A DNA stretch of 64,000 nt from Thermocrispum municipale DSM 44069 (GTDB taxonomy: Bacteria; Actinomycetota; Actinomycetes; Mycobacteriales; Pseudonocardiaceae), in the NCBI RefSeq assembly GCF_000427825.1, contig NZ_ATYT01000005.1, positions 62,001 to 126,000 of the forward strand. The letters are read 5' to 3'. Below, piece by piece: positions 1-64,000 of this stretch (within the stretch, counting starts at the first letter, position 1; each line of letters begins with the position of its first letter). The notes under the pieces were generated by a model. That model did no database searches and was not told the origin of the DNA. It worked only from the letters and a program-made list of their open reading frames with translations. A program made the position numbers and the translations under genes.

Positions 1-654
1 GGCCACGACGACGCCGAGGACGAACAGTTCGGTGACGAGCGTCTCACCCGTGCGGATGCGGAGCTCGACGACGACTACGGGGAGCCACTGCCGCGACCGC
101 AGCGTCGCTACCGGCCCGGTCGCGGCGGGTTCGATCCGCACGCGGCGGAGCTGGCCGCGCGGGCGAAGTATGCGTTCCGTCAGCGGGTCGTGCTGACTCT
201 GCTGGCCACGATCGTGCTGTCCGCCATCGTCGCCGGAGTGGCGTTCACCCCACTGTTCTGGCTGACCGGTGCGGCAACGGTGGTTCTCGCCAGCTACCTG
301 GCCTACCTGCGCAGGCAGGTGCGCATCGAGAACGAGATCCGCCAGCGCAGGATGGCGAGGCTGGCCGGGGCGCGCGCGGCCGAGCGGCGGCGCATCCGGG
401 ACGACGAGCTCGATCGCGTCTACGACCGCAGGTTCGAGCGCGACCTGCGAGCCGAGTACCACGAGGACTACGAGGACTACGACGACGAGTACGACGTGGA
501 GGAGGAGCCGGTGCAGCTGGTGGAGCGTCGGCCGCGCGAGAGGCCTCAGCCGCCGCGAAACGCGGTGGTCGTCGACGTCTACGACGAGGACCCGGCGTTC
601 CACGAGCTGGCGGAGCCCGACCTTCCGATGTATCGGCGGGCGGTGGGTGAATAA
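1..654 (+). CDS. SepX/GlpR-type divisome membrane protein (5' end outside window)
   Basis: The reading frame is open from base 1 and stops at 654, so the N-terminus lies left of the window. The visible part has an acidic stretch, then two adjacent hydrophobic segments (about residues 63-100 of the visible part) separated by a Pro/Leu/Phe turn, then a basic Arg-rich segment and a very acidic, Tyr/Asp-rich C-terminal tail. This layout fits the actinobacterial SepX/GlpR family, a septum-associated membrane protein that contacts the gephyrin-like MoeA paralogue. The gene precedes tRNA-Ala, a setting I recall as common for this family in actinomycetes. Family assignment is by architecture only. 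Confidence 0.6.
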   Translation, partial: GHDDAEDEQFGDERLTRADAELDDDYGEPLPRPQRRYRPGRGGFDPHAAELAARAKYAFRQRVVLTLLATIVLSAIVAGVAFTPLFWLTGAATVVLASYLAYLRRQVRIENEIRQRRMARLAGARAAERRRIRDDELDRVYDRRFERDLRAEYHEDYEDYDDEYDVEEEPVQLVERRPRERPQPPRNAVVVDVYDEDPAFHELAEPDLPMYRRAVGE

Positions 655-705
655 CCCCTCCCGCACGGCTTGATCGAGCGGCTTGCTATGCTCATCGAGC
701 CGCTA

Positions 706-778
706 GGGGCTGTAGCGCAGTTGGTAGCGCGCCTCGTTCGCATCGAGGAGGTCAGGGGTTCGATTCCCCTCAGCTCCA
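706..778 (+). tRNA. tRNA-Ala (anticodon CGC)
   Basis: A cloverleaf can be drawn by hand. The acceptor arm GGGGCTG pairs with CAGCTCC (one G-U). The D-arm is GCGC/GCGC. The anticodon stem CCTCG/CGAGG encloses loop TTCGCAT with anticodon CGC at 739-741. The T-arm AGGGG/CCCCT encloses TTCGATT. The discriminator is A778. The bases after it are CC then CC, so the CCA end is not fully encoded. Confidence 0.95.
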
Positions 779-846
779 CCCCGCGCACAAGGCTCGAACC
801 CCTGCCCGACGAATCGTTGGCAGGGGTTCGAGCCTTGTGCGCGGGG
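779..846 (+). terminator. Perfect 28-bp hairpin directly after tRNA-Ala
   Basis: Arms 779-806 and 819-846 are exact reverse complements, with a 12-base loop (CGACGAATCGTT). The hairpin starts at the base after the tRNA discriminator. There is no T-run, so it resembles the T-less terminators common in actinobacteria. Its arms contain a T-arm-like stretch (GGGGTTCGAGC), so it may have arisen from tRNA sequence. Function as tRNA terminator or processing signal is inferred. Confidence 0.6.
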
Positions 847-888
847 TGGGCCCCGTGGGACTCGAACCCACAACCCACGGATTAAAAG
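847..888 (-). other. 3' fragment of a tRNA-Lys(UUU) gene: probable attachment-site scar
   Basis: Read on the minus strand, this has the anticodon loop CTTTTAA, the 3' anticodon-stem strand TCCGT, a 5-base variable loop, a T-arm (GTGGG, TTCGAGT, CCCAC), the 3' acceptor strand GGGGCCC and discriminator A. Homology stops at the 5' edge of the anticodon loop: bases 889-893 cannot pair with TCCGT, and no D-arm or 5' acceptor strand follows. Tyrosine integrases commonly recombine in the anticodon loop of tRNA genes and leave just such a 3' half at one end of the insert. By orientation the insert would lie to the right. No intact tRNA-Lys or integrase was seen in the window. Confidence 0.65.
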
Positions 889-1292
889 AACGCCGCTCCG
901 CGCAACATGCCCGCAATTTCGGTGTCATGAGTGGCATGTCGCACCGCATCAGTCGCTCCACGCACCACCGATAGACGTCCTTTCGCACCACGTTTGATCC
1001 CACGACTCCCGTGCAGGAAATCTGTGCGGCCCGTAGGTCGCGGGCGGTCGCGGCATGCTGGCCGCTTGTCGGCCGCGTGATGTCAGTCGGCACGAGGCCC
1101 GCCAGACAGGGCCTCGTGCGACCCGGATCAGCGCTTGCTGGAGGCGGCGGGGACACCGTCTAGAACGCATCATCGGGTGTTGCCCGCAAATGCCTGGCTC
1201 CCCGGCCCTCGACGATGAAGCGCCGTGCTCAAGATCTGGCTCGGCTGTTGACTCCCCTGGGGAGTTGTGGTTACGTCCCCGACGACGGGGTT
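889..1292. other. Gene-poor spacer rich in inverted repeats
   Basis: No convincing gene is seen in about 400 bases. The stretch holds an 11-bp perfect hairpin (1090-1100 with 1109-1119, loop GCCAGACA), a 15-base palindrome ACTCCCCTGGGGAGT (1251-1265) and a CCCCG/CGGGG hairpin (1277-1290), directly before the symporter operator. The minus-strand frames give low-complexity Arg-rich peptides with no recognised family. I found no integrase remnant by reading. Confidence 0.5.
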
Positions 1293-1306
1293 GATTGTTG
1301 ACAATC
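1293..1306. promoter_or_regulatory. GntR/FadR-type operator candidate upstream of the symporter operon
   Basis: GATTGT-TG-ACAATC is a perfect inverted repeat with the GT-N2-AC core typical of FadR-subfamily GntR operators. It lies just before the Shine-Dalgarno sequence of the symporter gene, where a bound repressor would block transcription or early elongation. No GntR gene is present in the window. Confidence 0.4.
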
Positions 1307-1321
1307 TACAAGAGGTGGACA

Positions 1322-2845
1322 GTGATTCTCGTCTTTGTCGGATTTGGCCTCATCTTCCTGGCCGTCGCACTCTGGGTTGCCAAGCGCGCGCCCGTGGACG
1401 ACGTCGACGATTTCATTGTCGCCGGCCGCCGACTACCGTTCGGTATCGTCAGCGCGAGCGTGATGGTGTCTTGGCTATGGACTACGAGCCTGCTGGGTGC
1501 TGCGGAGGCGGGGTACCTGTTCGGTATCGGTGGCGGGTTTGCGTTCGCGTTCGGGTCTGCCGTCCCATTCTTCGTGTTCATCCCGCTCGCGCTCCGGCTA
1601 CGCCGGATCATGCCGCACGGGACGACCTTCCTGGAGTTCCTGCAGCAGCGGTACGGCGCGGCGACACATCACCTGCTCCTGGGAATGACGCTCCTGATGG
1701 CCCTGTACATCTGTGTTGAGCAGATTATCGGCGTCGCCTACGCCGTTTCGGGGTCGTTCGACGTCGCCTATCCGCTTGTCGCAGTCGGAGCGACCGCCGT
1801 CGTGGTCAGCTACATTGCGATCGCGGGACTGCGCGGCGCGGTCATCAACGACGTAATCCAGTTCGTCATCATCTCGGCCGTCTCGCTCGTCTTGATACCC
1901 ATCATCCTGGCACGTTTCGGCATCGGAAATCTCTACGATGGCCTGCAACGCGCGGCGGCTAACGCTGATGTCGCAACCCACAATGCGGATGCGATGACGT
2001 TCTGGGCACCAGCAGCTGTCCGCTACTTCGCCGTTGCGATGGTGGTCAGCATGGGCTTTGTGCTACTCAATCAGGGCTACTACTCCAAGGCTCGCGCGGC
2101 TGGATCAAGCAAGTCGCTGTTGGGCGCCTATATCCTCGGCACCGTCGTCGCGTGGATCCCCATTCCTATTCTGTTCGGCATGGTCCTCGGGGGCATCGGT
2201 ATCGCCGACGAGATCACAGTCGGCGACGAGCTGCGGGTCTCGACCGAAGTCTCGGGCTACATCTTCAGCGAGAACTTCGGCTCCATTGGCTCACTACTGT
2301 TCTCACTGACGATCTTCATGGCTGGGCTCACCACGGCCGGCAACTCTCTCGCCGGCTTCCAAGCGGCCATGGCCGTCGATGTCCAGGACGGCGTCATGGG
2401 TGGGAACCGGACACCGCGGCAGAAGAAGCGATTCACCCAAGCCGCCACGATCGTCTTCGGGGTATTCACCTGCATCGGTGCACTCGCGCTTGAGGGAGTG
2501 TCCCTCCTGCGTATCGACATCGTAAGCGGCATCGTGTTCGCTGCCCCGATCGGCGCCCTGCTCACAGGCATGTTCTGGCGTCGCCCCAGCGCATCATTAG
2601 CAATCGGATCCGTGATCATCGGCATGAGCTCGGGCATCATCGCCTATGTCGCGATCGACGACCCAGAGATCGACTACTTCGTCGGCAACCTCGTCTCCCT
2701 ACTTGTACCCGTTGCGGTTCTTCTACTTAGCCCCGTCATCAGCCGACAACGGTACGACTTTGCCCAGCTGAGACAGTACGGCGCACCCCGCACGGGTACG
2801 AGCGCAGAGCGCGCCCACGAGGTTGAAGGAGAGCACTCAGCATGA
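1322..2845 (+). CDS. Sodium:solute symporter (SSS family)
   Basis: The 507-residue, strongly hydrophobic protein has about 13 predicted membrane segments. The SSS-like features include GRRLPFGIVSASVMVSW near the N-terminus, the GLRGAVINDVIQF stretch in the middle and the AGLTTAGNSLAG stretch in the second half, which resembles urea/solute symporters. The GTG at 1322 is chosen because AGAGGTGG (1311-1318) sits just upstream. The longer TTG start at 1295 would place the start inside a palindromic operator. It is the first gene of a unit with a 50-residue membrane protein (4-base overlap) and an isochorismatase-like hydrolase, so it probably imports the substrate of that hydrolase (an amide, ureide or similar). 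Codons ending in A/T are more frequent than in the core genes, which fits acquired DNA. The substrate cannot be told from sequence. Confidence 0.85.
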   Translation: MILVFVGFGLIFLAVALWVAKRAPVDDVDDFIVAGRRLPFGIVSASVMVSWLWTTSLLGAAEAGYLFGIGGGFAFAFGSAVPFFVFIPLALRLRRIMPHGTTFLEFLQQRYGAATHHLLLGMTLLMALYICVEQIIGVAYAVSGSFDVAYPLVAVGATAVVVSYIAIAGLRGAVINDVIQFVIISAVSLVLIPIILARFGIGNLYDGLQRAAANADVATHNADAMTFWAPAAVRYFAVAMVVSMGFVLLNQGYYSKARAAGSSKSLLGAYILGTVVAWIPIPILFGMVLGGIGIADEITVGDELRVSTEVSGYIFSENFGSIGSLLFSLTIFMAGLTTAGNSLAGFQAAMAVDVQDGVMGGNRTPRQKKRFTQAATIVFGVFTCIGALALEGVSLLRIDIVSGIVFAAPIGALLTGMFWRRPSASLAIGSVIIGMSSGIIAYVAIDDPEIDYFVGNLVSLLVPVAVLLLSPVISRQRYDFAQLRQYGAPRTGTSAERAHEVEGEHSA

Positions 2846-2994
2846 ACGAAACGACCTTCGAAGTGATCCTGTGGGCCACGATCATCGTTGGCTGGATCGG
2901 CTTCCTTGTCATCACAGCTGCACTCGTGCGCGAGACCTACGGCTGGCTGCGGTCGAGGTCTGCCCGCGCACCCGAGACTACGAGCGGAGAGTAA
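2842..2994 (+). CDS. Small single-span membrane protein coupled to the symporter
   Basis: This 50-residue protein begins with ATG in the 4-base ATGA overlap with the symporter stop and ends two bases before the hydrolase start. A short polar N-terminus is followed by one hydrophobic segment (about residues 8-29), then a basic and acidic tail. It is too short for usual gene callers. Some SSS transporters have a small membrane partner encoded beside them (for example the DUF4212/ActP-like and YhdT/PanF pairs). By position, this may be such a partner. I do not recognise the sequence itself. Confidence 0.7.
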   Translation: MNETTFEVILWATIIVGWIGFLVITAALVRETYGWLRSRSARAPETTSGE

Positions 2995-2996
2995 CC

Positions 2997-3608
2997 ATGT
3001 ACCTTCCCTTTGAAGACGGCGAACGTTACGGCGTCCTGGTCGTAGACATGCAGCGCGATGGAGTCCAGCCCGACGGCGCGATTCCGGCACACGGTGCCAC
3101 CGATATCATCCCCGCAATCGAGAAACTCACCACCAGCGCACGCGTCCACGGTTGGCCGGTGATCCACACCCAACACGTCCACAGGGCCGACCTGTCGGAC
3201 TTCGGACTATCACGACACATCGAGCCACCCAGCTGCGTGGACGGCGGGGCGGGACTCGAGTTCGTACCACCGCTCCAGCCTCAGCCGGGCGACAGGATCG
3301 TACAGAAACGTCGGTACAGCGCCTTTCTCCACACCGACCTCGACATGCTCCTCCGCAACCTGCACATCAACGGTTTACTCATCTGCGGCATCCTTACCGA
3401 CGCCTGCGTCCTCAGCACCGTAGTCGACGGGCGCGGACTCGACTACAAACTTTGGATGATCAGCGACGCCCTCGCGGGCACCAACCCGACCCTGCACAAC
3501 AACGCCCTCGACATCATGGCCGGCTGGTTCGCCGACATACGCGATACCGCGTGGGCCCACGGGGCAATCGCAACCCGCCCACAGGCCATCGAGGGACTGT
3601 CTGAATAA
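2997..3608 (+). CDS. Isochorismatase-family cysteine hydrolase
   Basis: The protein is 203 residues, a usual length for the family. The three catalytic elements are visible: Asp in GVLVVDMQ near the N-terminus, Lys in VQKRRYSAF near residue 105, and the nucleophilic Cys in GILTDACVLSTV near residue 140. Members hydrolyse amides and imides such as N-carbamoylsarcosine, ureidoacrylate or nicotinamide, or isochorismate. The ATG at 2997 follows the small membrane protein by two bases. With the symporter this makes an uptake-and-hydrolysis unit for a nitrogen compound (inferred). The stop codon TAA (3606-3608) spans the left end of the IS element, so the original C-terminus may have been slightly altered by the insertion. 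Confidence 0.85.
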   Translation: MYLPFEDGERYGVLVVDMQRDGVQPDGAIPAHGATDIIPAIEKLTTSARVHGWPVIHTQHVHRADLSDFGLSRHIEPPSCVDGGAGLEFVPPLQPQPGDRIVQKRRYSAFLHTDLDMLLRNLHINGLLICGILTDACVLSTVVDGRGLDYKLWMISDALAGTNPTLHNNALDIMAGWFADIRDTAWAHGAIATRPQAIEGLSE

Positions 3609-3666
3609 CGGTGGATCCGGGTTGGCCTGACACGCCGAGCGGCAGGCTTGGCGGAAAGGATCGACC

Positions 3667-4967
3667 ATGACGGAAACACTGGAGCCCATGGCAGACGAGG
3701 TGAACCAGCTGGAACTGGCGCAGCAACTGCTGGCCCAGGCCAAAGAGCAGGGCATCGAGCTGATGGGCCCGAACGGACTGCTGGGGCAGTTGACGAAGAA
3801 CGTGCTCGAAACCGCGCTGGATGCGGAGATGACCGAGCACCTCGGCTACGAGAAGAACGACCCGGCCGGCCGCGGCAGCGGCAACTCCCGCAACGGCACG
3901 AGGTCGAAAACGGTGCTGACCGAGATCGGCCCGGTCGAGATCGACGTCCCGCGGGACACCGAGTCGAGCTTCGAACCGAAGATCGTGCGCAAACGCCAAC
4001 GCCGGCTGACCGGAATCGACGAGATCGTGCTCTCCCTCAGCGCGAAAGGGCTGACCACCGGGGAGATTTCGGCGCACTTCCAGGACATTTACGGAGCCTC
4101 GGTGTCGAAGGACACCATCTCCCGGATCACCGACACATTTACGGAGCCTCGGTGTCGAAGGACACCATCTCCCGGATCACCGACAAGGTGCTCGAGGAGA
4201 TGACCGAGTGGCAGAACCGGCCGCTCGACCGGGTCTATCCGGTGATGTTCATCGACGCCATCCACGTCAAGATCCGCGACGGGCAGGTCACCAACCGACC
4301 CATCTACGTCGCGATCGGGGTCACCGTCAACGGCGAACGCGACATCCTCGGTTTGTGGGCCGGCGACGGCGGTGAAGGCGCCAAGTTCTGGCTCGCGGTG
4401 CTCACCGAGATCAAGAACCGCGGAGTGGCCGATGTGTGCATCGTCGTCTGCGACGGCCTCAAAGGCTTACCCGAGGCGATCAACACCGTGTGGGAACTCG
4501 CGGTGGTGCAGACCTGCATCATTCACTTGATCCGCAACACTTTTCGGTTCGCGCCTCGTCAACATTGGGACGAGATGTCACGCGATCTCAAACCGGTCTA
4601 CACCGCCCCGACCGAGGGTGCGGCGAAGGAACGGTTCGTCGAGTTCTCCACCAAGTGGGGACCGAAGTACCCAGCGATCGTGCGACTCTGGGAGAACGCC
4701 TGGAGCGAGTTCGTGCCGTTCCTCGACTACGACGTCGAGATCCGGCGGGTGATCTGCTCGACCAACGCGATCGAGTCGGTCAACGCCCGCTACCGGCGGG
4801 CGATCCGCGCCCGTGGGCATTTCCCGACCGAGCAGGCCGCGCTCAAGTGTCTCTATCTCGCGACCCGCGCCCTGGACCCCACCGGCCGGGGTAGGGCACG
4901 ATGGGCGATGAGGTGGAAGCCTGCCTTGAACGCCTTCGCGATCACTTTCGAAGGACGCATCAACTAA
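3667..4967 (+). pseudogene. IS256-family (Mutator-type) transposase, frameshifted by tandem duplication
   Basis: The N-terminal frame (from ATG 3667) shows typical features: LLGQLTKNVLETALDAEMTE, GNSRNGTRSKTV and IEIDVPRD-type text, up to the IYGASVSKDTISRITD helix-turn-helix-like segment. The next 50 bases are an exact second copy (4135-4184) of 4085-4134. Since 50 is not a multiple of three, the frame shifts, and the true continuation (DKVLEEMTEWQNRPLDRVY..., with the DAI and VCDGL catalytic regions and the final Glu in NAIESVN) lies in another frame, ending at 4967. Removing one copy restores a protein of about 416 residues, the normal family length. The element is therefore probably unable to transpose on its own. 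Confidence 0.85.
4085..4184 (+). repeat. 50-bp exact tandem duplication inside the transposase gene
   Basis: Bases 4085-4134 are repeated exactly at 4135-4184, beginning ACATTTACGGAGCCTC and ending ATCACCGAC in both copies. The duplication encodes the SVSKDTISRITD segment twice and shifts the frame by two bases. It looks like a replication-slippage or assembly duplication. Confidence 0.9.
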
Positions 4968-4992
4968 CCGATGCCAGGCCGGATCCACCGTT

Positions 4993-5076
4993 TATCGGAC
5001 ACTCCCCACAGATGACGCAGGCCAGCCCATCGGCCTGGGCGTCGGTTAGTCCGGTGATGATCTCGTCGCGGTTCAC
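4993..5076 (-). pseudogene. 5' stub of a small Cys-containing protein, cut at the IS right end
   Basis: On the minus strand, GTG at 5076 opens a frame reading MNRDEIITGLTDAQADG, then LACVICGECPIN. It then runs directly into the IS inverted repeat. The LTDAQADGLAC-V-CG pattern recalls small putative zinc-binding proteins often found in actinobacterial integrative elements (from memory). Only about 28 codons remain. It may be chance, but the junction falls exactly at the IS end. Confidence 0.4.
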
Positions 5077-5130
5077 TGGGCACCACCGCCCGAGAACACG
5101 CGACGAGTACCCACCGGCTTGATCCTGATC

Positions 5131-6525
5131 TCAGGGCCTTCCGCCGTTAGGGTGTTCGTGTTCTGAAGCGTTAGGCCCACCGATCGAAAAGTCCTTTCCG
5201 CCGAGGCGGGAAGGACTTTTTCGTTGCTTGCCGCACGCCCACTCAGGCGCGATGCACCTCGTTCGATCGCGAATCAAGGCTGTCGAGCCTGGTTCCAGAG
5301 CAGGGCGGTTTCGGAAAGCGATGGACCCTGTGGGTCGGCGATCGGACAGCAATGTGTCGGCGATCAGCTCGCCGATCGGCAACGCGGACGTCGCGGCGGG
5401 CGAGGGCGCATTGAGCACGTGCACCGATCGCGGTGTGCGTTCCAGCTCGAAGTCATGCACCAGTGAGCCGTCTCTGCGGACGGCTTGGGCGCGGATGCCG
5501 GCCTCGTGCGGGAGCAGGTCCGCGACTTGCAGCAAGGGACAGTACTTGCGGCATTCGCGAAGGTAGCCGCGCTTGAACAAGGAATTCCTCATCTCCCGCG
5601 CCCCGGTGGCGATGTTCGCCTTCGCCAGCCGCCACAGCCCAGGAAAGGTCGCCAGTTCGGCGAGGTCCTTCCGGTCGACGCTGAACTTGCGATAGCCCTC
5701 CCGGGCGAGTCCGAGAACCGCGTTCGGGCCGACAGTGATGGTGCCGTCGACGGTGGGGCTCAGGTGCACGCCGAGAAAGGGCAGATCGGGATCCGGGACG
5801 GGGTAGATGAGATGGCGGATGATGTCCTTGCGGGCGGCGGGAAGCTGGTAGTACTCGCCGCGGAACGGCACGATCGCAGTATCGGTGCGGATGCTGGCGA
5901 GGCGGGCCAGACGGTCTGCCTGGAATCCGGCGCAGACCACAAGCCGACGCGCCGACCAGTGCTGTTCGCCGGCGCCGATGGTGACCGCGTCGCCGGTCTC
6001 GTCGATGCGGTCGACCTCGGTCGACGTCTGGATCTGCCCACCCGCGGCCTCGACGTGCTTGGCAATCGCTGCCGTGACGAGTCGGAAGTCGATGATGCCC
6101 GTGCTGGGCACCAGTAGTGCGGCGACACCGCGGATGTACGGTTCGCGGCGGCGGAGCTCGGCGGCATCGAGGCGCTCGATCTCCAGTCGGTTGACTGCAG
6201 CGCGCTCGGCGAGGTTGTCGAGGCGACGCAGTTCCACGTGGTTCGTGGCGACGAGCAGCTTGCCGCACTCGTCGAACGGAATTCCGTTCGCGGCGGCGAA
6301 CTCCTTGGTGGCCTGTGCGCCCCGGCGACACAGCTCGGCCTTGCGGCTGCCGGGCTCGTAGTAGATCCCGGAATGGACGACGCCGCTGTTGTGGCCAGTT
6401 TGGTGCGTGCCCAGCTGAGGCGCCTTCTCCACCAGCAGCAGGCTGGCACCGGGGCACCTCTCGAGCAGCTTCAGGGCGGTCGCGGCGCCGACGATCCCTC
6501 CGCCGATCACGCAGAAGTCGTACAT
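5131..6525 (-). CDS. lhgO: L-2-hydroxyglutarate oxidase (LhgO)-type FAD-dependent oxidoreductase
   Basis: The N-terminus has the Rossmann FAD motif VIGGGIVGAATALKL, then EKAPQLGTHQTGHNSGVVHSG, characteristic of LhgO and related DAO-fold oxidases. Known members oxidise L-2-hydroxyglutarate to 2-oxoglutarate and pass electrons to the respiratory chain. The start ATG is preceded by AGGAG and lies four bases after the upstream dehydrogenase stop, so the two are co-transcribed. The frame is 464 codons, about 60 longer than usual. The conserved end (LPIGELIADTLL) comes near 5350, and the rest reads through a strong terminator hairpin and looks non-native. A lost stop or a late frameshift is likely. 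The first 400 residues should be functional. Confidence 0.8.
   Translation of the reverse strand: MYDFCVIGGGIVGAATALKLLERCPGASLLLVEKAPQLGTHQTGHNSGVVHSGIYYEPGSRKAELCRRGAQATKEFAAANGIPFDECGKLLVATNHVELRRLDNLAERAAVNRLEIERLDAAELRRREPYIRGVAALLVPSTGIIDFRLVTAAIAKHVEAAGGQIQTSTEVDRIDETGDAVTIGAGEQHWSARRLVVCAGFQADRLARLASIRTDTAIVPFRGEYYQLPAARKDIIRHLIYPVPDPDLPFLGVHLSPTVDGTITVGPNAVLGLAREGYRKFSVDRKDLAELATFPGLWRLAKANIATGAREMRNSLFKRGYLRECRKYCPLLQVADLLPHEAGIRAQAVRRDGSLVHDFELERTPRSVHVLNAPSPAATSALPIGELIADTLLSDRRPTGSIAFRNRPALEPGSTALIRDRTRCIAPEWACGKQRKSPSRLGGKDFSIGGPNASEHEHPNGGRP
5185..5222. terminator. Bidirectional Rho-independent terminator
   Basis: The stem AAGTCCTTTCCGCC pairs with GGCGGGAAGGACTT (one G-U) around a short loop, with a T-run (TTTTTCG) on the plus-strand side and A/T-rich sequence on the other. 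It lies inside the last part of the long minus-strand oxidase frame, where a gene end would be expected. Confidence 0.75.
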
Positions 6526-6529
6526 CGGA

Positions 6530-7621
6530 TCACTTCTCCTGGACGGGCTGGTCGAGCAACAACGGAATGCGCGCTCGTTCGCAGATCGCCGCGATCTTCG
6601 CGATCAGACTGTCGGGCAACGGGATGCCGCGCATCCTGCGCAGCTCACGACTGTTCCGTTCGGGGTCACCGGCGACCTGGACGGGAGTTTCAGGCCGAGC
6701 CGGCGGGGTGGCGCGCAGAGTGTCCAGGAGTTCGTCGACGTCTGCGAGGAACTCGCCGCCAGGGCGGAAGAACGCGGGATCGAGCGCGAGGAAGAAGTGT
6801 CCGATGTCCCCAGCTGCTCCCGGCCTGCGGGTGACGGCGAGGTCGGCTCCGGACAGGGCGGCACTGAGTATCTGCACCATGACAGCAAGGCCGTAGCCCT
6901 TGTGGCCGCCCGTGGCAGTTGATCCGCCGAGCGGGGTCAGCCCGCCGCCGGTGCGGTGGTGGATCCAGGACATCGCCGCACCCGGATCGGTCACCGAGCT
7001 GCCTGACTCGTCGACGACCCATCCCTCGGGGATCGACTCGCCGCGGAGGTCGTGAGCCCTGACCTTGTTGGAGGCGACGGTGCTGGTGGACATGTCCAAC
7101 AAGAAGGGCGGGTTGTGTCGGGCAGGCGCGGCGAAGGCGATCGGATTGGTGGGCAGCCGAGGTACCGCCGCGCCCGGGGGCACCACGCTGACGACTCGTG
7201 CCGAGGTCGTGACGAGCCCGATCAGTCCTGCTTCGGCGGCAAGCTTCGCGTAGTACCCGGCGGTACCGAAGTGTCGTGAATTGTGCACCGACACGATCCC
7301 GACGCCGGCGGAGCGGGCCTTGTCGACGGCCAGGTTCATGGCGGTGACTGCCGCCGGATGGCCCAGGCCGCCATCGGCATTCAGCAGTGCCATCGCGGTG
7401 TTCTCGCGTTCCACGACGGGCTGGGCTCGCACGTTGAGGTGTCCGCTGTCGCGCAACTTCTCGTAGGAGATCAGCATCGAGATCCCGTGGGAGTCGATGC
7501 CGGACAGGTCGGCGTAGACCATTGCCGTTGCGGCGATAGCGGCAGGTTCCTCCGGCATTCCCCACGCCTCGAGCACGCTGCGGATCTGAGTGCGGATTGT
7601 CTGTTCGCTGAACAGCTTCAC
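6530..7621 (-). CDS. Malate/L-lactate dehydrogenase-family (Ldh-type, NAD(P)-dependent) oxidoreductase
   Basis: The 363-residue protein has the family marks IDSHGISMLISYEKL near residue 45, VHNSRHFGTAGYYA (catalytic His) near residue 115, TNPIAFAAP, and GGHKGYGLAVMVQILSA near residue 240. Relatives reduce or oxidise 2-hydroxy/2-oxo acids (malate, sulfolactate, ureidoglycolate, 2,3-diketo-gulonate). The GTG at 7621 is preferred over the longer frame because GGAGGAG lies just upstream and the product then starts VKLFSEQTIRTQI as family members do. Pairing with an L-2-hydroxyacid oxidase suggests a shared hydroxy-acid/keto-acid step. The substrate is unknown. Confidence 0.8.
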   Translation of the reverse strand: MKLFSEQTIRTQIRSVLEAWGMPEEPAAIAATAMVYADLSGIDSHGISMLISYEKLRDSGHLNVRAQPVVERENTAMALLNADGGLGHPAAVTAMNLAVDKARSAGVGIVSVHNSRHFGTAGYYAKLAAEAGLIGLVTTSARVVSVVPPGAAVPRLPTNPIAFAAPARHNPPFLLDMSTSTVASNKVRAHDLRGESIPEGWVVDESGSSVTDPGAAMSWIHHRTGGGLTPLGGSTATGGHKGYGLAVMVQILSAALSGADLAVTRRPGAAGDIGHFFLALDPAFFRPGGEFLADVDELLDTLRATPPARPETPVQVAGDPERNSRELRRMRGIPLPDSLIAKIAAICERARIPLLLDQPVQEK

Positions 7622-7932
7622 TCGCCGCTCCTCCAACCGTGGGCGTGGACCGGCCGTACGACACCGAAGCCCGCGGAGATCCCGTACGGCGTCTCGCAGC
7701 TCTCCTTCCGTCGCCGCATCACGGTGGGCGCATTGCCGTCCAAGCCGACTCTGATACTCACACAATGAAAAGCCATACTGCTACGTGAGAATCACAGGGA
7801 TGCGCGCTGGAGGCAAGCCCTCGGAGCGAGCTCTTCCGTGAGGAACGACCGAGCAGACCTGAACGTCGTGGCGCGTACCCCAACGAACTCCCGCCGGCAT
7901 CAGCGATGAAGATCAGCGTGAAGGGAGTGCCC
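7622..7932. promoter_or_regulatory. Intergenic promoter region of the dehydrogenase/LhgO pair
   Basis: No gene is seen. A relatively AT-rich patch contains an interrupted inverted repeat, TGATACTCAC (7752-7761) and GTGAGAATCA (7785-7794), matching at 9 of 10 positions, about 130 bases upstream of the dehydrogenase start. This is a candidate operator for an unknown regulator. Confidence 0.35.
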
Positions 7933-8229
7933 CTAGCCGCCGACAGCCAGCGCAGCCAGTAGCTTCGTCGCCGACTCGCACGCCTCATTGGTGATGATGT
8001 GCTCGTCGCCGGGGTCGATCCGCACGTCGACCTCCAGCCCGGCGGCGCGCAACAGGCCTGCCGTCTCCTCCACCCGGTGCTTCGGCACCCACGGGTCGTG
8101 CTCGATGCTGCGCAGCAAGGCAGGTACCCCACGCAGGCGGTCGTCCTGGGGCAGCGGGGGCGGAGTCGTTCCGATGTAGCCACCGGTGAACAGCACCAGT
8201 CCGGCCAACGCGCGCGGCGACGCGACCCC
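7933..8229 (-). pseudogene. 3' remnant of a phospholipase/carboxylesterase-type alpha/beta hydrolase
   Basis: The frame reads [17 protein letters not shown], then PQDDRLRGVPALLRSIEHDPWVPKHRVEE..., and ends normally. It carries the C-terminal elements of MhqD/YpfH-like esterases: the loop with catalytic Asp (HDPWVP) and the His in the DPGDEHIITNE segment. The N-terminal half with the nucleophile elbow (GxSxG) is missing. Upstream of about 8230 the sequence changes abruptly to the remnant of a different gene on the other strand. Confidence 0.65.
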
Positions 8230-8486
8230 CGGCGGGATGCAACGCGTCGGTCGACACGCAGCAGGAGGCCGCGAAGAATCTGCGCACGCTGGTCACGCAC
8301 ATCTTCGTCGAGGGTGACCCGCAGCTGGACATCGGCGACGCGGTCTTCGGTGTGAAGAAGTCGCTGGTCAAACGGTTCGACGAGCAGCCACCGGGCACGC
8401 CGACGCCGGACGGTCGAGACCTCGGGGACGCACCGTGGACCCGGACGCGTTTCGACATCGTGCTGGCGCCCGCCGAAGCCGGGTGA
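8229..8486 (+). pseudogene. 3' remnant of an intradiol ring-cleavage dioxygenase
   Basis: The plus-strand frame from about 8229 to the TGA at 8484-8486 reads [16 protein letters not shown], then [19 protein letters not shown]..., ending [11 protein letters not shown]. This matches the C-terminus of hydroxyquinol/catechol 1,2-dioxygenases (VTHxFVxGDxxLDxDxVFGVK). The N-terminal two thirds, including the metal-binding Tyr and His residues, are gone. The break falls at the same point as the break of the esterase remnant on the other strand. Confidence 0.65.
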
Positions 8487-8582
8487 GACGTCCCTCCCGG
8501 CCTTCGTCGACGGCCACGCTCGCGACGACGAGGGCGGCGACCGGGGTGGCCCACCAGCCCGGCGAGTACCGCGACTACAGCG

Positions 8583-10352
8583 TCACATCCGTTCCGGAGC
8601 GCTGATGCCCAGCAAGCCGAGTCCCTGTCGCAGGGTGTGGGCGGTCAGCCGGCACAGCGCAAGCCGGTTGCTGCGGACCGGTTCCTCGGCGTTGAGCACC
8701 GGACAGGCCTCGTAGAACGTGGTGAAGTCGCGGGCGAGGTCGTACAGGTAGCCGCAGAGCTTGTGCGGCTCGAGCGTCTCGGCGACCGCCGCCAGGGTCG
8801 GGCCGAAGTCGTCGAGTTCCAGCGCCAGCGCCCGCTCGGCGGGGTGCAGGGCGATGCTGGGGTCGACCGTGACGTCGGGGTCGCCTGCCTTGCGCAGGAT
8901 CGAGCGGATCCGGGTGTGCGCGTACTGCAGGTAGACGCCGGTGTTGCCGGTGAACGACACCATGCGGTCGACATCGAACACGTAGTCCTTGATGCGAGAT
9001 GTCGACAAATCGGCGTACTTCACCGCGCCGATGCCCGCCTGCTCGGCGATCCGGTCGAGTTCCTCGCGGGGCAGGTCCGGGTTCTTCTCGCGCACGACCT
9101 CGCGGGCACGGTTCACCGCGTCGTCGAGCAGGTCCATCAGGCGGACGGTGCCACCGGACCGGGTCTTGAATGGGCGGCCGTCGGGCCCGAGCACGGTGCC
9201 GTACGGCACGTGTGCCGCGTCGATGTCGTCGGTGAGCCATCCCGCGCGCCGGGCGGCTTCGAAGATCAGTTGGAAGTGCAGCGCCTGCCGCGAGTCGGTG
9301 ACGTACAGCAGGCGGTCGGCCTTCAGATCGTGGATGCGGTACCGGATGGTGGCCAGGTCCGTGGTGTCGTAGCCGTAGCCGCCGTCGCGCTTGCGCACCA
9401 TCAGCAACGCGGGCTTGCCCTCCGGGCCGGTCACCTCGTCGGAGAAGATCACCAGCGCGCCTTCGCTCTCCACGGCGATCCCGGCCTTGGTGAGTTCGTC
9501 GATCACGTCGGCGAGCATCGGGTTGTAGAACGACTCGCCGACCGAGTCCTCCGGGGTGAGCAGTACGCCGAGCCGGTCGTAGATGTCACGGAAGGCCTTC
9601 TCGGACTCGGCGACGATCTCCTTCCAGCGCGCGACCGTGTCGGGATCGCCCGCCTGCAGGGCGACCACGCGGTTACGGGAACGCTCGGCGAAGTCGGGGT
9701 CGGCGTCGAAGGCGGCGCGGGCGGCCCGGTAGAGCTCGTCGAGCGCGGAAACGGCCGAGGTGCCCGCCGCCAGTTCGTCGTGGTGCCAGGTGGCGTCCGG
9801 GTGCTCGTCGAGGTACTGGATCAGCATCCCGAACTGGGTTCCCCAGTCACCGAGGTGGTTCTGCCGGATGACCTCGGCACCGAGGAATCCGAGCACCCGC
9901 GCCAGGCTGTCGCCGATGATCGTCGTGCGCAGATGGCCGACGTGCATCTCCTTGGCGATGTTCGGCGCGGAGTAGTCGATCACGATGCGCTGCGCCGCGG
10001 TGGGCGTGCCGACGCCGAGGCGGGGACTGGCCAGCCGAGCGGCGACCTGGCCCCAGATCAGCTGGTCGGGCACCGTGATGTTGAGAAAGCCGGGACCGGA
10101 GACCTCGACGCGCTCGACCCGCTCGCCGGCCATCGCCGAGGTGAGCGCTTGAGCCAGCTCGGCAGGCTTGGTGCGGGCGCGTTTGGCCAACGCGAGCGCG
10201 GCGTTCGACTGGAAGTCGGCGTGCTCGCTTCGGCGCACCAGCGGATCGGCCCCGGCCAGCTCGGGGTAGGCATGCGCGATCGCTTGCGACACGCTGTCGG
10301 CGACCTGGCCGAGCAGCGGCCGGACTTCGTGGTTCGACTCGCGATGGGACAC
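8583..10352 (-). CDS. argS: Arginyl-tRNA synthetase
   Basis: The 589-residue cytoplasmic enzyme charges tRNA-Arg. The N-terminal additional domain is followed by the class I signature APNIAKEMHVGHLRT (HVGH variant of HIGH). The usual ArgRS region GPDGRPFKTRSGGTVRL stands in place of a full KMSK. The C-terminal DALR anticodon-binding domain includes NTGVYLQYAHTRIRSIL and ends GLLGISAPERM. The GTG at 10352 is chosen over the longer frame because GGAGG lies about 10 bases upstream and the N-terminus then matches the family length. Confidence 0.95.
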   Translation of the reverse strand: MSHRESNHEVRPLLGQVADSVSQAIAHAYPELAGADPLVRRSEHADFQSNAALALAKRARTKPAELAQALTSAMAGERVERVEVSGPGFLNITVPDQLIWGQVAARLASPRLGVGTPTAAQRIVIDYSAPNIAKEMHVGHLRTTIIGDSLARVLGFLGAEVIRQNHLGDWGTQFGMLIQYLDEHPDATWHHDELAAGTSAVSALDELYRAARAAFDADPDFAERSRNRVVALQAGDPDTVARWKEIVAESEKAFRDIYDRLGVLLTPEDSVGESFYNPMLADVIDELTKAGIAVESEGALVIFSDEVTGPEGKPALLMVRKRDGGYGYDTTDLATIRYRIHDLKADRLLYVTDSRQALHFQLIFEAARRAGWLTDDIDAAHVPYGTVLGPDGRPFKTRSGGTVRLMDLLDDAVNRAREVVREKNPDLPREELDRIAEQAGIGAVKYADLSTSRIKDYVFDVDRMVSFTGNTGVYLQYAHTRIRSILRKAGDPDVTVDPSIALHPAERALALELDDFGPTLAAVAETLEPHKLCGYLYDLARDFTTFYEACPVLNAEEPVRSNRLALCRLTAHTLRQGLGLLGISAPERM

Positions 10353-10704
10353 GGAATTAAGCCCTCCTTCGAGGCCTTCAGTGTCCCAGGCGCCGTTGTG
10401 CTCGCCGAACCGCGGTGCCCGTCGAGACGCCGAATGCAGCGGCCGCGGCTTGCCGGCGCGGCGTGCTGAACCCACCGGTCCGCTCCCCGCGTGAGGGGAA
10501 TGACCGCTGTCGCCGGCAAAGGTGGGAGACCGCGGGCGACGGCCGCTCGCTTCCGCTTTCGGCTGCACCCGAGAGCTCGACCAGGTGGTAGTCGGCGCGT
10601 CCGGTTGTGGTGGCACAGCCGGTGCCACCATGGTTGCTCGTCGAGCCCACCATGATCGGTGCCTGCCGTGCCGGTCCTCGCCGAATCCGAGAGAAGAAGA
10701 CGGA
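10353..10704. other. Divergent intergenic region between argS and the PAP2 gene
   Basis: There is no gene here. It holds the argS leader and a single CRISPR-repeat-like sequence (10477-10506), annotated separately. I saw no second copy at the expected spacing of about 61 bases on either side. No clear promoter consensus is visible. Confidence 0.4.
10477..10506. repeat. Solitary type I-E CRISPR-repeat-like sequence
   Basis: GGTCCGCTCCCCGCGTGAG followed by GGGAATGACCG closely resembles actinobacterial type I-E repeats, which have the form GTCCGCTCCCCGCGxGAGCGGGGxTGACCG. The central CCCC/GGGG stem is kept, with one stem base missing. No second repeat, spacer or cas gene is present in the window, so this is at most a relic or a chance hairpin. 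Confidence 0.35.
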
Positions 10705-11571
10705 ATGCCTCACAACCCATCAGCTGACCGTGCTCGCGACGTAGCGCTTCCGGCGCGCAGCGCACCCGGCAGGGCCTCTGTGCCGTTCGTGCTTTTCCTG
10801 CTCGGTTTTCTCGTCTTGTATCTGCTGGCTGTCTGCACCCCGATCGGGCAGCGCATCGAGAACGCCGTGTTGTCGAGTGAGAACGGGAGCAAGCCGGCCT
10901 GGATACACGAGTTCTCGGGTGCCTATTCCGCTACCGGGCCGACGCTTCCCCCGCTGGGTGAGCTCGCGCTGCCGACAGCGGCGGTGGGGCTGCTCGTGCT
11001 TGTGCTGCTCACCCTGGTGCGGCGGTGCTGGTGGCAGGGAGCGGCCGCGGTCTGTGTCGCGGGTGCCGCGATCGGGGCCGCCGAAGTGCTCGGACAAGTT
11101 CTGCCCCGGCCGGATCTGGTGAACGCACCGGTTTACTTCGTCGAGCCGAGTTTCCCCAGCGGTCATGCCGCGGTGGCGTCCGCGCTGGTTGTGGCGGCCT
11201 TGTTCGCCGTGCCGGAACGGCTGCGGCCGTGGCTTCTGGTAGTCGGGGCGGCTTGGCTGGCCATGGTCGCCGGCGCCGTGCAAGCCACCCTCCACCATCG
11301 GCCCAGCGACGTGGTGGGCTCCACCCTGCTGGTGTGCATCGCGTACCGGCTCGCGCTGTGGCTGCGGCCCACCGTGGCGCCGACGTTCGCTGCTCGTCCC
11401 GCCACCGTGGCGGCGGCATCCGCGTGTGCTGTCGTCGGCGCGGTGATAGGTGGCTCGCGGTCGGACTCCTTGGGGCAGTCGGCGGTCTTCGCCGCGGTCG
11501 CGGTCGGGTGCGCGGCACTGGCATGGCTCGCGGTGAAGGACCAGGTGGTGACGCGGGCACAATCCGACTAG
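10705..11571 (+). CDS. PAP2-family membrane phosphatase
   Basis: The 288-residue integral membrane protein has about six hydrophobic spans. The phosphatase motifs are visible: a partial first motif LPRPDL, the second motif SFPSGHAAVASAL (PSGH) near residue 152, and the third motif HHRPSDVVGST (His...Asp) near residue 196. Such enzymes dephosphorylate lipid phosphates (phosphatidic acid, undecaprenyl diphosphate) at the outer membrane face. The ATG at 10705 starts a natural basic N-terminus. The longer frame upstream has atypical composition. It is monocistronic and convergent with the acyl-CoA ligase. Confidence 0.85.
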   Translation: MPHNPSADRARDVALPARSAPGRASVPFVLFLLGFLVLYLLAVCTPIGQRIENAVLSSENGSKPAWIHEFSGAYSATGPTLPPLGELALPTAAVGLLVLVLLTLVRRCWWQGAAAVCVAGAAIGAAEVLGQVLPRPDLVNAPVYFVEPSFPSGHAAVASALVVAALFAVPERLRPWLLVVGAAWLAMVAGAVQATLHHRPSDVVGSTLLVCIAYRLALWLRPTVAPTFAARPATVAAASACAVVGAVIGGSRSDSLGQSAVFAAVAVGCAALAWLAVKDQVVTRAQSD

Positions 11572-11662
11572 GTGGCATCCGGCACGATCCGGCAGCGCAC
11601 CACGGCGCCGGCCGCCCGGCATCGGGGCGGCGGCCGCGGTCGGGCGTGGCACGCCCGACCGC

Positions 11663-11785
11663 GTCGCGCACCCAGCGCTGTGCGGTGACTGGCTGGTTCA
11701 CCCCAGCGCTGTGCGGTGACTGCCAGGTTCTGGATCACCTCGGCGCCAGGCGGTGACGGTCCAGTTCACTCCAGCGCTGTGAGTT
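11663..11785. repeat. Degenerate repeats with core CCAGCGCTGTGCGGTGACTG
   Basis: The core CCAGCGCTGTGCGGTGACTG occurs twice about 34 bases apart. A degraded third copy (CGCCAGGCGGTGACGG) follows, and a partial fourth (CCAGCGCTGTGAGTTGG) overlaps the end of the ligase gene. Each is followed by a G/C-TTC-A element. This looks like repeated local duplication of the gene 3' end. Confidence 0.6.
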
Positions 11786-13376
11786 GGCCGTCCAGGATCT
11801 GGTCGCGGACCCGGAATTTCTGCAGCTTGCCCATGGCATTGGTGGGTAGCTGCGACGCGAGGTACCAGTGCTTGGGCGTCTTGGCCGGGGCGAGCCGCTC
11901 GCGCACGAACGCGTGCAACTCGTCCTTGGTCGGCACCGCACGCTCGTCCTTCGGTTGGATGGCGGCCGCGACGACCTCACCCCATTGCTCGTCCGGCAGG
12001 CCCACCACGATGGCGGTTCCGACCTGGGGATGGGTGGCCAGGACCGCCTCGATCTCCCGCGGATAGATGTTCTCCCCGCCGCGGATGATCATGTCCTTGA
12101 TGCGGCCGGTGACGCGGAGGTAGCCATCCTCGTCGAGAACGCCGAGGTCACCGGTGTGCAGCCACCCGTCGGCGTCGATCGTCTTCCGGGTCTCCTCCGG
12201 CATCTGGAAGTACCCGAGCATCGTCTGGTAGCCGCGCGCGCAGATCTCGCCCTCCGTGCCGACCGGGACGGTGCTCCCGTCGGACGGGTCGACGATCTTG
12301 AGCTCGACGTTCCACAGCGGGCGGCCGACCGTGTTGCGGCGCTGTTCGTCGGGGTCGTCCGGGCTGGTCTGGGTGACGATCGGGCTGAGCTCGGTCTGGC
12401 CGTAGACGGTCGAGAATCGCGCCCCGAACTTCTCCTCGACCTGGGCGATGAGTTCCGGCGGGACCGCGTCGCCGCCGGACATCGTCACGGTGACCGACGA
12501 CAAGTCGTAGGAGCTGAACTCCGGGTAACTGAGCAGTCCGACGTACATCGCGGGGACACCTGCGTAGACGTCGGCCTTCCAGTCCTGCAGGGCGTTGAGC
12601 ACCAGCTTGGGGTCGAACTGGCGGCACAGCACGAGGGTTCCCCGGCTGATCGCGTTGCCGAGGACGGACAGTCCGCAGCCTGCGGTGTGGAACAGGGGAA
12701 GCGGCGTCACCCAGATGCCGTGCCGTGGGAACTGGGCGCGCCGGTGCACGTAATGCGCATTCGTGACTAGACCGCGATGATGCAGCAGCGCCCCCTTCGG
12801 AAAGCCCGTGGTTCCGGAGGTGTACTGCAATTGGGCCGCCGAGCCGGGATCGACGTGGGGCAGCTCGCGGTCCACATCGGTCACGGCTTGCAGCTGCTCG
12901 TACCAGTCGCGGAAGCGCACCACCTGCTGTACCGCGGGAACCCGGGCGCGGACCTCCTCGGCGATGGCGGCCATGTCGGTTCCGCGGAACTCGTCGCTGT
13001 AGGCGATCCCGACGGCTTCCGACTGCCGCAGGATGTACTCCAGCTCGCCTGCCCGGAGCGCGGGATTCGCCGTGACGAGGACCAGGCCGGCCATCGCCGC
13101 GCCGTACTGCAGGATGACCCACTCCGGATCGTTGGGCGCCCAGACGACGATGCGGTCGCCGGGCGTGAACCGGCCGAGCAGCCAATGCGCCGCGCGCCGT
13201 GCATCCTCGAGGAGCTCGGCATACGTCCACGTGCGCGGCTGCGCCTGTGGCGCGAGAGCGATCAGCGCGCGGCGCTCACCGCAGTCCCGAGCCGCCTGGA
13301 CGAGTACGTCTCCGGTGGTCAGGTCCAAGATCTTCTCGTCGGTGCTGGCAGGCACAGCGGAAGTCGTGAGGGACAT
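11766..13376 (-). CDS. AMP-forming acyl-CoA ligase (fatty-acyl/aryl-CoA synthetase)
   Basis: The 536-residue adenylate-forming enzyme activates a carboxylic acid as acyl-AMP, then acyl-CoA. The AMP-binding motif is LQYTSGTTGFPKGALLHHRG near residue 180, followed by YGQTELSPIVTQT, the WLHTGDLGVLDEDGYLRVTGRIKDMI hinge region and the catalytic Lys in TNAMGKLQKFRV near the C-terminus. ATG 13376 follows the crotonase stop by one base, so the two genes are translated together. A divergent TetR gene with a palindromic operator precedes the operon. The acid substrate is not evident. Medium-chain or aromatic acids are possible. Confidence 0.88.
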   Translation of the reverse strand: MSLTTSAVPASTDEKILDLTTGDVLVQAARDCGERRALIALAPQAQPRTWTYAELLEDARRAAHWLLGRFTPGDRIVVWAPNDPEWVILQYGAAMAGLVLVTANPALRAGELEYILRQSEAVGIAYSDEFRGTDMAAIAEEVRARVPAVQQVVRFRDWYEQLQAVTDVDRELPHVDPGSAAQLQYTSGTTGFPKGALLHHRGLVTNAHYVHRRAQFPRHGIWVTPLPLFHTAGCGLSVLGNAISRGTLVLCRQFDPKLVLNALQDWKADVYAGVPAMYVGLLSYPEFSSYDLSSVTVTMSGGDAVPPELIAQVEEKFGARFSTVYGQTELSPIVTQTSPDDPDEQRRNTVGRPLWNVELKIVDPSDGSTVPVGTEGEICARGYQTMLGYFQMPEETRKTIDADGWLHTGDLGVLDEDGYLRVTGRIKDMIIRGGENIYPREIEAVLATHPQVGTAIVVGLPDEQWGEVVAAAIQPKDERAVPTKDELHAFVRERLAPAKTPKHWYLASQLPTNAMGKLQKFRVRDQILDGQLTALE

Positions 13377-13377
13377 G

Positions 13378-14259
13378 TCAGTCCTCCTCCACAAGTTCGG
13401 ACTCGTCCGGTACCTCTCCTCCGCCTTCCGGGATCCATCGCCCGGAATCGCGCCACTTCACGGCCGCGTCGAAACCGTGGGTCGCGGCGAGTTCCTGGAA
13501 CCAGCGCCCTTCCGGCGAGTGGCGTGCGATGCCGTCGAACAGAGTGGCCAGGATCTGCGTTCCCTGCAGCCCCATGTTGTCGTAGGCCTGGTTGATCATG
13601 AGTTTCTGCATCACCAGCTGGTTGACCGGCACACCGGCCATGCGGTCGGCCAGCTTCTCGACCGCGTCGTCGAGTTCGTCGTCCGGGACCGACTCCAGCA
13701 CCAGGCCCCACTCGGCCGCGGTTCGGCCGTCGATGGTGTCGCCGGTGAGCAGCATGCGCTTGGCCTTCTCCGCGCCGAGCCGGTAGACCCACATCGCCGT
13801 GGTGGGGCAGCCCCACACCCGTGCCGGCATGTAGCCGATGCGCGCGTCGTCGGCCATCACCACCAGGTCGCACGACAGCGCGATGTCGCTGCCGCCGGCC
13901 ACGGCGTACCCGCGCACCTTCGCGATGGTGGGTTTGAGGGACCGCCACAGGCTGAAGAAGTTCTCGGTGTTGGTCTTCATCAGCCGGTAGTCCTTGATGG
14001 GGTCCCACACCGGCGGCTGCAGGCTGTCGCCCTCCTCGGCGTACCGATGCAGGTCGTAGCCCGCGCTGAAGGCACGGCCCGCACCCTGGACGATGATCAC
14101 GTGGACGGCTGGGTCGTCGTTTGCGCGCTCGACCGCGGACTTGATTGCCGCGGCCATCTCGTGGGTGATCGCGTTCAGCCGTTCCGGCCGGTTCAGCGTC
14201 AGGTACGCCTTTCGCCCGGCAACTTCGTACCGGACGATGTCTTCGCGATCCTGCTCCAT
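13378..14259 (-). CDS. Crotonase-fold (enoyl-CoA hydratase/isomerase family) protein lacking both hydratase glutamates
   Basis: The 293-residue protein has the N-terminal [13 protein letters not shown] and the oxyanion-hole segment [24 protein letters not shown]. In hydratases the GGS is followed by a Glu-bearing GxE, and a second Glu lies in a LPE-G loop. Here these read GGSDI and [11 protein letters not shown], so neither glutamate is present. It probably catalyses another crotonase-type reaction (hydrolysis, C-C cleavage, dehalogenation, isomerisation). The C-terminus is long and acidic. It is translationally linked to the acyl-CoA ligase downstream. Confidence 0.85.
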
Positions 14260-14465
14260 GCCGTCTCCCTCTTCTGTGCTCGTGGGTCAATCGGATCGGC
14301 GCCAGGCCGGCGCGCTGATCGATGCCGAACCCGGCGCCTTGCCGAGCAGGGCAAGGGCATCCGCTGCGGTGTCGCGCCGCCATCGGTGGGCCACCGACTG
14401 AAGCGATCCGTCGGCAGCGGATCGCGTGCGGTGGCATCGGCGAGTACCCGAGCAAGGCTCTTCAT
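14199..14465 (-). CDS. Doubtful small ORF between the TetR operator and the crotonase gene
   Basis: ATG 14465 has a very good Shine-Dalgarno (GGAGG, five bases before the ATG) and opens 88 codons ([16 protein letters not shown]...). The frame overlaps the crotonase start by 61 bases and turns Arg-rich. It could be a leader, a remnant of a degraded gene or chance. There is no family match. The rest of 14260-14500 carries no other gene. Confidence 0.2.
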
Positions 14466-14500
14466 CGAGGACCTCCGATGTGAGAGGTGGCTCAGATTTA

Positions 14501-14522
14501 ACAGTCCGTTCGGACGGCCTGT
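14501..14522. promoter_or_regulatory. TetR operator candidate in the divergent crotonase/TetR promoter
   Basis: ACAGTCCGT, four bases TCGG, then ACGGCCTGT: 9-base arms match at 8 of 9 positions. It is centred between the minus-strand ligase/crotonase operon and the plus-strand TetR gene, 31 bases before the TetR start. The position fits auto-repression and control of the operon. Confidence 0.65.
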
Positions 14523-14552
14523 CAATGCGCGGTGTCCGTTAGGCTCGATCGC

Positions 14553-15137
14553 GTGACGTCATTGCGCATCCAGCAACGTGAGCGGACTCGTCGTCAGCTC
14601 CTCGACGCGGCCGTTGCGTGCCTGGTGGATTACGGCTACGCCGGAACGACGACCCAACGAGTGCAGGAGCGGGCGAATTTGTCGCGCGGCGCGCTGCTCC
14701 ACCACTTCGCGTCCAAGGCGGAATTGCTCGTCGCCGCCATCCATCTCATCGCCGACGAGCGGCTGAAAGCACTGCACGCCGCGGTCGACGGGATCGAGCC
14801 GGGGCCACGGGCATTTGCACAGGTGGTGAACGCGATTCAGGATGCGATGTCTGGCCCGCCGTTCGTGGCGGCACTCGAGCTGTGGATGAGCTCGCGTACC
14901 GACACCGAGCTGCGCGAAGCGTTGATCCCGGCGGAGCGGCGGCTCGGCAGGGAGCTGCGCGACATCTTCACCCGCGCCCTTGGGGACGACGATTCGCGGC
15001 AGACTCGGGTCGCTTTCAATTCGCTGGTCGTACTGTTGCGCGGCCTTGCCGTCACCAGTGTGCTGCGCGATGACGCCGAGCGTTCGGACGAGGTCATCAA
15101 CTACTGGTTGCAACGCATGGCCCCCACGAAGGCGTAG
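14553..15137 (+). CDS. TetR-family transcriptional regulator
   Basis: The 194-residue protein has an N-terminal helix-turn-helix, TRRQLLDAAVACLVDYGY, then TTTQRVQERANLSRGALLHHF, typical of TetR. A helical ligand-binding domain follows. GTG 14553 is preferred to the GTG 21 bases upstream because family members start just before the RERTRRQLL helix. It is divergent from the crotonase/acyl-CoA ligase operon and shares a palindromic operator with it. It probably senses an acyl-CoA from that pathway. Confidence 0.88.
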   Translation: MTSLRIQQRERTRRQLLDAAVACLVDYGYAGTTTQRVQERANLSRGALLHHFASKAELLVAAIHLIADERLKALHAAVDGIEPGPRAFAQVVNAIQDAMSGPPFVAALELWMSSRTDTELREALIPAERRLGRELRDIFTRALGDDDSRQTRVAFNSLVVLLRGLAVTSVLRDDAERSDEVINYWLQRMAPTKA

Positions 15138-15164
15138 CGGGCCTGTGTCGATCCGGCCGGCCGC

Positions 15165-15776
15165 TCAGGTGTCGTCGGGCAACCGGAGCGACAGGGTGTG
15201 TGTGGTGAATGCCTGAAGGTTCGCTCGGATCTCGGCGGGGCTGCGCTTCTCCACGGAGGCCATGTGCTGAAGGAGATCCGCGCGTACTGCGGCCAGCAGC
15301 ACGTGTGCGACCCATCCGGCGTGCACCCCGCCGCCGGATGCGGTGACGAGGTCGGTGAGGAGCTCGTGGACGGCCACGTAGTCGGCCGACTCGTGCAACC
15401 GGTGCGCGGGTGTGCCGCCCTCCTCGAGCGCGATCATCAGGTGCGCGTTCTCGAGCTTGATCGCCGCGATCGCGTCGATGATCGCCACGATGCGCTCCCG
15501 CGGCGTGCCCGACGGCCCCAGCGGCGGGGGACCGTTCTCGATCCGGTCGCGTAGTGGTGCCAGCCGTGCCGCGTAGACCTGCCTGATCAAACCCGTCCGG
15601 TCGCCGAACCGGCGGAACAGGGTTCCCTTGCCCACCCCGGCCGCCGCCGCGATGTCGTTCATGGACACCGTGTGCGGGTCGGCCGACTCGGCGAACAGCC
15701 GGTCGGCGGCGTCCAGAATGGCGCGCCGGTTGCGTGCCGCGTCGGCCCGCTCCTTGCCTGTCACGTCGTGCTCCAC
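15165..15776 (-). CDS. TetR-family transcriptional regulator
   Basis: The 203-residue protein has an HTH around residues 14-58 (NRRAILDAADRLFAE, then DIAAAAGVGKGTLFRRFGDR), the classic TetR KGTLFRRFGDR form, with a C-terminal sensor domain. It is divergent from the SnoaL-like/NmrA/MBL operon. Two strong palindromes in the 100-base gap make it the likely repressor of that operon and of itself. It is convergent with the other TetR gene, 27 bases apart. Confidence 0.9.
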   Translation of the reverse strand: MEHDVTGKERADAARNRRAILDAADRLFAESADPHTVSMNDIAAAAGVGKGTLFRRFGDRTGLIRQVYAARLAPLRDRIENGPPPLGPSGTPRERIVAIIDAIAAIKLENAHLMIALEEGGTPAHRLHESADYVAVHELLTDLVTASGGGVHAGWVAHVLLAAVRADLLQHMASVEKRSPAEIRANLQAFTTHTLSLRLPDDT

Positions 15777-15787
15777 CGTTGGCTAAA

Positions 15788-15837
15788 CGGACCACTGGTC
15801 CGTATAGTGGTCGATATCCGGACTTGCAGTCCGGATA
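15788..15837. promoter_or_regulatory. Two palindromic operators between TetR and the SnoaL/NmrA/MBL operon
   Basis: Site 1 is CGGACCACTGGTCCG (15788-15802), a perfect palindrome. Site 2 is TATCCGGACT-TGC-AGTCCGGATA (15815-15837), a perfect 10-bp inverted repeat. Both contain CCGGAC or CGGACC half-sites. Their centres lie about 31 bases apart, so two dimers could sit on the same DNA face. Confidence 0.7.
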
Positions 15838-15876
15838 GTACCCACGGTTCACCCCGGCAGGAAGGACGACTCAGCG

Positions 15877-16290
15877 GTGACCGACGACGAGATCCGACAG
15901 GCCAACCTGGCCGTGCTGCAGCGCTACCGGTCGCTGCTGTTCGCCCACCGGTTCGACGAGTGGATCGAGCTCTGGGCCGACGACGGGATCTGCGAGTTCC
16001 CGTTCGCCGCCGAGGGTCGCCCGAAGCGGCTCGAGGGAAAGGCGGAGATCCTCGCTTACATGACGCGGTTCCCCTCGCGGTTCTCGATCGAGGGTGTGGA
16101 CCGGATGGAGATCCACCAGTGCCTGGACCCGAACACCGTGATCGCGGAGTTGGCGATCCGCGGACGCGCGAGCGGGACGGGCAAGCCGTACCACCAGCAG
16201 TACGTCGTCGTGGCACAGTTGCGCGACGGCAAGCTGGCCCACTACCGGGAGTACTGGAATCCCGTTGTCTCGGCGGAGGCCTTGGCATGA
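15877..16290 (+). CDS. SnoaL-like / NTF2-fold protein
   Basis: The 137-residue protein has the NTF2-like cone-fold pattern: an N-terminal helix (NLAVLQRYRSLLFAHRFDEWIELWADDG), then ICEFPFA..., IEGKAEILAY-type text and a C-terminal DGKLAHYREYWNP strand. Members are small hydratases, isomerases or binding proteins. GTG 15877 follows an AGGAAGGA Shine-Dalgarno. The stop overlaps the next ATG (ATGA). It is the first gene of a three-gene operon repressed, by inference, by the divergent TetR. Confidence 0.85.
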   Translation: MTDDEIRQANLAVLQRYRSLLFAHRFDEWIELWADDGICEFPFAAEGRPKRLEGKAEILAYMTRFPSRFSIEGVDRMEIHQCLDPNTVIAELAIRGRASGTGKPYHQQYVVVAQLRDGKLAHYREYWNPVVSAEALA

Positions 16291-17180
16291 GCCGCCCGGT
16301 GTTGGTGACCGGGGGGACGGGCAAGACAGGGCGGCGGTTGCTCATGGCACTGCGCGCACGTGGTGTGCCTGCTCGTGCGGCGTCGCGGCGACCGGGGCAG
16401 GGCCGCGTCCACTTCGACTGGACCGACCGCAGCACATGGGACGCCGCCGTTGACGGGGTCGGCTCGGCGTATCTCGTGGCACCGAGCGGCATCGCCGACC
16501 CGGTCTCTGTGGTGATCGAGTTCGTCGAGGCCGCAATGGCACGGGGTGTGACCCGATTCGTCCTGCTCAGCGCGTCGCTGGTGGAAGCCGGTGGCCCGGG
16601 CATGGGACAGGTCCACCAGTGGCTGGCCTCGTCGGCTGCGGAGTGGGCCGTCCTGCGCCCCTCGTGGTTCATGCAGAACTTCTCGGAGGGCCAGCACCGT
16701 GCCACCATCCGCGACGAGCACGCGATCTATACCGCCGCAGGCACCGGACGTATCCCTTTCATCAGTGCTGACGACATCGCCGAGGCGGCCGCCACGGTGC
16801 TGACGGCCGCCCAGGCGCCGAACACGGACTTCGTGCTCACCGGCGCCGAGGCGCTCAGCTACGACCAGGTGGCCGCCCGCATCAGCGCAGCGGTCGGGTT
16901 CACTGTCACGCATGAGCAGATAAGCGCTGAGGAGCTGGTCGCCCGGCATATGTCAGCGGGCCTCGGTGAGACACATGCGAAGACTCTCGCGGCCATGGAC
17001 GTGGCCGTCGCCCAAGGCGCCGAGGACCGGACGACCCCGGATCTCCAGCACCTCATCGGCAGGGCGCCGGTGTCCTTCTCGAGCTTCGTGGCCCACAACG
17101 TCGCGGTGTGGACGGACGGTCGGGGGGTAGGCGCCCGTGTGGCGATGAGTTCTCGCGGGGACCCGCGTCTACTCCGGTAA
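16287..17180 (+). CDS. NmrA-like NAD(P)-binding oxidoreductase
   Basis: The 297-residue Rossmann-fold protein has the nucleotide-binding motif LVTGGTGKTGRRLLMAL at the N-terminus (GxxGxxG type), then LLSASLVEAGG and the LRPSWFMQNF block typical of the atypical short-chain dehydrogenases of the NmrA/ergot-alkaloid AgnA-like group. ATG 16287 overlaps the SnoaL-like stop by four bases. Its partner proteins suggest action on a polyketide-like or aromatic small molecule (inferred). Confidence 0.85.
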   Translation: MSRPVLVTGGTGKTGRRLLMALRARGVPARAASRRPGQGRVHFDWTDRSTWDAAVDGVGSAYLVAPSGIADPVSVVIEFVEAAMARGVTRFVLLSASLVEAGGPGMGQVHQWLASSAAEWAVLRPSWFMQNFSEGQHRATIRDEHAIYTAAGTGRIPFISADDIAEAAATVLTAAQAPNTDFVLTGAEALSYDQVAARISAAVGFTVTHEQISAEELVARHMSAGLGETHAKTLAAMDVAVAQGAEDRTTPDLQHLIGRAPVSFSSFVAHNVAVWTDGRGVGARVAMSSRGDPRLLR

Positions 17181-17194
17181 CCAGAGGAGGCGCC

Positions 17195-18001
17195 ATGCTC
17201 GAGCAGATCGCCGAAGGCGTGTTCGTCCACCAAAGCCAGCTGCTGAGGAACAACACCACGGTCGTTCAGGGCGATGACGGTGTGCTGCTTGTTGATCCGG
17301 GCACCAGTCGTGACGAGCTGCGCTGTCTCGCGCGTGATCTCCGAGAGCTAGGGCAGCCGGTGGTCGCCGGGTTCGCTACCCATCCCGATTGGGACCACGT
17401 GCAGTGGTATGCGGAATTCGGCGACGTCCCGCGTTACGGGACCGCCCGGTGCGCGACCTTTATGCGCGAATTCCTGAGCAAGCTGGACTGGCGGGAGCGC
17501 GCCGTCGCGATGCTGCCGCCTGAGCTTCTCGACGACCCTCCGCTGGACGGGTTCGGCCGCATCACGGCACTGCCCTCGGGCGGCCACGTTCCATGGGACG
17601 GGCCACGCATCCGGGTCGTCGAGCATCGCGGACACGCCGAAGGCCACGCGGCGCTGGTCATCGCGGACCGGCGGGTGCTGGTGGCAGGGGACATGCTGTC
17701 GGACCTGTTCGTGCCGATGCTTGATTTCGAAGGACCGGACCCGATCGGCGACTACCTCGACGGCTTGCGGCTGATCGAGGAAGCGGCGGCTGCGGCAGAC
17801 GTCGTCGTCCCCGGTCATGGGTCTGTGGCGCAGGGAGCCGAGATACGCACCCGGATCGCCCGGGATCGTGCTTACGTGCGGGCGCTCGGGGGTGATCAGC
17901 GGTTCGCTGATGCCCGGGTCAGCGGGCCGTTCGAGCCCGGCTGGGAATGGGTCTCTTCCATCCACGAGGGGCAGCTGAACGTCGTCGGGCCCGGGTCGTA
18001 G
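17195..18001 (+). CDS. Metallo-beta-lactamase-fold hydrolase with altered metal motif
   Basis: The 268-residue protein has the MBL layout: VLLVDPGTS, FATHPDWDHVQW, VEHRGHAEGHAAL, LVAGDMLSD and VVPGHGS. The canonical HxHxDH motif reads HPDWDH, so the second His ligand is Asp. The other ligands (GHAEGH His, AGD Asp, PGHG His) are kept. ATG 17195 has AGAGGAGG just upstream and lies 14 bases after the NmrA-like stop. Substrate unknown: esters, lactones or thioesters are usual for this fold. Confidence 0.85.
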   Translation: MLEQIAEGVFVHQSQLLRNNTTVVQGDDGVLLVDPGTSRDELRCLARDLRELGQPVVAGFATHPDWDHVQWYAEFGDVPRYGTARCATFMREFLSKLDWRERAVAMLPPELLDDPPLDGFGRITALPSGGHVPWDGPRIRVVEHRGHAEGHAALVIADRRVLVAGDMLSDLFVPMLDFEGPDPIGDYLDGLRLIEEAAAAADVVVPGHGSVAQGAEIRTRIARDRAYVRALGGDQRFADARVSGPFEPGWEWVSSIHEGQLNVVGPGS

Positions 18002-18057
18002 GGCATGTTCTCGCTCTCGGCCAAGGCGACCACGGCGACGGTCGAACTCAAGCAAGA

Positions 18058-18098
18058 CCCCGGCTGGTTCGTCGCGACATGCGGCGAACCAACCGGGG
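18058..18098. terminator. Long hairpin between convergent units
   Basis: Arms CCCCGGCTGGTTCGTCGC (18058-18075) and GCGGCGAACCAACCGGGG (18081-18098) pair over 18 bases with two wobble pairs, around loop GACAT. It lies after the MBL gene and before the minus-strand units, as a T-less actinobacterial terminator. Confidence 0.6.
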
Positions 18099-18118
18099 CG
18101 GAAGGGAGGGCGCGGCTG

Positions 18119-18260
18119 CTACTTGGTTCCGGACGGGAAGCCCGGGTCCTTACCGAACGAGTCGACCCAGAGCCGGGCGATCTTTCCGGAAAAGAACTCG
18201 GTCGCATAAATCGCATTGTCCGGTCCGCGTTTGATCTCGTCCGCGGAACTTCCGGTCGTC
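18119..18260 (-). pseudogene. C-terminal remnant of a beta-propeller-like protein
   Basis: The minus frame reads SSADEIKRGPDNAIYATEFF, then SGKIARLWVDSFGKDPG..., ending TAG at 18119. The GPDNAIYATEFFSGKIARL part resembles one blade of NHL/virginiamycin-B-lyase-like propellers (GPDGxIWxTExxxGKIxRI). Nothing upstream in the same frame continues the fold, so only the end of a gene seems to survive next to mvaB. Confidence 0.4.
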
Positions 18261-18302
18261 TGTTCGCCGGCCGGTCCGCGAGCTCGGCCGACCGTGTGGG
18301 TG

Positions 18303-19232
18303 CTAGGACGACTGGAAAGCCCGGACGACCGCCGACGGACTCGGTCTGCCCAGCTGCTCGGCCATCCACACGCTGGCCTCGACCAGCTTCGCCAGGTCGA
18401 CGCCGGTCGCGACACCAAGCCCGTCCAGCTGCCAGATGAGGTCTTCGGTGGCCAGATTCCCGGTGGCACTCTTGGCATAAGGGCAGCCACCCAGTCCACC
18501 GGCCGATGTGTCCACGGTGGTCACGCCGTGTTGCAGCGCGACCAGCGTGTTGGCCAAACCTTGGCCGTAGGTGTCATGGAAATGCACCGCGATCCGCTCG
18601 ATCGGGACACCGGCCGCGGTCAGCGCTCGCAGCAGGGCGGCGACCCGGCCCGGTGTGGCCACGCCGATGGTGTCGCCCAGGCTGAGCTCGGTGCAACCGA
18701 GCGAAATCAGCGCCGTAGCGACGCGCACGACCTGGTCTGCGGGCACTTCGCCTTCCCACGGATCGCCCCAGCACATCGACAGGTAGCCACGCACCGGCAC
18801 GTCCGACTCACGTGCCTTGGCGATCACCGGAGCGAACATCTCCAGCGACTCGTCGACCGTCCGGTTGAGATTGGCCTTGGCGAAGCTCTCGGTGACCGAG
18901 GCGAACACGGCGATGTCGGTGACGCCCAGGCCCAGCGCCCGCTCCAGGCCACGCATGTTCGGCACGAGCACCGGATACCGCACACCCGGACGGCGATCCA
19001 CACGGTTGAGCACCTGTTCGGCGTCGGCCAGCTGCGGCACCCACTTCGGGTGGACCATGCTCGTCGCCTCGATGACGGTGTGCCCGGCATCCGCGAGCCG
19101 TTCGATGAACTCGACCTTCACCCCGGTGTCCACCGGGACGGGCTCGTTCTGCAGCCCGTCCCGTGGCCCGACTTCGCAGATGGTGACCGACTCCGGCAGC
19201 CCGGGCAGCCGTTCGAGTCCGTACCGCGTCAT
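18303..19232 (-). CDS. mvaB: Hydroxymethylglutaryl-CoA lyase
   Basis: The 309-residue DRE-TIM barrel enzyme has EVGPRDGLQNE (residues about 20-30, catalytic Arg/Asp), HFHDTYGQGLAN metal-binding histidines and the HMG-CoA lyase signature GGLGGCPYAKSATGN with the active-site Cys. It splits HMG-CoA into acetoacetate and acetyl-CoA. Its ATG overlaps the stop of the HMG-CoA reductase gene (ATGA), so both are made together. This pairing is the known catabolic mevalonate module. No HMG-CoA synthase or mevalonate kinase is nearby. Confidence 0.93.
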   Translation of the reverse strand: MTRYGLERLPGLPESVTICEVGPRDGLQNEPVPVDTGVKVEFIERLADAGHTVIEATSMVHPKWVPQLADAEQVLNRVDRRPGVRYPVLVPNMRGLERALGLGVTDIAVFASVTESFAKANLNRTVDESLEMFAPVIAKARESDVPVRGYLSMCWGDPWEGEVPADQVVRVATALISLGCTELSLGDTIGVATPGRVAALLRALTAAGVPIERIAVHFHDTYGQGLANTLVALQHGVTTVDTSAGGLGGCPYAKSATGNLATEDLIWQLDGLGVATGVDLAKLVEASVWMAEQLGRPSPSAVVRAFQSS

Positions 19233-20503
19233 CGACCTGCCCGTACCTCGGCAAGAATCTGCTCGGCGTAGTCGACCCGCACCTTTTTGTCCGCGACCAT
19301 CCGGGCGGCCACCACCGGGACCTCATCCGGCGTGGCACCCACCGACGACGCGATGTTGCGGGCGTGCAGCGACATGTGCCCGCGCTGAATGCCTTCCGTG
19401 GCCAGGGCTCGCACGGCGGCGAAGTTCTGGGCCAGGCCGACCGCCGTGATGATCTCGGCCAGTTCGGAGGCGGTCGTGACGCCGAGCAGTTTGATCGCCG
19501 CCTGAGCGGCCGGATGCACCTTGGTGGCGCCACCGACCAAGCCGACCGGCATCGGCAACTCCAGGACCCCGGCGACGTTGCCGTCGGCGTCCTTCTCGAA
19601 CCGGGACAACGACGTGTAGCGGCCGTCCGGGGAGATCGCGTGCGAGTGCGCGCCGGCTTCCACGGCCCTGGTGTCGTTGCCCGTGGCGAGCACCACCGCG
19701 GTGATGCCGTTCATGATGCCCTTGTTGTGCGTGGCCGCCCGGTACGGATCGGATTCGGCCAGTGCGGCGGCGTGAATGATGTTGTCCACGACCTCGGGGC
19801 CGCCGAGCGTCTCCGCGTCGAACACCGCGCGGGCGCGCGCCAGCCGCATGTCGGCCTTGTTGGTCAAGATCCGCAGCAAGCTCCTGCCGCCCGCGATCTC
19901 GGCGGCGCGCGAGGCGACGGCCTCCGCCATCGTGTTCACCGCGTTCGCGCCCATGGCGTCGCGTACGTCGACCTGAAGATGTGCGACGACGTAGGTGCCG
20001 GCGCGCGATGGAACCAAGCGGACGCTGATGTCCCGCACCCCGCCACCGAACTCGACCAGCTTCGGGTCCTGCGCATTGGCCAGCTCGATCAGCTCGTCGC
20101 GGGCCTCCAGCAGCCTCACCCGGCCCGCCTCCGGGTCGGAGATGCCGATGATCTGCACCTGTGCTTGCATGATCGGCGGCGTGGACGACGTGGTGAAGCC
20201 GCCGTGCACCCGCGCCACCTTGGCGGCGTTGCTGGCCGCGGCGACCACGGACGCTTCCTCGATCGCCATCGGCACCAGCACATCGGAGCCGTTGACCACG
20301 AAGTTCGTCGCGACGCCGATCGGCAGCCCGAGAATCCCGGCCACGTTCTCGATCATGTGATCGGCCAGCTCACTGGTGAGGCCGTGCGCGGGATCGAAAG
20401 CGGAGATGGCCGCCGGGTCGAGACCGGCCGCGTCGGCCACGGCTTTGCGCCGGTCCGCAACGGAAAGGTCCCGAAGACCTGGGATACGGCTGGTGGGTGC
20501 CAT
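19229..20503 (-). CDS. mvaA: Degradative (class II) HMG-CoA reductase
   Basis: The 424-residue protein matches class II enzymes in length and lacks a membrane anchor. Catalytic elements seen: Glu52 in ENVAG, the Lys of THNKGIMNGI, the Asp of TGND and the His of RGHMSLHARN. Class II enzymes usually oxidise mevalonate to HMG-CoA with NAD in catabolism. ATG 20503 is used. The frame extends 25 codons further, but without family resemblance. It lies 110 bases after the PucR regulator on the same strand and is fused by overlap to the lyase gene. ispE elsewhere in the window shows that the host uses the MEP route for isoprenoids, which supports a degradative role. Confidence 0.92.
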   Translation of the reverse strand: MAPTSRIPGLRDLSVADRRKAVADAAGLDPAAISAFDPAHGLTSELADHMIENVAGILGLPIGVATNFVVNGSDVLVPMAIEEASVVAAASNAAKVARVHGGFTTSSTPPIMQAQVQIIGISDPEAGRVRLLEARDELIELANAQDPKLVEFGGGVRDISVRLVPSRAGTYVVAHLQVDVRDAMGANAVNTMAEAVASRAAEIAGGRSLLRILTNKADMRLARARAVFDAETLGGPEVVDNIIHAAALAESDPYRAATHNKGIMNGITAVVLATGNDTRAVEAGAHSHAISPDGRYTSLSRFEKDADGNVAGVLELPMPVGLVGGATKVHPAAQAAIKLLGVTTASELAEIITAVGLAQNFAAVRALATEGIQRGHMSLHARNIASSVGATPDEVPVVAARMVADKKVRVDYAEQILAEVRAGR

Positions 20504-20612
20504 GTCGAGTCCTTGCCTGTTCGTGGGCCTGTCGCGGGTAGCTACGGGCAAGGACGCTAATCGCCACCAGCTCGTCACGGAACGTACCGATCGTCCACGG
20601 TTCGGCGGTGAC

Positions 20613-22445
20613 TTATGGACGTTTGGTCAACCGCGCCAACCGCACCGCGACGGTGATCCGGAACAGGTAGTCCGGCTCCTGCCACGACGGACCGAGCAGC
20701 TGGGTCAGCCGTTCCATGCGCTGCAGCACGGTGTTCTTGTGCAGGTGGAGGGCGCGGGCGGCACCCACCGGGCTCATCTTGTTCTCCAAGTACGCGGCCA
20801 ACGTCGGCAGCAGCTTGGCGGAGTGCTCGGCGTCCCAGTCGAGTACCGGACCGATGACCCGTCGCACGAACTCCTCCACTCGCGTCTCTCCAGGGCCGAA
20901 GAGAGCGGTGTACGGGAGGTATTCGTCGGTCGTCACGGCCGTGTCGGTCAACCCGAGAGACGGCAGGATACGCAGGCACGCAGCCGCGGCATCCACCTGT
21001 TCCCGCAGGTCGGCCGTGACATCGGCGACCGGGGCGGCGACTGCGAGTACCGGCCCGTTGATCGCCCGGCGGACCGCACGATGCACCCGCCTGCTCGCCT
21101 TGTGCGGGTCGGTGTCCCCGGTGAGGGCGACGACGTGTTCCGCATGCCCGCCGGCGAGCCCGCCGATCGGCCGCAACGCATGGAACGTGTCCCGGCGATG
21201 GGTCGACGGCACACTGAGCACCACCACCGAGCGCAGCGAGCCAAGCTTGATGCCCTGCGCACGGGCCCGGGCGTCGATGTCCGCCCGCCGGTCCGGCGAA
21301 TCGGACAGCAGGTCGGCGAGCAAATCCCCGCGCACCCGCTTCTGCGCCTCGAGCATCGCCTCGTGCTTGAGATTGAGCAGTGCGGTGATCTGCGCGGCCC
21401 CCTCGGCGGTGCGGAACTCGGTTGGCCCGAAGTCGACCTCGCCTTGCTCCAACAGCAACGCCGTGAGCCCGGACGTTCCCACCACCGCAACGACGAACGA
21501 GTCGTCTCCGACGGCCACGCAACGGCCGCTCTGCCTGCTGCGGTCGACGGCTTCGCGCAGCGGCTCACCGATGTCGTCGGCGTCGAGCAACTTCACGTGA
21601 CACCGCAACGCCCGGCCCAGTGCCACGGCAACGTCCGGTGCCTCGCCACCCTGCAAGATCAGATTGGTGAGCTCGTTGTGCACCTCACTGGCCCGTTCGA
21701 CCGCTTCGACATGCCGGGACAGCTCGCCATAGGCCTGTCGTGCCTGGTCAGCAGCGTCTCGCGCCCGCGCGAGGAGCCGAGCCGTTTGCAGCACCACGGC
21801 GGCGTGGTCGGCGAACGCGGTCAGCAGTGAGATCTCTTCGGGGGAGAAGGCGTGCTCGAAGCGGTTGGCGGCGAACAGCACGCCGAGCACCTCGTCATCG
21901 GCCAGCAGCGGGACGCCGAGCAGCGACACCAGGCCCTCCGCCTTCACCGCCGCATCGATGGTCGAATCGTGCGGGACCTGCGTCAATGTGGCATACCGCG
22001 AGGTCCAGCATGGGCGGCGTTCCTCGACCACCTGGCTGGCCAGCCCGACGCCGGGCGGCACGCGCAAGCCGTGGAACGCCGACGAAATGGACCCAAGCGT
22101 GGTGCGTACCCGTAGCTCCCGGGTGTCCGGGTCGAACTCGGACAAGTACGTGACATCGGTGCCCATCAGGTCGTGCGCCCGCTCGACCAGCCGGTTCAGC
22201 AGTTCGTCGACGTCGCGCAACTGCACCAGCTCACGCGCCGACGAGAACAGCGCGGTCAGTTCCCGCCCTCGGCGGCGCCAGCGGTCCGAATTGGCGCGCA
22301 GCCTGCGCATCTCGTAAGCGATCTTGGCCGCCACGTTGTCGGGCAGGTCCAGCTCGGACAGCAGCCCGTCCACATCGATCTCTTGGTCGGCGGACGCGGC
22401 CTGGAGCAGTGCGACGACGCTGGCGACCGGGATGGTGTCCGGCAT
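20613..22445 (-). CDS. GAF-domain PucR-type transcriptional activator
   Basis: The 610-residue regulator has a GAF domain at about residues 70-225 (ELVQLRDVDELLNRLVERAHDLMG, then GVGLASQVVEERRP, LGVPLLADDEVLGVLFAANR), a linker region and a C-terminal PucR helix-turn-helix (LAAYLENKMSPVGAARALHLHKNTV, then RMERLTQLLG). Such proteins activate catabolic genes on binding a metabolite. It is divergent from the hyuA operon (200-base gap) and precedes mvaA-mvaB on the same strand, so it likely controls both halves of the cluster. Confidence 0.88.
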   Translation of the reverse strand: MPDTIPVASVVALLQAASADQEIDVDGLLSELDLPDNVAAKIAYEMRRLRANSDRWRRRGRELTALFSSARELVQLRDVDELLNRLVERAHDLMGTDVTYLSEFDPDTRELRVRTTLGSISSAFHGLRVPPGVGLASQVVEERRPCWTSRYATLTQVPHDSTIDAAVKAEGLVSLLGVPLLADDEVLGVLFAANRFEHAFSPEEISLLTAFADHAAVVLQTARLLARARDAADQARQAYGELSRHVEAVERASEVHNELTNLILQGGEAPDVAVALGRALRCHVKLLDADDIGEPLREAVDRSRQSGRCVAVGDDSFVVAVVGTSGLTALLLEQGEVDFGPTEFRTAEGAAQITALLNLKHEAMLEAQKRVRGDLLADLLSDSPDRRADIDARARAQGIKLGSLRSVVVLSVPSTHRRDTFHALRPIGGLAGGHAEHVVALTGDTDPHKASRRVHRAVRRAINGPVLAVAAPVADVTADLREQVDAAAACLRILPSLGLTDTAVTTDEYLPYTALFGPGETRVEEFVRRVIGPVLDWDAEHSAKLLPTLAAYLENKMSPVGAARALHLHKNTVLQRMERLTQLLGPSWQEPDYLFRITVAVRLARLTKRP

Positions 22446-22645
22446 GACGCCCCTTGTGCCGATGGGACAGGAAGTTCCGGCGGATAGTTGACGGATGATA
22501 CATAGCCTCGGCTCGTTGACAACCGTAGCGTCAGTGGCTGGGATGGCGGAATTTCAGGGCAATTCGAAACCCTGTTGGTGCGGACAAAGACCCTTCCCGC
22601 CGGGGCGGCAAGCAGCACCAACCCAGGTGAGAGGGACGGTGAGCA
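22446..22645. promoter_or_regulatory. Divergent promoter region, PucR regulator / hyuA operon
   Basis: No gene. It contains GTTGACAAC (22514-22522), a perfect short palindrome that also supplies a TTGACA -35-like hexamer on the plus strand, and an inverted repeat CAGGG...CCCTG with a 10-base AT-richer spacer further down. Either is a candidate PucR site. The assignment is speculative. Confidence 0.35.
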
Positions 22646-24703
22646 ATGGCGCTTCACGTTGGCATCGACGTCGGTGGGACATTCACCGATGCCGTGGCGA
22701 TCGTTGACGGGCGCGTGATCCGCGGCAAGGCGTTCTCCACCAAGGACGTCACCACCGGGATCCTCGGCGCCCTGGACGTGCTGCGGGACCGGGTGGGGAT
22801 GACCGAGGAGGAGTTCTTCCCGGCGGTCGACCGGTTCGTCCTCGGCAACACCATCGTCACCAACGCGGTCGACGAGCAGAAGTATGCCGCGGTGGGGCTG
22901 CTGACCACGCAAGGGTTCCGGGACACCCTGCGCATCGCCCGCTCGGCCCGCACCGACGAACGCGACCCGCACAAGATGACGCCGCCGCCGGACATCGTGG
23001 ACCGGCGCCGTATCGTCGAGGTACCGGAGCGCATCGACGCCCACGGCAACGTCCTGGTCCCGCTCACCGAGGAAGCGATCGGCGAAGCGGTCGAGAAGGT
23101 GCTGGCCACCGGAGCGGAAGCGATCGCGGTGTGCCTGCTGTGGTCGTTCCGCAACTCGGCCCACGAAGAAGCGATCGGCGCGTACCTGGACGCTCACCAC
23201 CCGGACATCCCGTACACGTTGTCCAGCCGTCTCACCCCGGTCTACCGCGAATACGAGCGCACGGTCACCACGGCACTGGATGCCGCGGTCAAACCGCTGG
23301 TGGCCTCGCACTTCGAGCACCTGGCGGATGATCTGCGCCGCAAGGGCCTGGGCGCCCGAGTGCAGATCATGCAGGTGCACGGCGGGTTTTTGTCGGTGGA
23401 GGAGACCAGCAAGGCGCCGATCTCGATGTTCAACTCCGGCCCCGTCGGCGGCGTCACCGGCGCGCGGCTGCTGGGCAAGCGGCTGGGGCGGCGCCGGGTG
23501 CTCACCGCGGACATGGGCGGCACCAGCCTGGACGCCGCGGCCATCCTGGACGAGGAGTTCCGGCTGCTGCCGAGAGCCGAGATCGGCGGCCTGCCGACCA
23601 GCCTGACCGCGGTGGACATCGAGACCATCGGCGCGGGCGGCGGCAGCCTGGCGTGGGTGGACGGACGGAACCTGCTGCGAGTCGGCCCGCAAAGTGCCGG
23701 CTCGACACCGGGCCCGGCTTGCTACGGCAAAGGCGGCACCCGGCCCGCGGTCACCGACGCCGCACTGGTGCTCGGCCTGATCAACCCCGACTACTACCTG
23801 GGCGGCACGGTCCCGCTGTACGAGCAGAAAGCGCGGGAAGCGCTGCGCAAGCACGTAGCCGAACCGCTCGGGATCAGCGAGGACGCCGCCGCGGAGGGTG
23901 TGTACCGGCTGGCCACTTCGCAGATGTCGAACGCGCTGCGCAAGATCACCGTCAACCGAGGGCACGACCCGCGCGAATTCACGCTCGTCGGCTTCGGTGG
24001 CGCGTGCGGCCTGTTCGCCGCCGCCATCGCCGGGGAGGCCGGGGTCCGGGAGGTCGTCATCCCGCGTAACGCCGCGGTCTTCTCCGCTTACGGGCTCATG
24101 CACGCCGACTCGGTGTTCTCCGCCGTGCAGACCAGCCCGTGGACGATGGACCAGCCCGCCGAGGTGCTGGAGAAGGAATTCGCCGCGCTCGAGGAACGCG
24201 CGCAGAAGTGGTTCGAAGCCGAGGGCATCCCGGAGGATCGCCGCGAACTGCAACGCGAAGCGGACATGAAGTTCGTCGGCCAGATCTTCGAGGTGACCAC
24301 GCGGTTGCCCGCGCACCCGTTCGGCGAGGACGACAAGGAGATGCTCCGGCAACGCTTCGTCGCCGACTACGAGGAGGAGTTCGGCACCGGCACCGCGTGG
24401 ACCGAGGCCGAGATCCTGCTGGTCAACACCCGCGTCCGGGCCATCGGCCGCAGCGACGTGCAGGCCGTGCGACGCGGCGCCGACATCACCGACGAACGGC
24501 ACGAGCACAGCACCCGCGTCGTGCTGGAACCGCACACCGGTGAGCGCGTGAAGATCGATGTGCACCGCGGGTTCGGGGCGCTCGGCCGCGCTGACGGTCC
24601 CTGCCTGCTGGAAGAACCGGACACCACCGTCTACGTCCCCAGCGGCGCCACCGTCGAGCTGACCGACGACGGCGACTTCCTGCTGCGCCTGGCCGACCGC
24701 TGA
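22646..24703 (+). CDS. HyuA-type subunit (hydantoinase A / ketone carboxylase beta-like)
   Basis: The 685-residue protein has the N-terminal actin-like ATP fold GIDVGGTFTDAVAIVDG, LGNTIVTNAVDEQK, the NSGPVGGVTGARLLGKRLG and TADMGGTSLDAA segments, and the C-terminal hydantoinase A domain. This family forms ATP-dependent hydantoinases, oxoprolinases and the carboxylases of acetone and acetophenone, in which it binds ATP and activates substrate or bicarbonate. It starts a four-gene operon. The partner subunit carries an acetone-carboxylase-gamma-like tail, which favours carboxylase over hydantoinase. Start ATG 22646 follows a GAGAGGGA stretch. Confidence 0.88.
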   Translation: MALHVGIDVGGTFTDAVAIVDGRVIRGKAFSTKDVTTGILGALDVLRDRVGMTEEEFFPAVDRFVLGNTIVTNAVDEQKYAAVGLLTTQGFRDTLRIARSARTDERDPHKMTPPPDIVDRRRIVEVPERIDAHGNVLVPLTEEAIGEAVEKVLATGAEAIAVCLLWSFRNSAHEEAIGAYLDAHHPDIPYTLSSRLTPVYREYERTVTTALDAAVKPLVASHFEHLADDLRRKGLGARVQIMQVHGGFLSVEETSKAPISMFNSGPVGGVTGARLLGKRLGRRRVLTADMGGTSLDAAAILDEEFRLLPRAEIGGLPTSLTAVDIETIGAGGGSLAWVDGRNLLRVGPQSAGSTPGPACYGKGGTRPAVTDAALVLGLINPDYYLGGTVPLYEQKAREALRKHVAEPLGISEDAAAEGVYRLATSQMSNALRKITVNRGHDPREFTLVGFGGACGLFAAAIAGEAGVREVVIPRNAAVFSAYGLMHADSVFSAVQTSPWTMDQPAEVLEKEFAALEERAQKWFEAEGIPEDRRELQREADMKFVGQIFEVTTRLPAHPFGEDDKEMLRQRFVADYEEEFGTGTAWTEAEILLVNTRVRAIGRSDVQAVRRGADITDERHEHSTRVVLEPHTGERVKIDVHRGFGALGRADGPCLLEEPDTTVYVPSGATVELTDDGDFLLRLADR

Positions 24704-24730
24704 TCCCTGCGCCCGTGAAGGAGACGACCC

Positions 24731-26879
24731 ATGACCACCTCCCAGCTGAAGCTCCCCGAGGGATTCGACCCGGTCACGCTGGAAGTCATCCGCATGCGCC
24801 TGGACTCCATCGTGGAGGAAATGGGCATCGCGATGATCCGCTCGTCCGGCTCCCCGGTGATCACCGAGGCCGGTGACTTCAACACCGCGCTGTTCGACCC
24901 GACCGGCCGGATCTACGCCTACTCCGACTATGTGCAGTTCCACATCGGCTCCGGCAGCGTCGCGGTGCAGAACCTGGTGAAGGAGATCGAAGGCGAACCG
25001 CTCGCGCCGGGCGACGCGTTCATCTGCAACGACCCGCACACCGCAGGGGCCAGCCACCCGCCGGACACCAATGTGATCTCGCCGATCTTCCACGGCGATG
25101 AACTGATCGGCTGGGCGCAGTCACAGGCTCACCTGGTCGACGTCGGTGGCATGACCCCCGGTGGCTTCGCGCCCGGCGCGCATGACTGCTACGCCGAAGC
25201 GCTGCGGCTGCCGCCCGGCGTCAAGGTGTTCGAGCGCGGCGAGCCGGTGGAGTGGGTACGCCGGATCCTGTTGAAACGTGCGCGTGCCCAATTTGTACTG
25301 GAACGACGTACGCAGCCTGGTGGCCAGCAACAACACCGGTATCCGGCGGTTGCTGGGCACCATCGAGGAGTTCGGGCTGGAGACGTTCCGCGAGTACACC
25401 CGGCTGTCGTTCGAACTGGCCGAGCAGGTGGTGCGGGAACGCATCCGGGCCATCCCGGACGGCACGTACCGGGCCGAGGAGTGGACCGAGCACAACGGCC
25501 ATGTCGACGAGCTGTACCGGGTCGCGTGCGAGATGACCAAACGTGGTGACCAGATCACGTTCGACTTCACCGGCTCCAGCGAGCAGACCGATGGCTTCAT
25601 CAACTGTTCGTACGGCGCCCTGGTCGGCAGTGTCGCCACCGCCATCGTGCCGATCCTGGCGTGGGACGTGCCGTTCAACGAAGGCGTGATGACCGCGTTC
25701 GACATCATCGCCGAACCCGGCTCGATCGTGAACCCGCGGCCGCCCGCCCCGATCAGCAACGGGCACCTGACCACCGGTGCCCGGGTCAGCCGCGTGGTCA
25801 CCAAGCTGATGAACGAGGCGTGCCACAACAGCGGCAACGAGCTGGTCCGCAACCGCACGCAGGGGGTGTGGGGCGACTCGTGGACCGGCGGCATCTCGGC
25901 GGGCAACACCGACGCGGGCGAGTACTTCGTGCTGTTCAACATGGACGGCGGCGGAATGGGCGCGGGCGCTCAGCCGGACGGCGACGGGCTGGACTGCGCG
26001 GGCATGATGACGCAGGTCAACAACATGCTGCCGGATGTCGAGATGAACGAGATGCTCTATCCGGTGCTGTACTTGTGGAAGCAGCTCAACATCGACAGCG
26101 CCGGGCACGGGGCGAACCGCGGCGGCCTCGGGATGCGTTTCGCGTGGACGCTGCACGGCGCGAGCGAGGTCACGCAGACGGTGTTCGCACCCAGCTCGCA
26201 GGTGGTGGCGGACGGATTCGGCGGTGGTCTGCCGGGCGGCGGAAGCGGCCATGAAGTCTGGCGCCGCACCGACGTGGAGCAGCTGCTGTCCCAGGGGCGG
26301 ATTCCGAACCCGGACGTGTTGAGTGCCGAGGAGAAGCAACTGCTGGAGATCAATCAGCAGTCGGTCTCGATCAGTACCGGCGACGTGTTCGTGCAGTGGA
26401 TCGCGGGCGGCGGTGGCTACGGCGACCCGCTGCTGCGTGACCCGCAGAAGGTCGCCGACGACGTGCGCGACGGCTATGTGACCGAGGAAGTGGCGCGGAA
26501 GACCTACGGCGTGGTGTTGAACGACGGGCAAGTCGACGAGGACGCGACGCAGCAAATTCGCAACGAGATCCGCCGCAACCGCCTCGGCCAGGACCTCGCA
26601 CGCGAAGTGCTGGCCGCCCCCGCAGGGGCGTCGGCCCCGCGCCGTGATGCCGACGGCTGGTTCGTCCCGGCCAGTGGCGCTCGTCTGGGCGATGGTGACG
26701 ACTGGCGTCCGGCCGCGCGCAAGGTCACGCATGTGGCGTCCGACCGGTTGGCCGAGCACGGGGTCCGGATCCGCCCGCGCAGCAACGGCGAGCGCGTGCT
26801 GATCGACGAGTACTACAGCCCCGAATGCGGGACTTTGCTCGAGGCCTGCATCAGGGTGGAGCCGGAAGCGGGGAAGTGA
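24731..26879 (+). pseudogene. HyuB-type subunit fused to an acetone-carboxylase-gamma-like domain, frameshifted
   Basis: The first frame (24731 to about 25276) shows the HyuB start: FDPVTLEVIRMRLDSIVEEM, FICNDPHTAGASHPPD, AHLVDVGGM. At 25274-25277 (TTG AAA C GTG CGC) the frame shifts by +1 (or two bases were lost). The family text VRVPNLYWNDVRSLVASNN continues in the other frame to 26879. Corrected length is about 715 residues. The last 75 residues (DGDDWRPAARKVTH..., VLIDEYYSPECGTLLEACIRVE) align by eye with the C-terminal half of acetone carboxylase gamma (NWKLSARVHV..., EYFCPECGTLHDVE), but the zinc-ligand cysteines are mostly replaced. The gene is either truly broken or the break is a sequencing error. 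Confidence 0.85.
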
Positions 26880-26881
26880 TC

Positions 26882-28141
26882 ATGACCGGCAACGATTTCG
26901 ACGCCATCGCCCGGATGCTGCCCGGAGTACCCGCCAAGGGTGCGCTGCGCGGCGTGGTGGTGCTGGACATCACCCGGGTGGTGGCGGGCCCGTTCTGCTC
27001 GATGTTGCTCGCCGACCTCGGCGCGACCGTGATCAAGATTGAGAACCCGAACGACCCGGACTACGCCAGGGACTTCCCGCCGAAGCTGAAATCCGGCACG
27101 GGTGAGGAGTTCAGCGCGTTCTTCGCGCAGTTCAACCGCAACAAGCTCGGGCTGACCCTGGACCTGGCCCAGCCGGAGGGCAAGGAAGTGCTCAAACAGC
27201 TGGCCCGGCGGGCGGATGTGCTGGTGGAGAACTTCCGGGCGGGCACGATGGACAAGCTGGGTGTCGGCTACCGGACGCTGCGCGAGGAGAACCCGCGGCT
27301 GGTCTACACCGCGATCTCCGGTTACGGCCAAACCGGGCCCTACAACCGCCGGCCCGCGTACGACAACAGTGCGCAGGCCGCGGGCGGGTTGTGGTCGATC
27401 AACGGTTTCGCCGACCGGCCGCCGGTGCGGGTCGGCACGATCATCGGCGACCTGTCCGCCACGATGTACGCGGTCATCGGCACGCTCGCGGCGCTCCGGC
27501 ACGCGGAGAAGACCGGCGAGGGCCAGATGGTGGACATCTCTCAGCAGGACTCGGTGCTGAGCTTGACCGAGAACGCCGTGGTGTCCTACACGGTGGACGG
27601 CAAGGTGCCGGGGCCGCTGGGCAACGAGCATCCGTTCGTCAAGCCGTACGAGCTGTACCCGTGCAAGGACGGGTACGTGTTCTTCGGCGGCTACACCGAC
27701 AAGTTCTGGCGGCTGTCCTGTCATTTGTTCGGGCAGCCGGAGCTGGCCGAGGACCCGGAGATCGACACGATGGCCAAGCGGTTCGATCCCGATGTCTACG
27801 AGCGGCGGGTGCGGCCGGTGCTGCACAAGTGGTTCGAGGACAAGACGAAGGCCGAGCTGGAGGAGATCGTCGGGGACGCGGTGCCGCTGAGCGCGATCAA
27901 GAACATCCGCGAAGTGGTCGAGGACCCGCAGATCGCCGCCCGCGACATGATCGTCGACGTCGAGTATCCGGAGTTCGGGCAATTGCGCATGTTCGGTTCG
28001 CCGATCAAGCTCGACGGCACGCCCACCGACCCGCGCGGTCTGGCGCCCAAGGTGGGCGAGCACGCGGACACCGTGCTGCGGGCACTGGCCGGACTGGACG
28101 ATCAGCGGATCGCCGAACTGCGGGAGAAGAAGGTCATCTGA
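26882..28141 (+). CDS. CaiB/BaiF (class III) CoA-transferase
   Basis: The 419-residue protein has the family start VVVLDITRVVAGPFCSMLLADLGA, KIENPNDPDYARDFPP, the catalytic-Asp region near residue 170 (GQTGPYNRRPAYDNSAQAAGGL) and a C-terminal MFGSPIKLDGTP. These enzymes move CoA between carboxylic acids without ATP. Its ATG is two bases after the hyuB stop, and its TGA overlaps the next ATG, so it is translated in step with both. In context it would load the carboxylation product with CoA. Confidence 0.9.
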   Translation: MTGNDFDAIARMLPGVPAKGALRGVVVLDITRVVAGPFCSMLLADLGATVIKIENPNDPDYARDFPPKLKSGTGEEFSAFFAQFNRNKLGLTLDLAQPEGKEVLKQLARRADVLVENFRAGTMDKLGVGYRTLREENPRLVYTAISGYGQTGPYNRRPAYDNSAQAAGGLWSINGFADRPPVRVGTIIGDLSATMYAVIGTLAALRHAEKTGEGQMVDISQQDSVLSLTENAVVSYTVDGKVPGPLGNEHPFVKPYELYPCKDGYVFFGGYTDKFWRLSCHLFGQPELAEDPEIDTMAKRFDPDVYERRVRPVLHKWFEDKTKAELEEIVGDAVPLSAIKNIREVVEDPQIAARDMIVDVEYPEFGQLRMFGSPIKLDGTPTDPRGLAPKVGEHADTVLRALAGLDDQRIAELREKKVI

Positions 28142-28926
28142 TGGGCGGTATCACCGTGGAGCGCGACGGGCCGGTCGGCATCATCTACTTCGACCGGCCC
28201 GACAAGCTCAACGCGTTGACGCTGGCGATGTACGACGAGCTGGGGGAGGCGTTCGCGGAGGTCCGCGACGACGATTCGCTCGCCGTCGCGGTCCTCACCG
28301 GCCGGGGTGACCGCGCGTTCTGCGTGGGCGCCGATCTCACCGAGTCGATCCCGGCGCTGGCCGAGGGCCGGTTCGACATTTCCGAGTGGGACGCCGCGCA
28401 CCAGAAGCACACCACGCTGTTCAAACCGGTCATCGCCGCGATCAACGGGCTGTGCCTGGGTGGCGGCTTCGAGATCATGCTGTCCACCGACATCCGTATC
28501 GCCGCCGACACCGCCGAGTTCGGCCTGCCGGAGAGCGGCGTCGGGGTGGTGCCCGCCGGGGGCACGCTGACCCGGCTGACCAGGCAGATCCCGTACGTGT
28601 GGGCGATGGAGCTGATGCTGCAGGCGGACCGCATCTCGGCCGCCACCGCGTTGCGGTACGGCCTGCTCAACCAGGTCGTCCCAGCACCTGCCCTGCTCGA
28701 CACCGCGCTCGAGCGCGCCCATCGCCTGGCGACCCGCAGCGGCACGGCGCTGGAGACCATCAAGGAGGCCGTGCTCCGGCTCGGTGACCTGCCACAGGAT
28801 CAGGCGTTCCACAGCGAAGCGCTGTACGGGCAGAAGGCCTTCATGTCGGCCGACGCCCGCGAAGGCCTTGCGGCGTTCGCGCAGCGTCGGCCGCCGAAGT
28901 TTCCCTCGCGCGACCCGATGGTCTGA
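28141..28926 (+). CDS. Enoyl-CoA hydratase (crotonase family) with intact glutamates
   Basis: The 261-residue protein has the substrate segment IIYFDRPDKLNALT, CVGADLTES, the oxyanion hole plus first catalytic Glu in NGLCLGGGFEIMLSTDIRIAA, and the second Glu in FGLPESGVGVVPAGG. Both hydratase glutamates are present, unlike the crotonase at 13.4 kb. ATG shares one base with the CoA-transferase stop (TGATG). In this cluster the attractive reaction is hydration of 3-methylglutaconyl-CoA to HMG-CoA, feeding MvaB. This is inference from context. Confidence 0.88.
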   Translation: MGGITVERDGPVGIIYFDRPDKLNALTLAMYDELGEAFAEVRDDDSLAVAVLTGRGDRAFCVGADLTESIPALAEGRFDISEWDAAHQKHTTLFKPVIAAINGLCLGGGFEIMLSTDIRIAADTAEFGLPESGVGVVPAGGTLTRLTRQIPYVWAMELMLQADRISAATALRYGLLNQVVPAPALLDTALERAHRLATRSGTALETIKEAVLRLGDLPQDQAFHSEALYGQKAFMSADAREGLAAFAQRRPPKFPSRDPMV

Positions 28927-29066
28927 TAGCATCCACGCCAGCGTCGCGTGCCGGTGGCGGACAGCGTCAGGCATGGAGGCGCGGGAGCGAAAGGTAGTCA
29001 ATCCGTTGCACGTCTTCGTGCCCGGTGTTTGTCTTCAAATCATTGATGTTCCGGCGGTGATGCGCC

Positions 29067-29561
29067 GTGGATGAGCGCGCCCGCCTGATCGCTTGGCGAC
29101 ATGAGCTGTCGTCGGTGCATCACCGGCTCCGCGATGCCATGCAGGTCGTTCGCGAAGCGCTGGATGACGCCGCGGATGCGGTCGACGTTCACGCCGATGT
29201 CGCCCGTGACCTGCAGGTGTACTGTCGCGCGTTCTGTGCGGCGTTGGACGGTCACCATCGCGGCGAGGCGGAGGCGTTGTTCCCCCGCCTGCGACGTCAA
29301 CGTCCGGAGTTGGCCGAGGCGATCAATTCGCTGCTGCAGGACCACAGCATGATCGACCACCTGCTCGGCGGTTTGCGGAAAGTACTGGACAGCAGCGACT
29401 CGACGTCGGCGGATGTCACCCAACATCTGGATGGCATCTCCGCGGTCATGGAGACCCATTTCCGCTACGAGGAGAAGGTGCTCGCAGCCGCTCTCGACGA
29501 GCTGGCCGATCCTGACCTCGATCTCCCCACGGCACTGGGGCCGCTGGCCGACGTTCGGTGA
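29067..29561 (+). CDS. Hemerythrin-like HHE domain protein
   Basis: The 164-residue all-helical protein has hemerythrin-type iron ligands in four helices: His in WRHELSSVHHRL, His/Glu in LDGHHRGEAEALFPRL, His in LQDHSMIDHLL, and His/Glu in METHFRYEEKVL. Members bind a di-iron centre and sense or bind O2/NO, or act in redox repair. GTG 29067 gives a normal start. It stands alone, 140 bases after the hydratase gene, convergent with the ABM gene. Confidence 0.85.
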   Translation: MDERARLIAWRHELSSVHHRLRDAMQVVREALDDAADAVDVHADVARDLQVYCRAFCAALDGHHRGEAEALFPRLRRQRPELAEAINSLLQDHSMIDHLLGGLRKVLDSSDSTSADVTQHLDGISAVMETHFRYEEKVLAAALDELADPDLDLPTALGPLADVR

Positions 29562-29588
29562 CGCGCCGGCCAGCGGCGTCAGCCGCTG

Positions 29589-29930
29589 CTACGCGTGGTG
29601 GATCGCGCGGACGCGCACCAGCGTGGGGTCGTAGCTCTTCGCGATGGCGGCCGCCTGCCCGATGTGTTCCCGGACGTCGGGGCGGCTCAGCGCCTCTTTG
29701 TAGGCCTGCTCGCTGCTCCACTGCGCGTAATTGATGACCCGGCCGCCGTCCAGGCTGGTGTGCAGGTTGGCGGAGATGAAACCGGGCACGCCCACGAAGA
29801 CCTCCTCGGTGGCCTTGTCCAGGGCGGCGAGCAGTTCGTCCTGTCGCTCGGGATCGACGGTGAAGACGTTCACCAGCGTGACCTGGTCGGAGTTCTCGGT
29901 GATCTCGATCGTGCTCTGCGGGCTGGTCAT
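29589..29930 (-). CDS. Antibiotic-biosynthesis-monooxygenase (ABM) domain protein
   Basis: The 113-residue single-domain protein has the ABM ferredoxin-like pattern: VTLVNVFTVDPERQDELLAALDKATEE, FISANLHTSLDGGRVINYAQWSSEQAY. Relatives are cofactor-free oxygenases of small quinols, or haem-degrading enzymes. ATG 29930 is used instead of the frame start 24 bases upstream, which would lie within an operator. It is divergent from a MarR regulator and shares two palindromes with it. Confidence 0.85.
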   Translation of the reverse strand: MTSPQSTIEITENSDQVTLVNVFTVDPERQDELLAALDKATEEVFVGVPGFISANLHTSLDGGRVINYAQWSSEQAYKEALSRPDVREHIGQAAAIAKSYDPTLVRVRAIHHA

Positions 29931-29945
29931 CGGTACTCCCTTCAA

Positions 29946-29989
29946 TGTCAGCATGTTGACATCAACCAGCGTATGTCAGAATGCTGACA
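29946..29989. promoter_or_regulatory. Paired MarR operators between ABM and MarR genes
   Basis: TGTCAGCATGTTGACA (29946-29961) and TGTCAGAATGCTGACA (29974-29989) are 16-base sites with the same TGTCAG/A...TGACA arms, centred 28 bases apart. The second ends at the A of the MarR start codon. They fit auto-repression and joint control of the ABM gene by the MarR protein. Confidence 0.75.
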
Positions 29990-30435
29990 TGAGTCAAGGC
30001 GAGGTGCTCGGACCGCTGGACGAGTCGGTGGGATACGTGTTGAAACGGGCGGCCAACGCGTTGCGCTCGGCCATGGAGGCCGCACTGCGACCGCTGGATC
30101 TGACCGTGCCGCAGTACTCCTGCCTGGAGGTCCTCGCGCAGCGGCCGGGGTTGTCCAACGCCGAGCTGGCCAGGGCGGTGTTCGTGACTCGTCAGTCGAT
30201 GAACCTGGTGTTGCGTGGGCTGCAGGAGCGCGGCCTGGTCGCCCGCCCGGACAGCGCGCCGCACGGCCGCGCCCGACCGACCGAACTCACTCCAGCCGGC
30301 CGGGAACGGCATCGCGAGGCGAGCGCTGTCGTGCGCGCGGTGGAGAGGCGCATGCTGGAGCCGCTGTCCGACGGCGAGCAGGAGCAGCTGCTTCGCGGTC
30401 TCGTCGCGTGCGTCGAGGCGCTCGGCACCGAGTAA
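29989..30435 (+). CDS. MarR-family transcriptional regulator
   Basis: The 148-residue protein has the winged helix LTVPQYSCLEVLAQRPGLSNAELA, FVTRQSMNLVLRGLQERGLVAR and the wing DSAPHGRARPTELTPAGRE. ATG 29989 is chosen over earlier frame starts, which lie inside the divergent ABM gene. It is divergent from the ABM monooxygenase gene with two operator palindromes in between, the typical arrangement for a MarR sensor of phenolics or quinones. Confidence 0.9.
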   Translation: MSQGEVLGPLDESVGYVLKRAANALRSAMEAALRPLDLTVPQYSCLEVLAQRPGLSNAELARAVFVTRQSMNLVLRGLQERGLVARPDSAPHGRARPTELTPAGRERHREASAVVRAVERRMLEPLSDGEQEQLLRGLVACVEALGTE

Positions 30436-30548
30436 GGGTCACGTCGCGCCGAGGCGCATGGGGTCTTGCTGGTCGCCGCGCCGACCAAGGTGGCTCGCGG
30501 CCACGGCCGCCACGGAGGAGGTCGTCGGTTGGTCGCGCCGACTCAGCG

Positions 30549-31772
30549 TCACGACCACGTGTCGGCCGCGATGACCTCCCCGAGCGCTTGCATGGCATCG
30601 CGCAGCTGAGCGTCCGACAAATACGGAGCGGGCCCGAACCGTAAGTACGCCCCTCGCGAGTCGGTCGACACCCCACGGTCGGCCAGCGCGCGACAGATCC
30701 GGCCGGCCTGCGGGCTGCGCAAGGCGAGAAAGCCGCCCAGTTGATCCAGCGTCGCCGAGCGGTCCCGGGTGATGACCTCCTCGGGCAGGTCGAGCGCGTC
30801 GAACGCCTCGGCCAGCACGCCGAGCTGATGCCGGGCGACCGTGCGCAGGAGCGGCTGCCGCAAGCCGTGGTCCTCGCGGAACTGGAAAACCCGCGCGGCC
30901 CGGTAGTGGCTGGTCGGGTCGTAGGTGGATCCGGCAAACCGCGCTCCGCCCGCCGGATACGCCGTGCGGTTCGGGTCGGCCTCCTCGGCCAGCTCGGAGA
31001 ACTCGGCGAACCAGCCCGTGACGACCGGTCGAAGCGACTGCGCATGCGCCGGCAGGCGCAAGAAGCAGTTGCCTTCTCCCAGCTGCAAGTACTTGTAGCC
31101 GCCGCCGACCACCCACGCGTCGGTCAACCCCAGCTCGGGCAGCGACACCGGAACGACGCCCAGTGCGTGATAGACGTCGACCACCAACTCAGCGCCGTGG
31201 CGCCTGCAGGCGGCCATCGTGGTGTCCAGGCCAGGCACGATCCGGCCCGTCTCGAACAGCACCATCGACACCAGCACCACGGCGGTCTCGTCGTTCACCG
31301 CGGCGGCCAGCCGCTCGGCGAGCGAGTCGACCGGCTCGGCAGGCACGCGGACGACCTCGAACCCCGCCTCGGCCAGCCTGCCGAACTGCCGCCGCGCGGT
31401 GTGGAACTCGCCGTCGGTGGTGACCAGCCGCGGCCGCTTGCGCAGGTCCAGCGCGGACAACATCCGCACCAGCAGCTCGTGGGTGTTGGCGCCCAACGCC
31501 AGGTCGCCGCCCGCGTCGTCCAGCAGCGCCAAGTAGTGGCCCGTCACGACATCGGCCTTGGCCTGGGCTCGGTCCCACTTGGTGTCGACATGCTCGGCGG
31601 CGTCGGTGAAGGCCTCCGTAAGCCCTTCCGCGGCGACATCCGGCCACGCCTGGTGCGAGTGCCCGGTCAGCAGCAGGCGTTCGGAGACGCGGAAGGCCGA
31701 GTAGTGCGGGGCCAGGGCGTTCGGTGTGCCGCGCAGATCTGCCAGTTGCACGGCGGGAACGTGCAGCGTCAC
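30549..31772 (-). CDS. kynU: Kynureninase
   Basis: The 407-residue PLP enzyme of the aminotransferase class V fold has HSHQAWPDVAAEG near the N-terminus, VVDVYHALGVVPVS (PLP-contact Asp) and the Schiff-base Lys in VGGGYKYLQLGEGNCF. It cleaves kynurenine to anthranilate and alanine. GTG 31772 overlaps the stop of the tryptophan dioxygenase gene (GTGA), replacing the longer frame start. Arylformamidase, the step between them, is not in the window. Confidence 0.88.
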   Translation of the reverse strand: MTLHVPAVQLADLRGTPNALAPHYSAFRVSERLLLTGHSHQAWPDVAAEGLTEAFTDAAEHVDTKWDRAQAKADVVTGHYLALLDDAGGDLALGANTHELLVRMLSALDLRKRPRLVTTDGEFHTARRQFGRLAEAGFEVVRVPAEPVDSLAERLAAAVNDETAVVLVSMVLFETGRIVPGLDTTMAACRRHGAELVVDVYHALGVVPVSLPELGLTDAWVVGGGYKYLQLGEGNCFLRLPAHAQSLRPVVTGWFAEFSELAEEADPNRTAYPAGGARFAGSTYDPTSHYRAARVFQFREDHGLRQPLLRTVARHQLGVLAEAFDALDLPEEVITRDRSATLDQLGGFLALRSPQAGRICRALADRGVSTDSRGAYLRFGPAPYLSDAQLRDAMQALGEVIAADTWS

Positions 31773-32560
31773 AGCCGGTTCCTCACCGCCCACAGGTCGG
31801 GGAAGTGCGGCTTGCCCACGGTGGTGCGGAGATAGGCCGCACCGGGGGACCCGCCGGTACCGGTCTTCTCGCCGATGGTCCGTTCCACCATCTTCACGTG
31901 CCGGTAGCGCCACTCCTGCACGCCTTCGTCCAGGTCGACCATGTGCTCGCACACGTTGGCCGGGCTCTCGTCGTCCCGGTAGACCTGCAGCAACAGGTCC
32001 TGCACCTTTTCCGACGGCTGGTACGGCGTGCTGACGTCCCGCGCCAGGATCTCGTGTGGCACGTCGTAGCCGTGCTTGGCCAGGTAGTGCAGGAACGAGT
32101 CGTACAACGAGGGCTTGGACATCCGGGCGGCGATGTTCTCCCTCGCCGCGGTGCCCTCCGGGTAGTGCCGGAAGACGGCGGTGTCCCGCCTGCCGAGCAC
32201 CGCTTCCAACTCACGGAACTGTCCGGACTGGAAGCCGCTGGAGGCCTCCAGCCGGTCGCGGAAGCTGGTGAACTGGCTGGGCGTCATCGTCTCCAGCACG
32301 TCGATCTGCGCCACGTTGACCTTGAGGATGGTCAGGATCCGGCGCAGCGTGCGGATCACGTGCGAGGTGTCGCCCGCTTCGAGCCTGGCCTGCAGGTGAT
32401 CCATCTCGTGCAGCAGCTGCTTGAACCACAGCTCGTAGACCTGGTGGATGACGATGAACAACATCTCGTCGTGCTCGTCGGAGCGGGGTCGCTGCGCATT
32501 GAGCACCTCGTCGAGCGCGAGATAGGACGTGTAGGTCAGTGCAGCATGCTGCTCGGTCAT
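31769..32560 (-). CDS. kynA: Tryptophan 2,3-dioxygenase
   Basis: The 263-residue haem enzyme has TYTSYLALDEVL, the conserved DEMLFIVIHQVYELWFKQLL block with substrate/haem-pocket residues, FRDRLEASSGFQSGQFRELE and the C-terminal GTGGSPGAAYLRTTV. It opens the indole ring of tryptophan to N-formylkynurenine. It is first in a two-gene unit with kynureninase (4-base overlap), giving a short tryptophan-to-anthranilate route for catabolism or as precursor supply. Confidence 0.95.
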   Translation of the reverse strand: MTEQHAALTYTSYLALDEVLNAQRPRSDEHDEMLFIVIHQVYELWFKQLLHEMDHLQARLEAGDTSHVIRTLRRILTILKVNVAQIDVLETMTPSQFTSFRDRLEASSGFQSGQFRELEAVLGRRDTAVFRHYPEGTAARENIAARMSKPSLYDSFLHYLAKHGYDVPHEILARDVSTPYQPSEKVQDLLLQVYRDDESPANVCEHMVDLDEGVQEWRYRHVKMVERTIGEKTGTGGSPGAAYLRTTVGKPHFPDLWAVRNRL

Positions 32561-33015
32561 GGTGTGTCACCTCGTCGACGTCCCGCTGTGGCGATCGGCC
32601 GACAGCGCCGTTGCAGTGGTGGGTTCCGGCGTACCGGGTGGGCACTCTCGCGCGCCGGGTTCGGCCCGGACAGCGTGGGGCAGAACTGTGTGCGGGACAC
32701 CGAGGTGCCGCCACCTGTACTGCCGAAATGCCCTCGGTGACGGTATGCCGAGAGCGGCGTCGTGCGCCGCCCGATTGAGTGTAACGTCGGTCACGACTTT
32801 CGTCGGGTTGCCTGCGCGCTGCCCGACCTGTTCGCTTGACGGTGGGCTGTCTCGCGTCCGGAGCACTCGACGTGCCCGCGCCCGCATCGACGTCCTTCAC
32901 CCGCAGATTTTTCACTTGCCACCCGTTTGTGCCGTGAAGCCTTGACCTGATCGAGTGGCATACGTAACTTTCTGTGGCGGCGTCACTACAGGCGTCACCG
33001 GATTGGGGAGGGCTC
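32561..33015. other. Long divergent spacer between kynA and the GH3 gene
   Basis: About 455 bases without a convincing gene; short frames in it have no family resemblance. A direct repeat GGCGTCAC occurs twice just upstream of the GH3 start (around 32981-32998). Promoters for both flanking genes must lie here, but no strong consensus is visible. Confidence 0.5.
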
Positions 33016-34818
33016 ATGTCGCATCGCGGTGGTCGGCGCCGTTGTGTTCTTGGCATGTCCGCAGTACTCGTCGCGGGGTTGGCGGTCATGGCGCCATCGG
33101 GTGCCGCCGCGGCACCCACGGCTGCCTCGCCCGCCGACCGTGCGGCGGCGAAGCTGGCGGAGATGACGCTGGAGGAGAAGGTCGGCCAGCTGTTCGTCAC
33201 CGAGGTCTACGGCGGCGACGCGAACACTCCGGACCAGCGCAACGTGGACAGCTACGGCGTGGCCACTCCGGCCGAGGTGGTGCAGAAATACCACCTGGGC
33301 GGCGTCATCTACTTCGCCTGGAGCAACCCGACCAACGAACTGAAGCAGATCGCGACGCTGTCCAACGGCCTGCAGAAGGCGGCGCTCGAGGACGGCCCGG
33401 AGGTCCCGCTGCTGGTCGGCACCGACCAGGAAGGCGGGCTGGTCAGTCGCATGGGCCCGCCGTTCACCGCGATGCCGGGCAACATGGCGCTCGGCGCGAA
33501 CGGCAAGACAGCGGACACGCGCGCCTCGGCCAAGGTCATCGGCAAGGAACTCAAGGCGCTCGGGGTGAATCAGAACTACGCCCCGGACGCCGACGTCAAC
33601 GTCAACCCGCTGAACCCGGTGATCGGGGTGCGGTCGTTCTCCTCCGACCCGCAACTCGCGGCGAAGCTGACCACGGCGGCCGTGCGGGGTTACGAGCACG
33701 ACGCGAAGATCTCCGCGACCCCGAAGCACTTCCCCGGTCACGGTGACACCGAGACCGACAGCCACACCGGCATTCCGGAGATCGACCACTCGCGCCAGGA
33801 GTGGGACGAGCTCGACCGGCCGCCGTTCGAGGCAGCGGTCAAGGCCGGTGTCGATTCGATCATGACCGCGCACATCGTCGTCCCGGCACTGGACCCGAGC
33901 GAGGACCCGGCGACGCTGAGCAAGCCGATCCTGACCGGCATCCTGCGTGAGGAACTGGGTTACGACGGCGTCGTGATCACCGACTCGCTGCGGATGGACG
34001 GCGTGCGGGAGAAGTACGGCGACGAGGAGATCCCGCTGCGCGCGCTGGAAGCGGGCGTCGACCAGCTGCTGATGCCGTACGACATGGACCTGGCGTACAA
34101 CTCGGTGCTGGACGCGGTGAAGTCCGGCCGCATCACCGAGGAGCGGATCGACCAGAGCGTGCAGCGCATTCTCGAGCTGAAGTACGCCAAGGGCATTGCC
34201 GACGACCCGTACGTGGATCCGGACAAGGTCGACAAGCTGGTCGGCACACCGTCCCACCAGGCGACCGCCAAGCGGGTCACCGACCGGTCGGTGACCGTGG
34301 TCGCCAACGAGAACGACGCGCTGCCGCTGGCCAAGAAGTCCAGGGACGTGCTGGTCACCGGCTACGGCGCGGCAACCACCACCGATGTCGCCAAGGAGTT
34401 CACCAAGCGGGGCGCCAACGCCTCGGCGTTGGAGACGGGTGCCGAGCCGACCGATGCGCAGATCGACGAGGCGGTGGCCAAGGCGAAGGCCAACGACTTG
34501 ACCGTCGTGCTGACCATGAACGCGTCCGACCTGAAGGACACCGATCCGGACGGCAAACAGCGCCAGCTGGTCAAGTCGCTGTTGGCCACCGGTAAGCCGG
34601 TCATCGTGGTGGCGGTGCGCAACCCGTACGACATCGCGTACTTCCCCGAGGCCCCGACGTATGTGAGCACCTACTCGTACAGTCCGGTCATGGCGCCGTC
34701 GCTGGCCCGGGTGCTGTTCGGCGAGGTGTCCCCGAAGGGCAAGCTTCCGGTCTCGATCCCGAGCGCGGAGGACCCGGACACCACGCTGTACCCGCTGGGT
34801 CACGGGCTCACCTGGTGA
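33016..34818 (+). CDS. Secreted GH3 beta-N-acetylhexosaminidase (NagZ-like)
   Basis: The 600-residue protein starts with a twin-Arg/Lys-rich signal peptide (MSHRGGRRRCVLGMSAVLVAGLAVMA, cut near APSGAAAA), so it is exported. The GH3 TIM barrel carries the NagZ signature KHFPGHGDTETDSH (residues 237-250, with His250 of the Asp-His pair) and nucleophile Asp323 in VVITDSLRMDG. A C-terminal GH3 sandwich domain (about 410-600) follows. ATG 33016 is used rather than an upstream in-frame codon. It releases GlcNAc from peptidoglycan fragments or chitin. A GH20 hexosaminidase lies two genes away. Confidence 0.9.
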   Translation: MSHRGGRRRCVLGMSAVLVAGLAVMAPSGAAAAPTAASPADRAAAKLAEMTLEEKVGQLFVTEVYGGDANTPDQRNVDSYGVATPAEVVQKYHLGGVIYFAWSNPTNELKQIATLSNGLQKAALEDGPEVPLLVGTDQEGGLVSRMGPPFTAMPGNMALGANGKTADTRASAKVIGKELKALGVNQNYAPDADVNVNPLNPVIGVRSFSSDPQLAAKLTTAAVRGYEHDAKISATPKHFPGHGDTETDSHTGIPEIDHSRQEWDELDRPPFEAAVKAGVDSIMTAHIVVPALDPSEDPATLSKPILTGILREELGYDGVVITDSLRMDGVREKYGDEEIPLRALEAGVDQLLMPYDMDLAYNSVLDAVKSGRITEERIDQSVQRILELKYAKGIADDPYVDPDKVDKLVGTPSHQATAKRVTDRSVTVVANENDALPLAKKSRDVLVTGYGAATTTDVAKEFTKRGANASALETGAEPTDAQIDEAVAKAKANDLTVVLTMNASDLKDTDPDGKQRQLVKSLLATGKPVIVVAVRNPYDIAYFPEAPTYVSTYSYSPVMAPSLARVLFGEVSPKGKLPVSIPSAEDPDTTLYPLGHGLTW

Positions 34819-34884
34819 CGCGAGTGTTCGGAGGTTTGACCGTTTCGTCCGCGCTGCCCGTGGTGGCGGGATACGCTCCCGATC

Positions 34885-35862
34885 ATGGTGCGTGCGAAGC
34901 GGTTGCTTGCCGTCGGACTGATCGGTCTGCTGGCGGTCTCCGGCTGTTCGACAGAGTCTCCCGGTGAGCCGACGCCGGCGAACGTCGGCAACGCTTCCGG
35001 CTTGGCCGGGGCGCTGCAGCGGGTGCAGTCGACTCCCGAGACACGGCAGAGCTTGTCCTACGGTGATGTGGCCGCGGTGCAGCAGCTGATCAAGGCGGAC
35101 GAGAGGCGGTTCCGGCTGATCGACGGAACGGGTCTGGACCACCTGTTCAACTACCGCAAGCTCATCCAGGAGGGCATCGACCTCGATCTCTCCGTCATGC
35201 GTGAAGCGATCACCGCAGGGGTTCCGCCGCGGTGGGCGGGAATCGTGATCGGCGACTACGACGTGGCCGCGGTCGACAAGCGCATCGCCGCGCGCGACGT
35301 GCCCCAGGAGAAGGATGGCGACGCCACGGTCTGGACCTCGGGGGCCAACGGCGAGATCAACCTGGACAGCGGCCCGTTCCAGGACATGGTGCAGCTGTCC
35401 GAGTTCAACAACATCCGCACCGAACCCGGTGCCTTCAGTTACGCGCCGATGGCCGACGCATTGGCGTGGGTCACGAAGCCGGAAGGGCAACGGCTGGCCG
35501 AGGACGAAGGCATGAGTGCCGCGGCTTCCTGCCTGGGCGATGTGGTGGCGGCACGGTTGGTCCGGGACTCGAACGCTCCAGACGTGGTGGTGGCGGTCGG
35601 GGTCCGTGCGCCGAGCGCGTCGGAGGTCACCGAGGTCGTGTGCTTCGGCTCGCCCAACGGTGACGCGGAGGAACTGCGCGCCAGGATCACCACGGCTCTG
35701 GAACAAGCCGGGGGAGAACCCGCCGGGATGCTGAGTGACGCCGAGGTCGGGGTGGACGGCTCGACCGTGCGGCTGGTGCTGACACCGGGGTCGGACGAGC
35801 CGGTTGGACGCACCCTCCAGCTGCTGCAGGACGGCACGTTGATTCGTCTGGTCTCCCGCTGA
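34885..35862 (+). CDS. Uncharacterised lipoprotein
   Basis: The 325-residue protein begins with a lipoprotein signal ending LLAVSGCS, with lipobox Cys near residue 21, so it should be anchored to the outer face of the membrane. The mature part is soluble. A repeated pattern of acidic loops and a Cys pair (SCLGD near 215, VVCFGS near 254) could form a disulfide. No enzyme motif is recognised. It lies between two hexosaminidase genes and ends three bases from the convergent GH20 gene. Confidence 0.8.
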   Translation: MVRAKRLLAVGLIGLLAVSGCSTESPGEPTPANVGNASGLAGALQRVQSTPETRQSLSYGDVAAVQQLIKADERRFRLIDGTGLDHLFNYRKLIQEGIDLDLSVMREAITAGVPPRWAGIVIGDYDVAAVDKRIAARDVPQEKDGDATVWTSGANGEINLDSGPFQDMVQLSEFNNIRTEPGAFSYAPMADALAWVTKPEGQRLAEDEGMSAAASCLGDVVAARLVRDSNAPDVVVAVGVRAPSASEVTEVVCFGSPNGDAEELRARITTALEQAGGEPAGMLSDAEVGVDGSTVRLVLTPGSDEPVGRTLQLLQDGTLIRLVSR

Positions 35863-35865
35863 GCC

Positions 35866-37512
35866 TTACCAGGGCACGTCGGGCGACGGGTGGAAGGCCA
35901 CGCCTTGGGCCTTGAGCCGGGGCCCGTGCTGGGCCAGCCGCTGACGGAAGTCGTTCCAGTCGCGTCGGCTCTGCGGCGTCCAGCCGACCTCGGCGACGGC
36001 CGCGATCCGGGGGAACGCCTGCCGCTCGATGTCCTCCTCGGTCTCCACCAGCTCGGTCCACAACGGAGCCTCGACACCGAGGACGGCGGAGTCGTCGACA
36101 CCCTTCAGGTAGCCGGCCGGGTCCCAGTCGTAAGCGGTCTGCACGCTCACCGGTCCCGCCCACTTGTTGCCCCGGCTGTCGGACTCGAAGTACTTCATGT
36201 CGATGTAGCTCTTGTCGGCCGGGGACATGAGCACCTTGTTGCCCGCCCGGGCCGCGGCGGCGGTGGCGTCGTCGGCCCGCTCGATCCGCCAGTACTGCAC
36301 CACGGCTTCCTTCGGCAGGTCGACCTGGGCGTACTCGTGCCAACCGACCGGCTTCTTGCCCGCCCGCAGCACCATCGGGAGCACCTTGCGCATGAACGTG
36401 CGGTATTCGGCGGGCTTGGTCGACTGCGCCTCGTCGCCGCCGATGTGCAGATACGGGCCCGGGGTCAGTTCGGCCAGCTCCGAGATGACGTCCTGGACGA
36501 ACCGGTAGGTCTCCTGCTTGGTCACGCACAGCGTGGAGAACCCGACCTGGGTGCCGGTGTACGGCCGGCGCGGTCGACCGTCGCAACTGAGCTGCGGGTA
36601 GGCGGCCAGGGCCGCTTGCGTGTGGCCGGGCATGTCGATCTCCGGCACGATCGTCACGCCGCGCCGCTGGGCGTAGCGCACGATCGAGGAGTACTCGCGC
36701 CGACTGAACCAGCCACCCTTGCCCCCGTCGACCTGGGTTCGGCCGCCGACGGTGGTCAGTTTCGGCCACTTGCGGATCGCGATCCGCCAGCCCTGGTCGT
36801 CGGCCAGGTGCAGGTGCAGGTAGTTGATCTTGTACCGGGCGATCCGGTCGATGTGCCGCTTGACGGTGTCGGCGTCGAAGAAGTGCCGGGCGACGTCCAG
36901 CATCGTGCCGCGGTAGGCGTAGCGCGGGTGGTCGGTGATGGTTCCGCCCGCGACGACCAGCTCACCCTGCGGGCGCTTGCCCGCGACGACCTCGGGCGGC
37001 AGCAGCTGCAACAGCGTCTGCACGCCGTTGAGCAGCCCCGCGCGGTCCGCGCCGCTGAGCGTGATGCGGGTGCGGGTGACCTCCAGCCGGTAGCCCTGCG
37101 CCGGCAGCTCGTCGTCGACGCGCAGCTCGATGACCTGGCCGCGGTCGGTGGCAGGCAGCTCGAAGCCGGTCGAACGCCGCAGCGTGTCCCGCAACAGGTC
37201 GGCGGCGTGCTCGGCGTCCGGCGACTTCGCAGGCACGATGGCGGTAGCGGAGTCGATCGGGAAGTTCTCCTCCGGCGCGCGCTGCACGCGCACCGGGGCC
37301 GGGATGACGTCGGTCAACTGCGGAGCGCCCTTCGGTAGGGCAACCGGGTCCGGCGCGCGCGACGACGTTGTCGTCGGAGGGGTCGACGACGGCCGCCGGC
37401 TCGATGGTTCCTCCGTGGACGTGCATCCGGTGAGCAACATCGCGCCGACCAGGGAGCAACCGAGTGCGCGGACCAGACGTCGACGCACTGAGCGAGTGCC
37501 GCGAATATGCAC
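35866..37512 (-). CDS. GH20 beta-N-acetylhexosaminidase lipoprotein
   Basis: The 548-residue protein has a lipoprotein signal (LVGAMLLTGCTS), a Ser/Thr/Pro-rich linker, a GH20b-like N-terminal domain and the catalytic barrel. The catalytic pair Asp360-Glu361 lies in HIGGDEAQ. Other family marks are RGTMLDVARHFF, LHLHLADDQGWRI and EIDMPGHTQAAL. It removes terminal GlcNAc/GalNAc from chitin oligomers or glycans outside the cell. Together with the GH3 enzyme it suggests an extracellular amino-sugar scavenging set. Confidence 0.92.
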   Translation of the reverse strand: MHIRGTRSVRRRLVRALGCSLVGAMLLTGCTSTEEPSSRRPSSTPPTTTSSRAPDPVALPKGAPQLTDVIPAPVRVQRAPEENFPIDSATAIVPAKSPDAEHAADLLRDTLRRSTGFELPATDRGQVIELRVDDELPAQGYRLEVTRTRITLSGADRAGLLNGVQTLLQLLPPEVVAGKRPQGELVVAGGTITDHPRYAYRGTMLDVARHFFDADTVKRHIDRIARYKINYLHLHLADDQGWRIAIRKWPKLTTVGGRTQVDGGKGGWFSRREYSSIVRYAQRRGVTIVPEIDMPGHTQAALAAYPQLSCDGRPRRPYTGTQVGFSTLCVTKQETYRFVQDVISELAELTPGPYLHIGGDEAQSTKPAEYRTFMRKVLPMVLRAGKKPVGWHEYAQVDLPKEAVVQYWRIERADDATAAAARAGNKVLMSPADKSYIDMKYFESDSRGNKWAGPVSVQTAYDWDPAGYLKGVDDSAVLGVEAPLWTELVETEEDIERQAFPRIAAVAEVGWTPQSRRDWNDFRQRLAQHGPRLKAQGVAFHPSPDVPW

Positions 37513-37614
37513 CTGTTCAGGACAACACGGCCACGAATCGGCACGTGTGCCGGGGTGGGGAACGCGGTACCCGACATACTGGAGGCCGGCGCTCGGACGG
37601 CGGAAGGAGGGGCC

Positions 37615-39360
37615 ATGTTCACCGACCTGGCCGGCGCCTTGCTGTCGTTCGCCAAGCAGGTGTTCGGCCCGGGCATCTGTCCCGGTGAGTGGGTGTGGGC
37701 CACCATGACCGCCGGGGCGCTGATCGCGCTGCTACCGATGCTGGGCGCGCTGATCGTCGCGTCGGTCCGCAAGTTCACCGGCAACACGTACAACACCGCG
37801 ACCATCGCCACGTTCGGCACCGTCGGCGTGGTGTTCGTCCTGGTACTGCCGTGGATCCTCATGCTGGGCGCGTCCGAGGTGTACCGGGCGGCCTACACCG
37901 GCGGTGGCCCCGGCCGGACCGGGCTGACCTTCCCCGAACTGGAGTCGCTGCGTACCTCGGCGTGCGATCTGATCGGCAACCAGCGCAAGTACCTCGGTGG
38001 CGGGCCCAACGTCTTCGAGACCGTGTTCTACCCGAACGGCTCGCTGACCTACTGGCTCTACCTGGGGGCGCTGGTCGGGCTGCCGATCCTGGCCGGGCTG
38101 TTCATCGTGTTGCAGGCCCGGCTGGCCACCCGGCGTGGTCCCCGTTGGCCCGCGCGGCTGCTGTGGCTGCCGTTCGTCGGCCTGGTGCTGCTGACCGTGC
38201 CGGTGAGCGCCAACACCGCGGTGTTCTTGTGGCTGGGTTTCGTGCCGCTGACCATCCTCGGGCTGGTGCCGCTGGTGATGGTCGGGCCGCCGAGCTGGCA
38301 GACCATCCGCCGGGCCGAGCGGAAGGCCGCGCTGGCCGCGGCTCCGCCGCCGTACGAACCACCGAAGCCGCCGCCGTACGAGCCGCCGTCGGCTCCGCCG
38401 CCACCGCCGCCACCGCCGCCGCGGCAGTACCCGCCGACCGCTGTGGCTCCGCAGCCGAAGCCGGAGCCGCCGGCGCAGCCCCGACCGAACCCGGCTCCGG
38501 CCGCCGCGGCCGTCGGCCCGTTGCCGCACAAGCAAGGGCGGTATCGCCGCGTGCGCAAACTGGGGCACGGCGGCATGGGCACGGTGTGGGAGGCCGTCGA
38601 CACGCAGCTGGACCGTCGGGTGGCGTTGAAGATCGCGCACGCGCCGGACGCCGAGACCGAGCAACGCATGCAGCGCGAGGCCAAAGCGCTGGCGCAGATC
38701 AACCACCCCAACTGCGTGCGGGTCTACGACCTGGTCGAGGAGCACGACGGCCTGGCGCTGGTGATGGAGTACCTGGAGGGTGAGGCGCTGGCGTTCGCGG
38801 TCGACCGCAACGGCCCGATCGACGACGTGGCCGCGGCCCGGCTGTGGTCGACCATGGCCTCCGCGCTGATCGCCGCGCACGAGCGGGACGTGCTGCACCG
38901 CGACGTGAAGCCGTCGAACGTGATCATCGACCCGGCGGGCATGCCGCACCTGATCGACTTCGGCATCGCCCGCAGCAAGGGCGACTCGCAGCTGACCGCC
39001 ACCGGGATGATGATCGGCACACCGGATTACACCGCGCCGGAGACAGCCAACGGCGCTCCTGCCACGCCCGCGTCGGATGCCTGGCAGCTTGCCGCGACGG
39101 TGAGTTTCGCGCTGACCGGCCAGCCGCCGCGCGGGGTGCGGGAGACGCCGATGGCGGCGTTGGTGGCGGCGTCGCGGGCGGAGCCGCCGACCCAGCTGCC
39201 GGAGCAGAGCGTGCACGTGCGGCTGCTCCGGGCGGCGTTGGACGCCCAGCCGCGGAACCGGCCGACGCTGCAGTCGATCGTCCGGGAGATGAACGAGTGG
39301 CTGGCCAAGGCGGGGGAGTCGCGCGAGGGACCGGTCACCCGCATCATGCCGCGGGCCTGA
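37615..39360 (+). CDS. Serine/threonine protein kinase with N-terminal membrane domain
   Basis: In the 581-residue protein, residues 1-230 hold four or more membrane spans, residues 245-300 are a Pro-rich linker (PPPYEPPKPPPYEPP-like text), and residues 305-560 form a Hanks-type kinase: GHGGMGTVWEA (P-loop), Lys339 in VALK, HRDVKPSN with Asp430, DFG Asp448, and the GTPDYTAPE activation segment. Most actinobacterial membrane kinases have the kinase first and a sensor outside; this one is reversed and has no visible extracellular sensor domain. ATG 37615 follows GGAAGGAGG. It is divergent from the GH20 gene. Confidence 0.92.
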   Translation: MFTDLAGALLSFAKQVFGPGICPGEWVWATMTAGALIALLPMLGALIVASVRKFTGNTYNTATIATFGTVGVVFVLVLPWILMLGASEVYRAAYTGGGPGRTGLTFPELESLRTSACDLIGNQRKYLGGGPNVFETVFYPNGSLTYWLYLGALVGLPILAGLFIVLQARLATRRGPRWPARLLWLPFVGLVLLTVPVSANTAVFLWLGFVPLTILGLVPLVMVGPPSWQTIRRAERKAALAAAPPPYEPPKPPPYEPPSAPPPPPPPPPRQYPPTAVAPQPKPEPPAQPRPNPAPAAAAVGPLPHKQGRYRRVRKLGHGGMGTVWEAVDTQLDRRVALKIAHAPDAETEQRMQREAKALAQINHPNCVRVYDLVEEHDGLALVMEYLEGEALAFAVDRNGPIDDVAAARLWSTMASALIAAHERDVLHRDVKPSNVIIDPAGMPHLIDFGIARSKGDSQLTATGMMIGTPDYTAPETANGAPATPASDAWQLAATVSFALTGQPPRGVRETPMAALVAASRAEPPTQLPEQSVHVRLLRAALDAQPRNRPTLQSIVREMNEWLAKAGESREGPVTRIMPRA

Positions 39361-39390
39361 CGGCAGCTGATCGGCGCGCACGGGTGTCGC

Positions 39391-39742
39391 ACGGCATGGA
39401 AGTACCGCATCGGCCGCAGGGCAGGCGCGTCGCAACGGCATGGAAGTGCCGCATCGCGCGGCAGGGCAGGCGCGTCGCAACGGCATGGAAGTGCCGCATC
39501 GCGCGGCAGGGCAGGCGCGTCGCAACGGCTTGAAAGTGCCGCATCGCGCGGCAGGGCAGGCGCGTCGCAACGGCATGGAAGTGCCGCATCGCGCGGCAGG
39601 GCAGGCGCGTCGCAACGGCATGGAAGTGCCGCATCGGCCGCAGGGCAGGCGCGTCGCAACGGCATGGAAGTACCGCATCGGCCGCAGGGCAGGCGCGTCG
39701 CAACGGCTTGAAAGCGCCGCATCGCGCGGCAGGGCAGCTGCG
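39391..39742. repeat. Eight-copy 44/45-bp tandem repeat array
   Basis: Units begin ACGGCATGGAAGTGCCGCAT or ACGGCTTGAAAG at 39391, 39435, 39480, 39525, 39570, 39615, 39659 and 39703. Two spacer types alternate: a 44-bp form with TACCGCATCGGCCGC (or a hybrid) and a 45-bp form with TGCCGCATCGCGCGGC. Each unit can form the CGGCA-TGGAAG-TGCCG hairpin and a GC-rich second stem. The array fills the gap between the convergent kinase and ktrA genes. A 15-residue periodic minus-strand frame exists but looks non-coding. Confidence 0.9.
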
Positions 39743-39786
39743 CGCTCGAGCGAGCCGGGTGTGCGTGGTCGGTGGGCTGCCCAGCC

Positions 39787-40455
39787 TCAGGTGAGCTCGG
39801 CGAACCGCTCGGTGTCCGACGCCTTCCCGGCCACGATCAGCAGATCTCCCGCCCGCACCTCGGTCTCCGCGGTGGCGTAGGTGAAGCCTTCCCCGCGCCG
39901 CTTGATGCTCACCACGGTGATCCCGTACTTGCTGCGCAGCTCCGACTCGCCGAGCGTCTTGCCGACCACCTCGTGCGGCGCCAGGGTCTTCACCATGGCG
40001 TAGTCGTCCTCGAACTCGATGTAGTCCAGCATCCGGCCCATCACCAGGTGGGCCACCCGCTCACCCATGTCGTGCTCGGGCAGCACCACGTGGTGCGCGC
40101 CGACCCGCTCCAGGATCTTGGCGTGCTGGCGGGACAACGCCTTGGCCCAGATCTTCTTGATGCCGAAGTCCGACAGGATCGACGTGGTCAGGATGCTCGC
40201 CTCGAGGTCGGCGCCGATCGCCACCACTGCACGCGGGTAGTCCTGCACGTTGAGCTGCCGCAGCGCCTCTTCGTCCGTGCTGTCGACGACGGCCACGTGG
40301 GTCAGATCGTCGGCCCAGGCGTTCACCAGCTTCTCGCTGCGGTCCAACCCGAGCACCTCGGTGCGCCCGGACACCAGCTCGAGCGCCAGCGAGCTGCCGA
40401 ACCGGCCCAGCCCGATGACGACCGCGCGATTGTCGGGATGCTCTTTCTTAGCCAA
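39787..40455 (-). CDS. TrkA/KtrA-type potassium channel regulatory subunit
   Basis: The 222-residue cytoplasmic RCK protein has the N-terminal Rossmann motif VVIGLGRFGSSLALEL with Asp in VLGLDRSE for NAD/ATP binding (RCK_N, 1-140) and an RCK_C domain (about 145-222: VVGKTLGESELRSKYGITVVSIKR, then GDLLIVAGK). It gates potassium uptake by the KtrB subunit in response to nucleotides. Its start overlaps the ktrB stop by eight bases. Confidence 0.93.
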   Translation of the reverse strand: MAKKEHPDNRAVVIGLGRFGSSLALELVSGRTEVLGLDRSEKLVNAWADDLTHVAVVDSTDEEALRQLNVQDYPRAVVAIGADLEASILTTSILSDFGIKKIWAKALSRQHAKILERVGAHHVVLPEHDMGERVAHLVMGRMLDYIEFEDDYAMVKTLAPHEVVGKTLGESELRSKYGITVVSIKRRGEGFTYATAETEVRAGDLLIVAGKASDTERFAELT

Positions 40456-41860
40456 CGATCGGTCGCTCCTCCGGTAGTTCGTAGCGCCTGCGGCGCTCGC
40501 GCAACGCCAGCGCGGTCGCCGTGGTGATCGGCCCGATGCGGCCGACGAACATCACCGCCGCCAGTATGAGCACTCCCGCGGTGGGCAGCTCGCCGGTCAC
40601 CCCGGTGGACAGCCCGACGGTGCCGAACGCGGAGATCACCTCGAACAACACCCGCTCCAGTCGAATGTCGGTCAGCGCCAGCACGACCATCGTGGTCGAC
40701 ATGACCAGTCCGACACCCAGCAGCGCCACCGTCAAGGCCTGACGTTGCACCATCGGCGACAACCGCCTGCCCATCACGTGCACCGTCGGCTCGCCGCGGA
40801 TCTCCGCCCAGATGACGAACGCCAGCAGCGCGAACGTGGTGACCTTGATGCCGCCCGCGGTACTGGCGCTGCCGCCACCGATGAACATCAGCACGTCGTA
40901 GAGCAGCAGCGACTCGGAGTGCATGTCGCTGACGTCGATGGTGGTCAATCCGATCGAACGCGGGACGACGGATCCGAACAGCGCCGAGACGATCTTGGCG
41001 CCGACGCCCATCGGGCCGAACGTCCGCGGGTTGGCCCACTCCGCGACGAGCAGGAACACGAACCCGACCACCAACAGGATCGCCGACGTCAGCAGGGTGA
41101 TCTTGGTGTGCAGCGACCAGCGGCGCGGGTGCTTGGCCCGCCTGCCCAGCTCGAACAGCACCGGGAAGCCGATTCCGGCGATGATGCCGACGACGGCGAC
41201 CGGAACGCTCACCCAGCCGTCGCCCGCGTAGCGGGCCAGGCTGTCGGAGTGCAGGGAGAATCCGCCGCCGGTGAACGTCGACACACTGTGGAAGACGCCG
41301 GAGTACAACGCCCGGCCGAACGACTGACCGTAGGCGGTGACCAGCCGGATGGTCAGGATCACCGCCAGTATCGACTCGATGACCACACAGATGATCACCA
41401 CTCGCGTGACGATGCGCCGCACGTCGACGAAACCGATGCCGCGCATCTCGGCCTGCATGGTCATCTGCATGCGCAAGCTGAATCGGCGGGCGACCAGTAG
41501 CCCGAGCACCGACGCGATCGTCACGATGCCGATACCACCGATCTGCATCAGCACCAGCAGCACCACGTGGCCGAACTCCGACCAGTAGAACTCGGTGTCG
41601 ACCACCGTCAGTCCGGTGACGCACACTGCGGACGTCGAGGTGAACAGCGCCGTGACGAAATCGGTGGATTTCCCGCTGGTGGTGGAGAACGGCAGCATCA
41701 GCACCACGGTGCCGAAGAGGATGAATCCGGCGAACAGGGTCAGCACTGCCCGGGTGGGGTGCCCTCCGCTGGGCATCAGCTTGCTCAGCGCCCGGCGCGT
41801 CGACGCGACGGGTGTGAGCGGACGTGAGGGTGGATCCCCCGGCGCGCCGCGCTCGATCAC
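40448..41860 (-). CDS. KtrB/TrkH-type potassium transporter
   Basis: The 470-residue polytopic protein has repeated M1-P-M2 elements. Selectivity-filter-like segments include STSAVCVTGLTVVDT, FTGGGFSLHSD and the FIGGGSASTAGGIK region, each with the key Gly. It carries K+ (probably with Na+) inward and works with the RCK subunit encoded downstream. The N-terminus has a Pro-rich cytoplasmic leader of about 35 residues. Divergent regulators are absent; expression is probably constitutive or osmotically set. Confidence 0.92.
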   Translation of the reverse strand: MIERGAPGDPPSRPLTPVASTRRALSKLMPSGGHPTRAVLTLFAGFILFGTVVLMLPFSTTSGKSTDFVTALFTSTSAVCVTGLTVVDTEFYWSEFGHVVLLVLMQIGGIGIVTIASVLGLLVARRFSLRMQMTMQAEMRGIGFVDVRRIVTRVVIICVVIESILAVILTIRLVTAYGQSFGRALYSGVFHSVSTFTGGGFSLHSDSLARYAGDGWVSVPVAVVGIIAGIGFPVLFELGRRAKHPRRWSLHTKITLLTSAILLVVGFVFLLVAEWANPRTFGPMGVGAKIVSALFGSVVPRSIGLTTIDVSDMHSESLLLYDVLMFIGGGSASTAGGIKVTTFALLAFVIWAEIRGEPTVHVMGRRLSPMVQRQALTVALLGVGLVMSTTMVVLALTDIRLERVLFEVISAFGTVGLSTGVTGELPTAGVLILAAVMFVGRIGPITTATALALRERRRRYELPEERPIVG

Positions 41861-41869
41861 GTCAGCAGC

Positions 41870-43435
41870 TTACTTCCACGAGGGCAGCCACAGCTCGGCT
41901 TGCCAGTGCGCATTCGTGATCGAGTCCCCATTGAGAATCGGCCAAAGCCAGACGAAGTTCGCAACCACCAGACCGACGTACAACGACACCGCCAGCAACC
42001 CGGTTCCCCGGCGTTCCAGACCCGCCTGCGCACTGCCCAGAACCTGGCCGAGGACCAGGGTCAACGCCAGGATCAGAAACGGTGCCATCGGCGTGGCGTA
42101 GAAAAAGTACATCTGCCGGTCGACGTCGCGGAACCAGGGCAGGAATCCGGCGAAGTAGCCGGTCAGCACCATCGCGTAGCGCCAGTCGAGCCGGAAGATC
42201 GACCGCCACAGACCCCACAGCAGTACCGGCACGGACAGCCACCACATCGCGGGCGTACCGATCAACATCGTCGCCCGCACGCACACGTCGCGCCCGCAGC
42301 CTGCGGCCTCGGCGCCGTCGCCCCAGTAATAGAGCATCGGCCGCAGGCCCATCGGCCATGTCCACGGCTTCGACTCCCACGGGTGCGGATCACCCTTCGG
42401 GGTGTGCAGCCCGGCGTGGAAATCCAACACGTTGACGTGGTACGCGAGGAAGGACCGCAACGTGTCGGGCAGGAAGGCGAGCAAGCCGCTCTGTTCCTGC
42501 GCGATCTCCACATAGTTGCGGTCGGTTGCGGTCTCGCTGGCGAACCAGGCCCACCAGGTGGCGAGGTAGACCGCGACGGCCAGCACGCCGAGCGTCAGCA
42601 CGGCAGGCAGCAGGTCGCGCCGGAGTACCCCGCGCAGCGGACGCTCGACCCCAGCGGTCCGCCGCGCGCTGAAGTCCATGGCCACCGTGAGCAGCCCGAA
42701 CGCCACCACGAAGTACATGCCGGACCACTTGACGCCGCAGGCCAGGCCGAGCAGCACGCCGACACCGACCCGCCACCAGCGGTAGCCGAGACGTGGGCCG
42801 TACGGGTCGTCGATCCAACCGCGGGTTACCGCTTCGGCCAGGCGTTCGCGGACCTGTTCGCGGTCCATCACCACACAGCCGAAGGCCGCCACCACGAACA
42901 CGGTGAGGAAGATGTCCAGCATCCCCATCCGGGACTGGACGTGCAGCACGCCGTCGGCGATCACCAGGACGCCCGCGATGGCGCCCAGCAGCGTCGACCT
43001 GGTCAGCCGCCGCGCGATGCGGACGACCAGCAGCACCAGCACGATGCCGAAGATCGCGGCGCTGAACCGCCAGCCCCAGCCGTTGTAGCCGAACAGCCAC
43101 TCGCCGATGGCGATCAGTTGCTTGCCCAGCGGCGGATGGACGACGAGCTCGTAGCCGTAGTTGTCCTCGTAACCGCCGTTGCGCAGCATCTGCCACGCCT
43201 GCGGCACGTAGTGCTTCTCGTCGAAGACCGGGGTGCCGTGGTCGGTCGGCCAGCCCAGGTTCCACAGCCGCACGATGGCGGCCAGCGCGGTGACGACTCC
43301 GGTGACGATCCACGACCGTGCGCGGTCCGACGGGAGCGGGCGCCCACGCAGCGCCAGCACGGCGTCGGAAGGTGGACGGCCACCGCCGAAGCCGCGGGGG
43401 CTCGATCGAAGGTCGTCCGGCAGAACCGCGGTCAC
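41870..43435 (-). CDS. Protein O-mannosyltransferase (Pmt, GT39)
   Basis: The approximately 521-residue polytopic enzyme has the GT39 signature just after the first span: FDEKHYVPQAWQ (Asp-Glu) and VVHPPLGKQLIAIGEWLFG, then about ten more spans. It moves mannose from polyprenyl-phosphate-mannose to Ser/Thr of exported proteins. The start is uncertain: GTG 43435 fits family length, but the frame is open much further. It is divergent from rsmI, as in many actinobacteria. Confidence 0.88.
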   Translation of the reverse strand: MTAVLPDDLRSSPRGFGGGRPPSDAVLALRGRPLPSDRARSWIVTGVVTALAAIVRLWNLGWPTDHGTPVFDEKHYVPQAWQMLRNGGYEDNYGYELVVHPPLGKQLIAIGEWLFGYNGWGWRFSAAIFGIVLVLLVVRIARRLTRSTLLGAIAGVLVIADGVLHVQSRMGMLDIFLTVFVVAAFGCVVMDREQVRERLAEAVTRGWIDDPYGPRLGYRWWRVGVGVLLGLACGVKWSGMYFVVAFGLLTVAMDFSARRTAGVERPLRGVLRRDLLPAVLTLGVLAVAVYLATWWAWFASETATDRNYVEIAQEQSGLLAFLPDTLRSFLAYHVNVLDFHAGLHTPKGDPHPWESKPWTWPMGLRPMLYYWGDGAEAAGCGRDVCVRATMLIGTPAMWWLSVPVLLWGLWRSIFRLDWRYAMVLTGYFAGFLPWFRDVDRQMYFFYATPMAPFLILALTLVLGQVLGSAQAGLERRGTGLLAVSLYVGLVVANFVWLWPILNGDSITNAHWQAELWLPSWK

Positions 43436-43518
43436 GGGAGCCCATGGTAGGTCCAGCCGGGTGAGGCCGGTGTGGCTTGCCGGGCCGATACCCGGCGATA
43501 TCCGCATAAGATCGCCGG

Positions 43519-44361
43519 GTGACCGGAATGCTGGTACTCGCCGCCACCCCGCTGGGAGACAGTCGAGACGCCTCGCCGCGCCTACGGGAGGCGCTGGTGA
43601 CCGCGGACGTGATCGCCGCCGAGGACACTCGCCGCACACGTGCGTTGGCCGCAGCGCTGGGTGTGCGCCCCGAGGGACACATCGTCAGCTTCTACGACGC
43701 CGTCGAGCTGGACAAGGTCCCCATGCTGATGGGCGCGATCTGGGAAGGCGAAACGGTGCTGCTGGTGACCGACGCGGGCATGCCGAGCGTCTCCGACCCA
43801 GGGTTCTCGCTGGTCAACGCTTGTCTGGACGCCGGCCTCCCGGTGACGTGCTTGCCGGGGCCGTCCGCCGTCACCACGGCGCTCGCGCTCTCCGGGCTGC
43901 CCGCCGACCGGTTCTGCTTCGAGGGCTTCGTGCCGCGCAAGGACGGCGCGCGCCGTGCCTTCTTCCGCGAGCTGGCCTACGAGCGCCGGACGACGGTGTT
44001 CTTCGAGTCCCCGCATCGGCTGGCTCGCACGTTGGCCGATGCCGCGGAGGTGCTGGGTGAAGACCGGGTCGCTGCGGTGTGCCGGGAGCTGACCAAACGG
44101 TACGAGGAGGTTCGCCGGGCGCCGCTCGGTGACCTGGCGGACTGGGCCGCCGGGGGCGTCAAGGGCGAGATCACCGTGGTGCTGGCGCCTGCCGAAAAAC
44201 CACCGCCGCCCGACGTCGAGGAGCTCGTGCCCTACGTCGAAGCCGAGGCCATGGGTGGCGAGCGGCTGAAGGACGTCGCGACTTCGGTGGCGCAGCGCGC
44301 CGGGGTGTCCGCCCGCGACCTGTACAACGCCGTGCTGGCCGCCAAGGAGCGACGCGGCTAG
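43519..44361 (+). CDS. rsmI: 16S rRNA (cytidine1402-2'-O)-methyltransferase
   Basis: The 280-residue SAM enzyme of the tetrapyrrole-methylase fold has LVLAATPLGDSRDASPRLREAL, AEDTRRTRAL, TVLLVTDAGMPSVSDPG, PGPSAVTTALALSGLP and the C-terminal GVSARDLYNAVLAAKERRG. In most homologues the N-terminal Pro-Ile-Gly reads TPIGN; here it is TPLGD. GTG 43519 is the start. The last four bases (CTAG) are shared with the stop codon of the convergent MFS gene. Confidence 0.93.
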   Translation: MTGMLVLAATPLGDSRDASPRLREALVTADVIAAEDTRRTRALAAALGVRPEGHIVSFYDAVELDKVPMLMGAIWEGETVLLVTDAGMPSVSDPGFSLVNACLDAGLPVTCLPGPSAVTTALALSGLPADRFCFEGFVPRKDGARRAFFRELAYERRTTVFFESPHRLARTLADAAEVLGEDRVAAVCRELTKRYEEVRRAPLGDLADWAAGGVKGEITVVLAPAEKPPPPDVEELVPYVEAEAMGGERLKDVATSVAQRAGVSARDLYNAVLAAKERRG

Positions 44362-45623
44362 CGAGCCTCCCGCGCGTCGAGCTCGCACGCCTGCTCGGGT
44401 GTCGGGTGGTGCGGTTCGTCCGGCGTTCGCGGCAACGTCTCCGGCGCGGGCAGCCACACGGCGGCGGCCAGCAGCGTCAACGCCCCGGTAACCCCGAAAG
44501 CCAGGGCGAACGAGCTGCCTTCGGCGATCAGCCCGGCCACGTACGGGCCGACGATCGCGCCGACGTCGGCGGCCATCTGGAACGCCGCCAGGACGGGCCC
44601 GCCGCGTCCCTTGGCGCCCACGACGTCGGCCACCGCCGCCTGGTTCGGTGGGGTGAGTGCGCCCGTTCCGATGCCGGCCACCGCGCTGGCCAGCAGCATC
44701 TCCACCACCGACCCACTCAGGCCCAGCCAGACCACACCGCCGCTGGTGATCACCAGCCCGACGAGGATGAGCGGCTTGCGGCCGATCCGGTCGGCCAGCC
44801 TGCCGACCGGGAGCAACGCGACCACGTTCACCGCCGCGTAGACGCCGAACGCGATGCCGGACAGCGACTCGCTCTCGTGCAGCTGTTGGACGATGAACAA
44901 CGGCAGCAATGCGACCCGCACCCCGAAGACGAACCAGCCGAACGCGAAGTTCGCCAGCAGGGAAGCGCGGTAGGCGTGGTTCCGCAGCGCCTGGCCGAGC
45001 GTCACGCCAGGCGCGGTGTCGGCGTCCACCCGTCCGATCAGCGTCGAGTTGCGCAGCAGCAACCAGACCAGGAAGCTCGCCACGAGCAGCAGCGCGGCGT
45101 AGATCAGGAACGGCGCCCGCAGCGAGATCACCATCAGGCCGCTGCCGCCGAGCGGGCCGATCACGTTGCCGGTCAGAAAGCCCGCGCCGAACAGCCCGGA
45201 GGCCCGGCCACGCAGCGGTGGCGGGGTCAGGTGGATCAACAGCGCCACCGCGGAGACGGTGAACATGGTCGACCCGATGCCGCCCAGGCCACGGAAGACG
45301 ACCAGCTGAGTGTAGGTCTGCGCGAACCCGGCGGCACCGGTGGAGACGGCCACGATGATCAGGCCGGTCATGTACACCTTGCGCTCGCCGAGCTTGGTGA
45401 TGAGCGGGCCGGTGGCGGGGGCGAACAGCAGCCGGGCTCCGGCGAACGCGCTGACCACCAGCGATGCGGCGGAGATGCCGACGTCGAAGCTCTTGGCGAA
45501 AACCGGGATGGCGGGTGCGACCAGTCCGAAGCCCGCCGCGATGAGCACGTTCGCAGAGACCAGAACCCACACTTCCCGCGGCAGTGCCCGGTAACCGATC
45601 TGCGCTTGTGGTGTGCTCGCCAC
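44358..45623 (-). CDS. MFS transporter (drug-efflux type)
   Basis: The 421-residue protein has about 12 membrane spans. The MFS motif A-like loops GPLITKLGERKVYMTGLI and GRLADRIGRKPLILVGL link TM2-3 and TM8-9. The motif C-like GFLTGNVIGPLGG favours a proton antiporter for drug-like compounds. GTG 45623 follows AAGGAGGGTCA closely, so it replaces the longer frame start. The substrate is unknown. Confidence 0.88.
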   Translation of the reverse strand: MASTPQAQIGYRALPREVWVLVSANVLIAAGFGLVAPAIPVFAKSFDVGISAASLVVSAFAGARLLFAPATGPLITKLGERKVYMTGLIIVAVSTGAAGFAQTYTQLVVFRGLGGIGSTMFTVSAVALLIHLTPPPLRGRASGLFGAGFLTGNVIGPLGGSGLMVISLRAPFLIYAALLLVASFLVWLLLRNSTLIGRVDADTAPGVTLGQALRNHAYRASLLANFAFGWFVFGVRVALLPLFIVQQLHESESLSGIAFGVYAAVNVVALLPVGRLADRIGRKPLILVGLVITSGGVVWLGLSGSVVEMLLASAVAGIGTGALTPPNQAAVADVVGAKGRGGPVLAAFQMAADVGAIVGPYVAGLIAEGSSFALAFGVTGALTLLAAAVWLPAPETLPRTPDEPHHPTPEQACELDAREAR

Positions 45624-45645
45624 TGACCCTCCTTGGTTAGCCACG

Positions 45646-46959
45646 CTAACCGAGCCCAACATCGCGAGCGCACCCGGCATTCCCGGCGCCGCGGGCCAAC
45701 ACGGACTCCAGCGGTGCCGCCTTGTGCAGACACTCCTGCCACTCGAGCGCCGGATCCGACGATGCCGTGATGCCCCCACCGACCCCGAGCTCGATCAGTC
45801 CGTCCCGCAGCTCCAGCGTGCGGATGGCGACGTTGAGCTCGAGCCCGGCGACCGGGGAGACCATCCCGATGGCGCCGCAGTACACCCCACGAGGGACGGC
45901 TTCGAGCTGGGAGATCAACTCCAGCGCGCGGATCTTCGGCGCGCCGGTGACCGACCCGGGCGGGAAGGCCGCACGCAACAGGTCGGCGTCGGTGCGCTCG
46001 CGGGCCAGTGTGGCGCGCACGGTCGACTCGAGGTGCCATACGCCCGGAGCGGGACGCACACGCAGCAGCTCGGGCACGGTGACCGAACCGACGACGCTGA
46101 CCCTGCCCAGATCGTTGCGCACCAGATCGGTGATCATCACGTTCTCCGCCACGTCCTTGACCGACTCGCGCAGCCGTCGCGCGTTGTCGTCGTCCGCGGG
46201 CCCGCGGCGCGGGAGCGTGCCTTTGATCGGCGTGGAATGCACCGTGCGGCCGTGCCGTGACAGGAACAGTTCCGGCGACAGCGAGACGACCGCGCCCCAC
46301 TCGCCGGACAGCAGTGCCGCGCGGCGGGGCCGGAGCGCGGACACGCCCGCGCCGAACAGCTCCGCGGGCCGCCCGTCGAACGTCCCGGTGAAGCGCGTGC
46401 AGATGTTGGCCTGGTACAGCTCACCGGCCGCGATGGCTTCCAGGGTCGCCCGCACCGCTTTGGCGTGCGTGGCTTCGTCCGGCCGGTGCAGCACGGTCGG
46501 CGTCCAACCGGCAGGTGGTGGGACAGGCTCGGCCAGCACGGCCTCGAGTTCGGCGGCGCGCTCGGCGGGCTCGTCGACCCCGAGCGACTCGAACCACCAG
46601 CACCCGTCGGTGTCGAGCCGCAGGACGTGATCGGCCCAGCCCCATACCGCCGACGGCAGCATGCCGCGCGCGCCTGCTGCAGCGGCCAGGTCGTAGCCGA
46701 GGTAGCCGAACCAGCCGCCGCCGACCGCTCCGTCACCCGCGGCGTGCACGGGTCGAGCACGCGTCGGGATCTGGTAGGCCTCCTCCGCGCCGGCGGGCCG
46801 CAGCCGTACCGACGGGGCCACCACCGCGCGCGAGCCGAACCAGTCACCGACAAGCGCCGCGGGAGGAGGCAGATCACGGCGGCGAGCCCGCTCGTCGAGC
46901 ACGGCCACGACCGCCTCCACCGGTGCGGAGACGTCCAGCCGAATGCGGTCCACCCTCAC
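45646..46959 (-). CDS. pabB: Aminodeoxychorismate synthase component I (PabB)
   Basis: The approximately 437-residue chorismate-binding enzyme has GWFGYLGYDL, HAKAVRATLEAIAAGELYQANI, the catalytic core STPIKGTLPR, ENVMITDLVRNDLGRV, PPGSVTGAPKIRALELI and GVYCGAIGMVS. The PIKGT form distinguishes PabB from anthranilate synthase (PIAGT). It makes 4-amino-4-deoxychorismate for folate together with a glutaminase encoded elsewhere. GTG 46959 gives the best length. The frame stays open to 47085, leaving some doubt about the start. It is divergent from metG. Confidence 0.85.
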   Translation of the reverse strand: MRVDRIRLDVSAPVEAVVAVLDERARRRDLPPPAALVGDWFGSRAVVAPSVRLRPAGAEEAYQIPTRARPVHAAGDGAVGGGWFGYLGYDLAAAAGARGMLPSAVWGWADHVLRLDTDGCWWFESLGVDEPAERAAELEAVLAEPVPPPAGWTPTVLHRPDEATHAKAVRATLEAIAAGELYQANICTRFTGTFDGRPAELFGAGVSALRPRRAALLSGEWGAVVSLSPELFLSRHGRTVHSTPIKGTLPRRGPADDDNARRLRESVKDVAENVMITDLVRNDLGRVSVVGSVTVPELLRVRPAPGVWHLESTVRATLARERTDADLLRAAFPPGSVTGAPKIRALELISQLEAVPRGVYCGAIGMVSPVAGLELNVAIRTLELRDGLIELGVGGGITASSDPALEWQECLHKAAPLESVLARGAGNAGCARDVGLG

Positions 46960-47099
46960 CGGCCCATAGTGCAGCCCGCCGCGCCGCCAGAGAAGTCCGA
47001 AGTGTGCCGCCTTGCCCGATCGGCCGGCCGGTGCGCGGCCGCCGTACCAGCGTGCTGACCACTGCAAAAGGCGATCGGCGGGCACCGTAGGCTAAAAAC

Positions 47100-48890
47100 A
47101 TGAGCACCCCGATCCTGACCGCGGTGGCCTGGCCCTACGCCAACGGTCCCCGCCACATTGGCCATGTTTCCGGTATCGGCGTCCCGTCCGACGTGTTCGC
47201 GCGATACCAGCGAATGGCGGGCAATCGGGTGCTGATGGTCTCCGGCTCCGACGAGCACGGCACGCCGATCCTGGTGCAGGCGGAGAAGGAAGGCCTCACG
47301 CCGGAACAGACCGCGGACAAGTACCACCGCGTCATCGTCGACGACCTGCAGGGCCTCGGCGTCACCTACGACCTGTACACCAGGACCACGACCGGCAACC
47401 ACGCGCACGTGGTGCAGGAACTGTTCCTGGCCATGTACCGCAACGGTTACGTCATCCCGAAGACCACGCGCGGCGCGATCAGCCCGTCCACCGGACGCAC
47501 GCTGCCCGACCGCTACGTCGAAGGCACCTGCCCGATCTGCGGCTACGACGGCGCGCGCGGTGACCAGTGCGACAACTGCGGCAACCAGCTGGACGCCGCC
47601 GAGCTGATCAACCCGAAAAGCCGGATCAACGGCGAGACGCCGAAGTTCATCGAGACCGAGCACTTGTTCCTCGACCTGCCCGCGTTCACCGAGACGCTGG
47701 GCAAGTGGCTGGCGTCGAAGACCGACTGGCGGCCCAACGTCGTCAACTTCACCCGCAACCTGATCGACGACATGCGGCCACGGCCGATCACCCGTGACCT
47801 GGACTGGGGTGTGCGGATTCCGCTGGACGGCTGGCGCGACGAACCGCTCAAGCGCTTCTACGTGTGGTTCGACGCGGTGATCGGCTACTTCTCCGCGTCG
47901 GTGGAGTGGGCGCGCCGCAGCGGCGATCCGGACGCCTGGCAGGCGTGGTGGAACGACCCGGCGGCGCAGTGTGTGTACTTCATGGGCAAGGACAACATCA
48001 CGTTCCACGCCCAGATCTGGCCCGCGCTGCTGCTCGGCCACAACGGCCGGGGCGACAAGGGCGGCACGCCCGGCCCGTACGGCGAACTGAACCTGCCGAC
48101 CGAGATCGCCTCGTCGGAGTACTTGACGATGAGCGGCTCGAAGTTCTCCACGTCCCGCGGCACGGTCATCTACCTGCACGAGTTCCTCGCCGAGTTCGGG
48201 CCGGACACGCTGCGGTACTTCATCTCCGCGGCCGGGCCGGAGACCCAGGACGTGGACTTCACGTGGGAGGAGTTCGTCCGCCGGGTCAACTTCGAGCTGG
48301 CCAACGAGTGGGGCAACCTGGTCAACCGGGCGCTGTCCATGGCGCACAAGAACGTCGGCGCCATCCCGCGGCCGAGCACGCCGACCGAGGCCGACGAGCA
48401 GCTCAAGGCGCAGGCTCGCGCGGCCTACGAGACGGTCGGCAAGGAGCTGGCCCGCTCGCGGTTCCGGGCGGGTATCTCCGAGGCCATGCGCGTGGTGTCC
48501 GCGGCGAACAAGTACCTGTCCGACCAGCAGCCGTGGAAGCTGAAGGACGACCCGGAGCGCCGGGACACGGTGCTGCACACGGCGCTGCAGGTGGTGCAGG
48601 ACGCCAATACCCTGCTGACCCCGTTCCTGCCGCATGCGGCGCAGAAGGTGCACGAGGCGCTCGGCGGCACCGGGGTGTGGGCGGCCCAGCCCGAGGTGTC
48701 CGAGGTGGAGGATCTCGATCTGCCCGGCAAGCGGCACGCCATCATCAGCGGTGACTACGCGGCCGAGCAGGCGCGCTGGGAGTCGACGCCGATCGAGGTC
48801 GGCCGCCCGTTGGAGAAGCCGAAGCCGCTGTTCGCCAAGCTCGACCCGAAGCTCGCCGAGACCGGCCCGGACTTCGCGCCGATCAAGTGA
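47100..48890 (+). CDS. metG: Methionyl-tRNA synthetase
   Basis: The 596-residue class I enzyme has [16 protein letters not shown] (HIGH), a zinc-knuckle insert with four Cys ([17 protein letters not shown]), [11 protein letters not shown], the KMSKS-equivalent [10 protein letters not shown], and an anticodon-binding helical bundle with WKLKDD. No C-terminal dimerisation (OB-fold) domain is present. Its stop overlaps the tatD start (GTGA), starting the metG-tatD-rpfB-ksgA-ispE stretch. Confidence 0.97.
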
Positions 48891-49717
48891 GTCGCACCGA
48901 ACGCCCGCCGCTTCCGGAACGGCTGCCCGTCAACGCGGTCGACGCGCACACGCATCTGGACGCGTGCGGGCTGACCACGCCTGCCCAGGTTGCCGAAGCG
49001 TTGGACCGTGCCGGCTCGGTCGGCGTCACCCGCGCTGTGACGGTCGCTGACGACCTGACGGCTGCGCGGTGGGCCGCTGAGGCGGCGACGTGGGACGAGC
49101 GGCTGTACGCGGCTGTGGCGATCCATCCGACGCGTACCGCGACGTTCGGGGAGAAGGAACAGGCGGAGATCGAGCGCCTGGCGGCCCGGCCGCGCGTGGT
49201 CGCGATCGGCGAGACCGGCCTGGACTACTACTGGGACTACTCGCCGCCGCAGGCCCAACAGGAGGCGTTCCGCTGGCACATCGACCTGGCGAAGCGCCTC
49301 GGCAAGCCGCTGATGATCCACGACCGCGACGCGCACGACGACGTGCTGCGCATCCTCGATGAAGAAGGACCGCCGGAGACGGTGATCTTTCACTGCTTCT
49401 CGGGGGACGCGGGCGTCGCGCGCCGCTGCCTGGACGCCGGGTACGTGCTGTCGTTCGCCGGGCCGGTCACGTTCCGGAACGCCAGACCGCTGCGGGAAGC
49501 GGCCAAGCTCGTCCCGCTCGGCCAGTTCACGGTGGAGACGGATGCGCCATTTCTCACACCGCATCCGTTCCGGGGAAGGCCGAACGAGCCGTACTGCGTC
49601 GCCTATACCGTTCGCGATCTTGCTGACCTGCGCGAAGAGAGCGTCGAGGAGCTGGCCGAAGCAACCACCGCCGCGGCGGAACGGGTCTTTCGATTCCGTT
49701 CCGTGACCTCGAGCTGA
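48887..49717 (+). CDS. tatD: TatD-family metal-dependent DNase
   Basis: The 276-residue TIM-barrel hydrolase has the metal site [52 protein letters not shown] and [20 protein letters not shown]. TatD proteins are Mg-dependent 3'-5' exonucleases or D-amino-acyl-tRNA-deacylase-like enzymes. GTG 48887 overlaps the metG stop, so it is translationally coupled. Confidence 0.95.
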
Positions 49718-49792
49718 ACTCTGCGTAATGCCTGATCGGGCGGATTGCTCCACTTGGGTGGGTGAGATACGTCCGATTACTCCGGGAGGTGT

Positions 49793-49821
49793 TTGCACAA
49801 GCCCGCGGTGTCCGTTATTGT
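49793..49821 (+). promoter_or_regulatory. Probable housekeeping-type promoter of rpfB
   Basis: TTGCAC (49793-49798), a 17-base spacer and TATTGT (49816-49821) resemble a sigma-70-type promoter. This would leave a 5' leader of about 115 bases before the rpfB start, long enough for regulation. I could not match that leader to the c-di-AMP riboswitch known upstream of other rpf genes. Confidence 0.5.
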
Positions 49822-49875
49822 CCCGTGACCGTACGACCTCAGGAGGACGCTGAGTAGCGGACTCCACCGGTGTGA

Positions 49876-51450
<1,575 letters not shown>

Positions 51451-51492
51451 GTCGCCACGCACGGTTCGAGCGCCGGTGATTAGGCTGCGCCG

Positions 51493-52335
51493 GTGACCGT
51501 TGCACTCCTGGGACCTGCGGACATCCGCAGGCTGGCCGACGAGCTCGGGGTCCGGCCGACCAAGAAGCTCGGTCAGAACTTCGTGCACGACCCCAACACG
51601 GTGCGCCGCATCGTGCAGCTGTCCGGGGTCGGCGGCGACGACGTGGTGCTGGAAGTCGGGCCGGGGCTCGGCTCGCTGACGCTCGGTCTGCTCGCCACGG
51701 GCGCGTCGGTGCACGCGGTGGAGGTCGATCCGCTGCTGGCCGGTCGCCTGCCCGAGACGGTGGCCGAGCGCGGGGGCGATCTGGGGCGCCTGCACGTGCT
51801 GGCGGCCGACGCGTTGCGCTTGTCCGCACGCGATCTGACCGAGGCGCCGAACGCGTTGGTGGCGAATCTGCCCTACAACGTGGCGGTCCCGGTGGTGCTG
51901 CATCTGCTCGCCGAGTTGCCGTCACTGCGCACGGCGCTGGTGATGGTGCAGACCGAGGTGGCCGATCGCATGGCGGCAGGCCCCGGCAGCCGCAGCTACG
52001 GTGTCCCGAGCGTGAAGCTCGCGTGGTACGGAAGGGCAAGAAAGGTCGCTGCCGTGCCGCGCGCGGTGTTCTGGCCGGTGCCCAACGTCGACTCCGCCCT
52101 GGTCGCCTTCGAGCGCGGCGAGTCGCCCGCCGACGTCCCCGTCCAGGACGTGTTCGCAGTGGTCGACGCCGCTTTCGCGCAGCGGCGCAAGACGCTACGG
52201 GCCGCGCTGGCCACGTGGGCGGGCTCCGCGCCACGCGCCGAAGAACTGCTCCGCGCCGCCGGGATCGACCCGGCTACCCGGGGCGAGCAGCTCACCGTTT
52301 CGGACTTCACCCGGCTGGCGGCTGCGCGCCGGTAA
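51493..52335 (+). CDS. ksgA: 16S rRNA (A1518/A1519-N6)-dimethyltransferase
   Basis: The 280-residue rRNA methylase has [15 protein letters not shown], the SAM motif [16 protein letters not shown], the catalytic [10 protein letters not shown] and [15 protein letters not shown]. It methylates two adjacent adenines during late 30S assembly. GTG 51493 follows rpfB by 42 bases. Its loss often gives kasugamycin resistance. Confidence 0.96.
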
Positions 52336-52414
52336 CCGCTCGACGCAGCGTCAAGATCACCTCGGGCGCGCGCGGCGATCCGTGTGATGTGGAACAAGAA
52401 CGACCGGCCCGGTG

Positions 52415-52444
52415 TTGCCAGGAATGAGCAACATCGGCTGTAAT
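52415..52444 (+). promoter_or_regulatory. Probable promoter of the riboswitch-metN unit
   Basis: TTGCCA (52415-52420), an 18-base spacer and TGTAAT (52439-52444) precede the start of the SAM aptamer by about 10 bases, where transcription would be expected to begin. The unit is thus independent of ksgA. Confidence 0.5.
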
Positions 52445-52453
52445 GCTGGGGTA

Positions 52454-52542
52454 TCCATCCCGAGCGGCCGAGAGACCTGGCTCTATGACGTCGCAGCAAC
52501 CACCCGCCTCGGCGGGCAGGTGCTTCCGCCAGGACCGATGGA
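52454..52542 (+). ncRNA. SAM riboswitch (SAM-I/SAM-IV clan)
   Basis: The conserved core is readable: GAGAGA (52470-52475), TGGCTCTATGACG, GCAACC (52496-52501), a short CCGCC/GGCGG stem, and GGTGCTTCC (from 52519). P1 is TCCATC (52454-52459) with GATGGA (52537-52542). The 3' strand of P1 overlaps the Shine-Dalgarno GGAGG (52540-52544) of the following leader peptide. Binding of SAM, which stabilises P1, should therefore hide that ribosome site. S-box riboswitches usually control methionine and cysteine genes. A MetN-type ATPase follows. Confidence 0.85.
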
Positions 52543-52553
52543 GGAATTCTGAC

Positions 52554-52631
52554 ATGTATCGGTCTCGAATGTTGACGAAGCGTCGCGTCGTCGATCAGTG
52601 CAAGCGCACCGTCTGCGCTTGTTGCCGCTGA
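52554..52631 (+). CDS. Cysteine-rich leader peptide (25 residues)
   Basis: The ORF MYRSRMLTKRRVVDQCKRTV ends CACCR, with Cys at 16, 21, 23 and 24. It has a strong Shine-Dalgarno, GGAGG, nine bases upstream. The LTKRRxVDxC pattern matches the actinobacterial leader-peptide type (RRHVDLCR...) placed before sulfur-metabolism genes, where ribosome stalling at Cys codons senses cysteine. An exact 8-bp hairpin (CAAGCGCA/TGCGCTTG, 52601-52608 with 52614-52621) lies over these codons. The protein itself is probably not functional. Confidence 0.75.
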   Translation: MYRSRMLTKRRVVDQCKRTVCACCR

Positions 52632-52737
52632 CGGCCCATCTCGCCCGCTAAGTCCTTTTCTTCCTTTTCTTTGCAATCCACTCCGCATGCGCTGGGGAAG
52701 CGGTGTGCGTTGGGTTGCGCGGCTTCAGGAGACCGAC

Positions 52738-53781
52738 TTGATCACCGTTGACAACATCACCAAGACCATCCCGTCCGACGAACATCCGCCGTCCGCGCTG
52801 CGCGGGGTGAAGTTCGACATCCCGTCCGGCGCGATCTTCGGGCTGCTCGGCCCCGCGGGTGCGGGCAAGAGCACGCTGCTGCGGCTGCTCGGCCTGCGCG
52901 AGGCTCCCGAGGCGGGCACGGTGCTCGTCGACGAGCTGGACGCAGGCGAGCTGTCCGGTCGCCGGCTGCGTGACCTGCGCGGCCAGTTCGCGCTGGTGGA
53001 CTCGTTCGGCCTGCGTGCGGAGCGCACCGTCGCAGGCAACGTGGCGCTGCCGTTGGAGCGGCTCGGCCTGGACGGTGCCGCCCGGCGCGCCCGCGTCGCC
53101 GAACTGCTCGACCTGGTGGGCTTGACCAGGGCGGCCATCAGCTCGCCCGGTGAACTGAACGAGGGCCAGCGCCGTCGGGTCGTGCTGGCTCGCGCGCTCG
53201 CCACGCAGCCGTCCGTGCTGCTGCTCGACGAGCCGACGCTGGGCCTGGACGCCGAGCAGGCAGGCGGCGTGCTCGCCGCGATCGACCGGGCCCGTGCCGA
53301 GCTGGGCATCACCGTGGTGCTGGCCACCCGGGAGGCCGACGTGGTGCGTAAGGTGTGCGACGGCGTCGCGCTGTTCGCCGACGGGCGGCTGCTCGAGGCG
53401 GGCACGGTGCTGTCGCTGCTGACCGACCAGACCAGCTACACCGCGCACGCGCTGTTGCCGGCCGTGTCGTCGACGTCGCAGGTCGTCCGCGACTACGACG
53501 CTGTCGCCGACGTCCTGCTGGTCGGCCACGCCACGGTGGAGACGCTGCTGCCCGCGGCCGAGGACCGCAACGAGGTGCAGATCGCCACCATCAGCGGCGG
53601 CAAGACCCGCGTGGTGGAGACGCCGGTGGCCCGCTACCGGATCGGTGTCCGCGGCAGCAACGCCGAGCAGGCGCTGGCGTGGATCCGTGAGCACGGCGGC
53701 TTGGTCAGCGCCCAGGCGAGTGCTCCGGCCTCGGTGCGCGCTCGGCGCGCGGTGGTCGAGCAGCTGTTGCAGGCCGCCTGA
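52738..53781 (+). CDS. MetN-type methionine ABC transporter ATPase with NIL domain (orphan)
   Basis: The 347-residue protein has an ABC ATPase domain (1-235): Walker A GPAGAGKSTLL, signature NEGQRRRVVLARAL (variant of LSGGQ), Walker B VLLLDEPTLGLD and a switch in which the usual His is Arg (VVLATREADV). A C-terminal NIL domain (about 265-345) follows, the methionine-sensing domain of MetN. TTG 52738 is chosen because AGGAGA lies six bases upstream and MITVDNITKTI is the MetN start. No MetI permease or MetQ lipoprotein is adjacent; the next gene is ispE. Confidence 0.85.
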   Translation: MITVDNITKTIPSDEHPPSALRGVKFDIPSGAIFGLLGPAGAGKSTLLRLLGLREAPEAGTVLVDELDAGELSGRRLRDLRGQFALVDSFGLRAERTVAGNVALPLERLGLDGAARRARVAELLDLVGLTRAAISSPGELNEGQRRRVVLARALATQPSVLLLDEPTLGLDAEQAGGVLAAIDRARAELGITVVLATREADVVRKVCDGVALFADGRLLEAGTVLSLLTDQTSYTAHALLPAVSSTSQVVRDYDAVADVLLVGHATVETLLPAAEDRNEVQIATISGGKTRVVETPVARYRIGVRGSNAEQALAWIREHGGLVSAQASAPASVRARRAVVEQLLQAA

Positions 53782-53850
53782 CGCGGGTTCGGCCACCGGA
53801 CACGGGCGCTGCCGTGGGGTCGCCAAGCATGACAGGCGTACGCTGACATC

Positions 53851-54813
53851 GTGCTTGCCGTTGTACCACCTCCGGTGACCGTGCGAGTGCCGGCGAAGAT
53901 CAACCTGCACCTGTCCGTCGGTGACAAACGAGCGGACGGGTACCACGAGCTGACGACGGTGTTCCAGGCGTTGTCGCTGACCGACGAGGTCACCGTGGCC
54001 GCCGGGGACGAGCCGGGGGTCGAGGTCAGCGGGGAAGGCGCCGGCGACGTCCCGCACGGCGCGAACAACCTGGCCTGGCGTGCGGTGCGGGAACTGGCGG
54101 CACATGTCGGCCGCTCGGAGGACGAGACCAAGGTCCGGGTGGTCATCAACAAGGGCATTCCGGTCGCGGGCGGCCTGGCGGGCGGCAGCGCGGACGCCGC
54201 GGCCGCGCTGGTCGGGCTGGCCGCGTTGTGGCGGCTGGACATCAGCCGCGACGAGTTGATGCGGATCGGCGCCCGGATCGGCAGTGACGTGCCGTTCGCG
54301 CTCTCCGGCGGTACGGCGCTGGGGACCGGCCGCGGTGAGCAGCTGGTCCCGGTGCTGGGCAGGCACACGTACCACTGGGTGCTGGCGTTCAGCAATCGCG
54401 GACTGTCCACGCCGCGGGTGTACGGCGAGCTGGATCGGCTGCGCGAGGAAGGTGACCCGCCGCGGCTCGGCTCGCACCAGCCGCTGTTGGAGGCCCTGGC
54501 GTCCGGTGACCCACGTCAACTGGGCCTGCTGCTGGGCAACGACTTGCAGGCGGCCGCGGTGTCGTTGCGGCCGTCGCTGCGCCGCACGCTCCGTGCGGGT
54601 GTGGACGCCGGTGCGCTGGCCGGTATCGTTTCCGGGTCCGGGCCGACATGCGCGTTCCTGTGCACCGACGGCGACGCCGCGGTCGAGGTGGCGGCGCAGC
54701 TGTCCGGGGCCGGAGTGTGCCGGACGGTGCGTGTGGCGCAGGGGCCGGTGCCTGGCGCCCGGGTGATCAGCAGCGAACCGTCCAGACCGACGCCGCCCGA
54801 GGTGCATGCGTGA
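53851..54813 (+). CDS. ispE: 4-diphosphocytidyl-2-C-methyl-D-erythritol kinase
   Basis: The 320-residue GHMP kinase of the MEP isoprenoid pathway has [24 protein letters not shown] (substrate site), the GHMP motif [17 protein letters not shown] near residue 108, and [19 protein letters not shown]. It phosphorylates CDP-methylerythritol. Its presence shows that the organism makes isoprenoids by the MEP route, which bears on the reading of the HMG-CoA reductase at 19-20 kb as catabolic. Confidence 0.95.
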
Positions 54814-54841
54814 CGACCGTGATCGACCGCGAGGTTGACGC

Positions 54842-56602
54842 GTGAGCAATCTGATCAACCTGGAGTCCGTCCACAAGTCGTTCGGCGAGCGTGTGCTGCT
54901 CGACGGCGTCTCGCTCGGCGTCCACGCCGGGGAGCGCATCGGTGTGGTGGGCCTCAACGGCAGTGGCAAGACGACGCTGCTGGAGCTGCTCGCCGGGCTC
55001 GAACCACCGGACTCCGGTCGCGTCAGCCGGGCGCGGGATCTGCGCATGGCGGTGGTGACTCAGCGCAGCGATCTCGATCCGTCCGCCCGGGTGCGTGACG
55101 TGGTGCTGGAGGGCTACCGCGCGGATCACGAGTGGGCGGCCGACCCGCGGGTGCGCAGCATCGTCACCGGGCTGGGCATCGAGGCGCTGGGCTGGGAGTC
55201 GCCGACCGGCGAGCTGTCCGGCGGGCAGCGGCGCCGGGTCGCACTGGCCGCCGCGCTGGTGCGGGAACTCGACCTGCTCATCCTCGACGAGCCGACGAAC
55301 CACCTGGATGTCGAAGGCATCCAGTGGCTGGCCGATCACCTGCTGGCGCGCCGGGTGGGTCTGGTGGTCGTCACCCACGACCGCTGGTTTCTCGACACCG
55401 TGTGCGACCGCACGTGGGAGGTCGTCAACGGCTCGGTCGAGCAGTACGAGGGCGGATACTCGGACTGGATCTTCGCCCGCGCCGAGCGCGCGAGGCTGGC
55501 CGCCGCGGCGGAGGAGAAGCGCAGGAATTTGGTGCGTAAGGAACTCGCCTGGCTGCGCCGGGGACCGCCGGCGCGGACCTCGAAGCCGCGCTTTCGGATC
55601 GAGGCCGCCGAGGCGCTGATCGCGGATGTGCCGCCGCCGCGCGACACCGTGGAGCTGCACGCGTTCGCCAAGCGGCGGCTGGGCAAGACCGTCCTGGAGC
55701 TGGAGGACGTCTCGCTCACGCTCGGCTCGCATCGGCTGCTGGACAACGTGACCTGGCGGATCGGCCCCGGTGATCGGATCGGCCTGGTCGGCGTGAACGG
55801 CTCGGGCAAGACGTCGGTGTTGCGCCTGCTCGCCGGCGCGCTGGAGCCGGACGCCGGGCGGCTGGTGCGGGGTAAGACGGTCCGGTTGGCGTGGCTGCGT
55901 CAGGAGCTGGACGACCTGCCCGGGGATCTACGTGTGCTCGAAGCGCTGGAGGAGGTCGCCCGGCGCGTCGTACTGGGCAAGCACGAGCTGTCCGCCTCGC
56001 AGTTGGCGGAGAAGTTCGGGTTCCCGCCCAAGCGGCAGTGGACGCCGGTGGACGAGCTGTCCGGTGGTGAGCGGCGGCGGTTGCAGCTGTGCCGCTTGTT
56101 GATGGCCGAGCCGAACGTGCTGCTGCTCGACGAGCCGACCAACGATCTGGACATCGACACCCTGCAGCAGCTCGAGGACCTGCTCGACGGCTGGGCGGGA
56201 ACGCTGGTGGTGGTCTCGCACGACCGGTATCTGATCGAGCGAGTCTGTGACGCCGTGTACGCGCTGTACGGCGACGGTGCGGTGACCAGTGTCCCCGGCG
56301 GGATCGAGCAGTACCTCGCGCGGCGGCGGGATGCGGCAGCCGAGAGGAAGCCGGCTCAGCAGGAGTCCGCCAAGCCTGCCTCGCGGGCGGCCGAGCAGCG
56401 CGCGGCGCGCAAGGAGCTCGCCCGCCTCGAGCGCAAGCTGGATTCGCTGCACGACAAGGAACAGAAGCTGCATGCCGCGCTGGCGGAGGCGGCCACCGAC
56501 CCGGACCGGCTGCTCGAACTCGACATGGAGCTGAAGAACGTGCTGGCCGAGAAGGAGTCGGTCGAGCAACGCTGGATGGAGCTCGCCGACACCGTCGAGT
56601 AG
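54842..56602 (+). CDS. ABC-F family ATPase (Uup-like)
   Basis: The 586-residue protein has two ABC domains and no membrane spans: Walker A GLNGSGKTTLLEL and GVNGSGKTSVLRL, signatures LSGGQRRRVALA and LSGGERRRLQLC, Walker B LLILDEPTNHLD and VLLLDEPTNDLD. The linker and a C-terminal coiled coil (about 500-586, KELARLERKLDSL-type) resemble Uup. ABC-F proteins act on the ribosome or on branched nucleic acids. GTG 54842 follows ispE by 28 bases. Confidence 0.92.
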   Translation: MSNLINLESVHKSFGERVLLDGVSLGVHAGERIGVVGLNGSGKTTLLELLAGLEPPDSGRVSRARDLRMAVVTQRSDLDPSARVRDVVLEGYRADHEWAADPRVRSIVTGLGIEALGWESPTGELSGGQRRRVALAAALVRELDLLILDEPTNHLDVEGIQWLADHLLARRVGLVVVTHDRWFLDTVCDRTWEVVNGSVEQYEGGYSDWIFARAERARLAAAAEEKRRNLVRKELAWLRRGPPARTSKPRFRIEAAEALIADVPPPRDTVELHAFAKRRLGKTVLELEDVSLTLGSHRLLDNVTWRIGPGDRIGLVGVNGSGKTSVLRLLAGALEPDAGRLVRGKTVRLAWLRQELDDLPGDLRVLEALEEVARRVVLGKHELSASQLAEKFGFPPKRQWTPVDELSGGERRRLQLCRLLMAEPNVLLLDEPTNDLDIDTLQQLEDLLDGWAGTLVVVSHDRYLIERVCDAVYALYGDGAVTSVPGGIEQYLARRRDAAAERKPAQQESAKPASRAAEQRAARKELARLERKLDSLHDKEQKLHAALAEAATDPDRLLELDMELKNVLAEKESVEQRWMELADTVE

Positions 56603-56662
56603 CCCGTCGGGCTGTCCGGGGGGTCCGCCGTCGAGTAGACGAGCACGGACAGAGGGGTGCGA

Positions 56663-57118
56663 GTGGGCGCATGGGATGACGAACCCGGTGTCGTGCAGCT
56701 GCCCGACGGCCGGAACGTGCGCGGCACCGGCATCAAGCGCCCTCGGGGCCGGCTCGGACAGCCGGAGTTCGCCGTCTACCTGCTGGGGCGGGATCCCGGC
56801 GTCCTGGCGTGGCCGAGCCGTTGGGTCCGCTGGGGTGATTTCTGCCTGCCGCGCGACCCGGCCGACGCGATCGACGCGCTGCGCGAGGTCCACGAGCGTG
56901 CGGCCGCCGAGCGGGTGGAGATCGCGTGCCGTGGTGGCATCGGCCGGACCGGGACCGCGCTCGCCGTCCTCGCCACGCTCAGCGGAGTCCCGCCGACGCA
57001 AGCGGTCGACTGGGTACGCAAGCACTACCACCCGCGAGCCGTGGAAACGCGGCGGCAGCGAGCCTGGGTCGCGTCGGATCCCGCAGGCGCTACGCGACCG
57101 GGCTCGTCAACTGGATGA
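56663..57118 (+). CDS. Small protein-tyrosine-phosphatase-like protein
   Basis: The protein is about 151 residues. The phosphatase loop IACRGGIGRTGTAL matches CX5R (Cys, five residues, Arg). Upstream WVRWGDFCLPRDPADAIDAL supplies a short WPD-like region. The N-terminus lacks the helices of classical low-molecular-weight phosphatases, and size fits small dual-specificity enzymes. GTG 56663, five bases after AGAGGGG, is preferred to GTG 56657. The 3' end overlaps the convergent VOC gene by 29 bases. Confidence 0.75.
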   Translation: MGAWDDEPGVVQLPDGRNVRGTGIKRPRGRLGQPEFAVYLLGRDPGVLAWPSRWVRWGDFCLPRDPADAIDALREVHERAAAERVEIACRGGIGRTGTALAVLATLSGVPPTQAVDWVRKHYHPRAVETRRQRAWVASDPAGATRPGSSTG

Positions 57119-57485
57119 GATTTCCGCAGGTGTCGTCCAACACGGCGGTGATCACCGGGCCCATCTCGGCGGGCTCCTGGGTGAACCGCACGCCCTGTTC
57201 GGTCAGCTCCTTGTGCACTGCGCGCACGTCGTCGACGGTGAACGACGCGGCCGGGATGCCGTCGGCGACCAGCCCCTCCTTGTAGGCCTTGGCCGCCGGG
57301 TGCTGATCGGGCTCGAGCAGCAGCTCGGGTCCGTCCGGCTGGTCCGGGCTGACCACGGTGAGCCAGCGGTGCTCGCCCATCGGCACGTCGTGCTTCAGTC
57401 GGAAGCCGAGCCGTTCGGTGTAGAAGGCCAGCGCCTTGGCCTGATCGTCGACGAACACGCTGGTGATGGTGATGCGGACAGCCAT
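57090..57485 (-). CDS. VOC-family (glyoxalase-like) protein
   Basis: The 131-residue protein carries the paired beta-alpha-beta-beta-beta units of the vicinal oxygen chelate fold: ITSVFVDDQAKALAFYTERLGF, HRWLTVVSPD, FTVDDVRAVHKELTEQGVRF and VLDDTCGNLIQL. The second ligand Glu of glyoxalase-like enzymes is not obvious. It lies directly after the ArsR gene (stop and start touch) and is probably repressed by it. Such pairs often detoxify a small reactive molecule. Confidence 0.87.
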   Translation of the reverse strand: MAVRITITSVFVDDQAKALAFYTERLGFRLKHDVPMGEHRWLTVVSPDQPDGPELLLEPDQHPAAKAYKEGLVADGIPAASFTVDDVRAVHKELTEQGVRFTQEPAEMGPVITAVLDDTCGNLIQLTSPVA

Positions 57486-57764
57486 TCAGTCCTCCCGGGC
57501 GGTGAGCCAGCGCTCGACGATCTCGCGGAGTGGCTCGGTGTGCAGATGATGGATGCGCGTTCTCCCGGAGCGGCGGACGCTGACCAGCCCGGCCTCCTCC
57601 AGGACGGCGATGTGCTGGGTGATCGCCTGCCTGCTCGACGTGACGTCGTGCCGCATGGCCAGCCGGCCGCACAACTCGAACAGGCTCTGCCCGTCCCGCT
57701 CGGCCAGCTCGTCCAGGATGAGTCGCCGGGTCGGGTCGGCCAGTGCTTTGTAGACGTCGCCCAC
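57486..57764 (-). CDS. ArsR-family repressor
   Basis: The 92-residue winged-helix protein has VYKALADPTRRLILDELAERDG, LFELCGRLAMRHDVTSSRQAITQHIAVLEEAGLV, then GRTRIHHL. The metal box CVCD-type motif is absent, so the signal is probably not a metal. It is the first gene of a two-gene unit with a VOC protein. A 24-base perfect palindrome lies just upstream of its start. Confidence 0.9.
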   Translation of the reverse strand: MGDVYKALADPTRRLILDELAERDGQSLFELCGRLAMRHDVTSSRQAITQHIAVLEEAGLVSVRRSGRTRIHHLHTEPLREIVERWLTARED

Positions 57765-57773
57765 TCCGCAATC

Positions 57774-57797
57774 ATATGCAAGTAACTACTTGCATAT
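57774..57797. promoter_or_regulatory. ArsR operator: 24-base perfect palindrome
   Basis: Arms ATATGCAAGTA (57774-57784) and TACTTGCATAT (57787-57797) are exact complements around AC, only nine bases upstream of the ArsR start codon on the minus strand. It stands out as AT-rich in this GC-rich sequence and should bind the ArsR dimer. Confidence 0.8.
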
Positions 57798-57889
57798 CAA
57801 CCCGGCGGCACGGAAACGGCCAGGTCGACCGAGTGTCACTGGACATACCGCCGAGTAACAGTTGACCGTCCGCCAGTATCGTTTCGGGT

Positions 57890-59575
57890 ATGAGCAGGTT
57901 CGTCGACACGATGGTCGCCAGCGCTACCTCCGCTGGTGGATCGCGCCGCGGAATCGTCACCGGTGAGCCGCACGAGCCGAAGCATCAGACCTGGGCCGAG
58001 ATCCACCAGCAGGCCAGGCGCTTCGCCGCGGGACTGATCGCCGCAGGTCTCAAGCCGGGGCAGTCGGTCGGGGTGCTGGCCGCCGCACCGGTGGTCATCG
58101 CGCCGACCGTGCAAGCCACGTGGCTGGCAGGCGGCAGTGTGACGATGCTGCACCAGCCGACCCCGCGCACCGACCTGGCCGAATGGGCCTCGGACACGCT
58201 GCGCGTGCTGCGCATGATCTCCGCGGAACTGGTGCTGCTCGGCGACCCGTTCGACCAGCTGGCGCCGGTGCTCGAGGAGAACGGCATCCGCTACCTGCTG
58301 ATCAGCGAACTGCTCGACCACCCCGAATCGCTCGACGAGCCGGTGCCGATGGGCGAGGACGACCTGGCGCTGCTGCAGCTGACCAGCGGATCGACCGCGG
58401 ACCCGAAAGCGGTCAAGATCACCCACGGCAACCTGATCGCGAACATGACCGCGATGCGCGATCGGGCCGAGCTCGACGTGGACCGTGACGTGATGGTCTC
58501 GTGGCTGCCGACGTTCCACGACATGGGCATGGTCGGCTTTCTCACCGTGCCGATGACGTTCGGCGTGGAGCTGGTCAAGGTCACCCCGGCGGAGTTCCTG
58601 GCCGGGCCGCTGCTGTGGATCGACCTGATCTCCCGGTACAAGGCGACCGTCACCGCGGCGCCGAACTTCGCCTACGCGGTGGTCGGCAAGCGCCTGGCAC
58701 GGGTCGAGGACGACAAGTACGACCTGTCCAGCCTGCGTATCGCGCTGAACGGTGCCGAGCCGATCGACGCGAACGCGGTGCGCACCTTCACCGACGCGGG
58801 CGCTCGCTTCGGGCTGGACCCGCGCTGCGTGTTCGCCGCCGACGGCATGGCCGAGGCCACGCTCGCGGTGTCGTTCGCGCCGCTGTTCAGCGGCCTGCAG
58901 GTCGACGTGGTGGAGGCCGAGGCGCTGGAGAACGACAACCGCGCGGTCCCGGTGCCGGAGGACGACCCGCGGAGGGAGACCGACAAGGTTCGGCAGTTCG
59001 CGCTGCTGGGTACGCCGCTGCCCGGGTTGGAGGCCCGCATCGTCGACGAGTCCGGCAACGTGCTGCCCGATCGGCACGTGGGCGAGATCCAGCTGCGCGG
59101 TGACTCGATCACGCCCGGCTACCTCACCGTCGACGGGCCACTGGACCTGCGGGACGCCGAGGGCTGGTTCCCCACCGGCGACCTCGGTTATCTCGCGGAC
59201 GGCCAGATCGTCATCTGTGGCCGCAAGAAGGACGTCATCATCATGGGCGGCCGCAACATCTACCCGACGGACGTGGAGCGCGCGGCGCAATCGGTCGACG
59301 GAGTTCGCGCGGGCAACGCGATCGCGGTGCGGATCGACGCAGGCACGCGACGCGAGCGGTATGCCGTGGTGCTGGAGTCGCGGCTGGCAGGCACGGATCA
59401 GGAGAAGGAGATCGCCCGCGCGGTGACCACCCGGGTGACCGATGCTGTCGGCGTGCGGCCGTACTCCGTCGTGGTGTTGCCGCCGGGCAGCTTGCCGAAG
59501 ACGCCGTCCGGCAAGGTCAAGCGGGCGGCGACGGCGATCGAGTACGCGAAGGAGATCACGCAGGCGTCCGCGTGA
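57890..59575 (+). CDS. Fatty acyl-AMP ligase / FadD-like adenylating enzyme
   Basis: The 561-residue adenylate-forming enzyme has LQLTSGSTADPKAVKITHGN (AMP motif), SWLPTFHDMGMVGFLTVPM (the HDMG form typical of FAALs), ALNGAEPIDANAVRTF, GDLGYLADGQIVICGRKKDVII and the C-terminal Lys in LPKTPSGKVKR. FAALs activate fatty acids as acyl-AMP for polyketide synthases or carrier proteins. No PKS or carrier gene is adjacent. It is a single gene. Confidence 0.88.
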   Translation: MSRFVDTMVASATSAGGSRRGIVTGEPHEPKHQTWAEIHQQARRFAAGLIAAGLKPGQSVGVLAAAPVVIAPTVQATWLAGGSVTMLHQPTPRTDLAEWASDTLRVLRMISAELVLLGDPFDQLAPVLEENGIRYLLISELLDHPESLDEPVPMGEDDLALLQLTSGSTADPKAVKITHGNLIANMTAMRDRAELDVDRDVMVSWLPTFHDMGMVGFLTVPMTFGVELVKVTPAEFLAGPLLWIDLISRYKATVTAAPNFAYAVVGKRLARVEDDKYDLSSLRIALNGAEPIDANAVRTFTDAGARFGLDPRCVFAADGMAEATLAVSFAPLFSGLQVDVVEAEALENDNRAVPVPEDDPRRETDKVRQFALLGTPLPGLEARIVDESGNVLPDRHVGEIQLRGDSITPGYLTVDGPLDLRDAEGWFPTGDLGYLADGQIVICGRKKDVIIMGGRNIYPTDVERAAQSVDGVRAGNAIAVRIDAGTRRERYAVVLESRLAGTDQEKEIARAVTTRVTDAVGVRPYSVVVLPPGSLPKTPSGKVKRAATAIEYAKEITQASA

Positions 59576-59724
59576 CGTGGCGGCCGGGGTCCGACTGCAC
59601 CAGGAGCCCGACCTCGCGCATTGAGACATGGCCGGTCGACACCGCACCGGCGGGATTGGCGTGCGAATGTGCCGCACGCGCCCGCGCAGTCGAGGGCGGC
59701 GGAGAACGACCCGCGCCGAGGATG

Positions 59725-60318
59725 TCAGTGATAGGTGTTCTGTGCCGCGGCGAGGCCTTTGGTGACGAGGGCCTCGACCGCGTCGGCGCAGCGGTCGATG
59801 TGGAACGCCAGTTCTTTGCGCTCCACGGTGGAGAAGTCCTTCAGCACGTAGTCCGCCGGGTTCATCCGCCCGGGCGGGCGGCCGATGCCGAACCGCACCC
59901 GGTAGTAGTTGCGGGTACCCAACGCCGACGTCAGCGAGCGCAGGCCGTTGTGGCCGCTCTCGCCGCCGCCGAACTTGAGCCGGACCACGCCGAAGTCCAG
60001 ATCCAGCTCGTCGTGCACGGCCACGATCCCGCTCGGCTCGACGCCGAAGTACTGCGCGGCCGCCTTGACCGGACCGCCGGAGAGGTTCATGTAGCTACGC
60101 GGCTTGATCATCGCGACGCGGACGCCGGCCAACCGGCCTTCCAGCAGCGCCACGTTGGTGCGATGCGCCTTGAACGAGCCGCCCACACGGTCGGCGAGCT
60201 CGTCCAGCACCAGGAACCCGATGTTGTGCCTGGTGGTCTCGTACCGGGGGCCCGGATTGCCGAGGCCGGCGAGCAGCACGAGCTCGCCGGCGCCCGGCAC
60301 ATCGGTGGGTGTTGACAC
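59725..60318 (-). CDS. pth: Peptidyl-tRNA hydrolase
   Basis: The 197-residue enzyme recycles peptidyl-tRNA. Family marks: LLAGLGNPGPRYETTRHNIGF with catalytic His31, KPRSYMNLSGGPV, VHDELDLDFGVVRLKFGGGESGHNGLRS and FGIGRPPGRMNPADYVL. It lies 18 bases after the L25/Ctc gene on the same strand, a frequent pairing. Confidence 0.96.
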   Translation of the reverse strand: MSTPTDVPGAGELVLLAGLGNPGPRYETTRHNIGFLVLDELADRVGGSFKAHRTNVALLEGRLAGVRVAMIKPRSYMNLSGGPVKAAAQYFGVEPSGIVAVHDELDLDFGVVRLKFGGGESGHNGLRSLTSALGTRNYYRVRFGIGRPPGRMNPADYVLKDFSTVERKELAFHIDRCADAVEALVTKGLAAAQNTYH

Positions 60319-60336
60319 TCGAACTTCTCAAGCGGA

Positions 60337-60975
60337 CTACTCGGAGGCCTCTTCCGCGGCCTCGCCCGCGGCTTCCTTGGGCTCCTCGGCGGCCTCGGTG
60401 TCCAGGCCTTCCTCCATGGCCTCGGCGGTCGGGGCCTCGTTCACCGCGACGAGGACCGACTCGCCCTCGGTGACCAGGGTGGCACCCTTCGGCAGCTCGA
60501 TGTCGGCCGCGGTGATGGTGGTGCCGGCCTCGGCGTCCTCGATGCTGACGTGCAGTTCCTCGGGGATGTTCAGCGCGTCGACCTCGATGGTGATGTTGTC
60601 GACCTCCTGCAGCACCAGCGTGCCGGGGGCCGGGTCGCCGGAGACGATCACCGGAACGTCGACCGAGACCCGCTCGCCCTTCTTGACGACCAGCAGGTCG
60701 ACGTGCTCGATGTAGTTCTTCAGCGGGTGCACGGCGATGTTCTTGGTGAGCGCCAGCTGCGGCTTGTCGCCGTCGATGTCCAGCGTCAGCACGGAGTTGT
60801 ACCCGTGGTCACGGATCACCCGGGCGAACTCGATGGCGGGCAGCGCCAGGTGCTTCGGGTCGGTGCCGTGGCCGTAGAGCACCGCGGGGATCTTGCCTGC
60901 CTTGCGGGTCCGCCGCGCGGCACCCTTACCGAACTCGCTGCGCTGCTCAACTGTCAGCTTGATCTCGTCGGACAC
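60337..60975 (-). CDS. rplY: 50S ribosomal protein L25 / general stress protein Ctc
   Basis: The 212-residue long (TL5/Ctc) form has an N-terminal L25 domain that binds 5S rRNA (EQRSEFGKGAARRTRKAGKIPAVLYGHG) and a C-terminal beta domain (about 95-185). A highly acidic, Ala/Glu-rich tail closes it. The gene is followed by pth and preceded by a spacer of about 180 bases before prs. Confidence 0.94.
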   Translation of the reverse strand: MSDEIKLTVEQRSEFGKGAARRTRKAGKIPAVLYGHGTDPKHLALPAIEFARVIRDHGYNSVLTLDIDGDKPQLALTKNIAVHPLKNYIEHVDLLVVKKGERVSVDVPVIVSGDPAPGTLVLQEVDNITIEVDALNIPEELHVSIEDAEAGTTITAADIELPKGATLVTEGESVLVAVNEAPTAEAMEEGLDTEAAEEPKEAAGEAAEEASE

Positions 60976-61153
60976 GTCGTTCGCTCCTCGACACTCGGAC
61001 TTCGCTGTGTGCTCGTGGGCCCGGGGAGGAGCGCGCGTGCGCGCGGCAGGAAGCCTGCTCCGCCACGTCGATCACGCGGGGTCGAAACCCGCCTCGCCGG
61101 GGCAACCAGTTCAGTCTACGGACCGGCTCAGCCGCGCCGGCCGCCGGGTCGGG

Positions 61154-62131
61154 CTAGGCGTTGCCGTCGAACAGGCTGGTCACCGAGCCGTCCTCGAAGA
61201 CTTCCTGGATGGCGGTGGCCAACAGCGGCGCGATGGACAGCACCGTCATGTTCGGGAACCGCTTCTCCTCCGGGATCGGCAGCGTGTTGGTGAAGATCAC
61301 CTCGGTCGCGCCGCAATTGGCCAGCCGCTCGGAAGCGGGCGGCGACAGCACCCCGTGGGTGGCCGCCACGATGACCTCCTTGGCGCCTTCGTCCTTGAGC
61401 GCCTGCACCGCGCCCGCGACCGTGCCACCGGTGTCGATCATGTCGTCGATGATCACGCACGTGCGGCCCTTGACCTTGCCGACCACCCGCTTGGAGATGG
61501 CCTCGTTCGGCCGGTCCGGGTCGCGCGTCTTGTGGATGAACGCGATCGGCCGGTCACCCAGCTGCTGTGCCCACTTCTCGGCCAGCCGCACCCGGCCGGT
61601 GTCCGGGGAGACCACCGTGACGTCGGACTCGTACTGCTCCTGCAGGTGCTTGATCAGCACGTTCTGCGCGAACATGTGGTCGACCGGGCCGTCGAAGAAG
61701 CCCTGGATCTGGGCGGTGTGCAGGTCGACGGTCAGGATGCGGTCCGCGCCGGCCGTCTTGAGCAGGTCGGCGATCAGCCGCGCCGAGATCGGTTCCCGGC
61801 CCTTGTGCTTCTTGTCCTGCCTGCCGTACGGGTAGAACGGCATGACCACGGTGATCCGCTTGGCGCTGCCGCGCTTGAGCGCGTCCACCATGATCAACTG
61901 CTCCATGAGCCACTCGTTGATCGGCGGCGGGAAGCTCTGGATGACGAACGCGTCGACGCCGCGCACCGACTCCTCGTAGCGCACGTAGATCTCGCCGTTG
62001 GCGAACGTGCGCGCCACCTGCGGCGTGATCGCCACGTTGAGGTGCTTGGCCACCTCCTCCGCCAGCTCAGGGTGGGACCGACCGGCGAAGAGCATCATGT
62101 TCTTCTTCGGGGTGCCGGACTTGGAGCTCAT
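61154..62131 (-). CDS. prs: Ribose-phosphate pyrophosphokinase
   Basis: The 325-residue PRPP synthase has [56 protein letters not shown] (catalytic loop with Arg/Lys), [13 protein letters not shown] and the PRPP site [13 protein letters not shown]. It supplies PRPP for nucleotides, His and Trp. Its ATG overlaps the glmU stop (ATGA), giving a glmU-prs operon. Confidence 0.96.
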
Positions 62132-63609
62132 GATGCCTCTCCGTTCTCGGGCTCGTCGCCGCTTTCGGACTGCTGTTGAGCGAGGGCGGCCTCGGCTGCC
62201 TCGGCGGCCGGGGTCCCCGGCCGCTTGGCGAACACCCAGCCTTCCAGGTTGCGCTGCGGCGCGCCGGAGATGGCCAGGGCGCCCGGTGGGACGTCCCGGC
62301 GGATGACCGTGCCCGCGCCGCTGTACGCGCCGTCGCCGATCGTCACCGGGGCCACGAACTGATTGTCCGCCCCGGTGCGCACGTGCGAACCGATCGTCGT
62401 GCGGTGCTTGTTCACGCCGTCGTAGTTGACGAACACCGTGCCGCAGCCGATGTTGCTGTACTCGCCGATGGTGGCGTCGCCGACGTAGGTCAGGTGCGGC
62501 ACCTTGGTCCCGGTGCCGATCTCGGCGTTCTTGGCCTCCACGAACGCACCGAGCTTGCCTTTGGTGCCGAGCTTGGTGCCGGGCCGCAGGTAGGTGAACG
62601 GGCCGACGGTCGCGCCCGCGCCGATCACCGAGTCCGATCCGTGCGTGCGCACCACGGACGCTCCCGGGCCGACCTCGACGCGGCTCAGCGTGGTGTCCGG
62701 GCCGATGATCGCGCCCGCGCCGACCGTGGTGCCCGCCTTGAGCTGCACATTGGGCTCGATCACCACGTCCTGCCCCAGCTCGACGTCCGCGTCCAGCCAC
62801 GTCGTCGCCGGGTCGACGATGGTCACACCCGCGCGCTGCCAGCGCTGCACGATGCGCCGGTTGAGCTCGGCGCCGAGCGCGGCCAGCTGGACCCGGTCGT
62901 TGACGCCCTCGGTCAGCCACGTGTCCTCGACCACCATCGCCGAGACCTGGCGTCCGTCCGAGCGGGCGATCGCGACGATGTCGGTCAGGTACAGCTCGCC
63001 TTGCGCGTTGTCGGTCGACAGCCTGCGCAGGCCGTCGGCGAGCACCTGGGCGTCGAACGCGTACACACCCGAGTTGATCTCCCGGACCGCCAGCTGCTCC
63101 TCGGTGGCGTCCTTGTGCTCGACGATCGACCGCACGCTGCCGTCGTCGTCCCGCAGCACGCGGCCGTACCCGGTGGGGTCGTCCACCTCGGCCGTGAGGA
63201 TGGTGACCGCGGAGCCGGTCGACTCGTGCTGCGACAGCAGCGCGGCCAGTGTCTCGGTGTCCAGCAGCGGCACGTCGCCGTAGCTGACCAGCACGGTGCC
63301 GGACAACTCCTGCGGCAGCGCGTCCAGTGCGCACTGCACCGCGTGCCCGGTGCCGTTCTGCTCTTCCTGCACCGCTGTGCCGACGGTCATCCCGAGTGCT
63401 TCGGACACCGTCGCCAGGTGCGCCGTCACGGCTTCCCGCCCGTGGCCGACGACGACCACGAGATGCTCCGGTTTCAACCCGGCGGCGGCGCGCACGGCGT
63501 GCTCCACCAAGGGCCGTCCGGCGATCGGGTGTAACACCTTCGGGGTGCTCGAACGCATCCGTGTGCCCTCGCCTGCGGCGAGGATCAACGTGGTGAGGCT
63601 GGAGGTCAC
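62128..63609 (-). CDS. glmU: Bifunctional GlcNAc-1-phosphate uridyltransferase / GlcN-1-phosphate acetyltransferase
   Basis: The 493-residue protein has an N-terminal pyrophosphorylase domain ([34 protein letters not shown]) and a C-terminal left-handed beta-helix acetyltransferase (repeating hexapeptides such as [17 protein letters not shown], catalytic His in [12 protein letters not shown]). It makes UDP-GlcNAc for the cell wall. It is first in an operon with prs. Confidence 0.96.
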
Positions 63610-63774
63610 GGTTCTCCCAGTGCGATTCGTGGCGGGCTCGTCGCGACAGCCGATCCTACGGGGCTCGGGCGTTCCGACTGGACCCAGGCGGTGTGCAGTT
63701 CGTCTCTACCAGGCCATCCTCGCTGCCGCACGCCGTTGCGACGGCAACTGTCGTGGCCGCAGTCACTGCCGCGG

Positions 63775-64000
63775 TCAGCTGACCGCTTCCGCGCCATCCT
63801 GCATCGCCGACGCGACTTGATTGCCGCCGTTGCGCTTGGCCTGGTACATGGCGGCGTCCGCGCGGGCCAGCACCGCGTCGACGTGTTCGGTCGGCGCCAT
63901 GGACACCAGCCCGATGGACAGCGTCACGCCGTGTGACAAGTGGCCAGGCAGGTCGGCCACCGCGGCACGGCACCGGTTCATGGCGTTCGCTGCGGCGGAC
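63775..64000 (-). CDS. C-terminal end of a GGDEF-domain protein (5' end outside window)
   Basis: The visible 75 residues show the end of a GGDEF fold: VTLSIGLVSMAP, then DAVLARADAAMYQAKRNGGNQV, the characteristic ADxAMYxAKxxGxNxV closing block of diguanylate cyclases. The GGDEF catalytic loop and any sensor domain lie beyond the right edge, so activity cannot be judged. Confidence 0.85.
   Translation of the reverse strand, partial: SAAANAMNRCRAAVADLPGHLSHGVTLSIGLVSMAPTEHVDAVLARADAAMYQAKRNGGNQVASAMQDGAEAVS

Follow-up and report, generated by a model that had tools for sequence, protein, structure and literature searches.

A SAM-I riboswitch aptamer in Thermocrispum municipale DSM 44069 (NZ_ATYT01000005.1) lies immediately before a short, cysteine-containing leader frame, and the 3′ strand of its P1 stem runs into the Shine–Dalgarno (SD) sequence of that leader, upstream of a gene descended from metN. 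We hold it about evenly balanced that these elements form a two-tier cis-regulatory relay, in which a SAM gate and then a Cys leader feed a repurposed MetN pseudo-ATPase. The finding itself is real, and its evolutionary interest exceeds that of its first description: aptamer and leader are found together throughout much of the family and also outside it, and what they precede here is a MetN pseudo-ATPase.

Results

Organization of the locus

The window is the whole stretch of DNA that was analysed, 64,000 nucleotides in length (positions 62,001 to 126,000 of the contig), and all coordinates refer to it. Reading of the open frames and protein family models confirm that the ATPase gene is wedged between ksgA and ispE, as the initial annotation had it. 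The features of the locus are as follows.

51493–52335, + strand: ksgA/rsmA, the upstream neighbour (TIGR00755, 243.8 bits)
52415–52444, + strand: promoter-like TTGCCA, 18 nt, TGTAAT, just 5′ of the aptamer (picked by eye; weak)
52452–52544, + strand: SAM-I (S-box) riboswitch aptamer (RF00162, 54.3 bits, E 9.6e-10 window-wide; gathering score 44.4)
52455–52459, + strand: 5′ strand of P1, CCATC (CCATC in 73/73 aptamer-bearing relatives)
52537–52541, + strand: 3′ strand of P1, GATGG (GATGGAG in 73/73 aptamer-bearing relatives)
52540–52544, + strand: SD of the leader, GGAGG, its GG common to the P1 3′ strand (sequence)
52554–52631, + strand: leader ORF MYRSRMLTKRRVVDQCKRTVCACCR followed by a stop, ATG start, 25 codons, four of them Cys codons (frame and motif in 73/73)
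52600–52622, + strand: predicted 9-bp hairpin over the Cys codons (52600–52608 with 52614–52622), apparently lineage-specific
52620–52622, + strand: obligatory core Cys codon UGU, codon 23 (TGT in 64/64 unique in-register leaders)
52653–52672, + strand: pyrimidine tract in the spacer between leader and ATPase gene, a possible Rho loading region (sequence alone)
52727–52731, + strand: SD of the ATPase gene, AGGAG (sequence)
52738–53781, + strand: metN-derived gene of an orphan pseudo-ATPase, TTG start, with a diverged C-terminal NIL domain (TIGR02314, 3dhw_C)
53851–54813, + strand: ispE, the downstream neighbour (NF002870, 468.8 bits)

A consensus promoter scan gave nothing at its threshold near the aptamer; among the relatives, 44 of 73 have a TA-containing −10-like match no more than 24 nt from the aptamer, a count made without a chance control.

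A SAM-I aptamer overlapping the SD of the leader

The SAM aptamer claimed at the outset is borne out by the match to RF00162 above the gathering score. No other Rfam family was reported in 52340–52760 at E ≤ 1, and the SAM-IV model (RF00634) did no better than the SAM-I model, the clan overlap display giving the best match alone, so that a weaker SAM-IV match is possible. Against R1, a model built from the aptamers of the family, the aptamer scores 101.1 bits, the window sequence being itself part of R1. Conservation was followed in 74 upstream regions, spanning 40 genera by genome labels and made up of the window's own, 29 further orthologue loci, 40 stretches picked for other genera and four named records (three Actinophytocola MAGs and Haloechinothrix halophila), which over this stretch are identical to four other sampled genomes. 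The aptamer core together with the leader is present in 73 of these regions (69 distinct); the sole region without an aptamer (L121) is a second copy, and the first copy in the same genome has one. The overlap of P1 with the leader SD, first seen in the window, is kept in all 73 aptamer-bearing regions, where GATGGAG lies 2–10 nt from the leader start codon. All 20 relative loci submitted to cmscan gave the aptamer at the gathering threshold, 12 of them on the minus strand, and both orientations of the loci were then examined. The ATPase orthologue was found at E ≤ 1e-70 in 119 of 140 family genomes, and an orthologue falling short of this threshold (G006, L156) has the SAM-leader unit as well.

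Matches to RF00162 occur in all of 200 genomes drawn from the family, mostly two per genome. The second site of the present genome has no leader and is followed immediately by a gene for threonine synthase (TIGR00260, 285.9 bits; cut-off 167.1). SAM-I/S-box sites such as those of actinobacterial thrC share with the present one the aptamer family and the expected OFF logic, but here P1 overlaps the SD of a leader ORF and not that of the regulated gene. From this anatomy a SAM gate on the leader is likely: with SAM bound, the short P1 helix would form and hide the GG of the leader SD, leaving the leader untranslated, and without SAM, P1 would open and the leader would be read. The earlier proposal that two devices stand in series, with SAM positioned for shutting off leader translation, agrees with the anatomy and its conservation.

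The same elements bear on a simpler scheme, in which SAM alone would be sensed, leader translation would merely keep Rho off an otherwise untranslated spacer and the Cys codons would be passive. The P1/SD overlap in 73/73, the pyrimidine tract at 52653–52672 and the negative folding test for RBS release (see below) all speak for it, and M. tuberculosis offers precedents in the available text of one study, where control of ppe2 by a B12 riboswitch runs by way of a uORF and the authors ascribe loss of mRNA at the metE B12 switch to likely Rho-dependent termination (PMC11260477). Such a scheme would by itself require neither a conserved peptide (pN/pS 0.312) nor an invariant UGU, and it sits uneasily with a motif that is kept while the leader N-terminus and length vary; we regard it as a serious contender that is nonetheless improbable.

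Selection on the leader peptide

In 73 of 73 loci there is an ORF that contains RR-x-[VI]-D-x-x-RR-T-x-x-[AG]-C, a motif for which as many as three mismatches were tolerated; 1–10 codons and a stop come after it. The 73 leaders are highly variable in N-terminus and length with the motif kept, and R10, D14 and C23 do not vary across 34 aligned leaders. In 63 unique 18-codon blocks, pN/pS is 0.312 in the leader frame versus 1.66 and 2.30 in the other two. Because pN/pS is low in this frame alone, the leader is translated and under selection as a peptide, and the frame is conserved in relatives, a point on which the initial annotation had made its leader depend.

That annotation had further described a leader with four Cys codons sitting in an 8-bp hairpin. 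The four codons are there in the window but are not a family feature, the leaders containing one (26), two (25), three (12) or four Cys (10 of 73); the window leader stands at the rich end of the family range. Likewise a hairpin, of 9 bp and including all or part of three Cys codons, is predicted in the window, but its stem is unconserved in the family, being paired in 54.5% of cells, a level attained in 127 of 500 synonymous shuffles. Another candidate, the LT/VVD stem, was paired in 35.5% of cells, which 476 of 500 shuffles matched, and was also rejected. CGAY/GUCG pairing is found in 98.8% of cells; synonymous shuffles average 98.0%, and 21 of 500 reach 98.8%. These pairing tests left out L059 and L060, which are shifted by one codon and in which the core codon is also TGT. 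The four-Cys, hairpin-borne tract is thus lineage-specific, and the conserved part is the motif with one obligatory UGU Cys.

The 64 leaders with TGT as the core codon are related by descent and do not represent 64 independent UGU events. Elsewhere in the same leaders the Cys codons are 41 TGC to 30 TGT, and in 39 window ORFs picked by base composition they are 85 TGC to 26 TGT. It is possible that UGU is kept either for wobble decoding of a regulatory codon or for the GUCG/CGAY pairing.

Kinship to known cysteine leaders

The window leader matches NF042933 (leader_Ms5788A) with 20.1 bits (E 3.7e-4), below the cut-off of 45. Three of five metN leaders scanned singly match Ms5788A alone (20.2, 17.3 and 12.5 bits; cut-off 45), and for the other two, which have one and two Cys, no NCBIfam model comes up at E ≤ 1; NF042934 (cut-off 27) gave no match at E ≤ 1 with the window leader or with any of the five. 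At a lax E ≤ 1, among 34 leaders, five of them from non-metN loci, 15 match Ms5788A, 7 NF042934 and 3 Ms4527A. Because these scores are far under the cut-offs or absent, the metN leaders would at best be a diverged branch of the known Cys leaders. Mycobacterial polycysteine ORFs were reportedly described by Canestrari et al. in 2020, as "leaderless" according to the title. With such Ms5788A-type attenuators the window leader has in common a short ORF, C-terminal Cys and an Arg/Asp core; it differs in scoring far under the curated cut-off, in having relatives that often contain one Cys (26/73) and in being SD-led and riboswitch-gated, whereas the mycobacterial ones are "leaderless" by title. 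NF042934 resembles it in the core R-x-[HV]-V-D-x-x-R ... C, but none of the five singly scanned metN leaders matches that model at E ≤ 1. Two leaders from non-metN loci do pass its cut-off of 27, L169 with 38.6 and L176 with 36.6 bits; L169, MTSAAVLLVSRRHVDLLRVASALCRPAS, has one Cys (UGC) and lies in the same genome as the window, before a nitrite/sulfite reductase gene. A leader similar to the metN ones also precedes a nitrite/sulfite reductase gene in G454. For actinobacterial cys operons, a proposal of upstream cysteine leaders dates from 2005 (PMC1262725).

Since there is an obligatory Cys, a weak kinship to cysteine leaders and a set of similar leaders at nitrite/sulfite reductase genes, the metN leader may sense cysteine, and the stalling set by cysteine supply that was first suggested is plausible. 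Alternatively, the leader might sense a non-cysteine signal, either as a genuine arrest peptide or as a micro-peptide acting in trans, its conserved Arg and Asp working in the exit tunnel. The conserved motif with its three residues invariant in 34 leaders, the sufficiency of one Cys in 26 of 73 and the weak score to known Cys leaders would all suit such a peptide; yet none of the 73 leaders at metN loci lacks the one Cys, and the similar leaders before nitrite/sulfite reductase genes (own genome, G454) point to cysteine, and on balance we find this account unlikely.

From the leader to the ATPase gene

Folding gave no support to the idea that a ribosome stalling at the Cys codon releases the RBS: when 69 unique leader-to-metN RNAs were folded with and without a masked ribosome, masking opened the metN SD in 6 of 69 and closed it in 4 of 69, and in a shuffled-spacer control it opened the SD in 3 of 73. 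Nor is the metN SD less accessible than with shuffled spacers (mean unpaired 0.216 vs 0.207). The distance from the leader stop to the ATPase start, 60–215 nt with a median of 95 at 73 loci, appears far for simple coupling. The pyrimidine tract at 52653–52672 would be compatible with a step that depends on Rho.

The orphan MetN derivative

TIGR02314 (MetN) matches the ATPase with 176.1 bits over residues 1–239, below its cut-off of 499.7, and a five-sequence profile aligns with E. coli MetN (3dhw_C) at E 1.5e-56 over residues 1–315. Because of this alignment and the orthology to the MetN of metNIQ operons behind the SAM-leader unit, the protein is, over its full length, a MetN by descent. The MetN-type ATPase of the initial annotation is therefore right as to descent, but it is no ordinary transport ATPase, catalytic residues having been replaced. 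Kept in the window protein are the Walker A Lys, the Walker B Glu and the DEPT motif; replaced are the signature Gly, the switch His and the Q-loop Gln (LNEGQ; ATRE vs ITHE in E. coli), the last being the residue that couples an ABC ATPase to its permeases. Where the partners are present, the Walker A Lys, Q-loop Gln, signature Gly, Walker B Glu and switch His are found in 8 of 8 proteins. In 39 orphan rows, counted after dropping seven duplicates, Gln, Gly and His are lost in 38 (Walker A Lys lost in 5/39; Walker B Asp in 28/39), and the exceptional orphan (L236) has a full-operon protein as its sister on the tree. The output thus appears to be a catalytically degenerate MetN derivative, a pseudo-ATPase. 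A working transport subunit serving another permease, in the manner of the multitask ATPases, would account for the intact Walker A and DEPT motif of the window protein, but hardly for the replacement of the switch His and of the permease-coupling Gln here and in 38 of 39 orphans, or for the failure to find MetI/MetQ in the same genome, and is judged very unlikely.

A domain of the NIL type had been assigned to the ATPase. PF09383 gave 28–37 bits with six relatives, in which the domain is clear, and the five-sequence profile aligns with E. coli MetN over 1–315, but the C-terminal fragment of the window protein itself scores 15.2 bits (E 0.02), below the Pfam gathering score of 24, and the NIL model run on the whole genome gave no match at E ≤ 0.001. 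In eight full-operon proteins, conservation is 0.80 for the nucleotide-binding domain (NBD) vs 0.66 for NIL, and in 20 chosen orphan rows (19 genera, L236 left out) it is 0.67 for NIL vs 0.61 for the NBD; NIL is the more conserved in 145 of 190 orphan pairs versus 1 of 28 full-operon pairs, a comparison weakened by the different divergence of the two sets. At the column aligned to E. coli Asn295 the window protein has a residue other than Asn, and the position varies among the orphans as well as in the full-operon set; in E. coli MetN, Asn295 binds L-Met (PMC12357092). An AlphaFold model from five sequences was poor (pLDDT 49.6), with a hint of beta-alpha-beta-beta-alpha-beta order at 255–325; Foldseek ranked MetN first, at TM 0.20–0.28, which is not counted as fold evidence. 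A plasmid search with the ATPase protein gave no match at E ≤ 1e-50.

Loss of metI and metQ

The order SAM-leader-metN-metI-metQ, then ispE, is found in 8 of 20 loci read with wide flanks, and metI/metQ in none of 34 narrower loci (about 1.5–2.5 kb read downstream). By genome labels, the downstream side was read in 28 genera, of which 8 have the full operon and 20 have neither metI nor metQ at the locus; metN is in the pseudo-ATPase state in all but one of these 20, including the present genus. The partners in G006 were matched by NlpA for MetQ (E 9.4e-89) and by the MetI model for MetI (E 4.7e-50, under the cut-off). The absence of a permease or binding protein, as first noted, applies to the locus and extends to the genome (98.7% complete), in which the best MetI-like match has E 3.9e-4 and 25% identity and no NlpA/MetQ match was found at E ≤ 0.001. 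The orphan ATPase is thus what is left of a SAM-leader-metN-metI-metQ operon. Placed on the tree, the full-operon/orphan label needs three changes, and one orphan (L224), which branches within the full operons, has lost Gln and His on its own; therefore degeneration has occurred at least twice.

Values of dN/dS are 0.020–0.235 for orphans (16 pairs) and 0.196–0.306 for full-operon genes (three pairs), and orphan metN, where measured, is under purifying selection. Were metN and its regulators a decaying relic, drifting functionless after the loss of metI and metQ, the lost catalytic residues (even the Walker A Lys in 5 of 39 orphan rows) and the partners missing from the genome would be expected; the low dN/dS, the constraint on NIL and the persistence of aptamer and leader in all 34 orphan loci (L033, L035–L067) would not, which makes decay highly improbable. 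The output may instead be a NIL-based sensor or scaffold and not a transporter subunit.

SAM-plus-leader pairs before other genes

Run on 394 genomes of the class, R1 gave matches at E ≤ 1e-4 in 163. Among 49 matches read, two lie in the home family and 47 outside; a long open frame starts within 60 nt of the aptamer in 34 of the 47 (a rough count, which misses AT-rich genomes), and a leader-like ORF with Cys follows in 4 (L176 and L205, together with L184 and L189, which were both picked out by eye). In three genomes of one genus (g5), 9 of 11 SAM sites, thrC-like ones excluded, are followed by a leader of the RxHVDLxR type, or a related one, with a stop; this count includes a leader without the core Cys (L164) and leaves L160 and L168 uncounted, and 4 of the 11 aptamers are under the gathering score. 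Seven downstream proteins that were scanned comprise an ABC ATPase, two SBP_bac_5 proteins, a luciferase-like monooxygenase of NtaA/DmoA type, a DAO protein, a BPD permease and a nitrite/sulfite reductase. The core codon of the non-metN leaders is UGU in most and UGC in L161 and L165, and UGU is strict in the metN set only.

Because leaders stand behind SAM sites at other genes, the SAM-plus-leader pair is not confined to metN. In a broader reading, tentative and rather doubtful as a whole, the pair would be a portable AND-type sulfur gate, the SAM riboswitch licensing a cysteine-sensing leader, and its output here would have turned from an importer into a catalytically dead NIL amino-acid sensor, degenerated more than once.

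Discussion

In the relay that we propose, the open P1 would let ribosomes enter a leader resembling the actinobacterial cysteine leader peptides, where they would be slowed at the obligatory UGU with the RRxVDxxRRTxxxC nascent chain in place; the slowed ribosome would presumably keep the downstream mRNA open for metN, via RBS release or a block of Rho. High SAM would then mean off, and low SAM together with low Cys-tRNA would mean on. Several observations count against the relay: the negative folding result for RBS release, the single Cys of 26 of 73 leaders, unlike polycysteine attenuators, the weak leader kinship, the 60–215 nt gap between leader stop and ATPase, the possibility that UGU serves RNA pairing, the lack of strictness of UGU outside metN, the window NIL below its cut-off and the poor AlphaFold model.

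The closest working parallel found is the ppe2 B12 riboswitch-uORF relay of M. tuberculosis, in which, according to the available text, the downstream gene depends on translation of a uORF whose SD the riboswitch hides; the ligand there is B12, coupling is by termination-reinitiation at AUGA, and the uORF is partially conserved and, in that text, not described as an amino-acid leader (PMC11260477). The E. coli MetNIQ importer with its C2 regulatory domain (PMC12357092) is alike in full-length MetN homology, and complete metNIQ stands behind the SAM-leader unit in 8 related genera, but the window ATPase is without MetI/MetQ, has lost catalytic residues and carries no Asn at the column aligned to Asn295. 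In another actinobacterium, S. lividans, the metL leader, an ORF with Cys and Met codons, likewise precedes metNIQ; its authors call it methionine-dependent, and the available text names no SAM aptamer for metNIQ (PMC8079986). Among the papers listed by a literature search outside subscription journals and preprints, there is no description of a SAM riboswitch in series with a cysteine leader, nor of a MetN pseudo-ATPase.

If the relay is true, one mRNA leader would read two ends of the sulfur pathway in order, and a riboswitch and a leader peptide would make up a natural two-input gate. Pairs of SAM site and leader are found again upstream of other genes, several of them in families related to sulfur, and could therefore be a clue to the substrates of oxidoreductases and uptake systems that are still uncharacterised. 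The pseudo-ATPase derived from MetN, for its part, is a clear case of a transporter subunit without a transporter, and may have become a sensor.

SAM aptamers and leaders at other loci

In the genus of G004, G168 and G081, up to five additional SAM aptamers are present (loci L158, L159 and L161-L167), most of them followed by cysteine-type leaders, and the genes downstream encode solute-binding proteins, an ABC ATPase, a DmoA-type monooxygenase and FAD oxidoreductases; these loci possibly constitute an organosulfur regulon.

A leader was also found upstream of a nitrite/sulfite reductase gene in the Thermocrispum municipale genome itself (locus L169), 157 nt from the gene start:

C27:81165-81227, minus strand, leader MTSAAVLLVSRRHVDLLRVASALCRPAS, with one Cys, scoring above the cut-off of NF042934

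No SAM aptamer at this locus was among the matches of the SAM-aptamer search of the same genome. At L184 and L189 (family f37), a SAM aptamer precedes leaders with DCMRxxSxxC-like endings, which may represent a second leader type; the L189 leader is followed by a nitrite/sulfite reductase gene.

An arrangement lacking any leader occurs at L154, where P1 of the SAM-I aptamer continues straight into the Shine-Dalgarno sequence of a GNAT acetyltransferase gene (assigned by Pfam), and the same arrangement was recognised by eye at L181, L185 and L190.

Core Cys codon and orphan MetN variants

At the metN loci, the codon for the core Cys in the leader motif is invariably UGU, though the genomes are GC-rich, a constancy that decoding speed or RNA pairing could cause. 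The SAM-plus-leader locus L164 carries Gly (GGT) at this codon, and provides a natural test of whether the core Cys is needed.

Among the orphan MetN proteins, those of L037-L040 and L237 have Thr in place of the Walker A Lys, and because of this substitution their ATP binding is doubtful. The orphan MetN of L236 (genome G060) retains intact catalytic motifs, with metI and metQ absent alongside, and represents a control for recent loss.
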